In this document: in pieces, positions 1-40,478 of the stretch
Position numbering within the stretch: the first letter of the stretch is position 1
Layout: each line of letters opens with the position of its first letter
Assembly (NCBI GenBank): GCA_018333535.1
Contig: JAGXTA010000126.1
Span: 1-40,478 of the forward strand
Source of the DNA: Deltaproteobacteria bacterium
Lineage (GTDB): Bacteria; Desulfobacterota; BSN033; UBA1163
Direction: 5' to 3'
Length of the DNA stretch: 40,478 nt
Made by a program: the position numbers and the translations under genes
Notes under the pieces: generated by a model
Told to the model about the DNA's origin: nothing
What the model saw: the letters and a program-made list of their open reading frames with translations, nothing else
Database searches by the model: none

Positions 1-263
1 CAGCATGCTCCATGATGCGACAACGGTTCGGATCTCCTTTCGATCAATGGGATGCCCCACACTTGGCCAAAGATTTCTTCAGGGGATTAGAGGGCGACAT
101 CCGCGTGCAGCGTGATACCATTGTTGTCACCTATTATAATGCGCCCAATTCCGATCTCATGAAAAAGCACTATGAAAATATGCCTGAAAAGCTTTCTTCA
201 GAGGGGATAAAACCAACGATCCCCTGGCTCTATGATTTTAAACTCGATTTCCGGTTTAAGTAG
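1..263 (+). CDS. C-terminal part of a truncated protein, possibly a transposase
   Basis: The reading frame is open to the left edge of the window (from base 3) and ends with TAG at 261-263, so the internal ATGs at 12 and 15 are probably not the true start and the gene begins outside the window. The visible 87 residues are soluble, with many charged and aromatic residues, and end in the segment WLYDFKLDFRFK. From memory this tail resembles the C-terminus of some DDE-type transposases, but no catalytic residue is visible, so the assignment is weak. A palindromic repeat follows directly. It could instead be the end of an unrelated hypothetical protein. Confidence 0.5.
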   Translation, partial: ACSMMRQRFGSPFDQWDAPHLAKDFFRGLEGDIRVQRDTIVVTYYNAPNSDLMKKHYENMPEKLSSEGIKPTIPWLYDFKLDFRFK

Positions 264-305
264 AAGCCGCCAATGTAAAATAAATTGCACCTTTAAAATC
301 TCTGC

Positions 306-366
306 GCAGGCGGGAATCCAGAGAGGTTTTTTAAAGAAACTGGATTCCTGCTTTCGCAGGAATGAC
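306..366. repeat. Short palindromic repeat (GGGAATCCAG type), copy 1
   Basis: The arms GGGAATCCAG (about 312-321) and CTGGATTCC (340-348) are inverted around a short A/T-rich centre, and the right side runs on into CGCAGGAATGAC. A second, more complete copy lies at 23452-23516. The pattern matches the widespread bacterial repeat type bounded by GTCATTCC/GGAATGAC. No gene is seen between 264 and 416. Confidence 0.6.
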
Positions 367-416
367 ATTTTAGAGGTATCCTATGGTCATTGTTTGGTAT
401 TTGGTTATTTTACATA

Positions 417-1346
417 TCATCTTTTCCCAAAAATCATGGCGAGCAGGGCCATTCTCACATAGACGCCATTTTTCATTTGCCGGAAGTAAGCGGCTCCGGG
501 ATAGGCATCCACATCAGGGTGAATCTCATCCACCCTCGGCAGAGGATGAAGGATAGTAATTTTCTTCTTTAATTTATCGAGGAAGGGTCGGTCAATGATA
601 AAACTGCCCTTTACCTTCTCGTATTCCGAGAGGTCAGCGAACCTCTCCTTCTGGATTCGGGTCATATAGATGAGATGGCTTGCACGGGCGGCCTCCATCA
701 TGTCCCCTGTTTCAACGATCTTCACTCCCTTTCCTCTTAAATTTGAAGTGATTTCCTCCGGCATTCTAAGTAAATCCGGCGAAACGAAGTAGAGTTTCGA
801 CTGAAAAAGGGATAAAACCTCAACCAGGGCATGAACCGTTCTTCCATTTTTAAGGTCTCCGACCAATGAAATTGTTAAGTTTTTAAGAGAACCCAGTTCT
901 TTCTGGATGGTATAGACATCAAGAAGCGCCTGAGTGGGATGCTGGCCTGCTCCATCTCCGGCATTGATCACGGGGATTGGGGTCGCATCCGCCGCTTCTT
1001 TGGCCGATCCGGTGCGCGGATGTCGAAGCACAATCACATTGGCATATTGAGAAACGGTCCTGATGGTATCGACCAGAGTTTCACCCTTTGCCACAGATGA
1101 GCTTTCAACCGATCCCATGCTGATCACACCACCCCCGAGTCTTTGCATGGCTGCCTCAAAAGAGAGCCGTGTGCGAGTGCTGGGTTCATAAAAGAGGGTC
1201 GCGATGATCTTTCCTTTTAAAAGAGGCAGACCATCTTTCTTCTTCAGCTCTTTCTCAAACCCTGAAGCCACCTTCAGGATGGCATCGATATCTTTTTTCG
1301 AAAATTGATTTCCATGGAGAATGTCTTTTCCTTTTAGGCTGACCAT
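417..1346 (-). CDS. pyrB: Aspartate carbamoyltransferase catalytic subunit
   Basis: This enzyme condenses carbamoyl phosphate and L-aspartate to N-carbamoyl-aspartate, the committed step of pyrimidine synthesis, in the cytoplasm. The 309-residue length is normal for the catalytic chain. The carbamoyl-phosphate motif EPSTRTR is at residues 54-60, the mobile-loop lysine in VAKGE at 87, HPTQ at 136-139 and the aspartate-site HPLPR at 267-271. These separate it from ornithine carbamoyltransferase, which has HCLP. It lies 47 bases downstream of a dihydropyrimidinase-family gene on the same strand and probably shares its transcript. No regulatory pyrI gene is visible in the window. Confidence 0.96.
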   Translation of the reverse strand: MVSLKGKDILHGNQFSKKDIDAILKVASGFEKELKKKDGLPLLKGKIIATLFYEPSTRTRLSFEAAMQRLGGGVISMGSVESSSVAKGETLVDTIRTVSQYANVIVLRHPRTGSAKEAADATPIPVINAGDGAGQHPTQALLDVYTIQKELGSLKNLTISLVGDLKNGRTVHALVEVLSLFQSKLYFVSPDLLRMPEEITSNLRGKGVKIVETGDMMEAARASHLIYMTRIQKERFADLSEYEKVKGSFIIDRPFLDKLKKKITILHPLPRVDEIHPDVDAYPGAAYFRQMKNGVYVRMALLAMIFGKR

Positions 1347-1393
1347 CTTTTCCTCCTTTAAATAATTCGAAATCCGAATCTCGTGCTTCGAAT

Positions 1394-2749
1394 TTATAAT
1401 TTAACTTTTTTGATCTTCGTAGGAAGAAACTTCCCCTCTCCAGGTCTTCCCTTCCCCTCTCCGTCTTCAATCAATATCTTTCCTCTCTGCATCACAAGAA
1501 CCAGTTTCCCTTTGCATCTCCTGCCTTCATAAAGCGTGTAAGGGGCTCCTGAGTGCTGGGTCTGATGTTGGATGGTATGGGTCTTTTTTGGGTCAAAGAG
1601 GATTAGATCGGCATCGGCATCTTTCTGAATCGTTCCCTTCTTCGGATAGAGGCCAAAGATTTTAGCAGGGTTCTCCGAAAATAGTTGAACGCATCGGGTT
1701 GGTGTAATTCTTCCTTTATTAACACCTTCGTCGTAAGTGACGGTGAACATTGTCTCAGTCTGTGGAGAGCCATAGGGAGATTCAAAAAAGGGATCATCCA
1801 TTTTTTTCGCCTTTGGAGCGTGATCGCTTGCCACAGTATCTATGATGCCTTGCTGGATCGCCTTCCACAGGGCGAGCCGGTCTTTTTCTGTTCGGAGAGG
1901 GGGACCAATCTTTGCCAGGGGCCCTAACTTTTGAAGTTTGGCATCGGTCATCGTTAAATATTGGGGGCAGGTCTCAACATAGATGGTCTGCCCCTCTGCC
2001 CTTGCCTGCTGGAGAGGGACTACACCCCTCGCCGTACTCAGATGGACGATGTAAAGAGGGCAGTGAGTGACCGCCGCAATGGACATCGCCCTGAAGATCG
2101 CCTCTGCCTCCAGATAATCAGGCCTCGTTTTCAAAAAAACCGTCTTCTGATCCTCTCCTCTCTTCAAAGACCGGTCCTCCAGATAGTCCGTCACCAGACC
2201 ATTCTCTGCGTGGACCATGGCCATGCCGCCACATTCTGCAATCAGGTCCATAGCGGCGGCGAGGTGATAATCATCGGTCATCCACTTCAATTTGGCATAG
2301 GCCATGAACATCTTAAATGAAGAGATGCCGAGTTCGAAGGCCTTGGGGATCTCTTCGATTTGAGAGGCTGGATCGAAGAGTGATCCATGTATTCCAAAAT
2401 CGAGAAAGGACTTTCTAGAGCCTTCTTCCTGATATTTCTTGATCGTGTCGATCAGTTTCATTCCAGGTTTTGCATAGGCGAAATGGATGAGGGTTGTCAC
2501 GCCACCGTGGGCAGCAGTCAGGGAGAGGCCTCCCATATCATCCTCATAGACAGGATGGACATGGACATCGATCACACCCGGCATGACATATTTGCCCGAG
2601 GCATCGATAATCCGTCCTGCTTCTTCTCTTTTTATTCCAGGTTCGACCCTGACAATCTTCTCCCCTTTGATGGCAACATCCGCCTTACGGATTCCAGAAC
2701 CAGAAACGACAAGGCCCTTCTGAATCAGGATGTCATATTTCCTCTCCAT
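1394..2749 (-). CDS. Dihydropyrimidinase / hydantoinase-family cyclic amidohydrolase
   Basis: This is a member of the binuclear-zinc amidohydrolase superfamily that hydrolyses cyclic amides such as dihydropyrimidines or hydantoins. Counting from the ATG at 2749 (451 residues), the metal ligands are visible: HVH at 63-65, the carbamylated lysine in SFKMFMAY at about 146, H180 in VHAEN, H236 in IVHLS and D309 in SDHAP. SFKMFMAY and ETCPQYL are typical of dihydropyrimidinases rather than class I dihydroorotases. A GTG at 2758 would add three residues; the ATG follows a G-rich ribosome-binding stretch. Its position just before pyrB makes a dihydroorotase-like role in pyrimidine metabolism possible, but the motifs favour hydantoin or dihydropyrimidine substrates. 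Confidence 0.88.
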   Translation of the reverse strand: MERKYDILIQKGLVVSGSGIRKADVAIKGEKIVRVEPGIKREEAGRIIDASGKYVMPGVIDVHVHPVYEDDMGGLSLTAAHGGVTTLIHFAYAKPGMKLIDTIKKYQEEGSRKSFLDFGIHGSLFDPASQIEEIPKAFELGISSFKMFMAYAKLKWMTDDYHLAAAMDLIAECGGMAMVHAENGLVTDYLEDRSLKRGEDQKTVFLKTRPDYLEAEAIFRAMSIAAVTHCPLYIVHLSTARGVVPLQQARAEGQTIYVETCPQYLTMTDAKLQKLGPLAKIGPPLRTEKDRLALWKAIQQGIIDTVASDHAPKAKKMDDPFFESPYGSPQTETMFTVTYDEGVNKGRITPTRCVQLFSENPAKIFGLYPKKGTIQKDADADLILFDPKKTHTIQHQTQHSGAPYTLYEGRRCKGKLVLVMQRGKILIEDGEGKGRPGEGKFLPTKIKKVKL

Positions 2750-2758
2750 ACCCCTCAC

Positions 2759-3120
2759 CCCTCACGCTATTCTGATCAGCTCCATCAATTTATATCCTTG
2801 GATTTACCTTAACATTGTAAAAAAATGAGCTAAACGGACATGGGTGAACCGTTCGGAAAGGCTTCGGGGCGAACCTTCAGGCCGAAGGGCACTCGCGTAT
2901 CTAACCCCTACTGGAATTCACCTTTGGTGAAGTCCGGCGATTCCCTTAAAACATCCGATTAACCGCCATTCGAAGCCTTGGAGAGCGGTTTACCCGTGGC
3001 CGTTTATGCAACTGCAAGGTTTACACAAGGGTTCGAGGATTCGAGGGTCCGAGGGTTCAAGGTTTTATCTTTGAGATTCTCACTTGAACCCTTGACCGCT
3101 GACCCCTTGGACCCATTTCT
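2759..3120. other. Gene-free stretch between the hydantoinase gene and argF
   Basis: This 362-base gap holds no convincing coding frame. The part at about 2837-2990 is GC-rich with several short inverted segments, such as TTCACC/GGTGAA near 2928-2940. The part from about 3033 to 3120 has G-rich runs (GAGGGTCCGAGGGTTCAAGG) followed by C-rich complements (CTTGAACCCTTGACC), an imperfect inverted repeat ending at the argF stop codon. A similar unit lies after the argS stop codon at 37973-38039. Confidence 0.5.
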
Positions 3121-4053
3121 TTACATCACCAGCGCCATCAGCGCCTTCTGGGTATGGAGCCGGTTCTCTGCCTGATCGAAGATGACGCTGTTCTTTGAAT
3201 CGGCCACCTCATCCGTCACCTCTTCTCCCCGATGAGCCGGCAGGCAGTGCATAAAAATATAGTCCTCTTTGGCTCCCTTGACCAACCTGGAATTGACCTG
3301 ATAGGGTTTCAGAATCTTCACCCTCTCCGAATGCTCTTTCTCCTTGCCCATGCTGGCCCAGACATCGGTGTAGATGACATCCGCTCCTTTGACCGCTTCC
3401 TTCGGGTCATTCGTTACCTTCACTTCCGATCCGCTTTTTTTAGCTTCTTTCTTTCCCAGTGACACCACTTTCGAATCGGGTTCATACCCCTTCGGGCAGG
3501 CGAGGATAATATTCATTCCCACCTTTGAACAGCCCTCGATCAGGGAATGGGCAACATTATTGCCGTCTCCCACATAGGCCAGTTTCAATCCTTCAAGCCG
3601 TCCCTTCTTCTCATAGACGGTGAACAGATCGGCAAGCCCCTGGCAGGGATGGGAAAAATCAGAGAGGCCGTTGATCACGGGGACTTTTGAGTGTTCAATG
3701 AGATCAAGGATCGTCTGATGAGCAAAGACTCTCGCCATAATCCCGTTCACATAACGGGAAAGCGTCCGGGCTGTGTCTCCGATCGTTTCTCCCCTGCCTA
3801 ATTGTAAATCGGTCGAACTCAAATAGAGGGCATAACCTCCAAGCTGCCACATCCCGACTTCGAAAGAAACACGGGTTCGTGTGGAAGGCTTCTCAAAGAT
3901 CATGGCCAGGGTCTTTCCTTTGAGCACAGGATGTTCCTGCCCACGAATGAGTTGAAGTTTCAATAACTCCGATGTCTTCAGAATCTGTTCGATCTCCTCT
4001 CTTGTCAGGTCATTCAGAGTGGCCAATGATTTTCCTTTCATCTGAACTGCCAT
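3121..4053 (-). CDS. argF: Ornithine carbamoyltransferase
   Basis: This enzyme transfers the carbamoyl group to L-ornithine to give citrulline in arginine biosynthesis. At 310 residues it has the family length. The carbamoyl-phosphate motif KPSTRTR is at residues 55-61, HPCQ at 135-138, the ornithine-loop SMG at 234-236 and the ornithine-type HCLPAHRG at 269-276. The HCLP cysteine separates it from pyrB a few genes away. It is divergent from the small membrane protein at 4227 and separated from the next gene downstream by a 371-base gap, so it is probably transcribed alone. No neighbouring arginine genes are present. Confidence 0.96.
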
Positions 4054-4134
4054 CTTATACCTCCTATTCTCTTTAACTTTGGCTAAACGTTTTCAATTTA
4101 ACAGTCCTCTTGAATAATTGCAAGAACATACCGC

Positions 4135-4158
4135 TGTTGATAAATCTGTTGATAAATC
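4135..4158. repeat. Tandem 12-bp direct repeat next to a candidate -35 box
   Basis: TGTTGATAAATC occurs twice back to back (4135-4146 and 4147-4158), immediately followed by TTGACT at 4159. It lies in the divergent gap between argF and the small membrane protein, so it could be an operator for either gene. The identity of the two units is exact. Confidence 0.6.
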
Positions 4159-4187
4159 TTGACTTCCCGTTTAACATTTGATACTTT
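4159..4187 (+). promoter_or_regulatory. Candidate sigma-70 promoter for the small membrane protein
   Basis: TTGACT at 4159-4164 is followed after 17 bases by TACTTT at 4182-4187. The -35 box is good and the -10 box is weak. The gene begins 40 bases further on behind a strong AAGGAGG site. Confidence 0.35.
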
Positions 4188-4226
4188 TCAAATTGTTCGA
4201 TTCCTAATGTCAAGGAGGTGAGGGTG

Positions 4227-4442
4227 ATGTCGAATGTGGTCGGAATCATTGCAGGGGTCGTGGTCGCCATCCTGGGAGTCCTTCTGCTGGTCTGCTGGTG
4301 GCCAATGTTTGCCGCCGTCTTTAAAGGAATTTTTCCCATCCTTTTGATCTTGATCGGCCTTGGTGTCCTCATCTATTACATCAGTGAGATCAAATCAAAA
4401 TTGGATCTTAAAAAGGAAGATACCCCTCCCGAAACGAAATAG
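4227..4442 (+). CDS. Small two-helix membrane protein, function unknown
   Basis: From the ATG at 4227 this is a 71-residue protein. That start is chosen because AAGGAGG at 4212-4218 is correctly spaced; an upstream in-frame GTG overlaps the ribosome-binding site. Two hydrophobic segments are obvious, at about residues 4-22 and 28-47, joined by a short WWPMF turn, and followed by a charged, lysine- and glutamate-rich tail. The layout resembles small LiaI/LiaF-type or DUF-type membrane proteins, but no family can be named with confidence. It stands alone between divergent argF and a convergent MBL gene. Confidence 0.75.
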   Translation: MSNVVGIIAGVVVAILGVLLLVCWWPMFAAVFKGIFPILLILIGLGVLIYYISEIKSKLDLKKEDTPPETK

Positions 4443-4536
4443 CACCCGTTGTAGATGTTGCAACTGGAGAGTTTATGGATGGGATAGGATGGAAAAAAAA
4501 GATAGAGAGGATGCCGAGGCTTATAAGTGACCAGGG

Positions 4537-5304
4537 TTAGACCCTGATCGTTTCCCCATCCTTTAATAGTCGGAGACGCTTCACCCCAAGCCCGAGGAGC
4601 TCTTGCTTGATGGTTTTAAAATATTGGGGTTTCAGGTGAGTCACATAAATTTTCCCAGGAAGGGGATCCATCTTGGCAAGCTCCTTCTTCAAAAGCCCAG
4701 GAGTTAAATGCCCTGTTTTAAGAGCCAGCCCCTCCATCCTTTCCGGAAATGAAACTTCGATGATCAGGCAATCAATCCTTTTGCCTTTTAATTTCTCCCA
4801 GGTCGAACCCGTTGGACCTGTATCGCCCGTATAAAAGACCTTCTTTCTCTTTTCGCTCTCAATGAGATACCCTGCCGCAGGAACAGAGTGGTGAACCCGA
4901 TAGGGGGTGACCGTGTAACCATCGACCTTAATGGACCGATTGGGTTTCAGGTCGATGAATCCGACCACTCCATTCCCGATATTTGGAATGGCAGTAAAAT
5001 CGGGCCAGATCGAATTATTCAGGATATTCTTCTGAATCGCTCTCACGACTTGCGGAATAGCGATGATATTCACTCTATGCCAGATATTGCTAACAATGAT
5101 ATTGTCTAAAAGGAATGGTATACCGATGACGTGATCGAGATGGGCATGGGTGATAAAGATGTACTCAATCCTCCTCTGTCCTCTGAAATCCAGCGATTTG
5201 GTCAGACTCCCCGCATCAAACAGGATCTTATCATCCAAAAGGAAGCCGGAGGGTTTACGTCCTGGAAACTCTCCGCCCGAACATCCCAATACCTTAATTC
5301 TCAT
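4537..5304 (-). CDS. MBL-fold metallo-hydrolase (RNase Z / class II phosphodiesterase-like)
   Basis: This 255-residue protein has the metallo-beta-lactamase fold with a binuclear metal site. HAHLDH is at residues 53-58, and the further candidate ligands H139, D161 (YTGDTG), H199 (TGHLTP) and H223 (VTHLKP) appear in the order seen in RNase Z and class II cyclic-nucleotide phosphodiesterases. The histidine before TP and the short length fit the phosphodiesterase-like branch better than true RNase Z, but the substrate cannot be fixed. The gene is monocistronic and ends about 95 bases from the small membrane protein gene, with which it converges. Confidence 0.85.
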   Translation of the reverse strand: MRIKVLGCSGGEFPGRKPSGFLLDDKILFDAGSLTKSLDFRGQRRIEYIFITHAHLDHVIGIPFLLDNIIVSNIWHRVNIIAIPQVVRAIQKNILNNSIWPDFTAIPNIGNGVVGFIDLKPNRSIKVDGYTVTPYRVHHSVPAAGYLIESEKRKKVFYTGDTGPTGSTWEKLKGKRIDCLIIEVSFPERMEGLALKTGHLTPGLLKKELAKMDPLPGKIYVTHLKPQYFKTIKQELLGLGVKRLRLLKDGETIRV

Positions 5305-5425
5305 GGTGATTCTCCTCGACGATTGGTGGAGATCAACGCCCTTTTATCAACAAATTATAGGGAAACCTGCCTGCCTGTCAATAAAAAAATAGGGGCCACA
5401 CTTTCTGCAACCCCTATCTCGTCAT

Positions 5426-5502
<77 letters not shown>

Positions 5503-5587
5503 ATCTTGGCTAACACTAATCCATCCTTACCAATTTGTCAAGCATTGAACCATCTCTTGCGCCTCAGAAATCTCAGGATCGGAAGGG

Positions 5588-5616
5588 TTGACATCCCCTC
5601 CCCTCTTTCTTAGAAT
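5588..5616 (+). promoter_or_regulatory. Strong sigma-70 promoter for lptFG
   Basis: TTGACA at 5588-5593 and TAGAAT at 5611-5616 are separated by 17 bases, a near-consensus housekeeping promoter. The lptF ATG is at 5626, only ten bases after the -10 box, so the message would be leaderless or almost so. Confidence 0.7.
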
Positions 5617-5625
5617 AGACTGAAG

Positions 5626-6807
5626 ATGAAAAAAACGACCTACCTCTATATCCTGAAGGAGATTTTTCCGATCTTTCTCATCGGCCTGATGACCTTCACT
5701 GTGATCCTCCTGATGGATAAGATTCTAAAACTGATTGAACTGATTGTGACGAGAGGGGTGAGTCTTTCACAGATTCTCATGCTCCTCCTTTTCATCTCAC
5801 CCTCGTTCCTCATCTTCACCATTCCGATGGCCTTCCTCCTGGGCATCCTCCTCTCCTTCGGAAGGCTTTCAGGCGACAGCGAAATCACCGCCTTTAAAGC
5901 CTCCGGAATAAGTCTTTATCAGCTCTATCTTCCCGTTCTCCTTTTTTCTGTCGGGACCTATCTGCTTACCACCTTCCTGGTCATCTATGGCCTCCCATGG
6001 GGAAACCGCGGATTCAAGGCAACGCTCTATCTGATGGCTCAATCCAAGGCGGATATTGAAATCAAAGAACGGGTCTTCAACGATGTCTTTGATGGATTTG
6101 TCCTCTATGTCGATAAAGTTCCAATCCAAGGGAAGAAGATGGAGAGCATTCTCATCTATGATGAGCGGGATAAGGAGAAGGTCAATACCATCTTTGCCAA
6201 GGAGGGTTTTCTTGTCAGCAATCCGAAGTCCCAGGAGGTCATCCTCCGGCTCCTCATCGGAGATATCCACCGCTTTGAACCCCGGACGAATATCTATCAA
6301 AAAATGCAATTTGACACCTATGACCTCAAGCTCGAACTGGCAAAGACTTTTGCTGCAAGGGGAAGGAAATTGAGAGATCATGAGATGTCAATCGATGATA
6401 TCAGGGAAAAGATGGAAACAAGAAAATCGCTTGGCCAGGATATTACCTCCCAGGAGGTTGAACTCCATAAACGATACGCTATCCCCTTCTCCTGTCTTGT
6501 CTTCGGCCTGCTCGGAGTTCCGCTGGGAATTCAGCCCCGTCGTTCAGGAAGGTCCTACGGATTTGTTCTCAGTCTTCTCATTCTTCTGGTCTATTACATT
6601 TCTCTTACTGCATCAGAAATCCTGGCCATCAGAAAAACCATACCACCTTTTTTATCCGGGTGGGCTCCCAACTTCTTATTCGGAGTCTTTGGAATCTATC
6701 TCCTTATCAAGGCCTCAAAGGAATCTCCGTTTAAACCCCTGGCCTGGATGACAGAGGCATTCGATTTCATTCAGAGCAAGTGGAAAGGGCTTTTCGAAGA
6801 TGTTTGA
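5626..6807 (+). CDS. lptF: Lipopolysaccharide export permease LptF
   Basis: LptF is one of the two inner-membrane subunits of the LptB2FG transporter that extracts lipopolysaccharide and passes it to the periplasmic bridge. The 393 residues show the YjgP/YjgQ layout: transmembrane helices near residues 12-32 and 50-72, another at about 100-122, a soluble periplasmic beta-jellyroll region at about 130-265, and three C-terminal helices. The segment FGLLGVPLGIQPRRSGRS before the last helices is typical. It overlaps lptG by eight bases, indicating translational coupling. lptB, lptA and lptC are not in the window. Confidence 0.93.
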   Translation: MKKTTYLYILKEIFPIFLIGLMTFTVILLMDKILKLIELIVTRGVSLSQILMLLLFISPSFLIFTIPMAFLLGILLSFGRLSGDSEITAFKASGISLYQLYLPVLLFSVGTYLLTTFLVIYGLPWGNRGFKATLYLMAQSKADIEIKERVFNDVFDGFVLYVDKVPIQGKKMESILIYDERDKEKVNTIFAKEGFLVSNPKSQEVILRLLIGDIHRFEPRTNIYQKMQFDTYDLKLELAKTFAARGRKLRDHEMSIDDIREKMETRKSLGQDITSQEVELHKRYAIPFSCLVFGLLGVPLGIQPRRSGRSYGFVLSLLILLVYYISLTASEILAIRKTIPPFLSGWAPNFLFGVFGIYLLIKASKESPFKPLAWMTEAFDFIQSKWKGLFEDV

Positions 6808-7894
6808 AAGCTATTGGGTTCTGCACCGTTACGTCATCCGTGAATATTTGAAGGTTTTTTTTCTCAGCCTGAGCGGTTTGATCCTCATCTATATTGTCGT
6901 CCTCTTCTTTCAGAAGGTGGATACCTTCATCAAATATCAAGCCCCGTTTTTGTTGATCTTTGAATATCTCCTTTATAAGATTCCAGAGGTTATCTTTCAA
7001 TGGACGCTTCCTTATGCGGTTCTGCTCTCCACCCTTCTAACATTAGGGACTCTCTCCCGTCACAGTGAGATTACCGCCATGAAGGCCGGAGGCGTCAGCC
7101 TCTATCGGATTACGATTCCTTTGTTTGCCATCGCGCTCCTCATCAGTTTCCTCTCCTTTCTTGGCAACGAATATATGGTTCCAATGGCAAATAAGGAAGC
7201 GGAATATCTTCTCTCCGTAAAAGTAAGGAAAAAGGAACCCGCTGGTTTTTTTAAAAATTACAAAATCTGGTACCATGGTGATCAGGGAATTTATAATATT
7301 CAATTACTTGACGAGAAAGAAAAAAAACTAAAGGGTTTCACCCTCTACCAGTTTGATGACCAATTTCGTTGCACCCGCCGGATCGATGCGCGAGAAGCTA
7401 TGTGGATAGATGGAAAATGGAAATTTCATCAGGGAGCAATCCGGGAATTTGGAGACGGTGGCTCTATCCGAACAACTCTCTTTCGGGAAACGTGGGTCAC
7501 TCTGTCTGAAAACTGGGAATCCTTTCTTCAAGTTGAACACAAGTCCAGAGAGTTGAGTTATACCGAACTTCGCAACTATATCCAGAAAATTCAGACGTCA
7601 GGTTATGACGCTACCCGATATCTCACCGATCTCTATGCCAAGCTTTCCTATCCGTTTTTAAACCTGATCATGGTCCTGATCGGTATTCCATTTGCCCTGA
7701 AAACCGGTCGATCAGGAGGGGTGGCATTAAGTATCGGAATCAGCGTCATGATCGGATTTACTTATGGGGTGATCTTCTATGTCTTTCTCTCCTCCGGAAA
7801 ATCAGGGGTTCTTCCTCCTTTTCTCGCCGCCTGGACCCCAACCCTCCTCTTTGGTCTCGCCGGAATCTTTACCCTGACGAGCATCCGACAATAA
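6800..7894 (+). CDS. lptG: Lipopolysaccharide export permease LptG
   Basis: LptG is the partner permease of LptF in the LptB2FG complex. The 364 residues have the same fold: N-terminal helices at about 15-38 and 60-80, a third at about 100-120, a periplasmic jellyroll domain to about residue 270, and three C-terminal helices with the conserved GIPFALKTGRSGG turn. The ATG lies within the end of lptF (ATGTTTGA overlap), so both are made from one message in the matched amounts the complex needs. An imperfect inverted repeat follows the stop codon. Confidence 0.93.
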   Translation: MFESYWVLHRYVIREYLKVFFLSLSGLILIYIVVLFFQKVDTFIKYQAPFLLIFEYLLYKIPEVIFQWTLPYAVLLSTLLTLGTLSRHSEITAMKAGGVSLYRITIPLFAIALLISFLSFLGNEYMVPMANKEAEYLLSVKVRKKEPAGFFKNYKIWYHGDQGIYNIQLLDEKEKKLKGFTLYQFDDQFRCTRRIDAREAMWIDGKWKFHQGAIREFGDGGSIRTTLFRETWVTLSENWESFLQVEHKSRELSYTELRNYIQKIQTSGYDATRYLTDLYAKLSYPFLNLIMVLIGIPFALKTGRSGGVALSIGISVMIGFTYGVIFYVFLSSGKSGVLPPFLAAWTPTLLFGLAGIFTLTSIRQ

Positions 7895-7898
7895 TTTA

Positions 7899-8032
7899 AA
7901 TCCGAAGCACGAAATCCGAATATCGAAACAATCTCAAATGTTAGAATTCCAAATGTTCAAAACAAAAAGTTTAAAATTTGGGGTTTGAACATTCGGATTT
8001 GTTTCGAATTTCGGCATTCGAATTTCGAGTTT
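7899..8032. repeat. Imperfect inverted repeat of the TTCGAAATTCG family, copy 1
   Basis: The left arm (about 7899-7931, with CGAAATCCGAATATCGAAAC) is roughly complementary to the right arm (about 7998-8032, with GTTTCGAATTTCGGCATTCG), around an A/T-rich centre. It lies between the convergent lptG and ccdA stop codons. Related copies are at 23312-23610 and 27745-27905. Confidence 0.7.
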
Positions 8033-8051
8033 CCCTCGACAAAGTCGAGGG

Positions 8052-8780
8052 TTAGGGATTGGCTAACAGGTTGAAAAAGATGTTGATCTCACGGAAGGTG
8101 TCAGTTAAAAAAAGGATACCGATAACAATTAAGAAAACCCCGCTGACGAGTGTAATCCATCTCATATAACGCTTGATCCTGTCAAAAGCCGAGAGAAACG
8201 AATTAAAAGCCAGGGAGGAGAGAAAAAAAGGAATTCCAAGCCCTATCGAATAAACGGCCAACAGCAGAATACCAGTGGTGAAACTCTTAGCGGTGCTTGC
8301 ATAAATGAGAATGGTGGAGAGAATGGGACCAATGCAGGGAGTCCATCCTGCCGCAAAGACAATTCCTACGAGGAAAGAGCCCAGATAGCCCAGGGGCTTT
8401 TTCCGCATTTCGAATCGTTTCTCCATCTGCAAGAAGGGGATGTTGATGATCCCGGTGAAATGAATTCCCAGAACGATGATGAGCACCCCTCCCACCTTCA
8501 TGATCCAGGATTGATATTCGACCAACACTTGTCCCAGATAAGAGGCGGAGGCTCCCATCAGGATAAAGACCGTTGAAAACCCCGCGATGAAGAGAAAGGA
8601 ATGTAGAATGGTCGCCCACCGGACTTTTGATTTGGCTTTTTCGTCGGTCAGATCTTTAAAGGAGACTCCGGTGATGTAAGTGATATAAGAAGGGACGAGT
8701 GGCAGGACACAGGGTGAGACGAAGGAGAGGAGTCCCGCGGTAAAAGCGATCAGGGTTGAAACGTCCTGTTGGGGGTTCAT
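8052..8780 (-). CDS. ccdA: Cytochrome c biogenesis protein CcdA-type thiol transporter
   Basis: CcdA carries reducing equivalents from cytoplasmic thioredoxin across the inner membrane for cytochrome c maturation or other periplasmic thiol reduction. The 242 residues contain six hydrophobic segments in two pseudo-symmetric halves. The redox cysteine pair is visible as C24 in SPCVLP and C149 in TPCIGP. The length matches short CcdA rather than DsbD, which carries extra periplasmic domains. No thioredoxin-like partner or haem lyase is adjacent, so its client in this organism is open. Confidence 0.93.
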   Translation of the reverse strand: MNPQQDVSTLIAFTAGLLSFVSPCVLPLVPSYITYITGVSFKDLTDEKAKSKVRWATILHSFLFIAGFSTVFILMGASASYLGQVLVEYQSWIMKVGGVLIIVLGIHFTGIINIPFLQMEKRFEMRKKPLGYLGSFLVGIVFAAGWTPCIGPILSTILIYASTAKSFTTGILLLAVYSIGLGIPFFLSSLAFNSFLSAFDRIKRYMRWITLVSGVFLIVIGILFLTDTFREINIFFNLLANP

Positions 8781-9158
8781 AAAGGTTTGCTATATTTATA
8801 CAATAATTGGAAAGAAAAAGATACTACTTTCTTTGCAAATCATCATGCCCTGGGGGCACCCACGAATGTTGAAAATGATAACTACGAACGAATTTCACGA
8901 ATAAGCCCTATTCGTGTCATTTGTTGTTATTCGTGCTATTCGTTTCTATTTTCTGAGCAAATTCGTTGACAATGAAGGGATACAATGGTAAATAATTATA
9001 AAATTGTTTAACGGTAACGATACCCGTATCGTTAATAGCAGGTTACGTCTATCGTGTTTAATTCTTTTAAACGTAACCGTGACCGATAACCGAAACGGGC
9101 TCCGTAGCCTTAACCGAAAGACGATTCTCCATCAACTTAAAATCCAGGGAGGTAAGTT
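8781..9158. other. Gene-free divergent region upstream of ccdA and the thiamine-binding protein gene
   Basis: This 378-base gap has no supported coding frame. It contains repeated ATTCGTG words at about 8898-8942, a perfect palindrome AACGATAC-CC-GTATCGTT at 9016-9033, and a further inverted pair GGTTACG (about 9041-9047) / CGTAACC. A TTGACA at about 8965-8970 is a possible -35 box but has only a weak -10 partner. Confidence 0.5.
9016..9033. promoter_or_regulatory. Perfect palindrome, possible operator
   Basis: The two 8-base arms AACGATAC and GTATCGTT are exact reverse complements around CC. It lies about 125 bases upstream of the thiamine-binding protein gene, where a dimeric repressor could bind. 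No regulator gene is adjacent. Confidence 0.4.
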
Positions 9159-9467
9159 ATGGCTATTCTTGATGTCAGTGTCGTTCCCATTGGAACATCG
9201 GGCACGAGCCTCAGCCCTTATGTGGCGGAATGCGTGAGAATTTTGCAGAAGGAAAAGAAGGTCAAGCACGAACTCACCTCAATGGGATCCAATCTCGAAG
9301 GCGATCTGAAGGACCTGATGCGAGTGGTGATGAAAATGCATGAGGCTCCTTTCAAAAAGGGAAGCAAACGGGTGTTGACCACCATCAGGATTGACGACCG
9401 CCGGGACAAGAAAGGGACGATGGAGGGAAAGAAAAAGGCAGTTGAAGTCAAATTAAAGAAAAAATAG
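9159..9467 (+). CDS. MTH1187-family thiamine-binding protein (DUF77)
   Basis: This 102-residue protein matches the small MTH1187/YqgV family, whose members form ferredoxin-like tetramers and are reported to bind thiamine or its precursors. Family features visible are the N-terminal strand with VSVVPIGT, the SLSPYVAEC helix start, HELTSMGSNLEGDL in the middle, and the KRVLTTIRIDDRRDK strand. A GGGAGG ribosome-binding site precedes the ATG. It starts a plus-strand cluster with an MBL hydrolase and hpt. No thiamine riboswitch is seen upstream. Confidence 0.88.
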   Translation: MAILDVSVVPIGTSGTSLSPYVAECVRILQKEKKVKHELTSMGSNLEGDLKDLMRVVMKMHEAPFKKGSKRVLTTIRIDDRRDKKGTMEGKKKAVEVKLKKK

Positions 9468-9519
9468 GGTTTTATCGTCCATCGTGCATGGTTCGTGTTT
9501 TTTTTAAAAGGAGGCAACG

Positions 9520-10176
9520 ATGAAGATCAAATGGTATGGTCATGCGGCCTTTTTAATCACCTCTGATCAGGGAGTCAAAATCATCCTCGATCCTTATGAA
9601 CCGGGAGCCTTTGGGGGCCAGCTTTCCTACGGGAAGATAAGTGACCTGGCGGATATCGTCCTTACCAGTCACGATCATGCCGACCACAACGATACAAAAA
9701 GCCTTCCGGGGTCTCCACAGGTGGTTAAGGGAAGCGGTTCAAAGACGAGCAAAGGGATTTCGTTCAAAGGGATCTCCTCCTATCACGACCCCTCCAAAGG
9801 AAGCGAACGGGGAACGAACACCATCTTTAACCTTCAAGTCGACGGAATTCAGATCTGCCACCTGGGTGATCTGGGACACGTCCTGAGTGAAAAGGAACTA
9901 AAAGAGATTGGCCCTGTGGATATTCTTCTCATTCCTGTGGGTGGATTTTTTACGATCGATGCCAAAGAGGCGACTCATGTGGCTGATCAGATCAAACCCA
10001 AAGTCCTCATCCCCATGCACTTCAAAACGGAGAAGTGCGGATTTCCCATTGCGCCGGTTGAAGACTTTGTCAAGGGAAAACCTGCCCTGAAACGGCCCGG
10101 AACCAGCGAAGCAACCTTTGACAAAGCATCTCTTCCGCAGAAGATGGAGATCATCATCCTGGAGCACGCCCTCTGA
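9520..10176 (+). CDS. MBL-fold metal-dependent hydrolase (UPF0173-like)
   Basis: This 218-residue protein belongs to the beta-lactamase-like superfamily_3 / UPF0173 group. The metal motif SHDHADH is at residues 50-56, followed by LGDLGH near 115 and the late PMHFKTEK histidine near 167. Its start follows AAAAGGAGGCAACG, a strong ribosome-binding site. The physiological substrate of this family is largely unknown. It ends four bases before hpt, so the two are co-translated or at least co-transcribed. Confidence 0.87.
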   Translation: MKIKWYGHAAFLITSDQGVKIILDPYEPGAFGGQLSYGKISDLADIVLTSHDHADHNDTKSLPGSPQVVKGSGSKTSKGISFKGISSYHDPSKGSERGTNTIFNLQVDGIQICHLGDLGHVLSEKELKEIGPVDILLIPVGGFFTIDAKEATHVADQIKPKVLIPMHFKTEKCGFPIAPVEDFVKGKPALKRPGTSEATFDKASLPQKMEIIILEHAL

Positions 10177-10180
10177 AACT

Positions 10181-10729
10181 ATGGATAAGCTACGCCTCAA
10201 TCTTCTTCTCACCGCAGAGGAGATCGCCTCAATCGTAAAAAATTTGGCAGACCAGATTTCCCGGGATTATGTCGAAAGGGAACTGATCCTGGTCTGTATT
10301 CTGAGGGGAGCCTTCATGTTCCTTTCAGATTTGATCCGTTATCTTCGGATTTCGGTGAAGGTCGATTTTGTCAGACTGGCCAGCTATGGCGCCGGGACAA
10401 AGACTTCCGGACTCGTGGAGATCACCAAGGATATTGAAACCCCGATCGAGGGGAAGGATGTGCTCATCATTGAGGATATTGTGGATAGCGGCCGAACCCT
10501 TCAATTCTTGAAAGAACGATTGGAACTCTCTCATCCACGTTCCGTAAAAATCTGTACCCTGTTGAACAAGAAATCCCGAAGAGAAGTGGAGATAGAGGCC
10601 GACTACGTGGGAAAAGAGATTGAGAATGTCTTTGTCGTAGGCTATGGCATTGACTTCAACGAATCCTATCGCAACCTTCCTGAAATCTATTATGTCATGC
10701 CTTCCGAACAGGAAAAGGAAAAAGGTTGA
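10181..10729 (+). CDS. hpt: Hypoxanthine phosphoribosyltransferase
   Basis: This purine salvage enzyme converts hypoxanthine or guanine plus PRPP to IMP or GMP. From the ATG at 10181 it is 182 residues, the normal Hpt length; longer upstream starts would run back into the MBL gene. The PRPP-binding loop EDIVDSGRT is at residues 98-106, LRGAFMF at 41-47 is the pyrophosphate loop, and the C-terminal GYGIDFNESYRNLPEIYY segment is typical of Hpt. It lies within the plus-strand cluster starting at 9159. Confidence 0.94.
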   Translation: MDKLRLNLLLTAEEIASIVKNLADQISRDYVERELILVCILRGAFMFLSDLIRYLRISVKVDFVRLASYGAGTKTSGLVEITKDIETPIEGKDVLIIEDIVDSGRTLQFLKERLELSHPRSVKICTLLNKKSRREVEIEADYVGKEIENVFVVGYGIDFNESYRNLPEIYYVMPSEQEKEKG

Positions 10730-10784
10730 ATTGTTTTCTATTTTTTATTTTTTAAAATCTGCACTCCGCACTCCGCAATCCCAA

Positions 10785-12542
10785 ATGGCATGGATCCTCC
10801 TCTGTATCTTTCTATTCTTGGTTGCAATTCAGAGCCCTGTTCTCCCCCAACCACGGTCTCCCGATGCGGAGGATTCACTTCTCTTCAGAGAAGGCGAAAT
10901 CCTCCTTTCAAGGGGAGAGACCGAAAAAGCCCTGTGGCGTTTCAAGAGGTTGATCACTGAACATCCCCGGAGCCCTCTTTTAAACGAAGCCAGATTCAGG
11001 ATGGCCACCTGCTACACTCAACTGAAGAGACACAGGGATGCCATTCGAACTCTCAATGATCTGCTTCCCACCTTTCTTGCCCCGCAGAGATTGATTCAGG
11101 TTCTTACCCTTCTCGGTGATAGTCACCTCGAATTGAAAGACCGGACCAATGCTTTATTGTGGTATGGAAAGGGCCTTCTCGTCACAGGACAATCCCATGA
11201 AGAACAAAAAAAGAAGATCAGAGCAATGATCGATACCTTTGATACCGAAGAGGAATTGAACCAGGTGGAGTCAACTCACCGGGGCGCCTATGCCGGAGGT
11301 TATGCCAAACTGAAGTTGGCCCAGATGGCAAAAAAATGGGGCTATGATCCAATCGCCAGAAAGATGTTAAATGAACTGGAGAAGGAGTACCCTGGAATGG
11401 ACTACGTTGGCCAGGCCAAAGAGGTCTCCCAATCGATCCCTATCCCCAAAAAATCAAAATACTTAGTCGGGATTATCCTGCCTCTGAGCGGAATCCAGAA
11501 GCCCTTCGGCGAGAAGGCATTGCAGGGAATTCGGCTGGCCTTAAAAGAGAAGGAATCACTGGATAAGACTCCTCTTATCTCTCTGGTGGTGCGTGATTCC
11601 AAGGGAAGTCCATCAGAAGCTGAAAAGGCAGTGGAGGAACTGGCGAAAACAGAAAAGGTGTTAGCTATCATCGGACCTCTCCTCAGCGCAACAGTGGACA
11701 GGGCGGCAAGAAAAGCTCAACAATTAAAAGTTCCTCTCATCAGCCTTTCTCAAAAGGAACCCGCTTCCGTAAAAGGAGAATTTATCTTTCAGAATTCACT
11801 GACTCCACCGGATCAAGTTCAAAGACTTGTGGCTTTTGCCGTCAGGGAACTGGAGCTTCGCACCTTTGCCGTTTTTTACCCCAACTCGCCCTATGGATTC
11901 CATTTCAAGAATCTCTTTAATCAGGAGGTTTCCCGGATGGGCGGTAAGGTTTTAGGCACGGTGGTCTATCAGGAGGAACAGACCGATTTCCGCCAGGAGA
12001 TCAAAGGTTTTTTTAAGGTGGAGACCATCCAGAAGCAGGAGGGAACAAAGAGAAAGGAGGAGGAATTTAAACAGGGCCTCTCCGTGGATGGACTCTTTAT
12101 CCCGGACACACATGATCGCGTGGGCACAATCCTTTCTCAGATGGCGTACTACGATATTAAGGGAACCACCTTTTTGGGAACAAATGCATGGAATGGCCCG
12201 GGCCTCATCACCCTTTCAGGGAAAGGAGCCGAAGGCGCCATTTTCGTGGACGCCTTTTCAAAAACCCTCCACGTCAAGAATTTTGTCGAAGAATTTCAAA
12301 AAGAGTACAATCGTGAACCAGAAACCCTTGAGGCGATCTGTTACGATGGAGCAAGGTTCCTGATGGAGATCCTCCAATCCAAATCGCCCTCTTCTCCTTC
12401 TGAATTGAAGGAAGAGCTTCGCAAATTTCCCCTCTTTCAGGGGGTTTCAGGTCTAAAAGGGTTTAGAGAAGATGGGAAGGCCATTCGAGCCCTCTCCATT
12501 TTGAGAGTGAAAAACGGCCAGATCGAACACTTCTCGCCTTAA
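10785..12542 (+). CDS. Exported TPR plus periplasmic-binding-fold protein (LpoA-like)
   Basis: From the ATG at 10785 this is 585 residues with a signal peptide (WILLCIFLFLVAI) at the N-terminus. Residues of about 30-150 form alpha-helical TPR-like repeats (GEILLSRGETEKALWRFKRL, MATCYTQLKRHRDAIRTL). From about 225 onward a type I periplasmic-binding fold begins with KYLVGIILPLSG and continues with AIIGPLLSATVDRAARKA. This TPR plus Peripla_BP_6 order is that of LpoA-type penicillin-binding-protein activators and related proteins in Gram-negative bacteria. No lipobox cysteine is seen, unlike LpoA of E. coli. Earlier starts would overlap hpt. A role as a nutrient-binding protein is less likely because of the TPR part. 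Confidence 0.78.
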   Translation: MAWILLCIFLFLVAIQSPVLPQPRSPDAEDSLLFREGEILLSRGETEKALWRFKRLITEHPRSPLLNEARFRMATCYTQLKRHRDAIRTLNDLLPTFLAPQRLIQVLTLLGDSHLELKDRTNALLWYGKGLLVTGQSHEEQKKKIRAMIDTFDTEEELNQVESTHRGAYAGGYAKLKLAQMAKKWGYDPIARKMLNELEKEYPGMDYVGQAKEVSQSIPIPKKSKYLVGIILPLSGIQKPFGEKALQGIRLALKEKESLDKTPLISLVVRDSKGSPSEAEKAVEELAKTEKVLAIIGPLLSATVDRAARKAQQLKVPLISLSQKEPASVKGEFIFQNSLTPPDQVQRLVAFAVRELELRTFAVFYPNSPYGFHFKNLFNQEVSRMGGKVLGTVVYQEEQTDFRQEIKGFFKVETIQKQEGTKRKEEEFKQGLSVDGLFIPDTHDRVGTILSQMAYYDIKGTTFLGTNAWNGPGLITLSGKGAEGAIFVDAFSKTLHVKNFVEEFQKEYNREPETLEAICYDGARFLMEILQSKSPSSPSELKEELRKFPLFQGVSGLKGFREDGKAIRALSILRVKNGQIEHFSP

Positions 12543-12549
12543 TTCCCCT

Positions 12550-12585
12550 CGTCCCCCTCAACCAATTGAGTAATTGAGTGGGGTC
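12550..12585. terminator. Possible bidirectional terminator hairpin
   Basis: The segment CCCCTCAA followed by TTGAGTGGGG forms an imperfect stem between two convergent genes. There is no clear U-tract on either side, so the call is tentative. Confidence 0.3.
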
Positions 12586-12603
12586 ACCCATTTATCCTCT
12601 AAA

Positions 12604-13746
12604 TTACTTATAACGCTCCAGATACCGTTCCAATCGGTTCATCCCCTCCACAATATTCTCCATTGAATTGGCGTAGCAGAATCGGAGGTATCCCTCTGCG
12701 TTCGTCCCGAAATCAATGCCAGGCGCCACACCTACCTTGGCTTCCTGTAAGATGTCAAAAGCCAAACGGTAGGAGTCCTTTGAAAACCGTTTGGCATTGG
12801 CTAATATATAGAAGGCCCCCGTCGGCTCAACCGTAATTCCAAACCCTAATTCTTTCAACCTTGGAATCAGGAAACGCCTCCGTTGATCATAGGTCTCTCT
12901 CATCTTCTTGACATCCTTCTCCGCCTTTTTCAGGCCCGCCAGGGCCGCCCATTGGGAAAAGGAGCTGGCGGAGATGAAGAGGTTCTGCTGGATTTTTTGC
13001 ATCGGCCGGATAAATTCTTTCGGTGCAATCAGATATCCCAGCCTCCATCCGGTCATCGCATAGAGCTTTGAAAACCCATTGATGACAAAGGCCCGGTCCG
13101 TGAATTCAAGAATGGAATGCTCCTCGCTTTCATAGACCAGTCCATGGTAGATTTCGTCGGAGATGATATAAGGAGAAAATTGGGCAATCCTTTTCATCCT
13201 CTCCCCGGACATAATGTTTCCGGTTGGATTGGAAGGAGAATTAATCATAATTCCTTTGACTTTCGGGCTCAGTTTCTCCCCGATCATCTCCGGAAGATAC
13301 TGAAACCCCTCCTCCTCTAAAACCTCGACAAAGATTGGAACCCCATCCACAAAACGGATGATATTGGGATAGCACGGGTAATACGGATTGGAGAGAATGA
13401 CCTCATCCCCGGCATCCAGTAAAGCCGAAAAGAGGAGAACCATCGCTGGAGAGGTCCCTGAAGCCACCAGGATCTGTTCGGGTGATATTTTTACTCGATA
13501 CTTCTTCCAGTAATCCTCTGCGATGGCTTCTCTTAACTCGATGAGGCCCATGCTGTGTGTGTAATGAGTCTTCCCATCGCAGATCGCCCGATAGCCCGCT
13601 TCATTGATACATTCCGGAGTGTCGAAGTCCGGCTCCCCCACTTCGAGATGGATGATAGGCTCTCCTCTTCTCTCCAGTTCCTGCGCTTTCTCCAGGACAT
13701 CCATCACAATGAATGGCGGAATCTCCTGCGCCTTTTTCGAAATCAT
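12604..13746 (-). CDS. Class I/II PLP-dependent aminotransferase
   Basis: This 380-residue fold-type I aminotransferase is of the aspartate-aminotransferase Igamma type. The PLP lysine is K227 in NGFSKLYAMTGWRLGY, with N173 in PSNPTG, D197 and Y200 in SDEIYHG, and R235 as the other cofactor residues. The C-terminal YLRFCYA arginine binds the substrate carboxylate. Substrate specificity (aspartate, alanine or aromatic) cannot be decided from these motifs. It is on the same strand as the SAM hydrolase gene upstream but separated by a 53-base stretch of ACTGATTACTG-type repeats. Confidence 0.9.
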   Translation of the reverse strand: MISKKAQEIPPFIVMDVLEKAQELERRGEPIIHLEVGEPDFDTPECINEAGYRAICDGKTHYTHSMGLIELREAIAEDYWKKYRVKISPEQILVASGTSPAMVLLFSALLDAGDEVILSNPYYPCYPNIIRFVDGVPIFVEVLEEEGFQYLPEMIGEKLSPKVKGIMINSPSNPTGNIMSGERMKRIAQFSPYIISDEIYHGLVYESEEHSILEFTDRAFVINGFSKLYAMTGWRLGYLIAPKEFIRPMQKIQQNLFISASSFSQWAALAGLKKAEKDVKKMRETYDQRRRFLIPRLKELGFGITVEPTGAFYILANAKRFSKDSYRLAFDILQEAKVGVAPGIDFGTNAEGYLRFCYANSMENIVEGMNRLERYLERYK

Positions 13747-13751
13747 CTTTT

Positions 13752-13806
13752 ACTCCTTACCTGACTACTGGTCACTGATCACTGATTACTGTTCACTGAT
13801 TACTGT
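13752..13806. repeat. Short tandem-like repeat (ACTGATTACTG words)
   Basis: The words TCACTGATCACTGATTACTG and TTCACTGATTACTGTTCCC give three to four imperfect copies of a unit of about 14 bases between two minus-strand genes. It also overlaps the last bases of the SAM hydrolase gene. Confidence 0.5.
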
Positions 13807-14609
13807 TCCCTCTTGACTGATATCCGTATCGAATCTCCCTTCCGCAACTTCAACTCCTTCTCGGCGCTCCCTTCCCTGACAGCAATTTCTAAACATCCCC
13901 CGCTTCCGAAGAGGGCGATCAGTTCGTTCTTCTTCCCTTCCCAGTATCCATCTTTTAAACCTTTGATGATTCCTTTCCCAGCCTTGATCAGAAATGGTCG
14001 GCCTTGGATAAATTGGGAGAATCCTTCCCGGCGGATATTGGTAATAAGATTCCCGAAGGAATCGATATGGATCACCTCGCCAATCAAGTTCATTCCTCTC
14101 ACGATCGGTTCTGGAAAGTTTAGGGTTTTCAATGAATCGATCCTTCTTCCAAAAACCTTGGGTGAAATACCAAGGGTTAAATGACCTGCTACAGGTGCAA
14201 AGATATCCCTTCCATGAAAGGTTTGACTAATTTCTGGGAGAAAGAAACGCTTTTCGGTCAGGACATAGGTCTCTCGTATTTTCTCTTTCCGGAGGACAAG
14301 GCTGAAGAGGCCGTTGTCAGGGCCTACAAAGAAGAAATGATCCGTTACAATCAGAATTGGGGCCCTTGCTCCCCCTACCCCCGGGTCCACCACAGCCAGA
14401 TGGATTGTCCCTTCAGGAAAGTAAGAGAAGGCATTAGCAAGAACGAAGGCTCCCGCCATGATGTCCTGGGGGTGAATGTGATGACTGATATCCACTACCT
14501 TACAGCGTGGATTGATCCCCAGGATCACCCCTTTCATCGAGGCAACATAATAATCCTTTGTCCCGAAATCGGTGAGCAAGGTGACGATGGGGTCTCTCAT
14601 GGCCTTCAT
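13800..14609 (-). CDS. SAM hydrolase (SAM hydroxide adenosyltransferase, DUF62 family)
   Basis: This family hydrolyses S-adenosylmethionine to adenosine and methionine and is related to the fluorinase and chlorinase enzymes. In the 269 residues, the family motifs are [17 protein letters not shown] (D14), VVDPGVGG with D75 and the adjacent R82, and VGPDNGLF near 95-102. The C-terminal domain has [11 protein letters not shown]. The start overlaps the mtnA stop codon (ATGA), so translation is coupled. A methionine at residue 4 is an alternative start. A halogenase is unlikely: this is the widespread housekeeping form and no biosynthetic cluster is present. Confidence 0.9.
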
Positions 14610-15646
14610 TTCGTTTTCAGCTTTCTCAGGCTTTTTATGAAGGGTTTTCGAAGAATTCCTTTTTCAGTGATGATGGCTTCAATGAGTGAATGCGGGGTGA
14701 CATCAAAGGCGGGATTGTATACTTTAACCCCTCCCGGAGCGATTCGTCTTCCAACGATATGAGTAACCTCTTCCCCTGCCCTCTCTTCAATTGGAATGTC
14801 CCTCCCCGAGAAGAGGCCGAAGTCAAAGGTGGAAGTCGGAGCCGCCACATAAAAAGGGATCCGATGCCAGTTCGCAAGCACGGCAAGGCTGTAAGTTCCT
14901 ATCTTATTGGCTGTATCGCCGTTTCGGGCAATTCTGTCCGCCCCGACCAAAACGAGATTAATCTTCCCCTTCTCCATCAGCCAACCGGCCATGTTGTCTG
15001 TGATCACGGTGCAGGGAATCTTTTCCTGAATCAGTTCCCAGGCCGTTAATCTCGCTCCCTGGAGCAAGGGTCTGGTCTCATCTACATAGACATGAAATCT
15101 CTTCCCCTCAGCCCAGGCTGCCCGGATCACCCCCAGGGCTGTCCCATAGCCGGCGGTAGCCAGGCCGCCGGCATTGCAATGGGTGAGCACCCCGCTGCCA
15201 TTTTGAATGAGGATCTTCCCATTCTCTCCAATCTTTCGGTTGACCTTCAGGTCTTCCGCGTAGATCCGGAGAGCTTCTTTTTCCAATCTTGATTTTAAAC
15301 CCTCCACACCTTCAGATTGAAATTGATCGAGCATTGCCCTCATTCGTTCGATGGCCCAGAAGAGGTTGACGGCAGTGGGTCTGGTCTCCCCCATCAGATG
15401 GCAGACCTTTTCCACTTTTCTTCTAAAAATCTCTGGGCGGTTGGATCGGATTTTCTTTGCAGCCAGGGCAATTCCCATGGCTGCGGCAACGCCGATCGCC
15501 GGCGCACCCCGAATGGCCATGTTCCGTATGGCTTGTGCTACGGAAGAGGCATCCCGGCAATTGAGGTAACGGACCTCTTGAGGAAGCTTCCTCTGATCAA
15601 GAAGCCTTATATGGTCACCTTTCCACTCGATGGTTTTGAATTTCAT
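14606..15646 (-). CDS. mtnA: S-methyl-5-thioribose-1-phosphate isomerase
   Basis: MtnA isomerises methylthioribose-1-phosphate to methylthioribulose-1-phosphate in methionine salvage; in many anaerobes it also acts on 5-deoxyribose-1-phosphate from radical-SAM by-products. At 346 residues it has the family length. The N-terminal [13 protein letters not shown] is at 46-58, the catalytic cysteine is C157 in THCNAGG and the catalytic aspartate is D237 in [10 protein letters not shown]. No other methionine-salvage genes (mtnB, mtnC, mtnK, mtnP) are in the window. The overlap with a SAM hydrolase gene suggests a function in clearing SAM-derived products. Confidence 0.95.
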
Positions 15647-15710
15647 ATTGTGATTACACCTATGACCAAGGGCCGATTACGCAGATTTCTACTCAACCTC
15701 AACCTTAACC

Positions 15711-17150
15711 TCAGCCTTTTAGTTTCTTCCGGAGCAGCTCATTGACCAGTTTTGGGTTGGCTTTTCCTTTTGTCTCCTTCATCACCTCGCCCACGAGGAA
15801 GCCGAAGACCTTTTCCTTTCCATTCCGGTAGTCTTCCACCAGTTTCGGGTTGGCCTGAATCACTTTTTCGATCACCCGATCGATCTCACCTGTGTCAAGG
15901 ATCTGGACCCATCCTTTTTCCTTGACGATCTCCGCAGGCGTGAGGCCAGTCCGGTACATCTCCTCAAAAACATCTTTTGCAATCTTTCCGCTGATCGTTC
16001 CATCTTTTAACATATGGAGCATTTCCGCCAGATGTTTTGGCGTGACACGGCATTGATCGATTTCCCTTTCATCCCGCTTCAACTCTCTGAGAAGGTCTCC
16101 CATCATCCAGTTGCTCACCGTTTTCGGTTCAGGAAAGATAGAAACACAGTCCTCAAAATAGTTGGCCATCGCCTTTGTGGAGGTTAGAATCTCGGCATCG
16201 TATTCGGGAATCTTATAATCCTGCACAAATCTTTCCTTCTTCTGGTCAGGTAATTCCGGAAGGCTCTCTCGTATCTCTTCGATCCATTTCTCATCGATCC
16301 TCAGGGGAACGAGGTCCGGATCGGGGAAATACCGGTAGTCGTGAGCCTCCTCTTTCCCTCTCATCGAAATGGTAATGTTCTGGTCTGTGTCCCAGAGCCT
16401 TGTCTCCTGGACAACCCTTTCCCCATCTTGCAAAGCTCCTATCTGACGCTTGATCTCATACTCCAGCGCCTTTTCTACATGACGGAAGGAGTTCATATTT
16501 TTCAATTCGGTCCTCGTCCCAAATTCGGTCTGGCCTTTAGGACGGACCGAAACATTGGCGTCGCACCGAAACGTCCCCTTCTCCATATCCCCTGTGCAAA
16601 CCTCCAGGTACTGAAGAATGGCCCGAAGCCTCCTCAGGTATTCGCCTGCCTCCTGGGGCGAACGGATATCGGGTCCACTCACAATTTCAACGAGAGGAAC
16701 GCCGGTTCGGTTGAAATCGACATAACTGAATGGCGCTGTTTCAGGCGTCTCACCATGCTTTAACTTCCCCGCATCCTCCTCCATATGGATTCGAATGATA
16801 CCGATCCGTTTCTTCTCTCCTTGAATCCTGATCTCAATAAACCCGTGTTCCGCGAGAGGATATTCATACATCGAAATCTGATAACCTTTGGGAAGATCCG
16901 GATAGAAATAGTTCTTCCGGGCAAATACGCTATGGGGGGCAATCCGGCAGTGGGTAGCCAGACCTAGCTTAATCGCAAATTCGACAGCCTTCCGGTTGAT
17001 AACCGGAAGAGATCCGGGCTGACCCGTGCAGACCGGACAGGCCTGGCTGTTGGGCTCTTCCCCAAATGCAGTGGAACAGCCGCAAAATATTTTTGATCGG
17101 GTCAGGAGTTGGGCATGGACTTCCAGCCCAATGACAGGTTCATATTCCAC
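15711..17150 (-). CDS. gatB: Asp/Glu-tRNA amidotransferase subunit B
   Basis: GatB is the kinase/tRNA-binding subunit of GatCAB, which converts Glu-tRNA(Gln) or Asp-tRNA(Asn) to the amide form. The 479 residues are full length. The N-terminal signature GLEVHAQL is followed by zinc-binding cysteines C23, C25, C38 and C41. The cradle-domain motif [15 protein letters not shown] is at about 86-100 and [11 protein letters not shown] at about 147-157. The C-terminal YqeY-like helical domain ends in [16 protein letters not shown]. gatA and gatC are not adjacent, so the complex is encoded at separate sites here. Confidence 0.97.
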
Positions 17151-17234
17151 AGAAGTCTCCTTTCTCTAAATTTTCCCTAAAATTATAATAAACACCGCTC
17201 CTTGTCAAATTGAGAGCTCTGAAAAACTACTTTT

Positions 17235-17390
17235 CGCTCTCTGATTACACACCTGCCTGCTGGTAGGCAGGGATTTCAAAAAAATGATTCCACAGATTTT
17301 TCTTTTTTTATCAATGCATTTCTAATCTGTGTAATCGGTCCCTAATCGATGTAATCAGAGATTTCTGGACTTTTTCGGAAATCTCAAATT
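17235..17390. repeat. Interspersed GATTACA-type repeat, copy 1
   Basis: The block begins CTCTGATTACAC and ends near TGTAATCAGAG, giving short terminal inverted repeats. It also contains AATCTGTGTAATC and a hairpin AGATTTC/GAAATCT. Bases 17324-17386 match 26227-26288 with only a few changes. A CCTGCCT/AGGCAGG hairpin at 17252-17271 is embedded in the left end. It occupies most of the 246-base gap between gatB and the Kdo-kinase-like gene. Confidence 0.7.
17252..17271. repeat. CCTGCCT/AGGCAGG palindrome, copy 1
   Basis: Two perfect 7-base arms flank a 6-base loop. The same palindrome type recurs at 23326-23344, 34619-34655 (inside a longer hairpin) and 35581-35596, three of these inside other repeats. 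Confidence 0.7.
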
Positions 17391-17396
17391 TCAGAA

Positions 17397-18299
17397 TTGA
17401 CAAACCAGCGGGATTCCTTTACTTTAAACCCGATGTTGAAAAAGGTCCCGATCCCATCTTCCTTCTCCATTACTGAAAAAGGAAAGACCTGTCTTCTCCT
17501 CTACAAAGATTATAAGGAAAGCCTTCTTCGTCAGGGAATCGAAGACCTCAACACGTTCTTTAAAATCCATCTACCGACAACTAAATATTTAAACGGCAGA
17601 ACTCCTCACCCCTCCATACCCATCCAAACCGGAAGGAGAATGGTGGTGCGTAAATATTCCCATGGCGGCCTCTTAAGGTTTTTCAATCGAGACCTCTTCC
17701 TTTTCGGGGCAAGGTCCTTCAAAGAACTTTCTTTGACCGAAGAGATTCGATCCTCAGGTATTCCAACGATTCAACCCATCGGTGCGATTCATCAAATTAT
17801 TTTCTGGCCATTCTACCGGGCCTATCTCCTCACCCTGGAGATTCTACATGCTAAAAATCTGATCCAGTATTTTCAGGAACATGGATCCCCCCCTTCTCGC
17901 GAACCCCCCATCCATAAACGGAAAACAATCCGGGCCGCAGGCGCTCTCCTTCGACAATTTCACCAGAAAGGTTTTTACCACCGAGACCTTCAGCTTAAAA
18001 ACCTTTTGGTGGTCGGAGATCAGGTTTTAATCATCGACTTTGACCGGTCCTGTCGGAAAAAAGCTCTTTCCGTTAGAGATAGGGTGAAAAACCTTCTCCG
18101 CCTCAATCGTTCCGTTGAAAAGTGGAAACGCTTCGGCCTGCCTGTCACAAGGACAGACCGCTGGCGTTTTTTCATGGCATATGCGGGGGGGGACCAGGAA
18201 ATCCTAAGAGCAGTACGAAAAGCCCTCCGGACATACTCCGTGCATCTTTTTTTTCATCGAATTGGCTGGATGATCGAAAAAATAGTAAGGAGTTCGTAG
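17397..18299 (+). CDS. Kdo/WaaP-family lipopolysaccharide kinase
   Basis: This protein-kinase-like fold enzyme probably phosphorylates Kdo or heptose of the lipopolysaccharide inner core at the cytoplasmic membrane face. The 300 residues contain the ATP-site lysine in VVRKY (86), the catalytic loop YHRDLQLKN with D197 and N202, and the metal-binding DFD at 214-216 in place of DFG, as usual for the Kdo/WaaP family. The TTG at 17397 and the ATG at 17433 are both possible starts and neither has a good ribosome-binding site. No other core-lipopolysaccharide gene is adjacent. KdkA (Kdo kinase) is the closest functional guess. Confidence 0.82.
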   Translation: MTNQRDSFTLNPMLKKVPIPSSFSITEKGKTCLLLYKDYKESLLRQGIEDLNTFFKIHLPTTKYLNGRTPHPSIPIQTGRRMVVRKYSHGGLLRFFNRDLFLFGARSFKELSLTEEIRSSGIPTIQPIGAIHQIIFWPFYRAYLLTLEILHAKNLIQYFQEHGSPPSREPPIHKRKTIRAAGALLRQFHQKGFYHRDLQLKNLLVVGDQVLIIDFDRSCRKKALSVRDRVKNLLRLNRSVEKWKRFGLPVTRTDRWRFFMAYAGGDQEILRAVRKALRTYSVHLFFHRIGWMIEKIVRSS

Positions 18300-18357
18300 T
18301 TCGGAGTTCGGAGCAAACCGCCTTGCCTACGAACTCCGAGCTCCTTACTCCGAACTA
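18288..18357. repeat. Inverted repeat between convergent genes
   Basis: AAGGAGTTCGTAGTTCGGAG on the left and CGAACTCCGAGCTCCTTACT on the right are imperfect complements around a short CAAACCGCCTTGCC centre. It overlaps the end of the kinase gene and reaches the hydrolase stop codon, so it may act as a bidirectional terminator. Confidence 0.55.
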
Positions 18358-18986
18358 ATTTCTTTGAAGAAATTTCTGAGCGGTTGGGTAAGAAGATTGG
18401 CCTGATAAGAGTAGAAGTGGTCTGCTCCCTGAATGAGAGCTAACGATTTGGGTTCATCGAGCTGTTGATACCAGTCTTCCAATCGAAGGACAGGGCACCA
18501 TTCGTCCTTATCACCGACAACAATGAGTTTATTTTTCCTATACCCTTTTAAAAAATTAAAATCGTACATCTCCAGCGGCGGAGAGATAGCGACGACTCCT
18601 TTGATTCGCTTATCTTTGATAGCCACAGGGATGCCTGTGCATGCTCCGAAGGAGTACCCCAGAAGCAAAAGCGGAAGATCTGGGTTTTTCTGTTTTGAAT
18701 GGAAGAATTCAATGGCGGACGCCACATCGTCCATCTCCCCGATACCTTCGCCATAGGATCCTCCGCTATCCCCCACTCCCCTGAAGTTAAACCGTAGGGT
18801 TGAGAACCCTTCTTGTTGGGCTGCCCCAAGAGCCGTGGTGATGACACGGTTATGCATATTTCCGCCATGTTGGGGATGGGGATGGCAAAGGACTACCCCT
18901 CCTTTAACAGAAAGGACCTCGTTCATGCTCAGGAGGCCCTCCAGTTGAATTCCTCCGGTTGGGAAGAAAACTTTTTCTTCTTTCAT
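18345..18986 (-). CDS. Alpha/beta hydrolase (dienelactone hydrolase / YfhR-like)
   Basis: This 213-residue alpha/beta hydrolase has the nucleophile elbow GYSFGA with S112, a likely acid at D159 or D161 in VVGDKDEWCP, and the catalytic histidine H190 in GADHFY. The early segment CHPHPQHGGNMHN and RFNFRGVGDSGG is characteristic of a widespread bacterial subfamily with unknown natural substrate. It starts nine bases after the stop of the small exported protein gene, so the two probably form an operon. Confidence 0.87.
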   Translation of the reverse strand: MKEEKVFFPTGGIQLEGLLSMNEVLSVKGGVVLCHPHPQHGGNMHNRVITTALGAAQQEGFSTLRFNFRGVGDSGGSYGEGIGEMDDVASAIEFFHSKQKNPDLPLLLLGYSFGACTGIPVAIKDKRIKGVVAISPPLEMYDFNFLKGYRKNKLIVVGDKDEWCPVLRLEDWYQQLDEPKSLALIQGADHFYSYQANLLTQPLRNFFKEISSE

Positions 18987-18995
18987 CTTTATAAA

Positions 18996-19367
18996 CTAAA
19001 CCTCTTCTCCTTTTGTCTTCTTCTTTGGTATTTTCTCGCCAGATTCGATCTGCTCATCAATCTTTTCTCCCACCCATTCCAAAAAACTTCTCAAAATTTC
19101 CAAAAACCGGACTTCAAACCGTGTGACATCCTTGCTCTCGATCCGCTGGTTGAGATCCTTCAACCAGCCGTCCACTTTCGTCTTCAACTGTTTCATCAGT
19201 TGGGTATAGTGGGAATCCAGCTCTTCTTTTCCCGTATTCTGTGCCCATGCTGTCCCCAAGTGAAGATTCTTAAGCCCCCCTTTTTCAGCAATAGAGAGGG
19301 GGTTTAAGAATAATCCTAATAGAAGGATGAAAGGAAGCGGTGAAAGATAATTCGTCCTTTTTCTCAT
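18996..19367 (-). CDS. Small exported protein, function unknown
   Basis: I do not recognise the family. The 123 residues begin with a basic and then hydrophobic stretch (PLPFILLLGLFL) with a likely signal-peptidase site after TAWAQ or a nearby alanine. The mature part is strongly helical and charged, with heptad-like spacing (HYTQLMKQLKTKVDGWLKDL), and ends in a lysine-rich tail. It precedes the alpha/beta hydrolase gene on the same strand with a nine-base gap. tRNA-Arg lies just upstream. Confidence 0.72.
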   Translation of the reverse strand: MRKRTNYLSPLPFILLLGLFLNPLSIAEKGGLKNLHLGTAWAQNTGKEELDSHYTQLMKQLKTKVDGWLKDLNQRIESKDVTRFEVRFLEILRSFLEWVGEKIDEQIESGEKIPKKKTKGEEV

Positions 19368-19401
19368 AAAAACCTCTCTTCAAATGGAGAATGATAGCTA
19401 A

Positions 19402-19478
19402 TGGTGGGCGATGCGGGAGTTGAACCCACGGCCTTTGGTTCCGGAGACCAACGCTCTATCCAACTGAGCTAATCGCCC
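19402..19478 (-). tRNA. tRNA-Arg (CCG)
   Basis: The reverse complement gives a 77-base cloverleaf with a 7-bp acceptor stem (GGGCGAT/ATCGCCC), encoded CCA at 19402-19404, D-loop AGCTCAGTTGGATAGAGC and T-arm GTGGGTTCAACTCCC. The anticodon loop CTCCGGA carries anticodon CCG, which reads the arginine codon CGG. Confidence 0.95.
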
Positions 19479-19542
19479 TTTAAGATTTTTATTACCACAA
19501 TTGATTGGAAACTGTCAATTTTTTTTGGGTTCAATTTTTCTA

Positions 19543-19570
19543 TTGACATCAAGGGATTTAATTTTATAGG
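19543..19570 (+). promoter_or_regulatory. Sigma-70-type promoter for the Liv-type operon
   Basis: TTGACA at 19543-19548 is followed after 16 bases by TATAGG at 19565-19570. Transcription would begin near 19577, about 30 bases before an ATG at 19606 that is out of frame with the livG-like body. Confidence 0.55.
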
Positions 19571-19646
19571 ATGATGGACAATTTAATGCTCCCCTCTTCA
19601 TAAGGATGGAAATATTTCTTCCAAATTAAGAGTCAATGACATCTGG

Positions 19647-20402
19647 TTGAGTTTTGGAGGCGTCTCTGCCCTCTCGGGCGTCAGCTTCGATGTGAGAGAG
19701 GCTGAGATGCTTGCCGTTATCGGACCCAACGGCGCTGGGAAAACCAGCATCCTCAATTGCATCAACGGATTTTATCGGCCTCAAAAAGGAGAGTTGGTCT
19801 TTGAAGGGCAGAACATCTATCACCTTCCTCCCCACCGAATCGCACGCCTGGGCATTGGCCGAACCTTCCAGAACATTGAGCTCTTCACCGGACTTTCGGT
19901 CTTGGACAATCTGATGGCAGCCAGGCATCTCCATTTGAAGCGAGGCGCTTTGGCCGGCGCTATATATTTTGGCCCTGCCCGCAGAGAAGAGATCCGGCAC
20001 CGAGAAGTCGTCGAAGATATCATCGATCTTCTTGAAATGGAGCCATACCGAAAGAAAACGGTGGGGCTCCTCCCCTACGGTGTTCGAAAGCGGGTGGAAT
20101 TAGGAAGGGCTCTTGCCCTCGAACCCAAACTCCTCCTGCTCGATGAACCTATGGCTGGGATGAACCTCGAAGAGAAAGAGGATATGGCCCGGTTCATTAT
20201 TGACATCCATGAACTTAAGGGGATCCCCATTGTCTTAGTGGAACATGACATGGAAGTAGTGATGGATATTGCGGAAAGGCTGATCGTCCTCGACTTCGGA
20301 AAGAAGATTGCCGAAGGAAGCCCGGAGGAGATCAGGCAAAACAAGCTGGTGATCCGAGCCTATTTAGGAGAAGAGACGCCTGAGAGCGAGAGCCATGACT
20401 GA
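19647..20402 (+). CDS. livG: LivG-like ABC transporter ATPase (start disrupted)
   Basis: This is one of two ATPases of a branched-chain-amino-acid-type (HAAT family) importer. Counting from the TTG at 19647, Walker A GPNGAGKTS is at 26-34, the signature LPYGVRKRVELGRAL begins at 142 (the usual LivG form of the LSGGQ motif), and Walker B LLLLDE is at 162-167; the conserved switch histidine is in LVEHDM. The TTG start would remove the first beta-strand. That strand (LRVNDIWL) is encoded in frame just upstream, but no standard start codon precedes it. An ATG at 19606 would supply it only if one base were added in the AAA run at 19623-19625. The gene overlaps the next by eight bases. Confidence 0.88.
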   Translation: MSFGGVSALSGVSFDVREAEMLAVIGPNGAGKTSILNCINGFYRPQKGELVFEGQNIYHLPPHRIARLGIGRTFQNIELFTGLSVLDNLMAARHLHLKRGALAGAIYFGPARREEIRHREVVEDIIDLLEMEPYRKKTVGLLPYGVRKRVELGRALALEPKLLLLDEPMAGMNLEEKEDMARFIIDIHELKGIPIVLVEHDMEVVMDIAERLIVLDFGKKIAEGSPEEIRQNKLVIRAYLGEETPESESHD

Positions 20403-22299
20403 AAACACCCTCCCGAAGCTTTTAAAAAAGAATGCCGATAAGTATGGCGACCGAAAGGTTGCCATGAGGGTGAAGGACCGCGGCATCTGGCAGTCCTTTA
20501 CCTGGAAGGATTATTACGAGAACGTTAAATATTTTGCGCTTGGCCTAATCTCTCTCGGGATGAAAAGAGGAGATAAGGTTTCCATCCTTGGCGAGAATAA
20601 ACCTGAAATCTTCTGGGCGGAATTAGGGTGTCAAGCGGCGGGCGGAACAATGGTGGGGATCTTTACGGATTGCACACCCCCGGAAGTCAAATTTTTTGTG
20701 ACAGATTCGGATTCGACCTTTGTCGTCACCCACGATCAGGAACAAGTGGACAAACTTCTCCAGATTAAGGACGATCTCCCTCTGGTAAAAAAAGTGATCT
20801 ACTGGGATCCGAAAGGATTATGGAATTATGATGATCCGATCCTGACCAGTTTCACGGAGATGATCGATCTGGGCAAGAGGTATGGGAAGGACCATCCCGG
20901 TCTAATTGAGGAAAGTATTAAAAACGGAAAGGGAGAGGAGATCGCCCTGATCTGCTATACTTCTGGGACCACGGGCTTACCCAAAGGAGCCATGATCAGT
21001 CATGGGGGGCTGGTGGCTATTGCTCAAGCATGGCAGGATGTCGATCATTGGTCTGAACAGGATCGGTATGTCTCATTTATTCCCCCGGGCTGGATTGCCG
21101 AGCAGGCCGTCGGGGTCGCAGGCCAACTGGTATCGGGAATGGAGGTCAATTTTCCTGAAGAGCCTGAGACCGTCCAGGAAAATATCCGGGAGATTGGCCC
21201 CTCCATCCTCTTCTTCGCTCCACGCCTATGGGAGAATATCAACAGGATGATTCAGGCCAAGATTACTGACACGTCGGCCCTGAGGAGATGGATTTACAGA
21301 CTTTTTTTGCCCGTAGGATATAGAGCAGCCGAATATCGTTCCTCCCGAAAAGGACCGGGGCTGTTTTTAGATATCCTGTATCCTGTAGCCCATTGGACCC
21401 TTTTCCGTCCCCTGAAGGACCGTGTGGGGCTCTCTCAAATCCGGTGCGCGTATACCGCAGGCAGCGCCGTCAGTCCTGACATCCTCAACTATTTTCAAGC
21501 GATCGGAGTCAACATCAAACAACTCTACGGTGGATCGGAACAGGGATTGGTCACCATCCATCTTGACGGCCAAATCAAATACGAGACCTGCGGCCCTCCC
21601 ATGCCAGGAGTGGAAATCAGCCTCTCCCCTGAAGGAGAGATCATGGTGAAAGGTGAGAACATCTTCTCAGGATATTATAAAAACCTTGAGGCCACACAGG
21701 AGAAGATTCGCAATGGCTGGTATTACACGGGGGATTTCGGTTACATCGACGAAGACCGCCATCTTGTCGTCCTTGACCGAATGGAGGATCTTAAAGAGTT
21801 AAGGGGTGGGCGGAAATTTTCCCCCCAGTTTGCTGAAATCCGGTTGAGATTCTGCCCTTATATCAAAGACGCCCTGGTGGTCGGAGGCGAAGATAAAGAT
21901 TTGGTTACAGCCATCATCAATATCGATCTTGATAATGTCAGCCGGTGGGCAGAAGCCAGGCGTATCCCTTACACCACCTTCACCGACCTCTCACAGAAAC
22001 CCGAAGTGATCGAATTGATCAAAAAGGATATTCAGCGGATTAATAAATTTCTTCCGGAGTGGTCCAGGATCCGTAAATTTGTTAACCTGTACAGGGAATT
22101 TGATGCTGATGAGGCCGAACTGACGCGAACCAGAAAATTGCGGAGAACGTTCGTTGAAAGCCGTTATAGCGATTTAATCACAGCCCTCTATGGAAAAGAC
22201 CGGGAGTATCATGTGGAAGCCTCCGTGACTTATCGGGATGGCCGAAAAGGAGTGGTCAAAACATCGATCTACATCAATGAGATAGTGGAGACTCAATGA
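20395..22299 (+). CDS. Long-chain acyl-CoA synthetase-type AMP-dependent ligase in the Liv operon
   Basis: This enzyme adenylates a carboxylic acid and transfers it to CoA. The 634 residues match the long FadD15/ACSL-like form. The P-loop CYTSGTTGLPKGA is at 187-199, YGGSEQG at about 376, YTGDFGYIDEDRHLVVLDR near 445-465, and the GGRKFSPQFAE hinge follows. The tail has LTRTRKLRR, the usual position of the catalytic lysine, plus an extra segment of about 40 residues. Its ATG lies inside the end of livG (8-base overlap), so ligase and transporter ATPase are translationally coupled. The context points to activation of the transported acid; the chain length or ring type is unknown. Confidence 0.9.
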   Translation: MTENTLPKLLKKNADKYGDRKVAMRVKDRGIWQSFTWKDYYENVKYFALGLISLGMKRGDKVSILGENKPEIFWAELGCQAAGGTMVGIFTDCTPPEVKFFVTDSDSTFVVTHDQEQVDKLLQIKDDLPLVKKVIYWDPKGLWNYDDPILTSFTEMIDLGKRYGKDHPGLIEESIKNGKGEEIALICYTSGTTGLPKGAMISHGGLVAIAQAWQDVDHWSEQDRYVSFIPPGWIAEQAVGVAGQLVSGMEVNFPEEPETVQENIREIGPSILFFAPRLWENINRMIQAKITDTSALRRWIYRLFLPVGYRAAEYRSSRKGPGLFLDILYPVAHWTLFRPLKDRVGLSQIRCAYTAGSAVSPDILNYFQAIGVNIKQLYGGSEQGLVTIHLDGQIKYETCGPPMPGVEISLSPEGEIMVKGENIFSGYYKNLEATQEKIRNGWYYTGDFGYIDEDRHLVVLDRMEDLKELRGGRKFSPQFAEIRLRFCPYIKDALVVGGEDKDLVTAIINIDLDNVSRWAEARRIPYTTFTDLSQKPEVIELIKKDIQRINKFLPEWSRIRKFVNLYREFDADEAELTRTRKLRRTFVESRYSDLITALYGKDREYHVEASVTYRDGRKGVVKTSIYINEIVETQ

Positions 22300-22315
22300 A
22301 GGAATAACCACTCCC

Positions 22316-22400
22316 CCCCTCTTTGGCAAAGAGGGGTATGGGGAGATTTTCCGAACATATTTTTAAAATCCCCCTTTATCCCCCTTTGCCAAAGGGGGAT
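22316..22400. repeat. Two CCCC-TTT/AAA-GGGG hairpins inside the Liv operon
   Basis: The first hairpin (22316-22336) has 9-base arms CCCCTCTTT and AAAGAGGGG around GGC. The second (22378-22400) has 10-base arms ATCCCCCTTT and AAAGGGGGAT around GCC. A third of the same design is at 24682-24702 after livM. They fill the gap before livH and could attenuate transcription or stabilise mRNA ends. Confidence 0.8.
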
Positions 22401-22411
22401 AAAAGACATAA

Positions 22412-23308
22412 GTGAGAGATGACGTGAAAGAATTTCTTCAACTTGCCATTCCTGGATTGATGGTCGGTAGCCTCTATGCCCTGGTGGCTGCCGCAATCGT
22501 CCTGGTCTATAAATCGACCCGTGTGGTCAGTTTAGCCCATGGCCAACTCTTGGCTTTTGGTGGGCTTTTCTTCTGGATCGGTCTTGTCGCCTTAAAGCTG
22601 CCCCTTCCTCTGAGTATCCTGATGGCATTGGTTTGTTCAATTCTAATGGGTTGGCTTGTGGAACGAATCACCCTGCGTCCCCTCATCGGGCAACCATTGA
22701 TTTCTGCCTTCCTGATGACCTTTGCCGTCTTCATGGCTCTGGATGGAGTCTTTCAACTCATCCTCAAGGGTGAATCAAAAACCTATGCCACTCTTTTATC
22801 ACTCGGTGAGTTCGAAATATCAGGGGTGCCCATCCGGGTTGTGCAGTTGATCAGTTTTGGTGTGGTCCTGTTAGTTTTTCTCTCCTTGGCCCTCTTCTTT
22901 CGATTCACAAAAACAGGTCTGGGGATGCGAGCCACGGCCGAGGACCATCAGCTCTCCCAGAGCACGGGGATCAATGTCAGGACGATCTTCTCCATCATCT
23001 GGATCATTTCTGCCATCGTCGCTTCAATTGCGGGTATGGGGACAGCCTATGTGATGGATATTCATTTTCCACTCCCCTATATCGGCATCAAGGGATTGAT
23101 CGTTGCCCTCTTCGGGGGCTTGGATTCACTTCCAGGCGCCCTTTTGGCAGGACTAATACTCGGTGTGCTCGAAAACTTGTTCGCAGGTTATCTCGATCCA
23201 TTGGTCGGGGGGGGCTTGAAGGATGTTGCGGCCTACGTGCTGCTTCTCATTATTTTGCTGGTAAAACCCTATGGTCTCTTCGGGTTGAAGAGAATAGAAA
23301 GAGTGTAG
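22412..23308 (+). CDS. livH: LivH-type branched-chain amino acid/carboxylate ABC permease
   Basis: This inner-membrane permease subunit has 298 residues and about eight hydrophobic helices. The N-terminal FLQLAIPGLMVGSLYALVA and the later GMRATAEDHQLSQSTGIN loop, which couples to the ATPase, are family hallmarks. The C-terminal GLIVALFGGLDSLPGALLAG is also conserved. A GTG start at 22412 is used, since no ATG fits. It lies directly after the second C/G-rich hairpin, whose 3' arm is close enough to affect ribosome access. Confidence 0.93.
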   Translation: MRDDVKEFLQLAIPGLMVGSLYALVAAAIVLVYKSTRVVSLAHGQLLAFGGLFFWIGLVALKLPLPLSILMALVCSILMGWLVERITLRPLIGQPLISAFLMTFAVFMALDGVFQLILKGESKTYATLLSLGEFEISGVPIRVVQLISFGVVLLVFLSLALFFRFTKTGLGMRATAEDHQLSQSTGINVRTIFSIIWIISAIVASIAGMGTAYVMDIHFPLPYIGIKGLIVALFGGLDSLPGALLAGLILGVLENLFAGYLDPLVGGGLKDVAAYVLLLIILLVKPYGLFGLKRIERV

Positions 23309-23325
23309 TGGGAAATATCGAAATC

Positions 23326-23344
23326 CCTGCCTGCGGCAGGCAGG
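23326..23344. repeat. CCTGCCTGC/GCAGGCAGG palindrome, copy 2
   Basis: Nine-base perfect arms meet around a single G. It is inserted within the left arm of the larger repeat. Confidence 0.75.
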
Positions 23345-23451
23345 CGAAATTCGAATTTCGAAACAAATTTTACATGACGAATACATCACCCTTGCTTACC
23401 GGGATGCAGTCGCGAACGATGAAAAATGATTTATAATACCACCTTAGAGGT

Positions 23452-23516
23452 GTCATTCCCGCGAAAGCGGGAATCCAGGTAAAAAGACTGGATTCCGGAT
23501 CAAGTCCGGAATGACG
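23452..23516. repeat. GTCATTCC/GGAATGAC repeat, copy 2
   Basis: The element begins GTCATTCCCGCGAAAGCGGG, has an internal AATCCAG/CTGGATT inversion and ends CCGGAATGAC. It is the fuller counterpart of the element at 306-366. Confidence 0.75.
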
Positions 23517-23624
23517 AAGATTGGTAAATTCTTAACCGTTTTATTCGTTAATGGTTTTGAATTTTGGTCATTTGAAATTGTTTCGAGTTTCGATATTCGG
23601 ATTTCGGATTTAAGGGGTTAAAGG

Positions 23625-24671
23625 ATGCGACCTTGCGGAACTTTTGATGAACGCTACAGCCAGGATATGGCGATTTTCAGGATCAAGAGGCATTGGGTGG
23701 CCTTGATCGGAGCGTTAATTTTTCTATACACCTTTCCTCTCTATGGGTCCTACTATTTTATCAGTCTGCTCAACAGCATCAGCATTACGGTCATTATTGT
23801 TCTTGGCCTTCAACTGGTCAGCGGTTACTGTGGCCAGATCTCTTTCGGTCAGGCCGCCTTCATGGCTGTCGGCGCTTATACTTCAGCCATTCTTACTGGA
23901 AAGTTTGGACTTTCCTTCTTTATTGCACTTCCCATTTCAGGGATTGTAGCAGGTTTGATTGGATTGGGTGGGGGTGCTCCTTCCCTTCGCATCAAGGGCT
24001 TTTACCTCGCCATGGCGACAATTGCTATCCATTTTGTGATCATGTGGTTGATCCCTCACCTCGATATCACAGGAAAGACTCAGGGGCTCCATCCCCCCCC
24101 CCCACAAATCGGGAGTTATGTTTTTGACAGCGACGAGAAGATTTACTACATCATCATCACCGTAATGCTGCTGATGACCTTTGGAGCCCGGAATATGGTC
24201 CGAACCCGTGTCGGCAGAGCCTTCGTGGCCATCCGTGATAACGATTTGGCGGCTGAGGTAATGGGAATCGAACTCTATCGCTATAAACTGCTTGCCTTCT
24301 TCATCTCCTGCTTTTATGCGGGCATTGCCGGCTCTTTATGGGCCCACTGGATCCAGATGGTTCACCCTGAACAATTTACACTGCTTCATGCTCTGAATTA
24401 CATCGGGATGCTCATCGTTGGGGGTGGAGGAAGCATTCCAGGAGTCTTTTTCGGTGTCATTTTCCTTCGCCTTCTGGAAGAGGGAGTGATGTTTGCCGCA
24501 CCGCTTCTGGCTTCTGCCTTCCCCTGGATAGGAATTCATCCGGCGGCTTCCATGAGCGTTTCAGTATTCGGTGTGGTCCTCATCCTTTTTTTGATCTTTG
24601 AGCCGAGAGGACTGGCCCATCGTTGGGAAATTTTTAAAGCCTCTTATCGGCTCTATCCGTTTTCACATTAA
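23625..24671 (+). CDS. livM: LivM-type ABC permease
   Basis: This second permease of the importer has 348 residues and about nine hydrophobic segments. The conserved GYCGQISFGQAAFMAVGAYTSA is at about 67-88, the ATPase-coupling loop ending AIRDNDLAAEVMGI at about 200-213, and GGGGSIPGVFFG in the C-terminal part. The ATG at 23625 has an AAGGGG stretch upstream; an ATG at 23667 is an alternative. A run of 11 C bases at 24093-24103 encodes a HPPPPQ loop and is a potential slippage site. It is followed by a C/G-rich hairpin. Confidence 0.93.
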   Translation: MRPCGTFDERYSQDMAIFRIKRHWVALIGALIFLYTFPLYGSYYFISLLNSISITVIIVLGLQLVSGYCGQISFGQAAFMAVGAYTSAILTGKFGLSFFIALPISGIVAGLIGLGGGAPSLRIKGFYLAMATIAIHFVIMWLIPHLDITGKTQGLHPPPPQIGSYVFDSDEKIYYIIITVMLLMTFGARNMVRTRVGRAFVAIRDNDLAAEVMGIELYRYKLLAFFISCFYAGIAGSLWAHWIQMVHPEQFTLLHALNYIGMLIVGGGGSIPGVFFGVIFLRLLEEGVMFAAPLLASAFPWIGIHPAASMSVSVFGVVLILFLIFEPRGLAHRWEIFKASYRLYPFSH

Positions 24672-24681
24672 CCTCCCTACT

Positions 24682-24702
24682 CCCCCCTTTAGAAAAGGGG
24701 GG
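24682..24702. repeat. CCCCCCTTT/AAAGGGGGG hairpin after livM
   Basis: Two perfect 9-base arms surround AGA, ten bases after the livM stop codon. It is the same design as the pair at 22316-22400. The following sequence is not U-rich, so it is not a standard terminator. Confidence 0.75.
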
Positions 24703-24723
24703 TTGGGGGGATTGGAAGGAGGT

Positions 24724-24870
24724 GATATCAAAAAGTTCAAATGGCAAAATCCAAATGTCAAATTAATGACAAATGACTTAATGTTAAAATATTTTTGGGA
24801 TAAATTTTGTCTTTTGAGCTTTGGATTTCATTTGAACGTTGAACTTTGACATTTGGCATTTGACTCACTG
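24724..24870. repeat. CAAATGTCAAA-type imperfect inverted repeat
   Basis: The left part has words such as CAAATGGCAAAATCCAAATG and the right part their complements, such as TTTGACATTTGGCATTTGAC. A similar block lies at 26809-26940 on the other side of the substrate-binding and lipoprotein genes. Confidence 0.55.
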
Positions 24871-24915
24871 ATTGATCAAATCAATAAGGGATATACAAGA
24901 AAGGAGGCAATGAAG

Positions 24916-26121
24916 ATGAAAAAGATTTTTTTAGCAATCGTTTGTCTTACTTTTCTTTTTGTGATCGGGGTGACCCCGGGTTACGCCCAAAAGGAAGTCG
25001 CTTACCTAAGTCTGGCTGATTACACCGGTGCCATAGCAGGCCTCAATGTCCCGGCGGATATGGGCTGTGAGGACTACATCAAAGACTTGAATGCCAGAGG
25101 CGGTGTGGACGGTGTAAAAGTAAAGTTTATCGGTGTAGACACCCGATACGATGTCGCCAGAGGAGTTTCCGCCTACAAAAGGTACCGTACGGAGCCCAAA
25201 CTTTTGGTGGTCAATGCCATTGGCACCCCTATCGGGAAGGCCGTCGCACCCCTGACGACAAAAGATAAGTTAATCACACTCGTTCCAGGAGATGGCGAAT
25301 TTCAGGCTAATCTTGGTAGGATCTTTGCTTGGGGTCCAACCTACCAGGACGCTTTTGCTGCCACCGTTGACTGGCTTCTTGCAGATTGGAAGAAGAAGGG
25401 GAAAACAGGAATGCCCAAGCTCGGTTTCATCTCATGGGATAGCGCTTATGGCAGGGAACCTCTCCGAGGCGGAAAAGAGTATGCTGAGAAGATGGGGGTG
25501 GCTATGGCTCCGCCTGAGTTTTTCCCGGCAGGATCACTGGACCATACCGTATATCTCAACCGATTGGCGAAAGCAGAGGTCAATTATATATTCGTCGGCG
25601 GAGTTGATCCCACACCGACTAATGTGATTCGAGATGCCCATAAATTGGGTTTAACCAAAACCATCCAGTTCTTCTGTGACTATTGGGGTCCTACCTCCCT
25701 CGGTACCCGACTCCATCCTGAAGCCCTGGAAGGGGTGGTGATGGGTTCTTACTATCTCCGTGGAGACGATGCCAGAAAACATCCGCTTGCAAACCTTTGG
25801 ACGAAGTATGGGCGAGGAAAATTGGAAGATATGAACGAGGTCTATACGATTGGGATGTCCTGGGCAATAACTTTTGAGGCGGCTCTAAAGAATGCCTTAA
25901 AACAGGTCGGCTATAAGAAGCTGGATGGTGAAGCTATCTTTCAGGCCTACCAAAACCTCACCGGTGTGCAGAGAGCCGGACTTCAAGGACCCTGTGCCTA
26001 TAGCCCAACTTCACGGAGAGGTAGTCTGGAGATCAAATTTTATCAGGTTCGAGCAGGAAAGGTTGTCTCCATATCGGATTGGATAAAGGCTCCTGACGCT
26101 GTATCCCTTCACAAATTTTAG
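24916..26121 (+). CDS. LivK-type periplasmic substrate-binding protein
   Basis: This is the periplasmic receptor of the importer, a type I binding fold of the Peripla_BP_6 family. The ATG at 24916 is preferred because AAGGAGG at 24901-24907 is eight bases away; the total is 401 residues. A signal peptide (KKIFLAIVCLTFLFVIGV) is followed by a likely cleavage after GYA. The mature protein starts KEVAYLSLADYTGAIAGL and has RGVSAYKRY near residue 75. The ligand cannot be read from the sequence; relatives bind amino acids, aromatic acids or other carboxylates. The adjacent acyl-CoA ligase favours a carboxylate. Confidence 0.9.
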   Translation: MKKIFLAIVCLTFLFVIGVTPGYAQKEVAYLSLADYTGAIAGLNVPADMGCEDYIKDLNARGGVDGVKVKFIGVDTRYDVARGVSAYKRYRTEPKLLVVNAIGTPIGKAVAPLTTKDKLITLVPGDGEFQANLGRIFAWGPTYQDAFAATVDWLLADWKKKGKTGMPKLGFISWDSAYGREPLRGGKEYAEKMGVAMAPPEFFPAGSLDHTVYLNRLAKAEVNYIFVGGVDPTPTNVIRDAHKLGLTKTIQFFCDYWGPTSLGTRLHPEALEGVVMGSYYLRGDDARKHPLANLWTKYGRGKLEDMNEVYTIGMSWAITFEAALKNALKQVGYKKLDGEAIFQAYQNLTGVQRAGLQGPCAYSPTSRRGSLEIKFYQVRAGKVVSISDWIKAPDAVSLHKF

Positions 26122-26129
26122 AGATGCGA

Positions 26130-26292
26130 TTACAGTGATTAAAAAAAGATTACACAGATTTAGTAACAAGATTAAATAGATTTAAAAAAGGATTACACAG
26201 ATTTTTTGAATTCTCGATGAATTTCAAATCCGTGTAATCAGTTCCTAATCGTTGTAATCAGAGATTTCTGGGCTTTTCAGAAATCTCAAGAG
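26130..26292. repeat. Interspersed GATTACA-type repeat, copy 2
   Basis: It contains several GATTACA words, AATCCGTGTAATC and a perfect GAGATTTCTG/CAGAAATCTC hairpin at 26260-26287. Bases 26227-26288 closely match 17324-17386. It lies directly in front of the lipoprotein gene. Confidence 0.7.
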
Positions 26293-26306
26293 AGGAGGGA
26301 AAATCG

Positions 26307-26801
26307 ATGAACTCTTTCAGAAAGATAATGATTGTTCTCAGCCTTTTAATATTCCTTTTGCCTTTCATGGCTTGTAGCACTCTGTTTCCACCTCCAAAAC
26401 CAAAAGCTACGGTGGCCGTCACTCCTGCGCAGGTAGAATTGGCATTCCCGGGCATCTTGAGGGTGCCTATCGTTTTCACGGGTACGGGGTGGAAACCCAA
26501 AGAGATGGTGGTGGTGGATATGGTTCTCCCTCCGGGGGTGCAAATGCAAGGGGTCAAACCCGGAGAGGATGTCGGGATCGCCTATGGGGAGGCAGATGAC
26601 GCAGGCAATTTCAAAGGAGAGGTTCCTGCCAGCGCAAAATTGAACACCTTCTTTCGGGTGGGATACACTCTTATTCTGTCTATTGATCCAAAAACCCTGA
26701 ATCCCATTCCTCCTGGAGTTTATACGATAAAAGCATCAGGAACGGACTCTGGAGCTTTGGCAACCACGACATTGGAGTTTGTGGCACCCATCAAGAAATA
26801 G
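26307..26801 (+). CDS. Putative lipoprotein encoded in the Liv operon
   Basis: I do not recognise the family. The 164 residues start with a basic then hydrophobic signal (MNSFRKIMIVLSLLIFLLPF) ending in a lipobox-like MAC, so C23 would be lipidated; phenylalanine at -3 makes the box slightly weak. A proline-rich linker (FPPPKPK) follows and the remainder looks like an all-beta Ig-like domain, with FTGTGWKPKEMVVVDMVLP and PPGVYTIKASGTDSG. A strong GAGGAGGG site precedes the ATG. It sits between the substrate-binding protein and livF, suggesting an accessory envelope factor of this transporter. Confidence 0.8.
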   Translation: MNSFRKIMIVLSLLIFLLPFMACSTLFPPPKPKATVAVTPAQVELAFPGILRVPIVFTGTGWKPKEMVVVDMVLPPGVQMQGVKPGEDVGIAYGEADDAGNFKGEVPASAKLNTFFRVGYTLILSIDPKTLNPIPPGVYTIKASGTDSGALATTTLEFVAPIKK

Positions 26802-26808
26802 GAAATTC

Positions 26809-26940
26809 TTAAGTTCAAATGTCAAAGTTGAAATTTCAAATGAAATTTAAAGCTCAAATGACAAAGTTTATCTAAAAAAGTTTTAACATTCAGTCATTTG
26901 ACATTCATTTGACATTTGGATTTTGAAATTTGACATTGGT
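26809..26940. repeat. CAAATGTCAAA-type imperfect inverted repeat, second copy
   Basis: TTCAAATGTCAAAGTTGAAA on the left and complementary words such as CATTTGACATTTGGATTTTG on the right flank an A/T-rich centre. It lies between the lipoprotein gene and livF and resembles 24724-24870. Confidence 0.6.
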
Positions 26941-26946
26941 TTATTG

Positions 26947-27741
26947 ATGCTTCGTCTCAACAATATCGAAGTCATTTACAGCAATGTGATCCTGGTCCTG
27001 AAAGGGGTCTCCCTTGAAGTGCCTGACGGGAAAATCATCTCATTATTGGGCGCCAATGGCGCAGGGAAGACGACTACCCTGAAATCCATTTCAGGAGTCC
27101 TCTATACGGAATTGGGTGAAGTCACGGATGGAAGCATTGAGTTTGACGGGGTGAGGATTGACGGTAAGGCGCCGGAAGAGATCGTTCAGATGGGAATTGT
27201 TCAGGTGATGGAAGGCCGCCGCCTGTTTGAACATCTCACCGTGGAGGAAAATCTCTGGGTGGGAGCCTATGCCCGAAACGATAAAGAGGCAATTCTAAAA
27301 GACCTCCATTTGGTCTACCACTACTTCCCGAGGCTTAAAGACCTGCGAAGACAGGTGAGCGGCTATCTCTCCGGCGGAGAGAGGCAGATGCTGGTTATGG
27401 GACGCGCCCTCATGTCTCATCCAAAGGTAATGCTTCTCGATGAGCCCTCTCTCGGGCTTAGCCCCCTTCTCGTCAGAGACATTTTTGAAGTCATTAAAAA
27501 GATCAATCGAGAGGAAAAGACGTCTATCCTCCTGGTGGAGCAGAACGCGAATATCGCCCTTTCCATATCAGATTTTGGCTACATCATGGAGAACGGCCGG
27601 GTTGTTTTAGATGGTCCCTCCCCTAAACTGAAGGAGAACGAGGATATCAAGGAGTTCTATCTCGGCCTCAGCCAGGTCGGAAAACGGAAAAGCTTTCGGG
27701 AGGTGAAACACTACCGAAGAAGAAAGAGATGGCTGTCTTAA
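26947..27741 (+). CDS. livF: LivF-like ABC transporter ATPase
   Basis: This second ATPase of the importer has 264 residues from the ATG at 26947. Walker A GANGAGKTT is at 35-43, the signature LSGGERQM starts at 141 and Walker B VMLLDE at 161-166, with LVEQNA as the switch region. The usual LivF features EGRRLFEHLTVEENL at about 89-103 are present. No clear ribosome-binding site precedes this ATG; an ATG at 26923 would add eight residues of low-complexity repeat sequence and is less likely. The basic C-terminal tail is somewhat longer than usual. Confidence 0.93.
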   Translation: MLRLNNIEVIYSNVILVLKGVSLEVPDGKIISLLGANGAGKTTTLKSISGVLYTELGEVTDGSIEFDGVRIDGKAPEEIVQMGIVQVMEGRRLFEHLTVEENLWVGAYARNDKEAILKDLHLVYHYFPRLKDLRRQVSGYLSGGERQMLVMGRALMSHPKVMLLDEPSLGLSPLLVRDIFEVIKKINREEKTSILLVEQNANIALSISDFGYIMENGRVVLDGPSPKLKENEDIKEFYLGLSQVGKRKSFREVKHYRRRKRWLS

Positions 27742-27744
27742 AGG

Positions 27745-27905
27745 TATATAAATTCGAATATCGAAGCACGAAATTCGAAACAAATCCAAATTTCAAATGT
27801 TTTAAATTTAAAAAATCACATATAAAAGAAAAAGTTTGGGTCATTTGAGATTCGAATTTTGGTCATTGTTTCGGATTTCGACATTCGTAATTCGGATTTT
27901 TCATT
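27745..27905. repeat. TTCGAAATTCG-family inverted repeat, copy 3
   Basis: Left-arm words (ATATCGAAGCACGAAATTCG) and right-arm words (GTTTCGGATTTCGACATTCG) are approximate complements, as in the copies at 7899 and 23312. It separates the convergent livF and DUF35 genes. Confidence 0.7.
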
Positions 27906-27918
27906 CGCTTGTCGATGA

Positions 27919-28356
27919 TTAAACCGGCTCCAATACAATTGTGATCTTGCCGTCGGGAAGGGTGAAGGGCGAGGCCTTCATCTTCATCCCCACCTTGATT
28001 TTTTTGACATCCATTTTGGGAATCCAGCCCATTACAGGCAATCCCTTCCCCGCTTCAATGATGCCGACCGGACAGGGCTCAAATTGAAGGCTCGAGAATG
28101 GCATCAGGGGTTGTCGGACAGCAAAATGTTCCGGAGGGACGTGAATTTTTGTAAAGGTGAGAAGTTTGCCCTCGGCTTTGATCTCTTTCCACTCCATGTC
28201 GCTTGCCATGCAAGCGGAGCAATCGGCCTGGGGCGGATAATACTGTTTCCCGCACTTTTTGCAGAGAGTGGACATGATCTTTCCCCCTGCCAAATCATCC
28301 GCAAACCGGTTCACCTTTGTCTGGCTGATGAAAAGAGAAAAATTCTTAAACTCCAT
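27919..28356 (-). CDS. Zn-ribbon OB-fold protein (DUF35 family), thiolase partner
   Basis: DUF35 proteins are small partners of SCP2-type thiolases and HMG-CoA synthases, forming complexes that shuttle acyl-CoA intermediates. From the ATG at 28356 the protein is 145 residues. The zinc ribbon is C32, C35, C46 and C49 (LCKKCGKQYYPPQADCSACM), and an OB-fold domain follows (GKLLTFTKIHVPPEHF). The start lies one base after the thiolase stop codon, with GGAGG in the thiolase end, so the two are translationally linked. BbsA of anaerobic toluene degradation is a known example of such a partner. Confidence 0.9.
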   Translation of the reverse strand: MEFKNFSLFISQTKVNRFADDLAGGKIMSTLCKKCGKQYYPPQADCSACMASDMEWKEIKAEGKLLTFTKIHVPPEHFAVRQPLMPFSSLQFEPCPVGIIEAGKGLPVMGWIPKMDVKKIKVGMKMKASPFTLPDGKITIVLEPV

Positions 28357-28357
28357 T

Positions 28358-29521
28358 TTATTGCCTCCTGAAGATATGAATGAATGACACCTGTCCGGAT
28401 CCGCCCACATTGTGCGTCAGGCCGACCTCCGGATCCTTCACCTGTCTCGGGCCTGCTTCTCCTCTTAACTGCTTCGTAATTTCGACGGCCATGGAAACGC
28501 CCGTGGCTCCGAGAGGATGGCCTTTTGACTTCAATCCTCCGTCCACATTGACCGGAATTCGACCTTCCACATAGGTCTCCTTCGCCTCAATCAACTTCCC
28601 TCCCTCTCCCTTTTCACAGAAACCGAGGTCTTCATAAGCCACCACTTCCGCAATCGTAAAACAGTCGTGGACCGTGGCGACATCGATATCCGAGGGCCCC
28701 ACTCCCGCCATCTTATAAGCGGCTCTGGCTGCCTCGCGAGTGGCCTGAAGAGAGGTTAAGGATTTCCTGTCACCAAGCCTCATCGCATCCGTCCCGCAAC
28801 CCAGGCCTGCAACCCAGACCGGTTTCTTCGAAATCGCCTTTGCCTTTTCTTCCGAAGCAAGGAGGATGGCGGCTGCCCCATCAGTGATCAGACTGCAATC
28901 ATAAAGCTTGAGCGGATAGGCAACGGTAAAGGAGGTGACCGCCTTCTCCAGCGTGATCTCCTTCTGCATCTGTGCATAGGGATTGAGGCTTCCATAATAG
29001 TGATTCTTGACCGCTACTCTGGCTAACTGCTCTTCCGTCGTTCCATACTCGGCCATATGGGCATTGGCGATCATGGCGTAGTAACCCGGAAAGGTCGTTC
29101 CGAAGGGATACTCCCAGGTCGCATCGCCTGCACGGCCCATGATCTCTGTGGCTGTGCTCGTGGGAACCTCTGTCATCTTCTCTACACCGACCACTAAAAC
29201 TACATCCGCCAAGCCGGAAGCGATATTTGCCCACCCTGTTCTTAAGGCAGCGCTCCCCGTGGCACATGCGGCTTCCACTCGAAAATTGGGTTTGGGATGA
29301 AAACCGATGTAGTCATGGACCTGAGCAGAGGGTTGAATGCCGAAAGAGAATTCATCCCCTGCCACACCGGTCACCATGCTGTCCACTTCTTTTAAAGTGA
29401 TCCTGGAGTCATCCAGGCAGGCCTTCACCGCCTCGAAGACAAGCTCTCTGAGAGAAGCATCTGATCTGACCCCAAACTTCCCATGTCCGATTCCAACAAT
29501 GCCTACTTTTCTCATCTCCAC
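28358..29521 (-). CDS. SCP2-type thiolase (acetyl-CoA acyltransferase-like)
   Basis: This 387-residue thiolase belongs to the archaeal/SCP-x-like branch. The nucleophile is C86 in AACATGSAA, with H285 in VHDCF and H335 in KGHPLGATG. The C-terminal motif is NVGGSG at about 371-376 instead of the CGG(G)CG of classical thiolases, as is typical when a DUF35 partner is present. It probably cleaves a 3-ketoacyl-CoA, or forms one, with the downstream zinc-ribbon protein. Exact substrate is unknown. A perfect palindrome lies just upstream, at the border of the restriction-modification genes. Confidence 0.9.
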   Translation of the reverse strand: MEMRKVGIVGIGHGKFGVRSDASLRELVFEAVKACLDDSRITLKEVDSMVTGVAGDEFSFGIQPSAQVHDYIGFHPKPNFRVEAACATGSAALRTGWANIASGLADVVLVVGVEKMTEVPTSTATEIMGRAGDATWEYPFGTTFPGYYAMIANAHMAEYGTTEEQLARVAVKNHYYGSLNPYAQMQKEITLEKAVTSFTVAYPLKLYDCSLITDGAAAILLASEEKAKAISKKPVWVAGLGCGTDAMRLGDRKSLTSLQATREAARAAYKMAGVGPSDIDVATVHDCFTIAEVVAYEDLGFCEKGEGGKLIEAKETYVEGRIPVNVDGGLKSKGHPLGATGVSMAVEITKQLRGEAGPRQVKDPEVGLTHNVGGSGQVSFIHIFRRQ

Positions 29522-29550
29522 TCTATCCTTTCTTTCCGATCACCGTTCTT

Positions 29551-29595
29551 GGTGCAAAAGAAGCCTGAAAGTTTTGGACGTTAGTCTTTTGCACC
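29551..29595. repeat. Perfect 11-bp inverted repeat at the border of the restriction-modification module
   Basis: GGTGCAAAAGA at 29551-29561 and TCTTTTGCACC at 29585-29595 are exact complements around a 23-base loop. It lies 30 bases upstream of the thiolase start and 30 bases beyond the endonuclease stop. No U-tract follows, so terminator function is uncertain. Confidence 0.65.
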
Positions 29596-29624
29596 GTGTT
29601 ATATGAAGTTGCGCCCCATTTCAC

Positions 29625-30581
29625 TCATCCGTGTGAAAGCGACCATAAATCCTTTACCAGGAATTGCTGAAAGTAGAATATCTGCTCACGTAGTCTTGCG
29701 TTGGTAGTCATTTCTGGCCTGGGATCGACGTAATAAACCCCATCAAGTTTGTTCAATGCCACCGTATAACCCAAGAAGTGATTGCTCTTGAAGGTCGTGT
29801 TAACCCCGAAAATGCTATTCCCTTTTTTAGCACGTTGAACGTCGTGAAGGAAGATAGCGATCACCGGTATATCTCTTCCCAGGAGTTTGGTCAGCAAATA
29901 CTTGTCAAGAAAGACCTTGTCTATCCTGTCTTTGCTTGTCGTCTTTACTGAACCGACAACTTCTGAAACGTTTATGAACTTCGTTTCTGAAGTAATAATA
30001 GCTTTATTACAAGAAAATACTAAATCCAGCTCGTAGGACATCTCGTAACCAGGAAAGCCTGGTATCGGAATGTTTATGGTCCGGGGTTCGCACTCTATAC
30101 CTACTTCCTGGATAATCAGCTTAACGAGTGTCTCGAAGAGTTGTCCCACTCGCTTCCTGGATTGGTTGGGGTTGTCGAACGAGTCACCTATGCAACCGAT
30201 AGCCTGCTGGATAGTGTAGACGATTTTATTAATCTCTTTCGATTCTACGTATCGCTTCCAATCCTTTTTCTCAATAGCTGCTTCCTGGTGCTCCTTCAGA
30301 TCAGCGAGAAGAGCCATAAACATTTCAAAGGCATTCTTAAAATCTTTGATCGATTCTATGAACAAATTAGCATTTAGGGGTCGAGTAATCTTGTGGCCAT
30401 ACACTTCGCCATATTGATAAAAGAAGTAGTTGGACTGAGAGGGCGAGACGATTCGTATGGGACGTGTTTTTCCCATGAACACAAGGAATTCTTTACAGAT
30501 TTTAGAATAGTCGGCCAGCGCCTTGAATGCCGACTTGTCCTGGACACCTTCTTGAAGGTCCCCCAATGTTACTTTCTTCAT
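29625..30581 (-). CDS. Putative type II restriction endonuclease
   Basis: This 318-residue protein has a candidate PD-(D/E)XK nuclease core: E150 in GQLFE, D186 in YELDLVF and E199-x-K201 in TSETKF, with the spacing expected between the catalytic aspartate and the ExK. It begins inside the methyltransferase stop codon (ATGA overlap), the usual arrangement of a restriction-modification pair. No specificity can be assigned from sequence. The role rests on gene pairing plus the active-site pattern; I do not recognise a named family. Confidence 0.78.
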   Translation of the reverse strand: MKKVTLGDLQEGVQDKSAFKALADYSKICKEFLVFMGKTRPIRIVSPSQSNYFFYQYGEVYGHKITRPLNANLFIESIKDFKNAFEMFMALLADLKEHQEAAIEKKDWKRYVESKEINKIVYTIQQAIGCIGDSFDNPNQSRKRVGQLFETLVKLIIQEVGIECEPRTINIPIPGFPGYEMSYELDLVFSCNKAIITSETKFINVSEVVGSVKTTSKDRIDKVFLDKYLLTKLLGRDIPVIAIFLHDVQRAKKGNSIFGVNTTFKSNHFLGYTVALNKLDGVYYVDPRPEMTTNARLREQIFYFQQFLVKDLWSLSHG

Positions 30582-31606
30582 CGAATTGATCGCCTGCGCT
30601 CAGCGTTCAAAAAGTCGTACTCGATCCATTTTTCCACTGGCCAATTTTCTACCAGTTCAATTCTTCGCACTGCCCATTGACAATACTCAATGGAAATATC
30701 ACACCCCTTCCACCTTCGTTTTAGCTGCTCTGCAATTACAGCGGTTGTTCCTGATCCCAAAAAAGGATCAATTACCAGATCACCAGGATTGGACGATGCT
30801 AAGACAATTCTTCTTAGTAGTTCCTCCGGTTTTTGAGTAGGATGGGGAGTCTTTTCATGCATCCCATTGCATGTCGTAGGTATCTCCACGACATCCCTTG
30901 GTTTGGCCCCCTTTGGATGTGGACGCCAAAGATGATTCTTGTTTTTGTCATTTTTCCCGTTCTTTCCATACTGGCTTGTATCAGCCTGCGGATGGTCTGG
31001 ATACTTCATGGTGTGCCTGCCGTAAGGAATTCTCACATGGTCAATATTGAAAGTAAATTGTTTCCTTTTCCTGAAGTGCAATATACTTTCATGTGAACGT
31101 CCCCAGTCATTACCTAAGTTGGCTTTATTCTCGTAGTGCCAAACTATCCAACGGCAACCCTGGAAGAAACGAGAAGCTGGAAGTTTCAGATCAGCCAAAA
31201 TTTCTGAGAAACCACAGATGTAAAGCGTTCCTGTTGTCTTTAAAACTCTCGCAGCCTGTTCTACCCATTGAAGCGTCCAGGCGACGTACTCTTCCTGAGA
31301 CCTAAAATTGTCCCATTCTGCCTTTTTTAGGTTATAAGGTGGATCTGCAAAAACGAGTTCAACCGATTCGCTCGGAAGCGAACGTAGCCAAGTAATCGCA
31401 TCTCCAACCCAGATTTCGCCGTTAGGATGATCATAGAAGAGAGTGGGGACTTCTGGTTTGAATTGCGTAGGATCTGTTTGAGCAAACGATCCTTTAAGCA
31501 CTGGTTGGCCAAAGAAACTGAGAATCTTTTTATTGCGGGCGTAATCCGCTGATGGTTCTCGTATCTCAATCATGACTTCTTGCTTTCGCTCTCTCTTTTT
31601 GCTCAT
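30578..31606 (-). CDS. Beta-class DNA methyltransferase (N6-A or N4-C), type II modification enzyme
   Basis: This enzyme methylates the exocyclic amino group of adenine or cytosine and should protect sites cut by the paired endonuclease. The 342 residues have the catalytic motif DPPYNL at 88-93 before the SAM motif FLGSGTT at 282-288, the order that defines the beta class, with HPTQKP at 255-260. The intervening part (about 160-250) is the likely target-recognition region. Adenine is favoured slightly by DPPYNL but cytosine-N4 is not excluded. A methionine at residue 12 is an alternative start. The pair interrupts a run of CoA-metabolism genes. Confidence 0.9.
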   Translation of the reverse strand: MSKKRERKQEVMIEIREPSADYARNKKILSFFGQPVLKGSFAQTDPTQFKPEVPTLFYDHPNGEIWVGDAITWLRSLPSESVELVFADPPYNLKKAEWDNFRSQEEYVAWTLQWVEQAARVLKTTGTLYICGFSEILADLKLPASRFFQGCRWIVWHYENKANLGNDWGRSHESILHFRKRKQFTFNIDHVRIPYGRHTMKYPDHPQADTSQYGKNGKNDKNKNHLWRPHPKGAKPRDVVEIPTTCNGMHEKTPHPTQKPEELLRRIVLASSNPGDLVIDPFLGSGTTAVIAEQLKRRWKGCDISIEYCQWAVRRIELVENWPVEKWIEYDFLNAERRRSIR

Positions 31607-31696
31607 CTTGGCTTTCTCTTACCTTGTATTGTAATCCGTTCGGGGCGCGATTTCACATAACTCACGGATATCTGCACCATCCATGTGGTTCAAAGA

Positions 31697-33205
31697 TCAC
31701 TTCCCGTATAACTCCTTCACCTTTGGCCGGTCTATCGAACCATCTGCCTTCTTGGGAAGCGAGTCGACAAACTGAACATAACCCGGTTTTTTATATCGTG
31801 CGATTCTTCCTCCGACGAAATCGATCAGCTCCTTTTCCGTCAGTTTCGCATTCGGTTTTAAGACACAGATGGCCTTGATACCCTCACCAAATTTAGGGTC
31901 GGGCACTCCGATGACTGAAACTTCACTGACGCAAGGATGTTCAAGGATAACCTTCTCCACTTCGATGGGATAGACATTCTCGCCGCCGGGTTTGATCAGC
32001 TCCTTTTCGGCCTTTCTGCCCGCAAACCAGAGAAATCCGTCTTCATCAAGACGGCCCGCATCACCGGTGTGATGCCAGCCATCCCGGAAAGTGTGCCGCG
32101 TCAGCTCTTCTTCTCCCCAGTAACCGTGAAAGATCATGGGGCTCTGAAGCAAGATCTCCCCCACTTTTCCCGTTTCAACCTCCTGATCAAATTCATCTAT
32201 AATCTTCACATTAATCAGGGGACTCGGTTTCCCTGCGCACCCGGGTCTTTCCCTGTTTGCGCAGACGCAGGTCAAGCCCATTGTCTCCGTCTGGCCATAG
32301 ATCAGCCAGAACTGGCCTTGACCCAGGCTTTCAAACCTCTTGACTGTTTCTGGCAATTCGATGCCCAGCACATGTTTTATTGAGGAGAGGCTGTACTCCC
32401 CTTTTGCCGCCTCGTCGAGCAACTGGAGTAGAATGGGAGGAAAGTCTCCAATAACAGTTACTTTCTCTTCGTGGATTGTCTTTAAGGCAACCTTCGGATC
32501 ATATTTTGACATGATCAGGTTTCTTCCTCCCACATGCATAATGGTCAGGGCTGCCATCATTCCCGCAATGTGAAATAGAGGAAGAATGTTGAGATAGGAA
32601 TCCTCAGGAGAAAGGCCGAACAGTCCGATGCCCTGAATGGAACAGGCGATGAGATTATGATGGCTGATGATGGCGCCGCGGGGTTTCCCCTGTACGGCGG
32701 CGGTATGCATGATGATATAGGGATCGTCGCCGCCGAGGTCAATGATGGGTGCGGGTTGGCCCTTCAGGAGTGAATCGAAAGGCGTGTAGGCCCCTCCCCC
32801 CGGGCCAAAGGTCACAAACTCTTTTAATGATGGGCAGTCCCCACGAAGGTCGGAGATCATCTTTTCAAAATCCGGGTCGACAAAGACCATGACGGGTTGG
32901 GTGTTGGTAAGGTTATAGCCGACTTCGTCAGCGGTCAGGCGAAAATTGATGGGCACCATGATGGCCCCGAGAGCGGCAATGCCGCCCATCAGCGTTAAAT
33001 ATTGAGGATAATTCTTTGCCAGCACCGCAATACGGTCTCCCTTTTTTATCCCCTTGCGATTCAATGATCCAGCCAGGATATTGACCTGATCGAAGAGTTC
33101 TCCAAAAGTGATCCGTTGCTCCTCTGTCTGGATGGCCGTCTGGTTTTTATAAATTTTTGCATTCCTCTTAAAGATGTCATAGATCGTAAAACTTCGTACT
33201 TTCAT
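31697..33205 (-). CDS. AMP-dependent acyl-CoA ligase-like protein with altered motifs
   Basis: This 502-residue member of the ANL superfamily resembles fatty-acid/aryl-CoA ligases along its length (YGQTETMGL; HHTGDAGRLDEDGFLWFAGR; GGENVYPIEVE). Two motifs deviate. The Ser/Thr/Gly-rich phosphate loop, usually YTSGTTGxPKG, is MHTAAVQGKPRGA at 166-178. The C-terminal lysine of the usual PKTxxGK motif is replaced: the end reads LPKKADGSIDR, with serine at 490. Such altered ligases occur in some anaerobes, but activity may be limited to a partial reaction or need another protein. An orphan ligase C-terminal fragment lies 12 bases upstream. Confidence 0.85.
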   Translation of the reverse strand: MKVRSFTIYDIFKRNAKIYKNQTAIQTEEQRITFGELFDQVNILAGSLNRKGIKKGDRIAVLAKNYPQYLTLMGGIAALGAIMVPINFRLTADEVGYNLTNTQPVMVFVDPDFEKMISDLRGDCPSLKEFVTFGPGGGAYTPFDSLLKGQPAPIIDLGGDDPYIIMHTAAVQGKPRGAIISHHNLIACSIQGIGLFGLSPEDSYLNILPLFHIAGMMAALTIMHVGGRNLIMSKYDPKVALKTIHEEKVTVIGDFPPILLQLLDEAAKGEYSLSSIKHVLGIELPETVKRFESLGQGQFWLIYGQTETMGLTCVCANRERPGCAGKPSPLINVKIIDEFDQEVETGKVGEILLQSPMIFHGYWGEEELTRHTFRDGWHHTGDAGRLDEDGFLWFAGRKAEKELIKPGGENVYPIEVEKVILEHPCVSEVSVIGVPDPKFGEGIKAICVLKPNAKLTEKELIDFVGGRIARYKKPGYVQFVDSLPKKADGSIDRPKVKELYGK

Positions 33206-33217
33206 TTTTTCCCCCTT

Positions 33218-33373
33218 TCATTCTGATACTTTTCTGCGTTCTTCCTCCCTTAGCTCTCGCCGCAAGAACTTTCCCACTTTCGATTTAGGCAACATATCCC
33301 GAAACTCGATATATTGAGGGATTTTGTAAGGAGCCAATCGCTCTTTACACCACTTAATTCTCGCACCTCCCAT
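33218..33373 (-). pseudogene. Remnant of a second acyl-CoA ligase: orphan C-terminal subdomain
   Basis: The minus strand encodes 51 residues from an ATG at 33373 to TGA at 33218: [17 protein letters not shown], then [18 protein letters not shown]. This is the AMP-binding_C subdomain of acyl-CoA ligases, including the catalytic-lysine motif (LPKSKVGK), with all upstream domains absent. It is preceded by an unrelated-looking start region with a strong GGAGGAGG site (33420-33427) and an ATG at 33417 in a different frame. The simplest reading is a large internal deletion that fused the start region of one gene to the tail of a ligase gene. A functional stand-alone C-domain is less likely but not excluded. 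Confidence 0.8.
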
Positions 33374-33447
33374 GAATAGATTGCTGAATTAAAGGGTTGA
33401 TCGGAATTACTTTCCATCACCTCCTCCCACCAAAAAATAACTGTGTT

Positions 33448-33476
33448 TTCTTACCAGTTTAAAAAAAGTTTGTCAA
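33448..33476 (-). promoter_or_regulatory. Candidate sigma-70 promoter of the deleted gene
   Basis: On the minus strand TTGACA (33471-33476) is followed after 17 bases by TAAGAA (33448-33453). The -35 is perfect and the -10 weak. It lies about 30 bases before the strong ribosome-binding site at 33420-33427. Confidence 0.4.
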
Positions 33477-33519
33477 TCTAAAATATTTATTCTGGAGAGC
33501 CTGTTGCACAAATGCTAAA

Positions 33520-33660
33520 ACCACCCTTCGACAGGCTCAGGGTGAACGGAGTTTATATTGAAATCATTTACTTAGTCCGTTCTGCTGAGCTTGTCAAAGC
33601 ATGAACCCTTCGGCTTCCCGTTCGCCCTGAGGCTCTCGAAGGGGGAACGGGAAGCTCAGG
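33520..33660. repeat. Imperfect palindromic repeat (CTTCGACAGGCTCAGGGTGA type)
   Basis: CCCTTCGACAGGCTCAGGGT on the left is mirrored by CTGAGCTTGTC and by GCCCTGAGGCTCTCGAAGGG on the right. It occupies most of the space between the ligase remnant and hbd. Confidence 0.65.
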
Positions 33661-33712
33661 ACAGGCTTGTAGAATTATGGAAAGTGGCTTTGTGTAACAA
33701 GTTCAGGAATGC

Positions 33713-34570
33713 TCATTTTTTATAATCGTAGAACCCTCTTCCGCTCTTCCTCCCCAATTGTCCGGCGCGAACCATCTTGCGGAGAAGCGAACAGGGCCGG
33801 TATTTTGAATCCCCGAACTCTTTGTAGAGGTTCTCCTGCACCATTAAGAGCGTATCGAGACCGACCAGGTCAGCCAGGGCCAAGGGGCCCATCGGGTGAT
33901 TCACTCCGAGGATCATCGCCTGATCAATATCTTCGGCTGAGGCAATTCCCTCCTGAAGGACAAAGATCGCCTCATTAATCATCGGAACAAAGATGCGGTT
34001 CACGACAAATCCAGGAGCCTCATTCACCAGGATGGGTGTTTTTCCCATTTTTTTCGAAAGGTCTTTGATGATCTGATAGGTCTCTTCAGAGGTGGACTGG
34101 CCTTTAATGATCTCCACCAATTTCATGGCTGGAACAGGATTGAAGAAATGCATTCCAATAACTTTTTCGGGCCTCCCGGTGACAGAAGCGATCTCCGTAA
34201 TCGAAAGTCCTGATGTATTGGAGGCTAAGATCGTCTCTCCCGAACAGAGCTGGTCCAGTTCTTTATAGACCTCTTTCTTCAGTTCCATATTCTCGATCAC
34301 TGCTTCAATCACCACCTCCGCCCCTTTTACCGCCTCAACGATATCGACAGTCCCGTTCACCTTGGACAGGAGCGTATCAGCCTGTTCTTTTGTCATCTTC
34401 CCCTTGCCGATCGCTCTTTCGTAATTCTTCTTGATGATATTGAGCCCACCCTGCACAAAACGGGCCTCGATATCCCTCATCGAGACATCAAAGCCCGCCT
34501 CTGCAGAGACCTGGGCAATTCCGGCCCCCATCAAACCCGCTCCCAACACACAAATCTTTTTGATCTCCAT
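33713..34570 (-). CDS. hbd: 3-hydroxybutyryl-CoA / 3-hydroxyacyl-CoA dehydrogenase
   Basis: This enzyme oxidises or reduces 3-hydroxyacyl-CoA with NAD(P). At 285 residues it is the short stand-alone form. The Rossmann motif [10 protein letters not shown] is at 10-19, IEAVIE at 88-93 carries the conserved glutamates, the serine motif SNTSG is at 117-121 and the catalytic histidine is H141 in MHFFNPVP. The C-terminal domain ends with [13 protein letters not shown]. The gene is on the same strand as the ligase and thiolase genes and forms a beta-oxidation-like set with them, though gaps with repeats separate it. Confidence 0.95.
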
Positions 34571-34618
34571 TTTTCCTCCCTTCCCTTTCTATTACGCTAT
34601 GCGCAAAGAATTGTAGGG

Positions 34619-34655
34619 GAGCCCCTTTGTGCCTGCTTGCGGTAGGCAGGGGCTC
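34619..34655. repeat. Hairpin containing a CCTGC/GCAGG palindrome, copy 3
   Basis: The outer arms GAGCCCC/GGGGCTC and inner arms TGCCT/AGGCA are complementary around a 9-base loop. It is related to the palindromes at 17252, 23326 and 35581. Confidence 0.7.
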
Positions 34656-34799
34656 ACGTCTTGATCGGGCGTCCACGCTTGCGCGCCGAAGCACTACAAC
34701 ACGCAGGCACGGAGAGCCGCCTCTACAAATTTACCGAATTTGGTCAATTGAATGGGAGAGACTTTATCAATAGAAGACTTGCCTTGTCAAGGACTATTG

Positions 34800-34925
34800 C
34801 TTGAGATTTCTGAAAAACCCAAAAAACCTCTAATTACACCGATTAGCATCCGATTACATATATGAGAAAACATTGAGAAATCAAAAAATCTGTGTAATCA
34901 TGCCTAAATCTGAGTAATCAAGAGA
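34800..34925. repeat. Interspersed GATTACA-type repeat, copy 3
   Basis: It has GAGATTTCTGAAAAACCC at the left, several ATTACA words and AATCTGTGTAATCATGCC, matching the internal core of the copies at 17324 and 26227 less completely. A short fourth trace is at 15648-15693, between mtnA and gatB. Confidence 0.6.
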
Positions 34926-34988
34926 GCTTGTAGTAGTTTTTATAAAGCTCTCTAAATAATCATCCACCTAAAAAAAGGAGGCCACACA

Positions 34989-35465
34989 ATGAAACTCTAC
35001 TTGATCCAGCATGGTGAGGCAAAGCCTGAAGCAGAAGATCCGGAGCGCTCCTTGACGGCAAAGGGAGAAGGAGAGGTCAGGGATGTTTCAAAAACAGCGA
35101 CAGGTCTTAATATCAGGCCTTCGAAGGTCTATCACAGTGGGAAATTGCGAGCAAAGCAAACAGCAGAAATTATTTTTGGTGCTTTAAAAATTCCTAATCT
35201 ACTTGTTCAGGCAGTCCGGGGATTAAATCCAAACGATGATATCCGCCCTTGGGCAGAACGAATTTCTCAAGAGAGAGAAGATCTCATGCTCGTTGGGCAT
35301 CTTCCGTTCCTTGAGAAACTGACCTCCCTCCTCCTCTGCGGAAATGAAAAAGCGAGACCGGTACTCTTCCGTTACGGAGCCATTGTTTGCCTTGAGCAGA
35401 GAGAGGATAAGGGATGGGGAGTCCGTTGGATCCTGACACCTGAAATGACAAGCTTATTAATTTAA
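34989..35465 (+). CDS. sixA: SixA-like phosphohistidine phosphatase
   Basis: SixA is a small histidine-phosphatase-superfamily enzyme that removes phosphate from phosphohistidine in signalling or phosphotransfer proteins. The 158 residues match SixA length. The catalytic histidine is H8 in the LIQHGEA motif, where Q replaces the usual R of RHG, as in several SixA proteins. R54 and the second histidine H104 in LVGHLPF complete the site. It has a strong AAAAAAGGAGG ribosome-binding site and stands alone on the plus strand. Confidence 0.88.
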   Translation: MKLYLIQHGEAKPEAEDPERSLTAKGEGEVRDVSKTATGLNIRPSKVYHSGKLRAKQTAEIIFGALKIPNLLVQAVRGLNPNDDIRPWAERISQEREDLMLVGHLPFLEKLTSLLLCGNEKARPVLFRYGAIVCLEQREDKGWGVRWILTPEMTSLLI

Positions 35466-35580
35466 AAATACAAATTCCAAATTACAAATGCCAATACCAA
35501 ATAATCCCCTCTCCCTATCCCTCTATCCTTCTCCTCTATGGGGTGAGGGGAAGGGTGATTTAGAATTTTGAACATTCCTA

Positions 35581-35596
35581 CCTGCCAGTAGGCAGG
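35581..35596. repeat. CCTGCC/GGCAGG palindrome, copy 4
   Basis: Six-base arms CCTGCC and GGCAGG flank AGTA. It sits inside the right half of the inverted repeat at 35467-35635. Confidence 0.65.
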
Positions 35597-35781
35597 GTAA
35601 TTTATTTGTTATTTGGTGCTTGGAATTTTGTGTTGGCTCTGAATAACCTGTAAAATAATAATTGCAGAGAAGAGATTTGAATTGGCAGACATTGTCTGGT
35701 TATCTTTTGACTGGCGATTCCACCTACAAGTCCGCGATGGCAAGGTAATCTTGGAGTCAATGATTACCGAAGGAAATAAAC

Positions 35782-35812
35782 AAAAAAGGCAGAGCCAAAC
35801 GACCCTGCCTTT
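35782..35812 (-). terminator. Rho-independent terminator of the PEP-CTERM gene
   Basis: On the minus strand AAAGGCAG pairs with CTGCCTTT around a 12-base loop and is followed by TTTGTTT. It is 25 bases past the stop codon, a well-formed terminator. Confidence 0.8.
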
Positions 35813-35836
35813 ATCCTACTCTTAATGAATATAGAT

Positions 35837-36676
35837 TTACTTCTTAAAGAACTTCTTTCTCAACCCTGCAAGACCAAGAAGTCCTGAACCAAGGAGGAGC
35901 ATGGTTGCTGGTTCGGGAATAGGTTCTATCTCATGTTCAGTGAAATATACAGAACGATTCACATATTGGAAAAAATTGTCGCCAAAAAATTCCCTAACTT
36001 CTAATCTTACTGCATATGGGCCAGGCCCTGGAAGGGGATCTGTAAAGGTAAACGATGTCGTAGTTAAATTTGGCGAATCAAAAACGAAACCAGGAGCAGG
36101 CCATCCAGAACCCAATATGTCTTGGAGTCTTAGTCTGTATCGTATAGTACCTCCATCGTGAGGTGTGACACTGTTCCATGTAACAATGCTGTTCCCGATG
36201 AAATTTGGAACAGCAAAACCTAATTCGGCAAAACGGTCTTCAGGAGGCGTATAATATTCAGTATCAACAATAAGTGAGGTAATTTTATCTTTTAATTCAA
36301 ATTTATATTGGATGCCATCCCAAGGATCTGGATCAAATGTTGCTGGTTTATCAGCATATGTGAGTCGTGTAAAATACTCATAATACATACCCTGATAAGG
36401 TGGGGGAGAGTATTGTATTGTTCTATTACCGCTCGGCCAGCTTAACAAAACTTCATACTGATAAGGATCGATTAAATTTTGCGCCAAACCATCAGCATTA
36501 ATTTGAGTCCGCTCAAATGGAGCTGGTACTGGATAATTGGAGTCAAAATAGCGATTTTCAAACCATACATCCCACCACCAGAAACTTGGAGAGGCTAAAA
36601 CAGGTTTTGTAATAGTTTGAATCAGAACAAGTGAAAAGAGAATAGTAATAATTAAAACCAAGAAAGTTTTTCTCAT
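35837..36676 (-). CDS. PEP-CTERM sorting domain protein
   Basis: From the ATG at 36676 the protein is 279 residues; GTG at 36685 is an alternative, but the GGGGGG ribosome-binding stretch suits the ATG. An N-terminal signal peptide (KTFLVLIITILFSLVLIQ) and a C-terminal PEP-CTERM tail (PEPATMLLLGSGLLGLAGLR followed by lysines) are visible, so it should be exported and processed by an exosortase, then possibly anchored with exopolysaccharide. The middle is rich in aromatic and proline residues with fibronectin-like beta strands. No exosortase is in the window. A sigma-54-type promoter and a terminator bracket the gene. Confidence 0.9.
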   Translation of the reverse strand: MRKTFLVLIITILFSLVLIQTITKPVLASPSFWWWDVWFENRYFDSNYPVPAPFERTQINADGLAQNLIDPYQYEVLLSWPSGNRTIQYSPPPYQGMYYEYFTRLTYADKPATFDPDPWDGIQYKFELKDKITSLIVDTEYYTPPEDRFAELGFAVPNFIGNSIVTWNSVTPHDGGTIRYRLRLQDILGSGWPAPGFVFDSPNLTTTSFTFTDPLPGPGPYAVRLEVREFFGDNFFQYVNRSVYFTEHEIEPIPEPATMLLLGSGLLGLAGLRKKFFKK

Positions 36677-36685
36677 AAACAACAC

Positions 36686-37109
36686 CCCCCTTTCTATTTA
36701 CTGATATTGGATAAATATTGCCAAATGCGGGTACCAGACTTGCTGCTTCTGGAAACGCCAAGATAGACAGAACCTCCTCTAATATAAAAGACAGCAATTT
36801 ATATGCCAACAAATCTCTGGTTTAGAATAATATTGGAAACCAGTAAGTTTCTCAAATAGTTAAAGTGTTCAGTTAAATGTTTGTGAAACTCGACACTATT
36901 AAGAATTTGTAAAGTATTCTGACAGGGGGGGAAAACCTATGGCCTGACCAATGACTTTAATTAAGGAATTCGCCCATTTTTAAAGTTGTAAAGTTTTTTG
37001 TCGATTTCCGAATAAAATCTTCTATTTGGCAGGTTGATTAAAAAAACTCGATTACAGGAAGGAGTCAACGCGAACCTTCAGTGTGGGCGCAAATTCTGGC
37101 TTCCACACA
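36686..37109. other. Gene-free regulatory region upstream of the PEP-CTERM gene
   Basis: This 424-base A/T-rich gap has no coding frame. It contains a -24/-12 promoter at 36793-36808 facing the PEP-CTERM gene, and two exact TTGTAAAGT words (36907-36915 and 36986-36994) upstream of it, where an enhancer-binding protein could bind. An AGTGT/ACACT inverted pair lies at about 36864-36897. Confidence 0.6.
36793..36808 (-). promoter_or_regulatory. Sigma-54 (-24/-12) promoter of the PEP-CTERM gene
   Basis: The minus strand reads TGGCATATAAATTGCT. GG and GC are separated by exactly ten bases, and both halves fit the consensus TGGCAC-N5-TTGCT with one mismatch. Transcription would begin near 36782, giving a leader of about 105 bases. 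PEP-CTERM genes in several groups are known to depend on RpoN and the PrsK/PrsR system, which supports the call. Confidence 0.75.
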
Positions 37110-37961
37110 TTAATACAAAATCCCTGCATAACCCACGAAACTCTCGTCGGGCATGATGTCGTAACTGGTGTAGTAATCGATGAGATTTCCCTTTTCCGCG
37201 CCTAAGATTTTGCAGGTGGCGATGGCAGAGGCAGCCGCTCCACCACTGCAGGCGCTGTCATTTTCTTCGGCATGTCTGATCAGACTTTTTGCATCCATCT
37301 TTAATGCGCAATCGATGAAACCTCTGTCATTTTCGTCCCTCACCCATCTCAGGGCAGAGGAACCAGTCCCTTTTCTCACGAACCCATAATTGGGACCATA
37401 ATGGGTGAGATCGGTCGAGCCGATCGCCAGAATCGCCAACCCTTTTTCATTGGCAAGTCTGGCCACTTCATCGCCCAATGCTTCTGCCTTCAGAGACGAA
37501 GGTGACCGGATGGCAAGTAGTTTTGAGTCCGGGAAAAAATATTTGACCATCGGCAGTTGAATCTCTATCGTATTGTCACCGCTGGCCTGACTCTCCGGCT
37601 TCACCTCGACTCTCTTCATCAGGCTCCTGGCAAACTCCGTATCCATCTCCACATCTCCGAATGGAGTCTCCCAGGAACTCTCCATCACCATCCGTGGAGG
37701 ATCATCAGGACCGAGATGCCCGCCATAGACAACGACGAGGTCAGCCTTCCCTTTTGACTTCAGGAGATGAAATACTCTTGCCGCAAGCTTGCCGGAGAAA
37801 TACCAGCCCGCATGGGGAACCATTCCTCCCCGCACTGTTTTCAAAGAGACAGAAGGCAACCATCCCTCCAGAAAGGATTCAATCTCCCTCTGGCATTCTT
37901 TCTTATCCACAGGATACCAGCCTCGAGGTAATGTTCTTGATCTGCGAGACATAGATTTCAC
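37110..37961 (-). CDS. AmmeMemoRadiSam system protein B (MEMO1 family)
   Basis: This 283-residue protein belongs to the MEMO family, related to class III nonhaem-iron dioxygenases. Family motifs include VPHAGWYFSG (H50), YGGHLGPDD near 80, SGDNTIEIQLPM near 127-138, IGSTDLTHYGP in the second half, and the closing SFVGYAGI. In bacteria it often occurs with a radical-SAM protein and an AMMECR1 protein, but neither is adjacent here. The molecular function of the bacterial protein is not established. It lies 78 bases after argS on the same strand. Confidence 0.9.
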   Translation of the reverse strand: MKSMSRRSRTLPRGWYPVDKKECQREIESFLEGWLPSVSLKTVRGGMVPHAGWYFSGKLAARVFHLLKSKGKADLVVVYGGHLGPDDPPRMVMESSWETPFGDVEMDTEFARSLMKRVEVKPESQASGDNTIEIQLPMVKYFFPDSKLLAIRSPSSLKAEALGDEVARLANEKGLAILAIGSTDLTHYGPNYGFVRKGTGSSALRWVRDENDRGFIDCALKMDAKSLIRHAEENDSACSGGAAASAIATCKILGAEKGNLIDYYTSYDIMPDESFVGYAGILY

Positions 37962-37972
37962 CTCATTTCTTA

Positions 37973-38039
37973 AAAGGGTTCAAGGGTTCCAGGGTTCCAG
38001 TATTTCAAATTTCACTTGACCCCTTGAACCCTAGAACCC
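37973..38039. repeat. GGGTTCAAGGGTTCC inverted repeat after argS
   Basis: AAGGGTTCAAGGGTTCCAGG on the left and CCCCTTGAACCCTAGAACCC on the right are near complements around TATTTCAAATTTCA, ending at the argS stop codon. A related unit lies after the argF stop at about 3033-3120. It may help end transcription. Confidence 0.65.
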
Positions 38040-40001
38040 TTATATCCTTTCCAGCGTTGGCATTCCCATCAGGCTGAGCGCATTGCCCATCACTATCTGA
38101 AACGCCCTGACGAGTGAGAGGCGAAAGGTTCGCAGGTTCTCATCCTGAAGGTGAATGAACGGGGTCTGGACATCTGACCCGGGATCGGGGTGCTCATAGA
38201 AGTTCGTAAAGGATGAGGCAAGATCAAAAGCATACTCCGTCAACTGTGAAATTCTTAAGGTCTTACCGGTCCTGACGACCACGGAATTGAATCTCGACAG
38301 AACTTCCATCAGATCCCTCTCCGTCTCCGTCAATTGAGCGGGGACAGCCTCTTCCCTCCAATGAAAATCGATCTTTCTCTCTTCGGCCTTTCTCAAAATA
38401 CTGCAAGCTCGCGCATGGGCATATTCAAGATAGACTCCCGTATCTCCAGTTGTCTTGAGAGCTTCATCGAAATCGAAGATGATCTGACTCTCCAGCGTGA
38501 ATTTGAGCAGGTAATAACGGATAGCCGCAGTCGCGAGTGCGCTGGCAACATTCTCTTCGAGGGGATGGTCTGCTTTCTCCACCACCTTCTTCTTCACCAT
38601 CTCGATGAAATCCATCGCCTTCACACCCGTTCCCGAACGGCCTGACATGGCAACCGATCTTTTCTCTTTAGTCTCTTCCGCTCCCCAAATCCGGGCTGCC
38701 TGCAAAGAAAGGTTGACTACCTCGTAGGCTAAATGGATCGATTGCTCCGCTTCCTTTTCGAATCCCATCTGACGGAGGCATTCACTTACCACCTTCTGCG
38801 GATAACTCTGCCTGACATCAATGACATTGATCACCCTGTTCGCATGTCCAAACTGATGGTGGAGAAGATCACTCGGTTCCCCATCTCTATCTGTTGTCCA
38901 GAGCACCCTTCCATCGGACTGCAAGCCCCAGCTGGAATACAAAAAATCTTTTTTCAGGAGCCCAAATTTCCAGAGCTGGTAAGCGATATCCTTACCCGTA
39001 TAGGTGACGCTGCCATTGGAACGAACCAATATCTTATCTAAACTCTTAACTCCATCGCTTGTCTCGACAATGCCTCCAAACGGTACGACCCAACACCCTT
39101 CGTTTGGTCCTTCTGTTTCTAATCGAAGCGCTCCCCTCTTCTTGAGGAGTTCTAAAGTCTCCTGCCAGAACCCCTGACGGATGATATCCGACTCCCAGTT
39201 GAGAAGCACATAATGGATGTTCAGTTCCCCTACCGTTCCAAGATGGGCCTGGACAATCCTCTTTGACAACTCCTTGGCAAAAGGGGCCACGGGATGTTCC
39301 CCTCTTTCGATTTGTTGAAGAACCTCCTCCCTTTTTTCTTGAAGAGAGGAATTCCTTTCAAGCTCATCTTCAAACCGGGCATAGAGGTCCCAGCAGAAAT
39401 AGTCCAGAGGCTGATTCTCCGGCACCTTTGCCCAAATGGGTCTCAAATCGGCAGATCCTTCATGAAAGAAAGGGGGATCGAGATAGAGAAAAGCTGTTAC
39501 CACATCGACCACCTGAACACCTGTGTCATCAATATAATTGCAAACTTCCGTAGGAAAACCTAACCATTGAAAAACCCTTGCCACCGTATCCCCGAGGACT
39601 GAATTCCGAAGATGGCCGATATGCATGGCTTTATTGGGATTGACGCTTGTATGTTCGACGAAGACCTTTTCTTTCTCAACTTGAATGGGTCGGCCAAAAA
39701 GATCTCGTTTTTCGAGAATCTCAGGAATCAGATCCTTTGCAAATTTCGGCCAATCCACTTTGAAATTGAGATATCCGGGAGGAGTAAGAGTCGCTTCCTG
39801 AATATAGGGAGGAAAATTCGCCTTCAGTTGTTCAACCACTTCTTTTGCAATCTCCATCGGTGGACGCCGTTTCACTTTGGCAAGCGAGAGGCAGATCGCA
39901 CTTGAGAAATCCCCCATCTCTCTCTGGGGAGGGATATTGAGAGGAACTTCCTCCACTCCAAGAATATTCTTCAATACCTCTGCCACCCCTTCACGAATCA
40001 T
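38040..40001 (-). CDS. argS: Arginyl-tRNA synthetase
   Basis: This class I synthetase charges tRNA-Arg with arginine. The 653 residues run somewhat over the usual 550-600, mostly in the catalytic and linker part. The N-terminal Arg-N domain covers about 1-90, the HIGH motif is at 127-130 in NKAMHIGHLRNS, and a KMSKS-like loop reads VAMSGRSGTGVKA. The C-terminal anticodon-binding helices (DBPA type) include YLEYAHARACSILRKA and end with the typical GMPTLERI. It is followed by the MEMO-family gene. Confidence 0.96.
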   Translation of the reverse strand: MIREGVAEVLKNILGVEEVPLNIPPQREMGDFSSAICLSLAKVKRRPPMEIAKEVVEQLKANFPPYIQEATLTPPGYLNFKVDWPKFAKDLIPEILEKRDLFGRPIQVEKEKVFVEHTSVNPNKAMHIGHLRNSVLGDTVARVFQWLGFPTEVCNYIDDTGVQVVDVVTAFLYLDPPFFHEGSADLRPIWAKVPENQPLDYFCWDLYARFEDELERNSSLQEKREEVLQQIERGEHPVAPFAKELSKRIVQAHLGTVGELNIHYVLLNWESDIIRQGFWQETLELLKKRGALRLETEGPNEGCWVVPFGGIVETSDGVKSLDKILVRSNGSVTYTGKDIAYQLWKFGLLKKDFLYSSWGLQSDGRVLWTTDRDGEPSDLLHHQFGHANRVINVIDVRQSYPQKVVSECLRQMGFEKEAEQSIHLAYEVVNLSLQAARIWGAEETKEKRSVAMSGRSGTGVKAMDFIEMVKKKVVEKADHPLEENVASALATAAIRYYLLKFTLESQIIFDFDEALKTTGDTGVYLEYAHARACSILRKAEERKIDFHWREEAVPAQLTETERDLMEVLSRFNSVVVRTGKTLRISQLTEYAFDLASSFTNFYEHPDPGSDVQTPFIHLQDENLRTFRLSLVRAFQIVMGNALSLMGMPTLERI

Positions 40002-40025
40002 CTTTTACCTTTCGATAGAATCTGC

Positions 40026-40160
40026 CGGCGGGACACGAATGTCCCGCCTATCGTAACTTAGCTTGCTTTGATCATTTTCATCATTTCCCTATAGGCAGGG
40101 TTTTCCTACCCAGTAATTCCCTAACCCTCCGATAGGCGGGGTTTTCTAACCCCGCCTTGA
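40026..40160. repeat. Two GGCGGG palindromes between argS and the transposase
   Basis: The first has arms GGCGGGACA and TGTCCCGCC around CGAA (about 40028-40049). The second has arms GCGGGGTT and AACCCCGC around TTCT (about 40137-40156). Words such as CTATAGGCAGGGTTTTCCTA and CGATAGGCGGGGTTTTCTAA repeat between them. No gene is seen from 40002 to 40207. Confidence 0.65.
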
Positions 40161-40207
40161 TACGGTCACAATAAATGACCTTTTAAAAATATGATTCTTC
40201 CGGGTTT

Positions 40208-40478
40208 TTAATGGGTACCCGGGTAAAGGTCTAAGCCTCCACAATGGAAGTAAATGGCTGTCTTAAGATGATCCCGATTCCTAAATCCATAGGCCATCTT
40301 GATGATGGTCTGGATCTTGGAATTAACCCCCTCACAGACAGCATTGGTTACTCGATGCCTAAAGTACGTAAGCACATTTTGAAGGTGACGATGGAACGTT
40401 CGAGCTGCCTTGATGACGGGCTCCAGTCTCGAATGGGTTGCCCAAAAATACCACCGCTTGAAATGAGCAGAAGCCCAT
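40208..40478 (-). mobile_element. ISL3-family transposase, C-terminal part cut by the window edge
   Basis: The minus strand is open from the right edge to TAA at 40208-40210, giving 90 residues. These include HSRLEPVIKAARTFHRHLQN, then NAVCEGVNSKIQTIIKMAYG, then FRNRDHLKTAIYFHCGGLDL. This matches the end of DDE_Tnp_ISL3 transposases; the glutamate in CEGVNSKIQ is the last residue of the DDE triad. Upstream catalytic residues are beyond the window. The frame has no internal methionine start, since the gene begins outside. Whether the element is intact cannot be judged. Confidence 0.88.

Follow-up and report, generated by a model that had tools for sequence, protein, structure and literature searches.

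Introduction

How does one short palindrome come to stand inside several repeats that appear unrelated to one another? The question is raised by a stretch of 40,478 nucleotides of a deltaproteobacterial genome (the window, which here always means the whole stretch), in which a CCTGCC...GGCAGG palindrome of about 20 nt recurs. A first-pass annotation, made from the sequence alone, proposed that this palindrome inserts on its own, in the manner of a very small REP or an intein-like DNA hairpin. The palindrome is followed here through its source genome (G000; 4.39 Mb in 192 contigs), other genomes of the phylum, a wider collection of bacterial contigs and viral sequences.

The palindrome in the window and in its genome

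The features of the window that concern the palindrome are as follows, all of them unstranded.

17252-17271: palindrome CCTGCCTGCTGGTAGGCAGG, 20 nt, between GATTACACA and GATTTC; absent from the element found at the same place in genome G298
23326-23344: palindrome CCTGCCTGCGGCAGGCAGG, 19 nt, between AAATC and CGAAATTCG; the orthologous site in genome G297 is empty
35581-35596: shortened palindrome CCTGCCAGTAGGCAGG, 16 nt
34632-34650: variant palindrome CCTGCTTGCGGTAGGCAGG, 19 nt, in a GC-rich stretch
23311-23369: host repeat of the TTCGAAATTCG type, split by the palindrome into a left part (23311-23325) and a right part (23345-23369)
17212-17383: GATTACA host element, MITE-like, between a GatB gene and a gene of the Kdo/WaaP-kinase family
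17205-17211: TCAAATT, left 7-bp repeat bounding the GATTACA element, seen in the comparison with G298
17384-17390: TCAAATT, right 7-bp repeat bounding the GATTACA element, seen in the comparison with G298

The three copies reported by the first-pass annotation, at 17252, 23326 and 35581, are thus confirmed, and the related form that it placed within 34619-34655 is CCTGCTTGCGGTAGGCAGG. CCTGCCN{0,12}GGCAGG has three matches in the window, against a mean of 0.01 and a maximum of 1 in 100 shuffles. The annotation spoke of the same palindrome at the first three of these and of a related form at the fourth; a palindrome does lie at all four sites, but the copies differ in length (20, 19, 16 and 19 nt in the order given above). 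The hosts are indeed different, as had been claimed: the GATTACA element at 17252, the TTCGAAATTCG repeat at 23326, a ACAAATTCCAAATT-like stretch at 35581 and a GC-rich stretch at 34632. A repeat search finds the GATTACA and TTCGAAATTCG hosts each repeated within the window, and groups the segment 35459-35492, just upstream of the 35581 copy, with other window repeats at 68%. The copy at 23326 is flanked by two branched-chain amino-acid permease genes. Copies related to the GATTACA element also lie near 26128-26277 and 34801-34920, and a TGTCATTCCCGCGAAAGCGGGAATCCAG-type repeat occurs twice in opposite orientation, at 340-367 and 23451-23478; a junction of similar look, GGATTCC^CGTTTTC, is filled by the palindrome 7 times and empty 25 times in the stretches of G297.

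The consensus of the palindrome is CCTGCCTRCCGGYAGGCAGG, of 20 nt and often 19. This string has 29 matches in G000 and none for its control, the stricter form CCTGCCTN{2,6}AGGCAGG has 53 and none, and CCTGCCN{0,10}GGCAGG has 103, overlapping matches being counted separately, against 1 for the reversed control.

Empty sites at orthologous and paralogous positions

Sites of 51 copies in the source genome and 37 in G297 were sought in stretches of the other genome, and both flanks were found there for six and one of them, respectively; the site at 23326 aligns cleanly, and the intergenic DNA of the rest does not. At 23326, G297 reads GGAAATATCGAAATC|CGAAATTCG without interruption, with 95.6% and 98.3% identity on the two sides, and the source genome has 19 nt at the bar. 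An insert of another kind (GGCGAAGCTTCCCGAAGGGATC, about 22 nt) stands in the same G297 stretch (L085), 9 nt downstream of this empty site.

The site at 17252 occurs in three states across the genomes compared. G297 and G192 read only TTGTCAAATTTCAGAATTGACAA, without the GATTACA element; G298 has this element, bounded by TCAAATT, with GATTGCACA|GATTTC uninterrupted; and the source genome has the element plus exactly 20 nt at the point where G298 is uninterrupted. Around this site G298 is 76% similar to the source genome and G297 85-88%, and because G298 is the less similar of the two, two separate entries of the GATTACA element at this place, or an exchange, may lie behind the pattern. With either history, the GATTACA element occurs at this site without the palindrome. 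The TCAAATT pair is probably the target duplication of the GATTACA element, not of the palindrome; the element itself, palindrome left out, measures about 150 bp and is a MITE-like insertion, present at this place in G298 and absent there from G297 and G192. A larger GC hairpin, of about 33 nt (CCGCCTGCCAAAGAACTTGTTCGGCGGGCAGG type), is present in L156 of G297 and missing at the corresponding place in the source genome (L057, near 9165-9200), where a similar string is found in L019.

The genomes compared yielded no empty counterpart of the copies at 35581 and 34632, and the claim of mobility for copies in the window is therefore limited to those at 17252 and 23326. The earlier proposal that the palindrome inserts by itself into unrelated hosts gains support at these two sites and goes without it at the other two.

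Repeat copies without the palindrome, which the first-pass annotation had suggested looking for, are also found at paralogous positions. Once the palindrome is removed, an uninterrupted copy occurs elsewhere in the stretches of the source genome and G297 for 34 of 51 and 30 of 36 sites, respectively, a match being accepted with at least 19 identities in the 24 positions centred on the junction and at most one gap column; by this strict rule 17 and 6 sites have no empty counterpart. The real element thus gives 64 empty junctions of 87, against 2-7 of 87-88 when a host segment of equal length (about 20 bp), 20-60 nt away, is removed instead. A looser first pass, in which some low-complexity and gapped matches were included, had given 35 of 45. 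Eight junction types were counted in these stretches, and each is empty more often than filled: in those of the source genome, GATTACACA^GATTTC is empty 17 times and filled 8 times, and AAATC^CGAAATTCG 23 and 2 times. The outcome that the first-pass annotation had named as refutation, every host copy containing the palindrome, is thus not what is seen. The filled sites are not all independent, since copies at one host position may travel with the host element. At 17252, at 23326 and in paralogous pairs such as that of L045:1013, the filled and the empty site differ by the element alone, with no target duplication.

A survey made without regard to the palindrome leads to the same unit. Among 1.65 Mb, 51 clean insertions of 12-60 bp were found between repeat copies; all 18 of those measuring 20 nt (15) or 19 nt (3) are the palindrome or a near variant of it, and the remaining 33 vary in both length and sequence. 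The comparisons as a whole show an exact unit of 19-20 nt that interrupts sites found uninterrupted elsewhere, without target-site duplication. Exact excision instead of insertion could explain single comparisons; the pattern of copies suggests that insertion, not exact loss, is the usual direction.

Target site, orientation and nesting

The base next to the element is seldom A. Counted outward from the element at 44 sites of the source genome, 32 of G297, 121 of other genomes and 46 of viral sequences, A stands at +1 in 6%, 6%, 7% and 7% of cases, against a background of 31%, 32%, 29% and 24%, respectively. A purine is found at +2 in 92% of the sites of the source genome and 87% of those of G297, with no such preference in the other genomes or the viral set. 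Orientation can be read from copies with the asymmetric core TACC..GGCA, identical contexts of 8+8 nt being merged. A pyrimidine follows the GCA end in 43 of 47 cases in the other genomes, against 17 of 47 in the mirrored reading, and forward-only cases number 29 against 3 reverse-only ones (p = 2.6e-6); the corresponding counts are 19 against 1 in the source genome and 11 against 1 in G297, copies of one host position being not fully independent in these counts. The eight viral cases are uninformative. Hairpin loops are not preferred as targets, as the copies lying in loops (13 of 50, 8 of 31 and 34 of 119) are within the range of shifted controls, and GC skew reveals no replication-strand bias in the three sets.

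The palindrome is also found within itself. Nine of 285 distinct copies (51 from the source genome, 37 from G297, 127 from other genomes, 48 viral and 22 from genome G338) are nested in another one, with 16-19 matching letters out of 20; eight of them share one offset, 9|11 or its mirror, and the ninth has offset 10, with no nested copies among the 37 of G297 or the 48 of the viral set. The offset fits the target, because it falls at AC^CG or GC^CG within the palindrome. The nesting rule missed the case of L051, the outer copy of which is a 19-mer. In G338, one stretch (L399) has a single copy in AACCACA^GAGGTCACAGAG, and another (L392) has a second copy within such a copy. The sequences support an insertion that is exact, oriented and free of duplication, at C^Y-like sites and sometimes into the palindrome itself. 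The asymmetric target to which it would be oriented is roughly YC^YR in the genus; in other genomes it is less strict, C^Y.

Genomic context

Open reading frames of at least 90 amino acids contain 8 of 51 copies in the source genome and 8 of 37 in G297, whereas random positions fall in such frames in 84% and 82% of cases. The placement of the copies (43 of 51 in the source genome lie outside such frames) shows that most of the palindromes are intergenic, some of them within other repeats or within the palindrome itself, and the likening to an intein is not supported, given this avoidance of genes. Gaps between convergent, divergent and tandem genes hold copies at about the expected frequencies.

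In four genomes (L204:2127, L241:7670, L243:67 and L251:5992), tRNA-like fragments have the palindrome at the position of the D arm. Genuine tRNA genes were considered as targets on account of these and rejected: ARAGORN gives no intact tRNA on the joined flanks, and the four therefore look like fragments. An Rfam search of the window returned two tRNAs only. In the source genome, copies of the palindrome at L018:12247, L023:4324 and L026:9293 have another GC-rich unit (CCGCCCTCGGTCGGGACCGGGG) at their centre, the unit of L026 holding a further palindrome, and at L020:6045, L038:8034, L043:9076 and L072:1456 a longer palindrome has the same ends (CCTGCCTGCG..AAGCCGCTTCGGCGAAGGCAGG type) and may represent a sister family.

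Two explanations without a mobile palindrome can be weighed on these data. That the palindrome belongs to the host repeats and was lost from the empty copies would agree with its occurrence at the same position in several GATTACA copies of more than one species. This is very improbable, as the palindrome interrupts numerous hosts unrelated to one another as well as other copies of itself, has no flanking direct repeats that would permit exact loss by slippage, and leaves more empty than filled junctions at every type counted. The idea of a functional RNA hairpin or an intrinsic terminator kept by selection, to which the intergenic position and the near-perfect GC-rich stem might point, deserves even less credence. 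T-runs after the hairpin are not beyond control (0/51 in the source genome, 0/36 in G297 and 4/119 in the others), 5 of the 43 intergenic copies of the source genome lie between convergent genes, which equals expectation, and the insertion is clean when set against empty sites. Compensatory changes in the stem number 0 in the source genome (control mean 1.5), 0 in G297 (0.4) and 2 in the others (8.8), a set that had been selected for exact matches.

Distribution among genomes and phyla

Genomes of the family hold from 0 (G007, G111) to 116 copies (G192), and such a range among sister genomes is counted in favour of mobility; G158, of a distant family of the same phylum, holds 55. The exact 20-mer occurs in 17 of 297 genomes of the phylum, the source genome included, and in at least 119 stretches of a wider bacterial contig collection. 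Among the 80 matches listed with titles are Nitrospiraceae, Chloroflexi, several groups of Patescibacteria, Omnitrophota, Bacteroidetes, Planctomycetales, Verrucomicrobia, Elusimicrobia, Stahlbacteria, WOR-3 and others, the Bacteroidetes among them including isolates such as Winogradskyella, Olivibacter and Agriterribacter. An assembly artefact is argued against by the presence of isolates among the carriers. Fifty carrier genomes, all picked for holding an exact match, have 1-210 copies each (at least 5 in 39 of them and at least 20 in 16), and the reversed control has 4 forward matches in all 50 together. The palindrome is also present in 42 stretches of IMG/VR. The spread between phyla has probably been horizontal.

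How the palindrome may move

Ordinary DDE transposition normally leaves a target duplication, and is unlikely here because none is seen. The palindrome is probably a non-autonomous mobile element that consists of the hairpin alone. Less surely, it would be moved in trans by an enzyme that cuts and rejoins a single strand carrying the folded hairpin, acting like the HUH (Y1) transposases of the IS200/IS605/TnpA-REP kind. A single-strand step of this type would lead to the fixed orientation and to the absence of target duplication.

The search for a RAYT-type transposase, advised by the first-pass annotation, has two sides: a set of Y1 genes is present, with 25 Y1_Tnp matches in G000 (several of them fragments), but it is not tied to the palindrome. 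Y1 and palindrome counts are correlated in 14 genomes of the family (rho 0.64, p 0.013, uncorrected for phylogeny) and in 17 genomes (rho 0.54, p 0.026). G007 has neither. The palindrome is absent from G140, G258 and G111, where Y1 matches number 7, 8 and 2; in G237, 5 such matches accompany 53 copies. A full copy lies within the flanks of about 1.5 kb at 1 of 36 Y1 loci (L167 in G279, 68 bp after the ORF). Another copy, in L390 of G338, follows a Y1 ORF at a distance of 90 bp. In L168, L169, L119 and L164, all from relatives, Y1 genes of about 223-230 amino acids lie between other inverted repeats, such as AATTAGGGACACTTCCCTATTT and GGGGACAGGCTAC/GTAGCCTGTCCCC. No autonomous copy of IS200/IS605 type with the ends of the palindrome was found in the stretches examined. 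The tags GTAG and CGTC each adjoin the hairpin on 0 of 102 sides in the source genome and 0 of 72 in G297; in the other genomes they do so on 2 and 6 of 242 sides, respectively, with 1-5 in shifted controls, and neither exceeds such controls in the source genome or G297.

An ordinary REP moved by the cognate RAYT (TnpA-REP) of the genome would likewise give intergenic palindromes of 20-50 nt in tens of copies, and the Y1 matches of the genome, their correlation with palindrome counts and the copies close behind the Y1 ORFs of L167 and L390 would suit it. We regard this as improbable, given the missing tag and the single full copy near 36 Y1 loci; the two Y1 proteins with a nearby copy are 26% identical over 116 amino acids, and the Y1 genes of the genus carry other inverted repeats. 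The membership among REPs suggested at the outset is thus not borne out. A mover other than an HUH enzyme, be it another recombinase that leaves no duplication, a reverse-transcribed hairpin RNA or copying of the hairpin in replication or repair, is unlikely too, though a more serious contender. The want of a Y1 gene tied to the palindrome and the wide phyletic range speak for it, as does a parallel in yeast mitochondria, where GC clusters have been suggested to spread partly via RNA (PMC4478555). Against it, no specific enzyme or intermediate is indicated.

Movement in trans by an HUH-type enzyme being the preferred reading, a bolder one can be entertained tentatively: the 20-nt palindrome might be a mobile element of many phyla, among the smallest known, made of the hairpin only, spreading between phyla and moved by a hitherto undescribed enzyme or cell process other than a cognate RAYT. 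Its mobility, if confirmed, would make the palindrome one of the smallest mobile elements observed in bacterial DNA. If a bare hairpin of 20 nt moves, synthetic oligonucleotides could be used to test how small a transposable element can be and how little its enzyme needs to recognise. An identical sequence in so many phyla would trace either DNA exchange or a widely shared enzyme. The palindrome would also serve as a clean insertion marker, and would account for some of the 'noise' between the genes of metagenome-assembled genomes.

Comparison with known systems

Among the papers listed from the open-licence literature, none was recognised as describing the palindrome, and among the matches listed for its strings none concerns bacterial repeats, as judged by title and the start of the abstract. 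The palindrome differs from a DDE-type MITE in lacking a target-site duplication at 17252 and 23326, and from an intrinsic terminator in lacking a T-run. Small elements derived from IS200/IS605 make no target duplication and insert strand-specifically beside a short target; the insertion of the palindrome, oriented, duplication-free and beside a short target, is like theirs.

REPs and REPINs with their TnpA-REP (RAYT) are, like the palindrome, small intergenic palindromes in many copies, and the palindrome agrees with them in size, location and copy number (53 in G000). TnpA-REP is reported to cut beside the hairpin at CT or CA, and at CC with a changed guide (PMC8266576); these CT and CA sites are close to the C^Y sites of the palindrome. 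REPs tagged with GTAG or CGTC have been surveyed, in a report whose main text contains neither CCTGCC nor GGCAGG (PMC3733652). Unlike REPs, the palindrome has no such tag and no consistent link with a RAYT gene, and is a single bare hairpin, exactly inserted and near-invariant over many phyla.

The nearest bacterial parallel is offered by the small dispersed repeats of cyanobacteria. These are reportedly about 20 bp long, dispersed and thought to be mobile, as Elhai et al. are said to have described in 2008. The palindrome shares the size and the dispersal, whereas it is near-perfect and is found outside cyanobacteria among the titles listed. The cyanobacterial repeats are also referred to in another paper (PMC2884548).

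Two organellar systems come close in behaviour. The GC clusters of yeast mitochondria (GC42) are described as GC-rich palindromes that spread in AT-rich intergenic DNA and between species (PMC4478555), as the palindrome appears to do; they have putative target duplications (AG), whereas the palindrome is bacterial and without duplication. In sponge mitochondria, repetitive hairpin-forming elements are stated to invade intergenic regions with a scattered distribution (PMC2800124). The palindrome resembles these elements in both respects, but they are organellar and diverge between invasions, whereas the palindrome is one nearly constant 20-mer.
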